Assembly: GCA_020024985.1 (NCBI GenBank)
Contig: JAHHSW010000028.1
Span: 1-8,362, forward strand
Length of the DNA stretch: 8,362 bases
Direction of reading: 5' to 3'
From: Anaeroplasmataceae bacterium
Lineage (GTDB): Bacteria; Bacillota_I; Bacilli_A; Acholeplasmatales; Anaeroplasmataceae
Part shown: positions 1 to 8,362 of the stretch, one piece after another
Numbering within the stretch: the first letter of the stretch is position 1
Layout: each line of letters begins with the position of its first letter
Notes under the pieces: model-generated
What the model was told of the DNA's origin: nothing
The model's database searches: none
What the model saw: the letters and a program-made list of their open reading frames with translations, nothing else
Position numbers and translations under genes: made by a program

Positions 1-1
1 T

Positions 2-502
2 ACTCGTGGTGTAAATAATTTTACCTTAAGGGATATATGTGATTATCTATATATATCTACAGGAAGCCTATATTACCACTTTAAAACTAAGGATGATATT
101 ATCATGGCTATTGTTGATAAGCACTTTAGTGAGCTTGAGAATGATTATATGAGCTGGCTTGAGCGTCATAAGGAGAAGGGTGATTTAACTAAGGAGAGAT
201 TTATTGACATCATACTTTATAAGGGTACTGAGCTATTTAATAGATCTAAGATTCACTTATATTTAATAAATGAGTGTATGAAGGAGAATGAAAAGATTAA
301 GACCCATTATGAGGAGTTCATTGAATCATGGTATCAAAAGCTATTGCTTGGAGTTAAGCAGGTTTATGGAGAAAGAGAGGATATAGAGGGTATTGCCTAT
401 ACATTATTCCTAATCCTTGAGGGCCAAACCGTAAGAGTAGCTCTAGGTGATAGAAAGCCTTCATGTGAGGCCAGGGTAAAGAAGCTTTTAAAGGAGATGT
501 AA
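2..502 (+). CDS. TetR/AcrR-family transcriptional regulator (N-terminus off the window)
   Basis: The reading frame is open from the left edge; 166 residues are visible and the true start lies upstream. The ATG at 104 is internal, because the 34 codons before it encode a classic TetR helix-turn-helix: TLRDICDYL as helix 2 and STGSLYYHF as the recognition helix, followed by KTKDDII. Roughly the first 20 residues should be missing. The remainder is a helical ligand-binding/dimerisation domain rich in charged residues, too divergent to name a ligand. The stop lies 2 bp before the next gene, and the AAGGAG for that gene is formed by this gene's own last codons (Lys-Glu), so the two are co-transcribed. 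It is probably an autoregulated local repressor of the lipid/DHAP operon that follows; that role is inferred from position. The family call is firm. Confidence 0.9.
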   Translation, partial: TRGVNNFTLRDICDYLYISTGSLYYHFKTKDDIIMAIVDKHFSELENDYMSWLERHKEKGDLTKERFIDIILYKGTELFNRSKIHLYLINECMKENEKIKTHYEEFIESWYQKLLLGVKQVYGEREDIEGIAYTLFLILEGQTVRVALGDRKPSCEARVKKLLKEM

Positions 503-504
503 AA

Positions 505-2208
505 ATGTCTAATTTAGGTAAGGTAAAGAAGCTTTTACTGAAGGATGGCTATAAGGATATTAGCCTATCTGAAAGAGATGATATTATCTTTTTAGCTGGT
601 GAAATGGATAAATGGAGTGATATTGTTAATTGTGGTAAGCTAGTAGCTAAGGCTAAGCTATATAGCCATGTGGTTAATGATATTAAGCTTAAGGGCTATA
701 AGGAGCCAGCTATCCGTGAGCCTAAGGTAAATGATTTACAACTAGATAATAAGGAGGTTGATGTCCTTGTTATTGGTGGTGGAGTTGTTGGTGCTTCTAT
801 ATTAAGAGAGCTTACTAGGTATAAGCTAAGCGCATTATTAGTTGATAAGGAGGAGGATTTAGCAATCCATGCCTCTGGTAGAAATGATGGCTGTATCCAT
901 GTAGGAGTTGATTTACATAAGGGTAGTAAGAAGCTTGAATACTTAGTTAAATCTAAGAAAATAATTAAGCAGGTTTGTAGTGAGGTTGATATTGAATATC
1001 ACGAGGATGGACAAACTGTGGGCTTTAAGAATTATTTATTAGTACCTTTTGTTAGAATGTATTTAAGAAAGAAATGTAGACATAATCAAATTGAGGGGAT
1101 GAGAATTCTAAAGGGTAAGAAGCTTTTAGAGGTAGAGCCTAATTTATCTGATTCAGTTAAGTTTGGGGCGTATTTCCCTCATGCCGGTACTATTTGTCCA
1201 TATAATTTTACAATTGCCTTAGCTGAAAGCGCTGTAATAAACGGAGCTGAGGTAAGCTTTAGAACAATTGTAAGGGATATGGAGGTAGAAAACGGTAGGA
1301 TTAAGGCGGTTATTACTAATAGAGGAAGAATTATTCCTAAGCTTGTTATAAACGCAGCTGGAGTATTCTCTGATAAGATAGCAGAAATGGCTAAGGATAG
1401 GTTCTTTACAATTCACCCAAGAAAGGGTACAGATTCTATTATGGATAAGAGTGTAATAGCTTCCTTATCTAGAACGGGTGTACAAATTTTTGACCTATCT
1501 AAAAAGGGTAAGCAGGGTAATACTAAGGGTGGAGGAATAATTCCAACAGCCGATGATAATACCTTAGTAGGACCAGATGCAGTAGAGGTACCTGAGCGTG
1601 AGGATTTCTCTACTAGTGCTTCTAATGTTAATTTTATTTTTAATAAGCATTCTAAGACCATTAAGGCTTTAAAAAAGAGCGATGCAATTACCTACTTTAG
1701 TGGTATAAGAGCTACTACCTATGAGGAGGATTTTATTGTTCAAAAAGGTAAGTGGTGTAAGAATATTATCCACGCCGCTGGAATTCAATCTCCAGGCCTA
1801 ACCTGTGCTCCTGCAATAGGTGTTGATGTAGCTAAATGGGCTAGTGAAATGCTAGGTAGAGATTTAAATCCAAGCTTTAACCCTATAAGAAAGGGAATAG
1901 TTCAAACTAGAAAGCTAAGCTACGAGGAGAGAGATAGGCTAATTAAGGAAAAACCAATGTATGGACATATTGTTTGTCGCTGTGAGCAAATTAGTGAAGG
2001 AGAAATAGTTGATTCTATTCATTCAATTATTCCACCAACCACAATAGATGGAATTAAAAGAAGGGTACGTGCTGGTATGGGTAGATGTCAGGGAGGCTTT
2101 TGTCAGCCAAATGTATGTGAAATCTATGCTAGAGAAACTGGCACTAGTATAAATGATATTTGTAAAAAGGGTGATGGTAAAATCATTCTTAGGGATACAA
2201 AGGAGTAA
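505..2208 (+). CDS. GlpA-like FAD-dependent dehydrogenase (DAO fold plus BFD-like [2Fe-2S] domain)
   Basis: This 567-residue protein is probably a glycerol-3-phosphate dehydrogenase-type flavoenzyme oxidising a glycerol phosphate to the keto form and passing electrons to its neighbours. A non-homologous-looking N-terminal segment (residues 1-84) precedes the FAD Rossmann motif GGGVVG (91-96). SGRNDGCIHVG (124-134) matches the flavin-contacting region of the DAO superfamily and resembles L-2-hydroxyglutarate oxidases as much as GlpA. FTIHPRKG (301-308), LVGPDA (354-359) and HAAGIQSPGLTCAPAIG (423-439) are typical of clostridial GlpA-like proteins. The C-terminus has C491, C493, C528 and C533 in the CxC...CxxxxC pattern of BFD-like [2Fe-2S] domains. 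No signal peptide or membrane segment is visible. The start has AAGGAG eight bases upstream, and the stop lies 4 bp before the next gene. The N-terminal extension of about 85 residues is unusual. The family is confident, the exact substrate is not. Confidence 0.85.
   Translation: MSNLGKVKKLLLKDGYKDISLSERDDIIFLAGEMDKWSDIVNCGKLVAKAKLYSHVVNDIKLKGYKEPAIREPKVNDLQLDNKEVDVLVIGGGVVGASILRELTRYKLSALLVDKEEDLAIHASGRNDGCIHVGVDLHKGSKKLEYLVKSKKIIKQVCSEVDIEYHEDGQTVGFKNYLLVPFVRMYLRKKCRHNQIEGMRILKGKKLLEVEPNLSDSVKFGAYFPHAGTICPYNFTIALAESAVINGAEVSFRTIVRDMEVENGRIKAVITNRGRIIPKLVINAAGVFSDKIAEMAKDRFFTIHPRKGTDSIMDKSVIASLSRTGVQIFDLSKKGKQGNTKGGGIIPTADDNTLVGPDAVEVPEREDFSTSASNVNFIFNKHSKTIKALKKSDAITYFSGIRATTYEEDFIVQKGKWCKNIIHAAGIQSPGLTCAPAIGVDVAKWASEMLGRDLNPSFNPIRKGIVQTRKLSYEERDRLIKEKPMYGHIVCRCEQISEGEIVDSIHSIIPPTTIDGIKRRVRAGMGRCQGGFCQPNVCEIYARETGTSINDICKKGDGKIILRDTKE
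2199..2205 (+). promoter_or_regulatory. Ribosome binding site that fixes the GlpB-like start
   Basis: AAAGGAG lies 7 bp before the ATG at 2213. The frame stays open upstream to an ATG at 2153, but that longer form would overlap the preceding gene by 56 bp and add 20 residues with no counterpart in the family. The FAD-binding strand begins directly after 2213, which supports the downstream start. Confidence 0.8.
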
Positions 2209-2212
2209 TATT

Positions 2213-3445
2213 ATGGAAGATTTTGATATTATTGTTATAGGTGGAGGACCTGGTGGACTTGCGGCAGCAGTAAGAGCCTCTAAGGGTGCTAGAGTCTTAT
2301 TAATTGAGCGTGAGCCAAGGCTTGGTGGTATCTTAAAGCAATGTATCCATGATGGTTTTGGTGTTACAAGATTTAAAGAAAAGCTAAGTGGTCCAGAATA
2401 TGCAGCTAGAGAGATAGAGGCTTTAAAGGGAACTAATGTTAAAATTTTAAAGACTACCTTTGTTACTAATATAGAGTATGGTAAGGATAAGACAGTAGTT
2501 AGCTACTGTAATGAGAGTGGTATGGGTAAATCCTCATGCAAGAAGCTTATTTTAGCAACAGGCTGCCGTGAAAGAACTAGTAAGCAAATTAATATTCATG
2601 GTACTAATCCAGCTGGTGTTATGACAGCGGGTCAGGCTCAGTATTATATTAATATACTAGGTAAGATGCCAGCTAAGGAGGCTATTATCTTAGGCTCTGG
2701 TGATATTGGCTTAATCATGGCAAGAAGATTAACCCTAGAGGGAGCCCATGTAATTGGTGTATATGAGGCTAAGCCAACCCCAAGTGGCTTATCTAGAAAT
2801 ATTAGCCAGTGCTTAACTGACTTTGATATTCCACTTCATTTATCTCATACTGTAACTAGAGTCTTTGGTGTAGATAGGCTAGAGGCCTGTGAGGTATGTA
2901 AGGTAGATGAGAGGATGGCTCCAATTCCTGGAACTGAGGAGATTATTAGGTGTGATACCTTAATTTTATCAGTAGGCTTAATTCCAGAAAATGAGCTAGC
3001 AAAAATGATAGAGGTACCACTTAATCCATTTACTAAGGGCCCATTTGTTGATCAAGCCTTTGAAACTCTAAAAAGTGGTGTCTATTCCTGTGGTAATGCG
3101 ATGCATGTTAATGATTTAGCTGATTATGTATCAGAGTCTGGTGAGATTGCTGCGGATAATGCTATAGAGGTTTCTCATAAGGAAAGATGCCTATACAAGG
3201 TAGATTTTGATGAGCATTTTGGCTATGTAGTTCCAAGCCATATAGATTTTAATAAGAGCACAGAGAAAATGACCTTTTATTTTAGATCTCGTGCTGAATA
3301 TAAGAATAAGCTATTAAAGGTAATGGAGGGTGACGAGGTTATTTATAAGAAGGCCTACGGAGGCTTACGTCCACCCGAGATGGAAAAGGTTATATTAACC
3401 GTTAAGGATAAGGGTAATATAAGGTTTATTTTGGAGGATAAGTAA
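2213..3445 (+). CDS. GlpB-like NAD(P)/FAD-dependent oxidoreductase
   Basis: A 410-residue two-dinucleotide-fold flavoprotein of the pyridine nucleotide-disulfide oxidoreductase superfamily. The FAD motif is GGGPGG (10-15), the second nucleotide-binding motif is GSGDIG (161-166), the ATG motif is ATGCRE (115-120), and the C-terminal FAD motif includes VYSCGNAMHVNDLADYVSE (290-308). No redox-active CxxC sits after the first FAD motif, so it is an oxidoreductase subunit rather than a thioredoxin-reductase-like enzyme. In anaerobic Firmicutes and Thermotoga such proteins are encoded between a GlpA-like dehydrogenase and a DUF1667 protein, and all three occur here in that order. The inferred role is to move electrons between the GlpA-like subunit and NAD(P) or another carrier. 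The next gene starts 1 bp after its stop, which suggests coupled translation and equal subunit amounts. Confidence 0.87.
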   Translation: MEDFDIIVIGGGPGGLAAAVRASKGARVLLIEREPRLGGILKQCIHDGFGVTRFKEKLSGPEYAAREIEALKGTNVKILKTTFVTNIEYGKDKTVVSYCNESGMGKSSCKKLILATGCRERTSKQINIHGTNPAGVMTAGQAQYYINILGKMPAKEAIILGSGDIGLIMARRLTLEGAHVIGVYEAKPTPSGLSRNISQCLTDFDIPLHLSHTVTRVFGVDRLEACEVCKVDERMAPIPGTEEIIRCDTLILSVGLIPENELAKMIEVPLNPFTKGPFVDQAFETLKSGVYSCGNAMHVNDLADYVSESGEIAADNAIEVSHKERCLYKVDFDEHFGYVVPSHIDFNKSTEKMTFYFRSRAEYKNKLLKVMEGDEVIYKKAYGGLRPPEMEKVILTVKDKGNIRFILEDK

Positions 3446-3446
3446 T

Positions 3447-3809
3447 ATGAAGGAATATATATGTATTGTCTGTCCAAATGGCTGTCATTTATGCTATGAC
3501 GAGGTAAATAATACCTGTACAGGTAATAAATGCCCTAGAGGTGCTAAATATGCCTTCCAGGAATTTACTAATCCTAAAAGAAGCGTAACCTCAAGCGTTA
3601 GAACAACCGTTAAGGGTTATCCAGTTATAAGCGTAAGGACAGATGGAGAAATAAATAAGGGTCTAGTTAAGGAGCTAATGGAGGAGCTAAGAGGAGTTAT
3701 AGTAGATCATCCACTTAAGCTTAATGAAATAGTAATTGAAAATGTATTAAATACAGGTGTAAATATTATAACAACTACACCTATGGAAGGAGAAAATAAT
3801 AATGAGTAA
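3447..3809 (+). CDS. DUF1667-family cysteine-rich small protein
   Basis: A 120-residue protein whose N-terminal third is a dense metal-binding segment: C6, C9, C13, C16, C24 and C29, with CIVCPNGCHLC (6-16) and TGNKCPRG (25-32). This is the signature of DUF1667 proteins, which accompany GlpA/GlpB-like flavoproteins. The segment probably holds an Fe-S cluster or zinc; an electron-transfer role comparable to GlpC of the E. coli anaerobic dehydrogenase is inference. The C-terminal part (about 35-120) is a small mixed domain with KRSVTSSVRT and PLKLNEIVIENVLNTGVNI. There is no membrane segment, so any membrane attachment would differ from GlpC. The start has TTGGAGGA upstream, and the end overlaps the AGPS-like gene by 8 bp, so translation is probably coupled to it. 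The family call is firm. Confidence 0.88.
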   Translation: MKEYICIVCPNGCHLCYDEVNNTCTGNKCPRGAKYAFQEFTNPKRSVTSSVRTTVKGYPVISVRTDGEINKGLVKELMEELRGVIVDHPLKLNEIVIENVLNTGVNIITTTPMEGENNNE

Positions 3810-5556
3810 GCCATATAAGGGATTTGAGCCAAAATGGTATAGAGGAGAGGTTCCTGCTAATTCATACCGTTCAATATTTAAGTGGGGTAAGCCTGACTTT
3901 ATTAAGGTACCTAAGGAAACACTTTATAATATGATGAAGGGAATATTTAACGTTACAGATGATGATTTTAAAAGCTATAATGAAAACCTTGGCCTAGATG
4001 AGGTTAAGTTTGATGTAGCTAAGAAGGCTTGTAAGGACGAGGATATTAAGTTCTTTAAAAGCGTATGTGGTGATGATAATGTTAAGGATGATGATTATTC
4101 ACGCTTAAGTGTTGCCTATGGTAAGACAATGTATGATTTATTACGTCTTCGTAATAAGATTGTTGAAAATATTCCAGATGTTGTTGTTTACCCATCTGAT
4201 AAAAAGGAAATTGAAAAAATTGTTCAGTACTGTGTTGAAAGAAGGATTCCTGTATATGTATATGGTGGAGGGTCTTCAGTAACTCGTGGTGTTGAATGTA
4301 TGAAGGGGGAAGTTTCATTTGATATGAGAAAGAACTACAACAAGGTTATTTCCTTCAATGAAATTGATCAAACCATCACAGTTCAAACAGGTATGTCAGG
4401 CCCACAGCTAGAGAGTCATTTAAATAACGCTATAGCTGAATTTAAGGCTAAAAGAGCTTATACCTGTGGACATTTTCCACAAAGCTTTGAATATTCATCA
4501 GTAGGTGGCTGGGTTGTTACAAGAGGTGCTGGACAAAATTCTACATATTATGGTAAAATCGAGGATATAGTTCTTTCTCAGGAATATGTAACACCTGTAG
4601 GCAAGATTGTTACCTCTCACGCTCCAGCTGAGGCAACTGGCCCATCTATTAATCAAATTATGATGGGTAGTGAGGGTGCCTTTGGTATTTTAACTGAGGT
4701 TACACTTAAGGTCTTCCGTTATATGCCAGAAAATAGAAAGAGATATTCATTTATGTTTAAGGACTGGGAAACTGCACAGGCTGCGGCTAGGGAAATGATG
4801 CAGTGTGAGGGAGGAACGTCTTCAGTCTTCCGTTTATCAGACCCAGAGGAAACATCTATTATGATGAAGCTTTATGGAGTTGAGGATTCTCCACTTGCTA
4901 AGCTATTTAAGCTAAGAGGCTTTAAGGATAATGAAAAGTGCTTATTCTTAGGCTTTAGTGATGGTGAAAAGGGCTTCAGTAAGAATGTTAGTAGATGCAT
5001 AAAGAGAATTGCTCGCCACTTTGGTGGTATGAACCTAACAGGCTATGTTACTAAGTCATGGGAGAAGGGGAGATTTAATGACCCTTACCTACGTGATTCT
5101 ATGCAGGACTTCGGTATTATGACTGATACCCTTGAGTGCTCAGTTAACTGGAGTAATATGGCTCAGGTACATAGGGATGTACGTGCCTTCTGTAAGAGTA
5201 GACCTAATACGATTTGTATGACACATATGTCTCATGCTTATCCACAGGGTGCTAATTTATATTTCATTTTCATAGCTAAGATGTCAGATTTAAAGGAGTA
5301 TAAGGCTTACCAGGATGGAATTTTGGATGCTATCCAAAAGGCTGGCGCTTCAATGAGCCACCATCATGGTATTGGGAAATCCTTTGCTCCATGGCTAGAG
5401 GGCTCACTTGGTAAGAATGAGTATGAAATATTCAAGGTATTAAAGAATCACTTTGACCCAGAGTTTTTAATGAATCCAGGTGGAACATTAGGACTAGATT
5501 TAAAGCCTGAGGAGAAGATTTCAAAGTCTGATAAAATAGACTTTACAAAAAGATAA
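3802..5556 (+). CDS. Alkyl-dihydroxyacetonephosphate synthase-like FAD-binding protein
   Basis: A 584-residue member of the VAO/PCMH flavoprotein family (FAD_binding_4 plus FAD-oxidase_C). The first FAD-binding segment is VYGGGSSVTRGV (153-164) after PDVVVYPS (125-132), the second is SSVGGWVVTRGAG (232-244), and TGPSINQIMMGSEGAFG (279-295) completes the site. The cap domain continues with YLRDS (429-433), the NLYFIF segment (485-490) and SHHHGIGK (519-526). Aligned from memory to human AGPS, Arg431, Tyr487 and His520-522 fall on its catalytic Arg515, Tyr578 and His615-617. The N-terminal RSIFKWG (23-29) also resembles AGPS. The eukaryotic enzyme replaces the acyl chain of acyl-DHAP with a fatty alcohol, without net redox change. 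D-lactate or glycolate dehydrogenases are the main alternative, but the AGPS-type motifs and the G3P/DHAP neighbours favour the synthase. Its start (GGAAGGAG upstream) overlaps the DUF1667 gene by 8 bp. Confidence 0.85.
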   Translation: MSKPYKGFEPKWYRGEVPANSYRSIFKWGKPDFIKVPKETLYNMMKGIFNVTDDDFKSYNENLGLDEVKFDVAKKACKDEDIKFFKSVCGDDNVKDDDYSRLSVAYGKTMYDLLRLRNKIVENIPDVVVYPSDKKEIEKIVQYCVERRIPVYVYGGGSSVTRGVECMKGEVSFDMRKNYNKVISFNEIDQTITVQTGMSGPQLESHLNNAIAEFKAKRAYTCGHFPQSFEYSSVGGWVVTRGAGQNSTYYGKIEDIVLSQEYVTPVGKIVTSHAPAEATGPSINQIMMGSEGAFGILTEVTLKVFRYMPENRKRYSFMFKDWETAQAAAREMMQCEGGTSSVFRLSDPEETSIMMKLYGVEDSPLAKLFKLRGFKDNEKCLFLGFSDGEKGFSKNVSRCIKRIARHFGGMNLTGYVTKSWEKGRFNDPYLRDSMQDFGIMTDTLECSVNWSNMAQVHRDVRAFCKSRPNTICMTHMSHAYPQGANLYFIFIAKMSDLKEYKAYQDGILDAIQKAGASMSHHHGIGKSFAPWLEGSLGKNEYEIFKVLKNHFDPEFLMNPGGTLGLDLKPEEKISKSDKIDFTKR

Positions 5557-5577
5557 ATAATTAATGGGAGAAGTGCT

Positions 5578-6492
5578 ATGAAGCATATATTTATTATTAA
5601 TCCAAAGGCAGGTAAGGTGGATAGGGTAGCTGAAATTACCGATGAGCTTAAGGAGTTTGATGGTAGGATTGATTATGAAATCTATGTTACCAAATCACAG
5701 GGTGATGGAAGAGAATACGTAATGAAGTACCTAGATGAGCATGATGAAAATGAAAAATATAGGTTTTATGCAGTTGGTGGAGATGGATCATTACATGATG
5801 TATGTAATGGCGCTTATGGACATAAGAATGCTGAGGTCGCAGTATATGCCTCAGGTAGTGGTAATGACTTTATAAAGAACTTCGGCGGTGGAGCTGAGTT
5901 TAAGGATTTAAATAGCTTGATTAATGGTAAGGCTGAGTGCGTTGATTTAATTAGAGTTAACGATAAAATATGTGTAAACATTGTGAGCTTCGGCTTTGAT
6001 GGCGAGGTAACCTTTGGTATGCATAAGTTTAAGCGCTGGCCTTTAGTTACAGGAAGGATGGCTTATAATTTAGCAGCGGTAACCTCATTACTTTTTAAGA
6101 TGACTACAGTCTTTAAATGTGTAGCTGATGATGAGGTTATGCTAGATGGCAAGGGTCTACTTGTCGCTATCGCAAATGGCCATACCTATGGTGGAGGCTT
6201 TAAGTGTGCACCAGAGGCAAAGGTAAATGATGGTGTTATGGATATTTGCCTAGTTAAAAAAATTTCAAGATTTAAGTGTGGAGCCCTAATGAGCCTATAT
6301 AAGAAGGGTGAGCATTTAACAAGCCCTAAGCTTAAGGATGTAATTTTATATAAAAGAGCTAAGATAGTAGAAATATCTGCCCCAAAGCCTGTAGCCTATC
6401 AAATTGATGGTGAAACCTTCAGAACTGATAAGCTAGAGATTGAAATTATTCCAAGAGCTATTTCCTTTGTAATACCAGAGCCTCTTAAATAA
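5578..6492 (+). CDS. Diacylglycerol kinase-family lipid kinase (DagK/YegS-like)
   Basis: A 304-residue soluble lipid kinase that would transfer the ATP gamma-phosphate to diacylglycerol or a related lipid to give a phosphatidic acid. NPKAGK (8-13) opens the nucleotide-binding domain, GGDGS (67-71) is the family's GGDGT-type motif with Ser for Thr, and GSGNDF (93-98) follows. The C-terminal beta-sandwich domain has ANGHTYGGGF (199-208), AKVNDGVMDICLV (214-226) and the conserved IDGE (276-279). There is no transmembrane segment, as usual for this family; it should act at the inner face of the membrane. The start has GGGAG 7 bp upstream. It is the last gene of the operon, 21 bp after the AGPS-like gene and just before a terminator. 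The context suggests it recycles a diradylglycerol into phospholipid synthesis; sphingosine- or NAD-kinase-like specificity cannot be excluded from sequence alone. Confidence 0.9.
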   Translation: MKHIFIINPKAGKVDRVAEITDELKEFDGRIDYEIYVTKSQGDGREYVMKYLDEHDENEKYRFYAVGGDGSLHDVCNGAYGHKNAEVAVYASGSGNDFIKNFGGGAEFKDLNSLINGKAECVDLIRVNDKICVNIVSFGFDGEVTFGMHKFKRWPLVTGRMAYNLAAVTSLLFKMTTVFKCVADDEVMLDGKGLLVAIANGHTYGGGFKCAPEAKVNDGVMDICLVKKISRFKCGALMSLYKKGEHLTSPKLKDVILYKRAKIVEISAPKPVAYQIDGETFRTDKLEIEIIPRAISFVIPEPLK

Positions 6493-6500
6493 AAGGATAT

Positions 6501-6531
6501 CGTGAGCCTAGGCTCACGCTTATTTATTCTT
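6501..6531 (+). terminator. Probable Rho-independent terminator of the six-gene operon
   Basis: A perfect 18-bp palindrome, CGTGAGCCTAGGCTCACG (6501-6518), begins 8 bp after the kinase stop codon. It can fold as a 7-bp stem with a CTAG loop and is followed by CTTATTTATTCTT, a T-rich but interrupted tract. The stem is GC-rich compared with its surroundings. The weak T tract and exact symmetry mean it could instead, or also, be a protein-binding site for the promoter that starts directly after it. Confidence 0.7.
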
Positions 6532-6559
6532 GAATTACAATGGATTATTATGTTAAAAT
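6530..6559 (+). promoter_or_regulatory. Sigma-A-type promoter of the GNAT gene (extended -10)
   Basis: TTGAAT (6530-6535) serves as -35 and TAAAAT (6554-6559) as -10, with an 18-bp spacer that ends in the extended element TGT. Transcription would begin near 6566, giving a very short leader before AAGGAG (6571-6576) and the ATG at 6584. The same TGTTAAAAT string occurs in the promoter at 7906-7914. Confidence 0.7.
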
Positions 6560-6583
6560 AAAGCTAAAGGAAGGAGTCAGAAT

Positions 6584-6856
6584 ATGAATATTATTAAGGA
6601 TAAGAATATCGTTTATATTAAAAACGAAGAGGGTAAGATGATTGCCTATTGTACATTCCCACCTATTGGTGAGGGCTTAGTTATGATTGATCATACCGTA
6701 GTAGACCCATCACTTAGAGGCCAGGGTGTTGCCGGCAAGCTTATGGCTCTTGCCTATGAGTCAATTAAGGAGCAGGGCCTTAGGGTAAGACCTGTTTGCT
6801 CATACGCAGTTGGTTGGTTTGATAAGAACCCTGATAAAAAGGATATATTAGAGTAA
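6584..6856 (+). CDS. Small GNAT-family N-acetyltransferase (YjdJ-like, COG2388 type)
   Basis: A 90-residue single-domain acetyltransferase of the short GNAT branch. The acetyl-CoA pyrophosphate-binding loop is RGQGVA (45-50), preceded by IDHTVVDPSLRG (35-46), and the branch hallmark VRPVCSYAVGWFDKNP follows at 68-83, with Cys72-Ser-Tyr. The length is normal for this branch, so nothing is missing. The acceptor is unknown; members of this group have not given a general substrate rule. It is a stand-alone gene with its own promoter, AAGGAG 7 bp before the start codon, and terminators on both sides, so its position after the lipid operon says nothing about a shared function. Confidence 0.9.
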   Translation: MNIIKDKNIVYIKNEEGKMIAYCTFPPIGEGLVMIDHTVVDPSLRGQGVAGKLMALAYESIKEQGLRVRPVCSYAVGWFDKNPDKKDILE

Positions 6857-6887
6857 AAAAATGGTCATTTATTGACCATTTTTCTTT
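6857..6887. terminator. Bidirectional terminator between the GNAT and HAD genes
   Basis: A perfect 11-bp stem pairs AAAAATGGTCA (6857-6867) with TGACCATTTTT (6873-6883) around a 5-base loop. On the plus strand it continues as TTTTTCTTT; on the minus strand the complementary stem ends in a run of T. It starts immediately after the GNAT stop codon. The stop codon and last few codons of the opposing HAD gene lie within it, so it serves both convergent genes. Confidence 0.9.
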
Positions 6888-7681
6888 AGAATATAGTTAA
6901 TCATTTTAGCTGCACCATTATGATTATTATCATATTTAGTAACATATTTTGCCTTAGCCTTTAAAAGTGGGCTACCATTAAGCATGGCAGTGCCATTATA
7001 GGATGCCTCTATTAGCTCTATATCGTTCTTTTCATCACCTATAGCTATATTATTAGAAAGTGGTATATTAAGCTTATTATGTATGAATTTAAGGGCATTA
7101 CCCTTAGTCCCAAGAGCATCATAAAGCTCAATATTGATATATTCCTTATATTCCCAATATCTATAGGAAATACGTTTATATTTTTCCTTTTTAAGGATTT
7201 CCTCACATTCCTTTAAGGAAGAGGCTTTAACAAAAAGACAGGGATTAATGGGATTATGATTAATAATTTTTTCTATGTTTCCTCTAGCTACTGGCCTTTT
7301 ATCAATAATATCCTTACACCAGGCGGGAATTAAAGCCTCATTTTCAATACAGATATTATTAAAATCCTGTGAGAAGGCCGCAACTAAATATTCTCTTATT
7401 TCATTTACAAAATCAATAAATAAGGTCTTATCTATGGCTCTTAGGATTGTTTTATTTTCCTTATGAAAGTATATAGAGCCTCCATTATCACAAACACTAA
7501 TATCTGGCTTAAGCCTATTAATATATTTAGAGGCTGATTCATAGCATCTACCTGTTGCTAAAGAGAAGATATGACCTTTTCTTTTTAATTTTTTAATATA
7601 GCGAATAGTTTTAAAGATAAGCTTGCTTTTACTATTTAAAAGCGTTCCATCTAAATCACACATTATAATATACTTTTCCAT
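6869..7681 (-). CDS. Cof-type HAD-IIB family phosphatase
   Basis: A 270-residue haloacid dehalogenase-superfamily hydrolase with all four motifs: motif I DLDGT (9-13; Asp9 nucleophile, Asp11 acid/base), motif II in ATGR (42-45; Thr43), motif III Lys193 in GTKGNAL, and motif IV GDEKND (215-220). The insert between motifs II and III (about 85-185) is the C2B cap of Cof/YidA-type enzymes, which dephosphorylate sugar phosphates, flavin precursors or similar small molecules; the substrate cannot be read from the sequence. Length is typical. The start is supported by AGGTGG on the minus strand at 7685-7690. It lies just downstream of the tRNA-His gene on the same strand and converges with the GNAT gene. 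No separate promoter is obvious in the short space after the tRNA terminator. Confidence 0.92.
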   Translation of the reverse strand: MEKYIIMCDLDGTLLNSKSKLIFKTIRYIKKLKRKGHIFSLATGRCYESASKYINRLKPDISVCDNGGSIYFHKENKTILRAIDKTLFIDFVNEIREYLVAAFSQDFNNICIENEALIPAWCKDIIDKRPVARGNIEKIINHNPINPCLFVKASSLKECEEILKKEKYKRISYRYWEYKEYINIELYDALGTKGNALKFIHNKLNIPLSNNIAIGDEKNDIELIEASYNGTAMLNGSPLLKAKAKYVTKYDNNHNGAAKMINYILKKNGQ

Positions 7682-7690
7682 ATAACCACC

Positions 7691-7722
7691 TATAAAAAAT
7701 AAAAGGTCTATTGCTAGACCTT
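7691..7722 (-). terminator. Rho-independent terminator of tRNA-His
   Basis: Read on the minus strand, AAGGTCTA and TAGACCTT (7703-7722) form an 8-bp stem with a 4-base loop, followed by TTATTTTTTATA. It starts 12 bp after the tRNA's CCA end and finishes 9 bp before the HAD start codon, so it also occupies the leader of that gene. Confidence 0.85.
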
Positions 7723-7734
7723 GAATTTACCTAC

Positions 7735-7811
7735 TGGGGCGCATAACAGGGATCGAACCTGCGCGTGTCGGAGCCACAATCCGATGTGTTAACCACTTCA
7801 CCATATGCGCC
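7735..7811 (-). tRNA. tRNA-His (anticodon GTG)
   Basis: The 77-base cloverleaf has the encoded extra G at -1 opposite C73, which is diagnostic of tRNA-His. The acceptor arm is GCGCATA paired with TATGCGC. The D arm has AAGTGGTTAA in its loop. The anticodon arm is TCGGA-TTGTGGC-TCCGA with anticodon GTG, and the T arm is GCAGG-TTCGATC-CCTGT with one G-U pair. CCA is encoded at 7737-7735. It closely follows the Bacillus tRNA-His layout. It is a single tRNA, not part of a cluster, with a strong promoter upstream and a terminator downstream. Confidence 0.97.
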
Positions 7812-7849
7812 ATATTTATTTTTACGCTTTTTGTAGGCGTGCATTAATT

Positions 7850-7877
7850 ATTATACACGAAAAAATTAATTTGTAAA
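7850..7877 (-). promoter_or_regulatory. Promoter of tRNA-His
   Basis: On the minus strand TTTACA (7877-7872) and a consensus TATAAT (7855-7850) are separated by 16 bp. Transcription would start near 7843, about 30 bases before the mature tRNA end. The near-consensus elements fit a highly expressed stable RNA. Confidence 0.8.
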
Positions 7878-7886
7878 GAAAAAAGT

Positions 7887-7914
7887 TTGATTTTTTTTAG
7901 AAAAATGTTAAAAT
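7887..7914 (+). promoter_or_regulatory. Promoter of the membrane-anchored protein gene
   Basis: TTGATT (7887-7892) and TAAAAT (7909-7914) are 16 bp apart, with TGT directly before the -10 as an extended element. The spacer contains most of a run of eight T (7891-7898) followed by a run of five A. It diverges from the tRNA-His promoter, with about 10 bp between the two -35 elements. Confidence 0.65.
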
Positions 7915-7948
7915 GTTTATTGAATTATGAAAAGAAAGGAATTATAAA

Positions 7949-8362
7949 ATGTTTAAAACAATACTTAAGGTTATTTACTTCGCATTAGCGTTCTTTATTT
8001 CAATAATTACCTATATGGTTACCTACCAGGGTAATATATATGATGTATTATATGAAAGAGCTAATGGCTATATTAAAGAAGAAAACTATGATCAGCTAGG
8101 AAGAATGTTCGGTGGAATTTTCAATTCTAATGAAAGAATCGACGGAAGCCTAGATGAATATAAAAACGATAAGTTACGTATTCAATTATATGAGGGTACT
8201 ACTGAGGCTAATTACACCTATTATGTAAAGGATAAGGATGATAAGGGTAAGGAGGTAGAGCTTCAAAAGTCATACCATGCTTATGATAAAGCTTATTATC
8301 TATATTTATTTAATGTTGATTTCGCAACCTCAAATGTTACAGATAATGATAAGAAGCTAGCT
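7949..8362 (+). CDS. Unrecognised membrane-anchored protein (C-terminus off the window)
   Basis: An open frame of 138 codons runs to the right edge without a stop. The start ATG has AAAGGA 8 bp upstream, and a promoter lies a little further up. Residues 5-26 form one hydrophobic segment (ILKVIYFALAFFISIITYMV is its core) after a short lysine-containing N-terminus. There is no obvious signal peptidase site or lipobox, so it is probably a signal anchor with the rest outside the cytoplasm. The visible part after the anchor is polar and rich in Tyr, Asn, Asp and Lys, with a YTYYVKDKDDKGKE stretch near residues 89-102. I recognise no domain. The gene starts its own transcription unit and is unrelated in layout to the lipid operon. 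It is clearly coding by codon use; function unknown. Confidence 0.8.
   Translation, partial: MFKTILKVIYFALAFFISIITYMVTYQGNIYDVLYERANGYIKEENYDQLGRMFGGIFNSNERIDGSLDEYKNDKLRIQLYEGTTEANYTYYVKDKDDKGKEVELQKSYHAYDKAYYLYLFNVDFATSNVTDNDKKLA

What the first reader, a model, noticed from the sequence alone, without database searches (positions are those of the whole stretch)
2..6492. TetR-controlled operon joining a G3P-dehydrogenase-like trio to an AGPS-like enzyme and a lipid kinase
Seen: six genes in one direction with gaps of 21 bp or less and one terminator. Known: GlpA-like + GlpB-like + DUF1667 is a recurrent G3P oxidation module, AGPS makes alkyl-DHAP in ether-lipid synthesis, and DagK makes phosphatidic acid. 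Inference: the operon makes DHAP, or reduces an alkyl-DHAP, beside an alkyl-DHAP synthase, and then phosphorylates a diradylglycerol, so it could be a bacterial ether-lipid or unusual glycerolipid pathway separate from the PlsA/PlsR plasmalogen operon of anaerobes. No acyl-DHAP acyltransferase or fatty-alcohol-forming reductase is in the window, which is a gap in this model.
Basis: partly seen in the sequence, partly recalled or inferred. Interest (0 to 1): 0.72.

Follow-up and report, generated by a model that had tools for sequence, protein, structure and literature searches.

The report
Oxygen-free ether-lipid breakdown operon
A six-gene bacterial operon joins a relative of the enzyme that makes animal ether lipids to a relative of glycerol-phosphate-oxidising enzymes and a lipid-kinase-family protein, and it is predicted to run that chemistry backwards, likely letting gut anaerobes take apart ether lipids without oxygen.

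Summary
In detail: TetR, GlpA-like, Pyr_redox_2, DUF1667, AGPS-like and YegS genes lie on one strand, gaps ≤21 bp, then a terminator-like hairpin. The AGPS-like protein is a real AGPS homologue with catalytic residues kept. The core order GlpA-like–Pyr_redox–DUF1667–AGPS is kept in 63 of 64 related loci with ≥6 kb upstream, in Bacilli, Clostridia and spirochaetes. YegS follows AGPS in only 4 of 80; the usual partner is an FGGY kinase (53 of 80 loci; 59 of 79 genomes, against 5 of 78 without this AGPS). The GlpA-like protein carries a BON-fold domain that ordinary copies lack. In 5 of 8 distant homologues examined, AGPS sits beside a different dehydrogenase, in 4 with a kinase. No GPAT_C (PlsB/GNPAT) was found (0 of 79 genomes). 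Kinase + C2 dehydrogenase + AGPS is what breaking a glycerol ether needs, not making one: phosphorylate the alkylglycerol, oxidise to alkyl-DHAP, expel the alcohol, keep DHAP. Direction and substrate are inferred (about 50%). If true, this is an oxygen-independent glyceryl-ether cleavage route, and AGPS genes are not safe markers of ether-lipid synthesis.

The parts
2..502 (+). TetR-family regulator (5' end outside the window)
   Evidence: Pfam TetR_N 32.5 bits, cut-off 24; a TetR-like gene (over 25 bits to this one) lies upstream of the trio in 36 of 80 related loci, 25 divergent and 11 in the same direction; in 44 none was seen or the contig is cut
505..2208 (+). GlpA/GlpO-like flavoprotein (DAO + BFD [2Fe-2S]) with an N-terminal BON-fold domain; predicted alkyl-glycerol-3-phosphate dehydrogenase
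   Evidence: glycerophosphate-site residues H132 (73 of 74, one gap), K341, R402, S429 (74 of 74 each)
505..702 (+). BON-fold domain (about residues 1-66 of the GlpA-like protein)
2213..3445 (+). Pyr_redox_2 flavoprotein subunit, predicted electron transfer to NAD(P)
   Evidence: Pfam Pyr_redox_2 100.2 bits; found in 78 of 80 loci
3447..3809 (+). DUF1667 subunit, Cys-rich
   Evidence: Pfam DUF1667 94.3 bits; recognised in 74 of 80 loci
3802..5556 (+). AGPS homologue; predicted to cleave alkyl-DHAP to DHAP and alcohol
   Evidence: PDB 2uuu AGPS E 1e-71; Foldseek ranks 1-37 all AGPS; R344, R431, Y487 and HHH 520-522 kept in 81 of 81
5578..6492 (+). YegS/BmrU-family lipid kinase; predicted alkylglycerol kinase
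   Evidence: TIGR00147 128.4 bits over cut-off 118.65; YegS_C and DAGK_cat
6501..6518 (+). terminator-like hairpin

Best explanation
This operon is predicted to break down glycerol ethers, most likely alkylglycerols released from ether lipids, by running AGPS chemistry towards cleavage. Inferred steps: (1) a kinase (YegS in this operon; in most relatives an FGGY kinase with a glycerol-kinase-like pocket) phosphorylates the 1-O-alkylglycerol; (2) the GlpA-like flavoprotein, perhaps held at the membrane by its BON domain, oxidises C2 to give 1-O-alkyl-DHAP and passes electrons through its BFD cluster, DUF1667 and the Pyr_redox subunit, probably to NAD(P)+; (3) the AGPS homologue removes the C1 proton, forms the flavin N5-DHAP adduct proposed for AGPS, expels the alcohol, and water (or a carboxylate) takes its place, giving DHAP (or acyl-DHAP); (4) DHAP enters glycolysis and the alcohol is oxidised or used. 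TetR would open the operon when the lipid or alcohol is present. Shown here: gene order and its conservation, AGPS homology with catalytic residues kept, a predicted BON fold, the FGGY association and no GPAT_C found. Not shown: substrate, direction, and that water replaces the alcohol.
For: Core order kept in 63 of 64 loci. AGPS catalytic residues R/R/Y of Dictyostelium AGPS (named in PMC3509576, passages) and HHH kept in 81 of 81. FGGY kinase of one family in 59 of 79 genomes with this AGPS against 5 of 78 without it (Fisher p 9e-20, relatives not independent); 2 of those 5 carry a sister operon with a short AGPS. That kinase keeps R85, W104, D247 (51 of 51 each) and differs from 3 GlpK-like comparators at D86 and K248 (49 of 51 each). 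In 24 genomes, 4 of 5 further BON-bearing GlpA copies lie by an AGPS-like gene and 0 of 25 copies without BON do (counted by hand). Parallel assemblies: glycerol dehydrogenase/GlpP/FGGY/AGPS in Enterococcus, LacI/AGPS/FGGY/sugar ABC/glycerol dehydrogenase in Roseibium, G3P dehydrogenase/TetR/AGPS/YegS in Tsukamurella and Streptomyces. GPAT_C in 0 of 79 genomes. Patchy: over 900 bits in 4 of 149 and 4 of 196 genomes of two classes, the centre genome of each included, unlike a core membrane pathway.
Against: No assay or metabolite; direction is inferred from gene content. 20 of 79 genomes with this AGPS show no such FGGY at E <= 1e-100 and 23 of 80 loci no kinase in the flank held. YegS follows AGPS in only 4 of 80, and in three of those four genomes (L001, L002, L035) an FGGY of the family also exists elsewhere, so YegS may have another role. 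3 of the 8 distant homologues looked at on plasmid records (Sulfitobacter, Polaromonas, Streptomyces NBC_01450) show neither partner in the stretch seen. The BON fold also matches type III secretion and potassium-binding proteins. One BON-GlpA trio (L136) has no AGPS beside it, and one short AGPS (contig C1 of L013's genome) has no GlpA-like match on its contig. Most genomes are MAGs, so absences are weak. A bacterial acyl-DHAP maker outside GPAT_C could exist, and FAR could not be tested.
Confidence: 0.5

Rival explanations
1. Ether-lipid synthesis: AGPS makes alkyl-DHAP from acyl-DHAP and fatty alcohol, the GlpA-like trio reduces it to alkyl-G3P, and YegS salvages a diradylglycerol.
For: Family and catalytic residues match AGPS; a lipid-kinase-family gene and a BON domain point to lipids; the AGPS reaction is a substitution that could run either way (inference). 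Two genomes (of L054 and L041) have a strong PF07993 match in a frame of about 500-580 aa that could be an acyl reductase.
Against: GPAT_C in 0 of 79 genomes; no FAR or GNPAT partner in the operon, unlike the Myxococcus AGPS operon (PMC9131029, passages; there too, AGPS loss lowered ether lipids only slightly); no obvious role for the FGGY kinase found in 59 of 79 genomes; the linked dehydrogenases belong to families known for oxidation, such as GlpD-like in Actinomycetes.
Confidence: 0.2
2. Same cleavage chemistry, but the substrate is a small soluble glycerol ether or glycerol-linked compound, not a lipid; the BON domain serves assembly rather than membrane binding.
For: FGGY kinases act on small polyols (recalled); the Roseibium relative sits with a sugar/Ugp-type ABC importer and the Enterococcus relative with GlpP; an E. 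callanderi operon lies beside MtaA-like and corrinoid genes.
Against: The Roseibium and Enterococcus relatives lack the Arg equivalent to R447 that the window keeps with true AGPS; the window operon has a lipid-kinase-family gene and no importer.
Confidence: 0.2
3. The AGPS-like protein is an ordinary FAD 2-hydroxyacid dehydrogenase in a glycerol or sugar-acid pathway.
For: Same superfamily (Pfam FAD_binding_4/FAD-oxidase_C); D-lactate dehydrogenases follow AGPS in Foldseek.
Against: All AGPS catalytic residues kept in 81 of 81, while the LDH-like protein of L089 lacks the two Arg and the HHH; 31% identity to AGPS over 482 positions against 18% to that LDH-like protein over 427.
Confidence: 0.06

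Closest known systems
Eukaryotic AGPS/ADPS (Dictyostelium 2uuu, guinea pig 4bby)
   Same: Fold; catalytic Arg/Arg/Tyr and HHH motif
   Different: No GNPAT or FAR partner; beside a kinase and a dehydrogenase instead; 31% identity to 2uuu
Myxococcus xanthus MXAN_1676-1674 operon (ether-lipid synthesis, minor role of AGPS; PMC9131029, passages)
   Same: AGPS homologue in a bacterial operon
   Different: Its neighbour carries FAR1-like and GNPAT-like domains; the window has neither, and has the GlpA trio and a kinase
Anaerobic glycerol-3-phosphate dehydrogenase trio (GlpA-like + Pyr_redox + DUF1667)
   Same: Domain make-up and glycerophosphate-site residues
   Different: Below NCBIfam cut-offs for GlpA (127.8 of 552.8) and type 2 GlpO (173 of 460); extra BON domain; AGPS partner; copies without BON exist in 22 of the 24 genomes searched
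Actinomycete cluster G3P dehydrogenase-TetR-AGPS-YegS (Streptomyces fungicidicus, Tsukamurella)
   Same: The same four functions as the window
   Different: GlpD-like dehydrogenase, no Pyr_redox or DUF1667 annotated beside it; divergent layout; AGPS 30-31% identical
Alkylglycerol monooxygenase AGMO (PMC7911779, abstract and passages)
   Same: Breaks the glyceryl ether bond
   Different: Needs O2 and tetrahydrobiopterin and gives a fatty aldehyde; unrelated protein (recalled)
PlsA/PlsR plasmalogen synthase of anaerobes (recalled; search listing only)
   Same: Ether-lipid theme in anaerobes
   Different: No such domains reported among the nine window proteins (PlsA's own domains are recalled)

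Membership tests
AGPS (alkylglycerone-phosphate synthase) homologues | Best match to AGPS in sequence and fold, ahead of D-lactate dehydrogenases | tested here: met
   2uuu 7.1e-86 against LDHD 1.1e-24; Foldseek ranks 1-37 all AGPS (model pLDDT 74.1)
AGPS (alkylglycerone-phosphate synthase) homologues | Catalytic residues R352, R447, Y508 (Dictyostelium) and HHH motif | tested here: met
   R344, R431, Y487 and H520-522 in 81 of 81; the residue numbers fit with one shared offset of 3 in the chain
AGPS (alkylglycerone-phosphate synthase) homologues | Synthase activity on acyl-DHAP + fatty alcohol | not testable with these tools
   needs assay
AGPS-based ether-lipid synthesis pathway | Acyl-DHAP maker of the GNPAT/PlsB kind (GPAT_C) in the genome | tested here: not met
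   0 of 32 and 0 of 47 genomes; the E. coli control rings. The window's own genome is not held
AGPS-based ether-lipid synthesis pathway | Fatty acyl reductase (FAR) in the genome | tested here: inconclusive
   PF07993 rings in 74 of 79 genomes and in 14 of 14 controls; of the 10 matches over 118 bits, 8 lie in frames of 1000 aa or more and 2 in frames of 494 and 584 aa
GlpA / type 2 GlpO equivalogs (NCBIfam) | Score over curated cut-off | tested here: not met
   127.8 of 552.8 and 173 of 460 bits
GlpA / type 2 GlpO equivalogs (NCBIfam) | Catalytic His and phosphate-side residues | tested here: met
   H132 73 of 74 (one gap), K341, R402, S429 74 of 74, aligned to 4x9m; His51 role from PMC10726252 (passages), the other three numbers recalled
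BON domain | Pfam gathering score of 27 bits in the window protein | tested here: not met
   16.8 bits; the homologue in L089 reaches 34.2; fold and profile of relatives agree with BON
YegS/Rv2252/BmrU lipid kinase (TIGR00147) | Score over curated cut-off | tested here: met
   128.4 over 118.65
PlsA/PlsR plasmalogen operon | PlsA-type domains in the operon | tested here: not met
   none among the Pfam families of the nine window proteins; which domains PlsA has is recalled

The most novel reading that the evidence does not exclude
Anaerobes of at least three lineages (Bacilli, Clostridia, spirochaetes), with counterparts in Actinomycetes and Proteobacteria, own an oxygen-independent pathway for glyceryl-ether bonds: kinase, C2 dehydrogenase, and an AGPS that works in reverse as an ether-cleaving enzyme. 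Many bacterial 'ether-lipid synthesis' AGPS genes would then mark ether-lipid consumers.
Probability: 0.42. Interest if true: 0.88.

Novelty: new variant of a known kind. Interest (0 to 1): 0.7.

Why it matters
AGMO, called the only known enzyme able to break down alkylglycerols (PMC7911779, abstract and passages; PMC9192799, start of abstract in the listing), needs oxygen, so how anoxic guts and sediments recycle ether lipids is open. An AGPS working backwards would supply a route and explain a kinase-dehydrogenase-AGPS grouping that recurs with different proteins. It would also warn against reading AGPS homologues as evidence of ether-lipid production, as in a Black Sea metagenome survey (PMC11868695, passages), whose authors themselves caution that gene presence need not mean synthesis. 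The three-step scheme can be tested with purified proteins.

Tried and rejected
YegS as a straight substitute for the FGGY kinase: rejected as a full account, since the genomes of L001, L002 and L035 carry YegS and also an FGGY of the family elsewhere; L060's genome shows none. Fatty acyl reductase by PF07993: not specific, rings in 14 of 14 controls. Copies in viral contigs: one stretch matched a pattern and none encodes a relative, with a single-protein query. AGPS-like protein as hydroxyacid dehydrogenase: residues argue against. Own-genome search: no genome held, so nothing is known of other genes in the window's host. Papers: ten searches listed no paper that I recognised as describing an anaerobic alkylglycerol-cleaving pathway or this operon, judging from titles and the starts of abstracts of the papers listed (some lists were cut to 5-20); the library is open-access only. 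PMC13274423 was opened and holds none of the four AGPS/ElbD terms; PMC12718374 (passages) treats glycerol-1-phosphate uptake, not ether cleavage enzymes. Eight of 362 plasmid records with an AGPS-like match were looked at; five have a dehydrogenase beside AGPS and four of these a kinase (Nonomuraea has none), three have neither; two of the eight records carry no usable gene table (read by my own ORFs) and the Sulfitobacter stretch ends 1.2 kb after the gene. VIA-align also lists type III secretion and potassium-binding proteins, so the fold alone does not show lipid binding.
Full report
WHAT IS THERE. The window carries six + strand genes, TetR (2-502, cut), GlpA-like (505-2208), Pyr_redox (2213-3445), DUF1667 (3447-3809), AGPS-like (3802-5556) and YegS (5578-6492), with gaps of at most 21 bp, one 8-bp overlap and a terminator-like hairpin at 6501-6518. 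Domains agree. Beyond it lie a small GNAT gene, a HAD-type hydrolase on the - strand, tRNA-His and an unmatched ORF. No whole genome is held. The closest loci are a Mollicutes MAG (83% AGPS identity) and a Bacillales MAG (77%), both with the same six-gene order, so the host is probably a member of the Bacilli (inference).

THE AGPS-LIKE PROTEIN. Its best solved relative is Dictyostelium AGPS (E 1e-71; with a profile 7.1e-86 against 1.1e-24 for the best lactate dehydrogenase). A model of moderate confidence (pLDDT 74.1) gives AGPS as Foldseek ranks 1-37 and lactate dehydrogenases after them. Residues named as important for Dictyostelium AGPS catalysis, R352, R447, Y508 (PMC3509576, passages), fall on window R344, R431, Y487 if the chain is offset by three, and all three are kept in 81 of 81 sequences, as is H520-H522. 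A lactate-dehydrogenase-like protein aligned as outgroup lacks the two Arg and the HHH. The proposed AGPS mechanism is a flavin N5 adduct with DHAP in which one oxygen substituent at C1 is exchanged for another (same paper), so in principle it can expel an alcohol as well as an acid; reversal by this protein is inference.

CONSERVATION. 80 genome loci were fetched, the best of at least 575 confirmed (66-83% identity; Bacilli, Clostridia, Treponema and other spirochaetes). Of the 64 with at least 6 kb upstream, 63 keep GlpA-like, Pyr_redox, DUF1667, AGPS in order; the other, L005, lacks a recognisable DUF1667. Members are uncommon: 4 of 149 genomes in the class of L001's genome and 4 of 196 in the class of L021's genome score above 900 bits (each sample includes its centre genome), and the next best score 181 and 148 bits. 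Similarity near 70% across phyla with patchy presence suggests lateral transfer (inference; no tree was built).

THE MISSING KINASE. In 53 of 80 loci an FGGY kinase lies between DUF1667 and AGPS (42), after AGPS (10), or divergently upstream (1, L072) (domain identity tested on two). YegS follows AGPS in 4 (L001, L002, L035, L060). 23 loci show no kinase in the flank held. Searching whole genomes, this FGGY family is present at E <= 1e-100 in 59 of 79 genomes with the window-type AGPS and in 5 of 78 genomes of the two classes without it. Two of those five (L088, L089) carry a sister operon: FGGY, BON-GlpA, Pyr_redox, DUF1667, a 472-aa AGPS that keeps HHH and the Tyr, then EtfB, EtfA, an FAD oxidase and a GntR regulator (domains tested in L089, L088 by gene order). 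The FGGY family keeps R, W and D of the glycerol-kinase pocket (51 of 51) but has D for E and K for Q (49 of 51 each), whereas 3 of 4 other FGGYs in the same alignment have the GlpK letters (the meaning of these GlpK positions is recalled). The two tested fall below all NCBIfam kinase cut-offs. So it looks like a kinase for a glycerol-like substrate that is not ordinary glycerol kinase (inference).

THE BON DOMAIN. The first 84 residues of the GlpA-like protein are found in its relatives. Pfam BON is weak in the window (16.8 bits, cut-off 27), is found in 17 of 61 homologues at E <= 0.01 and passes the cut-off in L089 (34.2). The predicted fold (pLDDT 91.5) is alpha-beta-beta-alpha-beta and matches OsmY, DolP and BonA, but also type III secretion and potassium-binding proteins. 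DolP's entry title names phospholipid binding. In 24 genomes, apart from the 24 operon copies, five more GlpA-like copies align through the BON region and 25 do not (hand count; four short fragments and one 3' piece of a split operon copy left out). BON was confirmed by profile in the five and its absence in the three of the 25 that were fetched. Four of the five lie by an AGPS-like gene and none of the 25 do (some of the 25 sit on short contigs). A Fisher test used 28 of 29 against 0 of 24; the operon copies in it were chosen by AGPS and my recount is 25, so I rest on the 4 of 5 against 0 of 25. The exception is L136. In the other direction, a short AGPS on contig C1 of L013's genome has no GlpA-like match on its contig. 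E. callanderi (genome of L023) has four AGPS/BON-GlpA clusters.

PARALLEL ASSEMBLIES. Distant AGPS homologues on plasmid-collection records: Streptomyces fungicidicus and Tsukamurella have <G3P dehydrogenase <TetR AGPS> YegS>, Nonomuraea the same without YegS, Enterococcus gilvus glycerol dehydrogenase, GlpP, FGGY, AGPS, Roseibium LacI, AGPS, xylulokinase-type FGGY, Ugp/sugar ABC, glycerol dehydrogenase. Sulfitobacter, Polaromonas and Streptomyces NBC_01450 showed no such partners. The nine AGPS-likes aligned beside the window (L088, L089, L094-L100) keep the R352 equivalent, the Tyr and HHH; the R447 equivalent is missing in L088, L089, Enterococcus and Roseibium, which may mark soluble substrates (inference). 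That kinase and dehydrogenase come from different families in different lineages while AGPS stays is the strongest argument that the three activities form one pathway.

DIRECTION. Synthesis needs acyl-DHAP and fatty alcohol. GPAT_C, the domain of PlsB and GNPAT, was found in 0 of 79 genomes while E. coli rings, and the Myxococcus AGPS operon carries FAR1-like and GNPAT-like domains beside its AGPS, although loss of that AGPS lowered ether lipids only slightly (PMC9131029, passages). FAR could not be tested. Breakdown needs a kinase, a C2 dehydrogenase and AGPS, which is what is found, and the glycerophosphate-site residues of the GlpA-like protein are kept (His51 role in PMC10726252, passages). 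Neighbours that could use the released alcohol occur: aldehyde ferredoxin oxidoreductase with MoaD in L013, L016, L022, L028 (families tested in L013, the rest by clustering), Etf + FAD oxidase in L089 and L133, alcohol and aldehyde dehydrogenases with a phosphate acyltransferase and butyrate kinase from 3 kb downstream in Enterococcus. These are leads only.

VERDICT. A real, conserved operon; an AGPS homologue by test; not shown to be a synthase; most likely a catabolic module for glycerol ethers, lipid-type in the window because of YegS and the BON domain. Confidence about one half; the substrate is the weakest point.

Noticed in passing
L132:5232-16000: In Eubacterium callanderi a short-AGPS/BON-GlpA operon lies beside an MtaA/CmuA-like gene (below cut-off) and a corrinoid protein, hinting at a methyl ether or methanol link.
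   Followed up: partly
L095:12675-17192: From 3 kb after the Enterococcus gilvus AGPS-like gene: aldehyde dehydrogenase, phosphate acyltransferase, butyrate kinase and alcohol dehydrogenase.
   Followed up: no
L013:12254-14424: Aldehyde ferredoxin oxidoreductase plus a MoaD-like gene downstream of AGPS; same clusters in L016, L022, L028.
   Followed up: partly
L015:11833-12735: DegV-family gene (fatty-acid binding, recalled) close after AGPS or YegS in L015, L035, L060 (family tested in L015, the rest by clustering).
   Followed up: no
L072:6673-8106: The GlpA-like gene appears split (478-aa frame plus a separate 3' piece), a break or an assembly error.
   Followed up: no
L136:3990-7402: BON-GlpA, Pyr_redox, DUF1667 with no AGPS within the stretch.
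   Followed up: no
L083:9695-13359: In some Bacilli where the FGGY kinase stands apart from the operon, two genes of about 600 aa lie beside it; one was checked and has ABC_membrane + ABC_tran domains.
   Followed up: partly
L097:4620-9258: Actinomycete order G3P dehydrogenase, TetR, AGPS, diacylglycerol kinase; recalled to match the M. tuberculosis order Rv2249c-Rv2252.
   Followed up: partly
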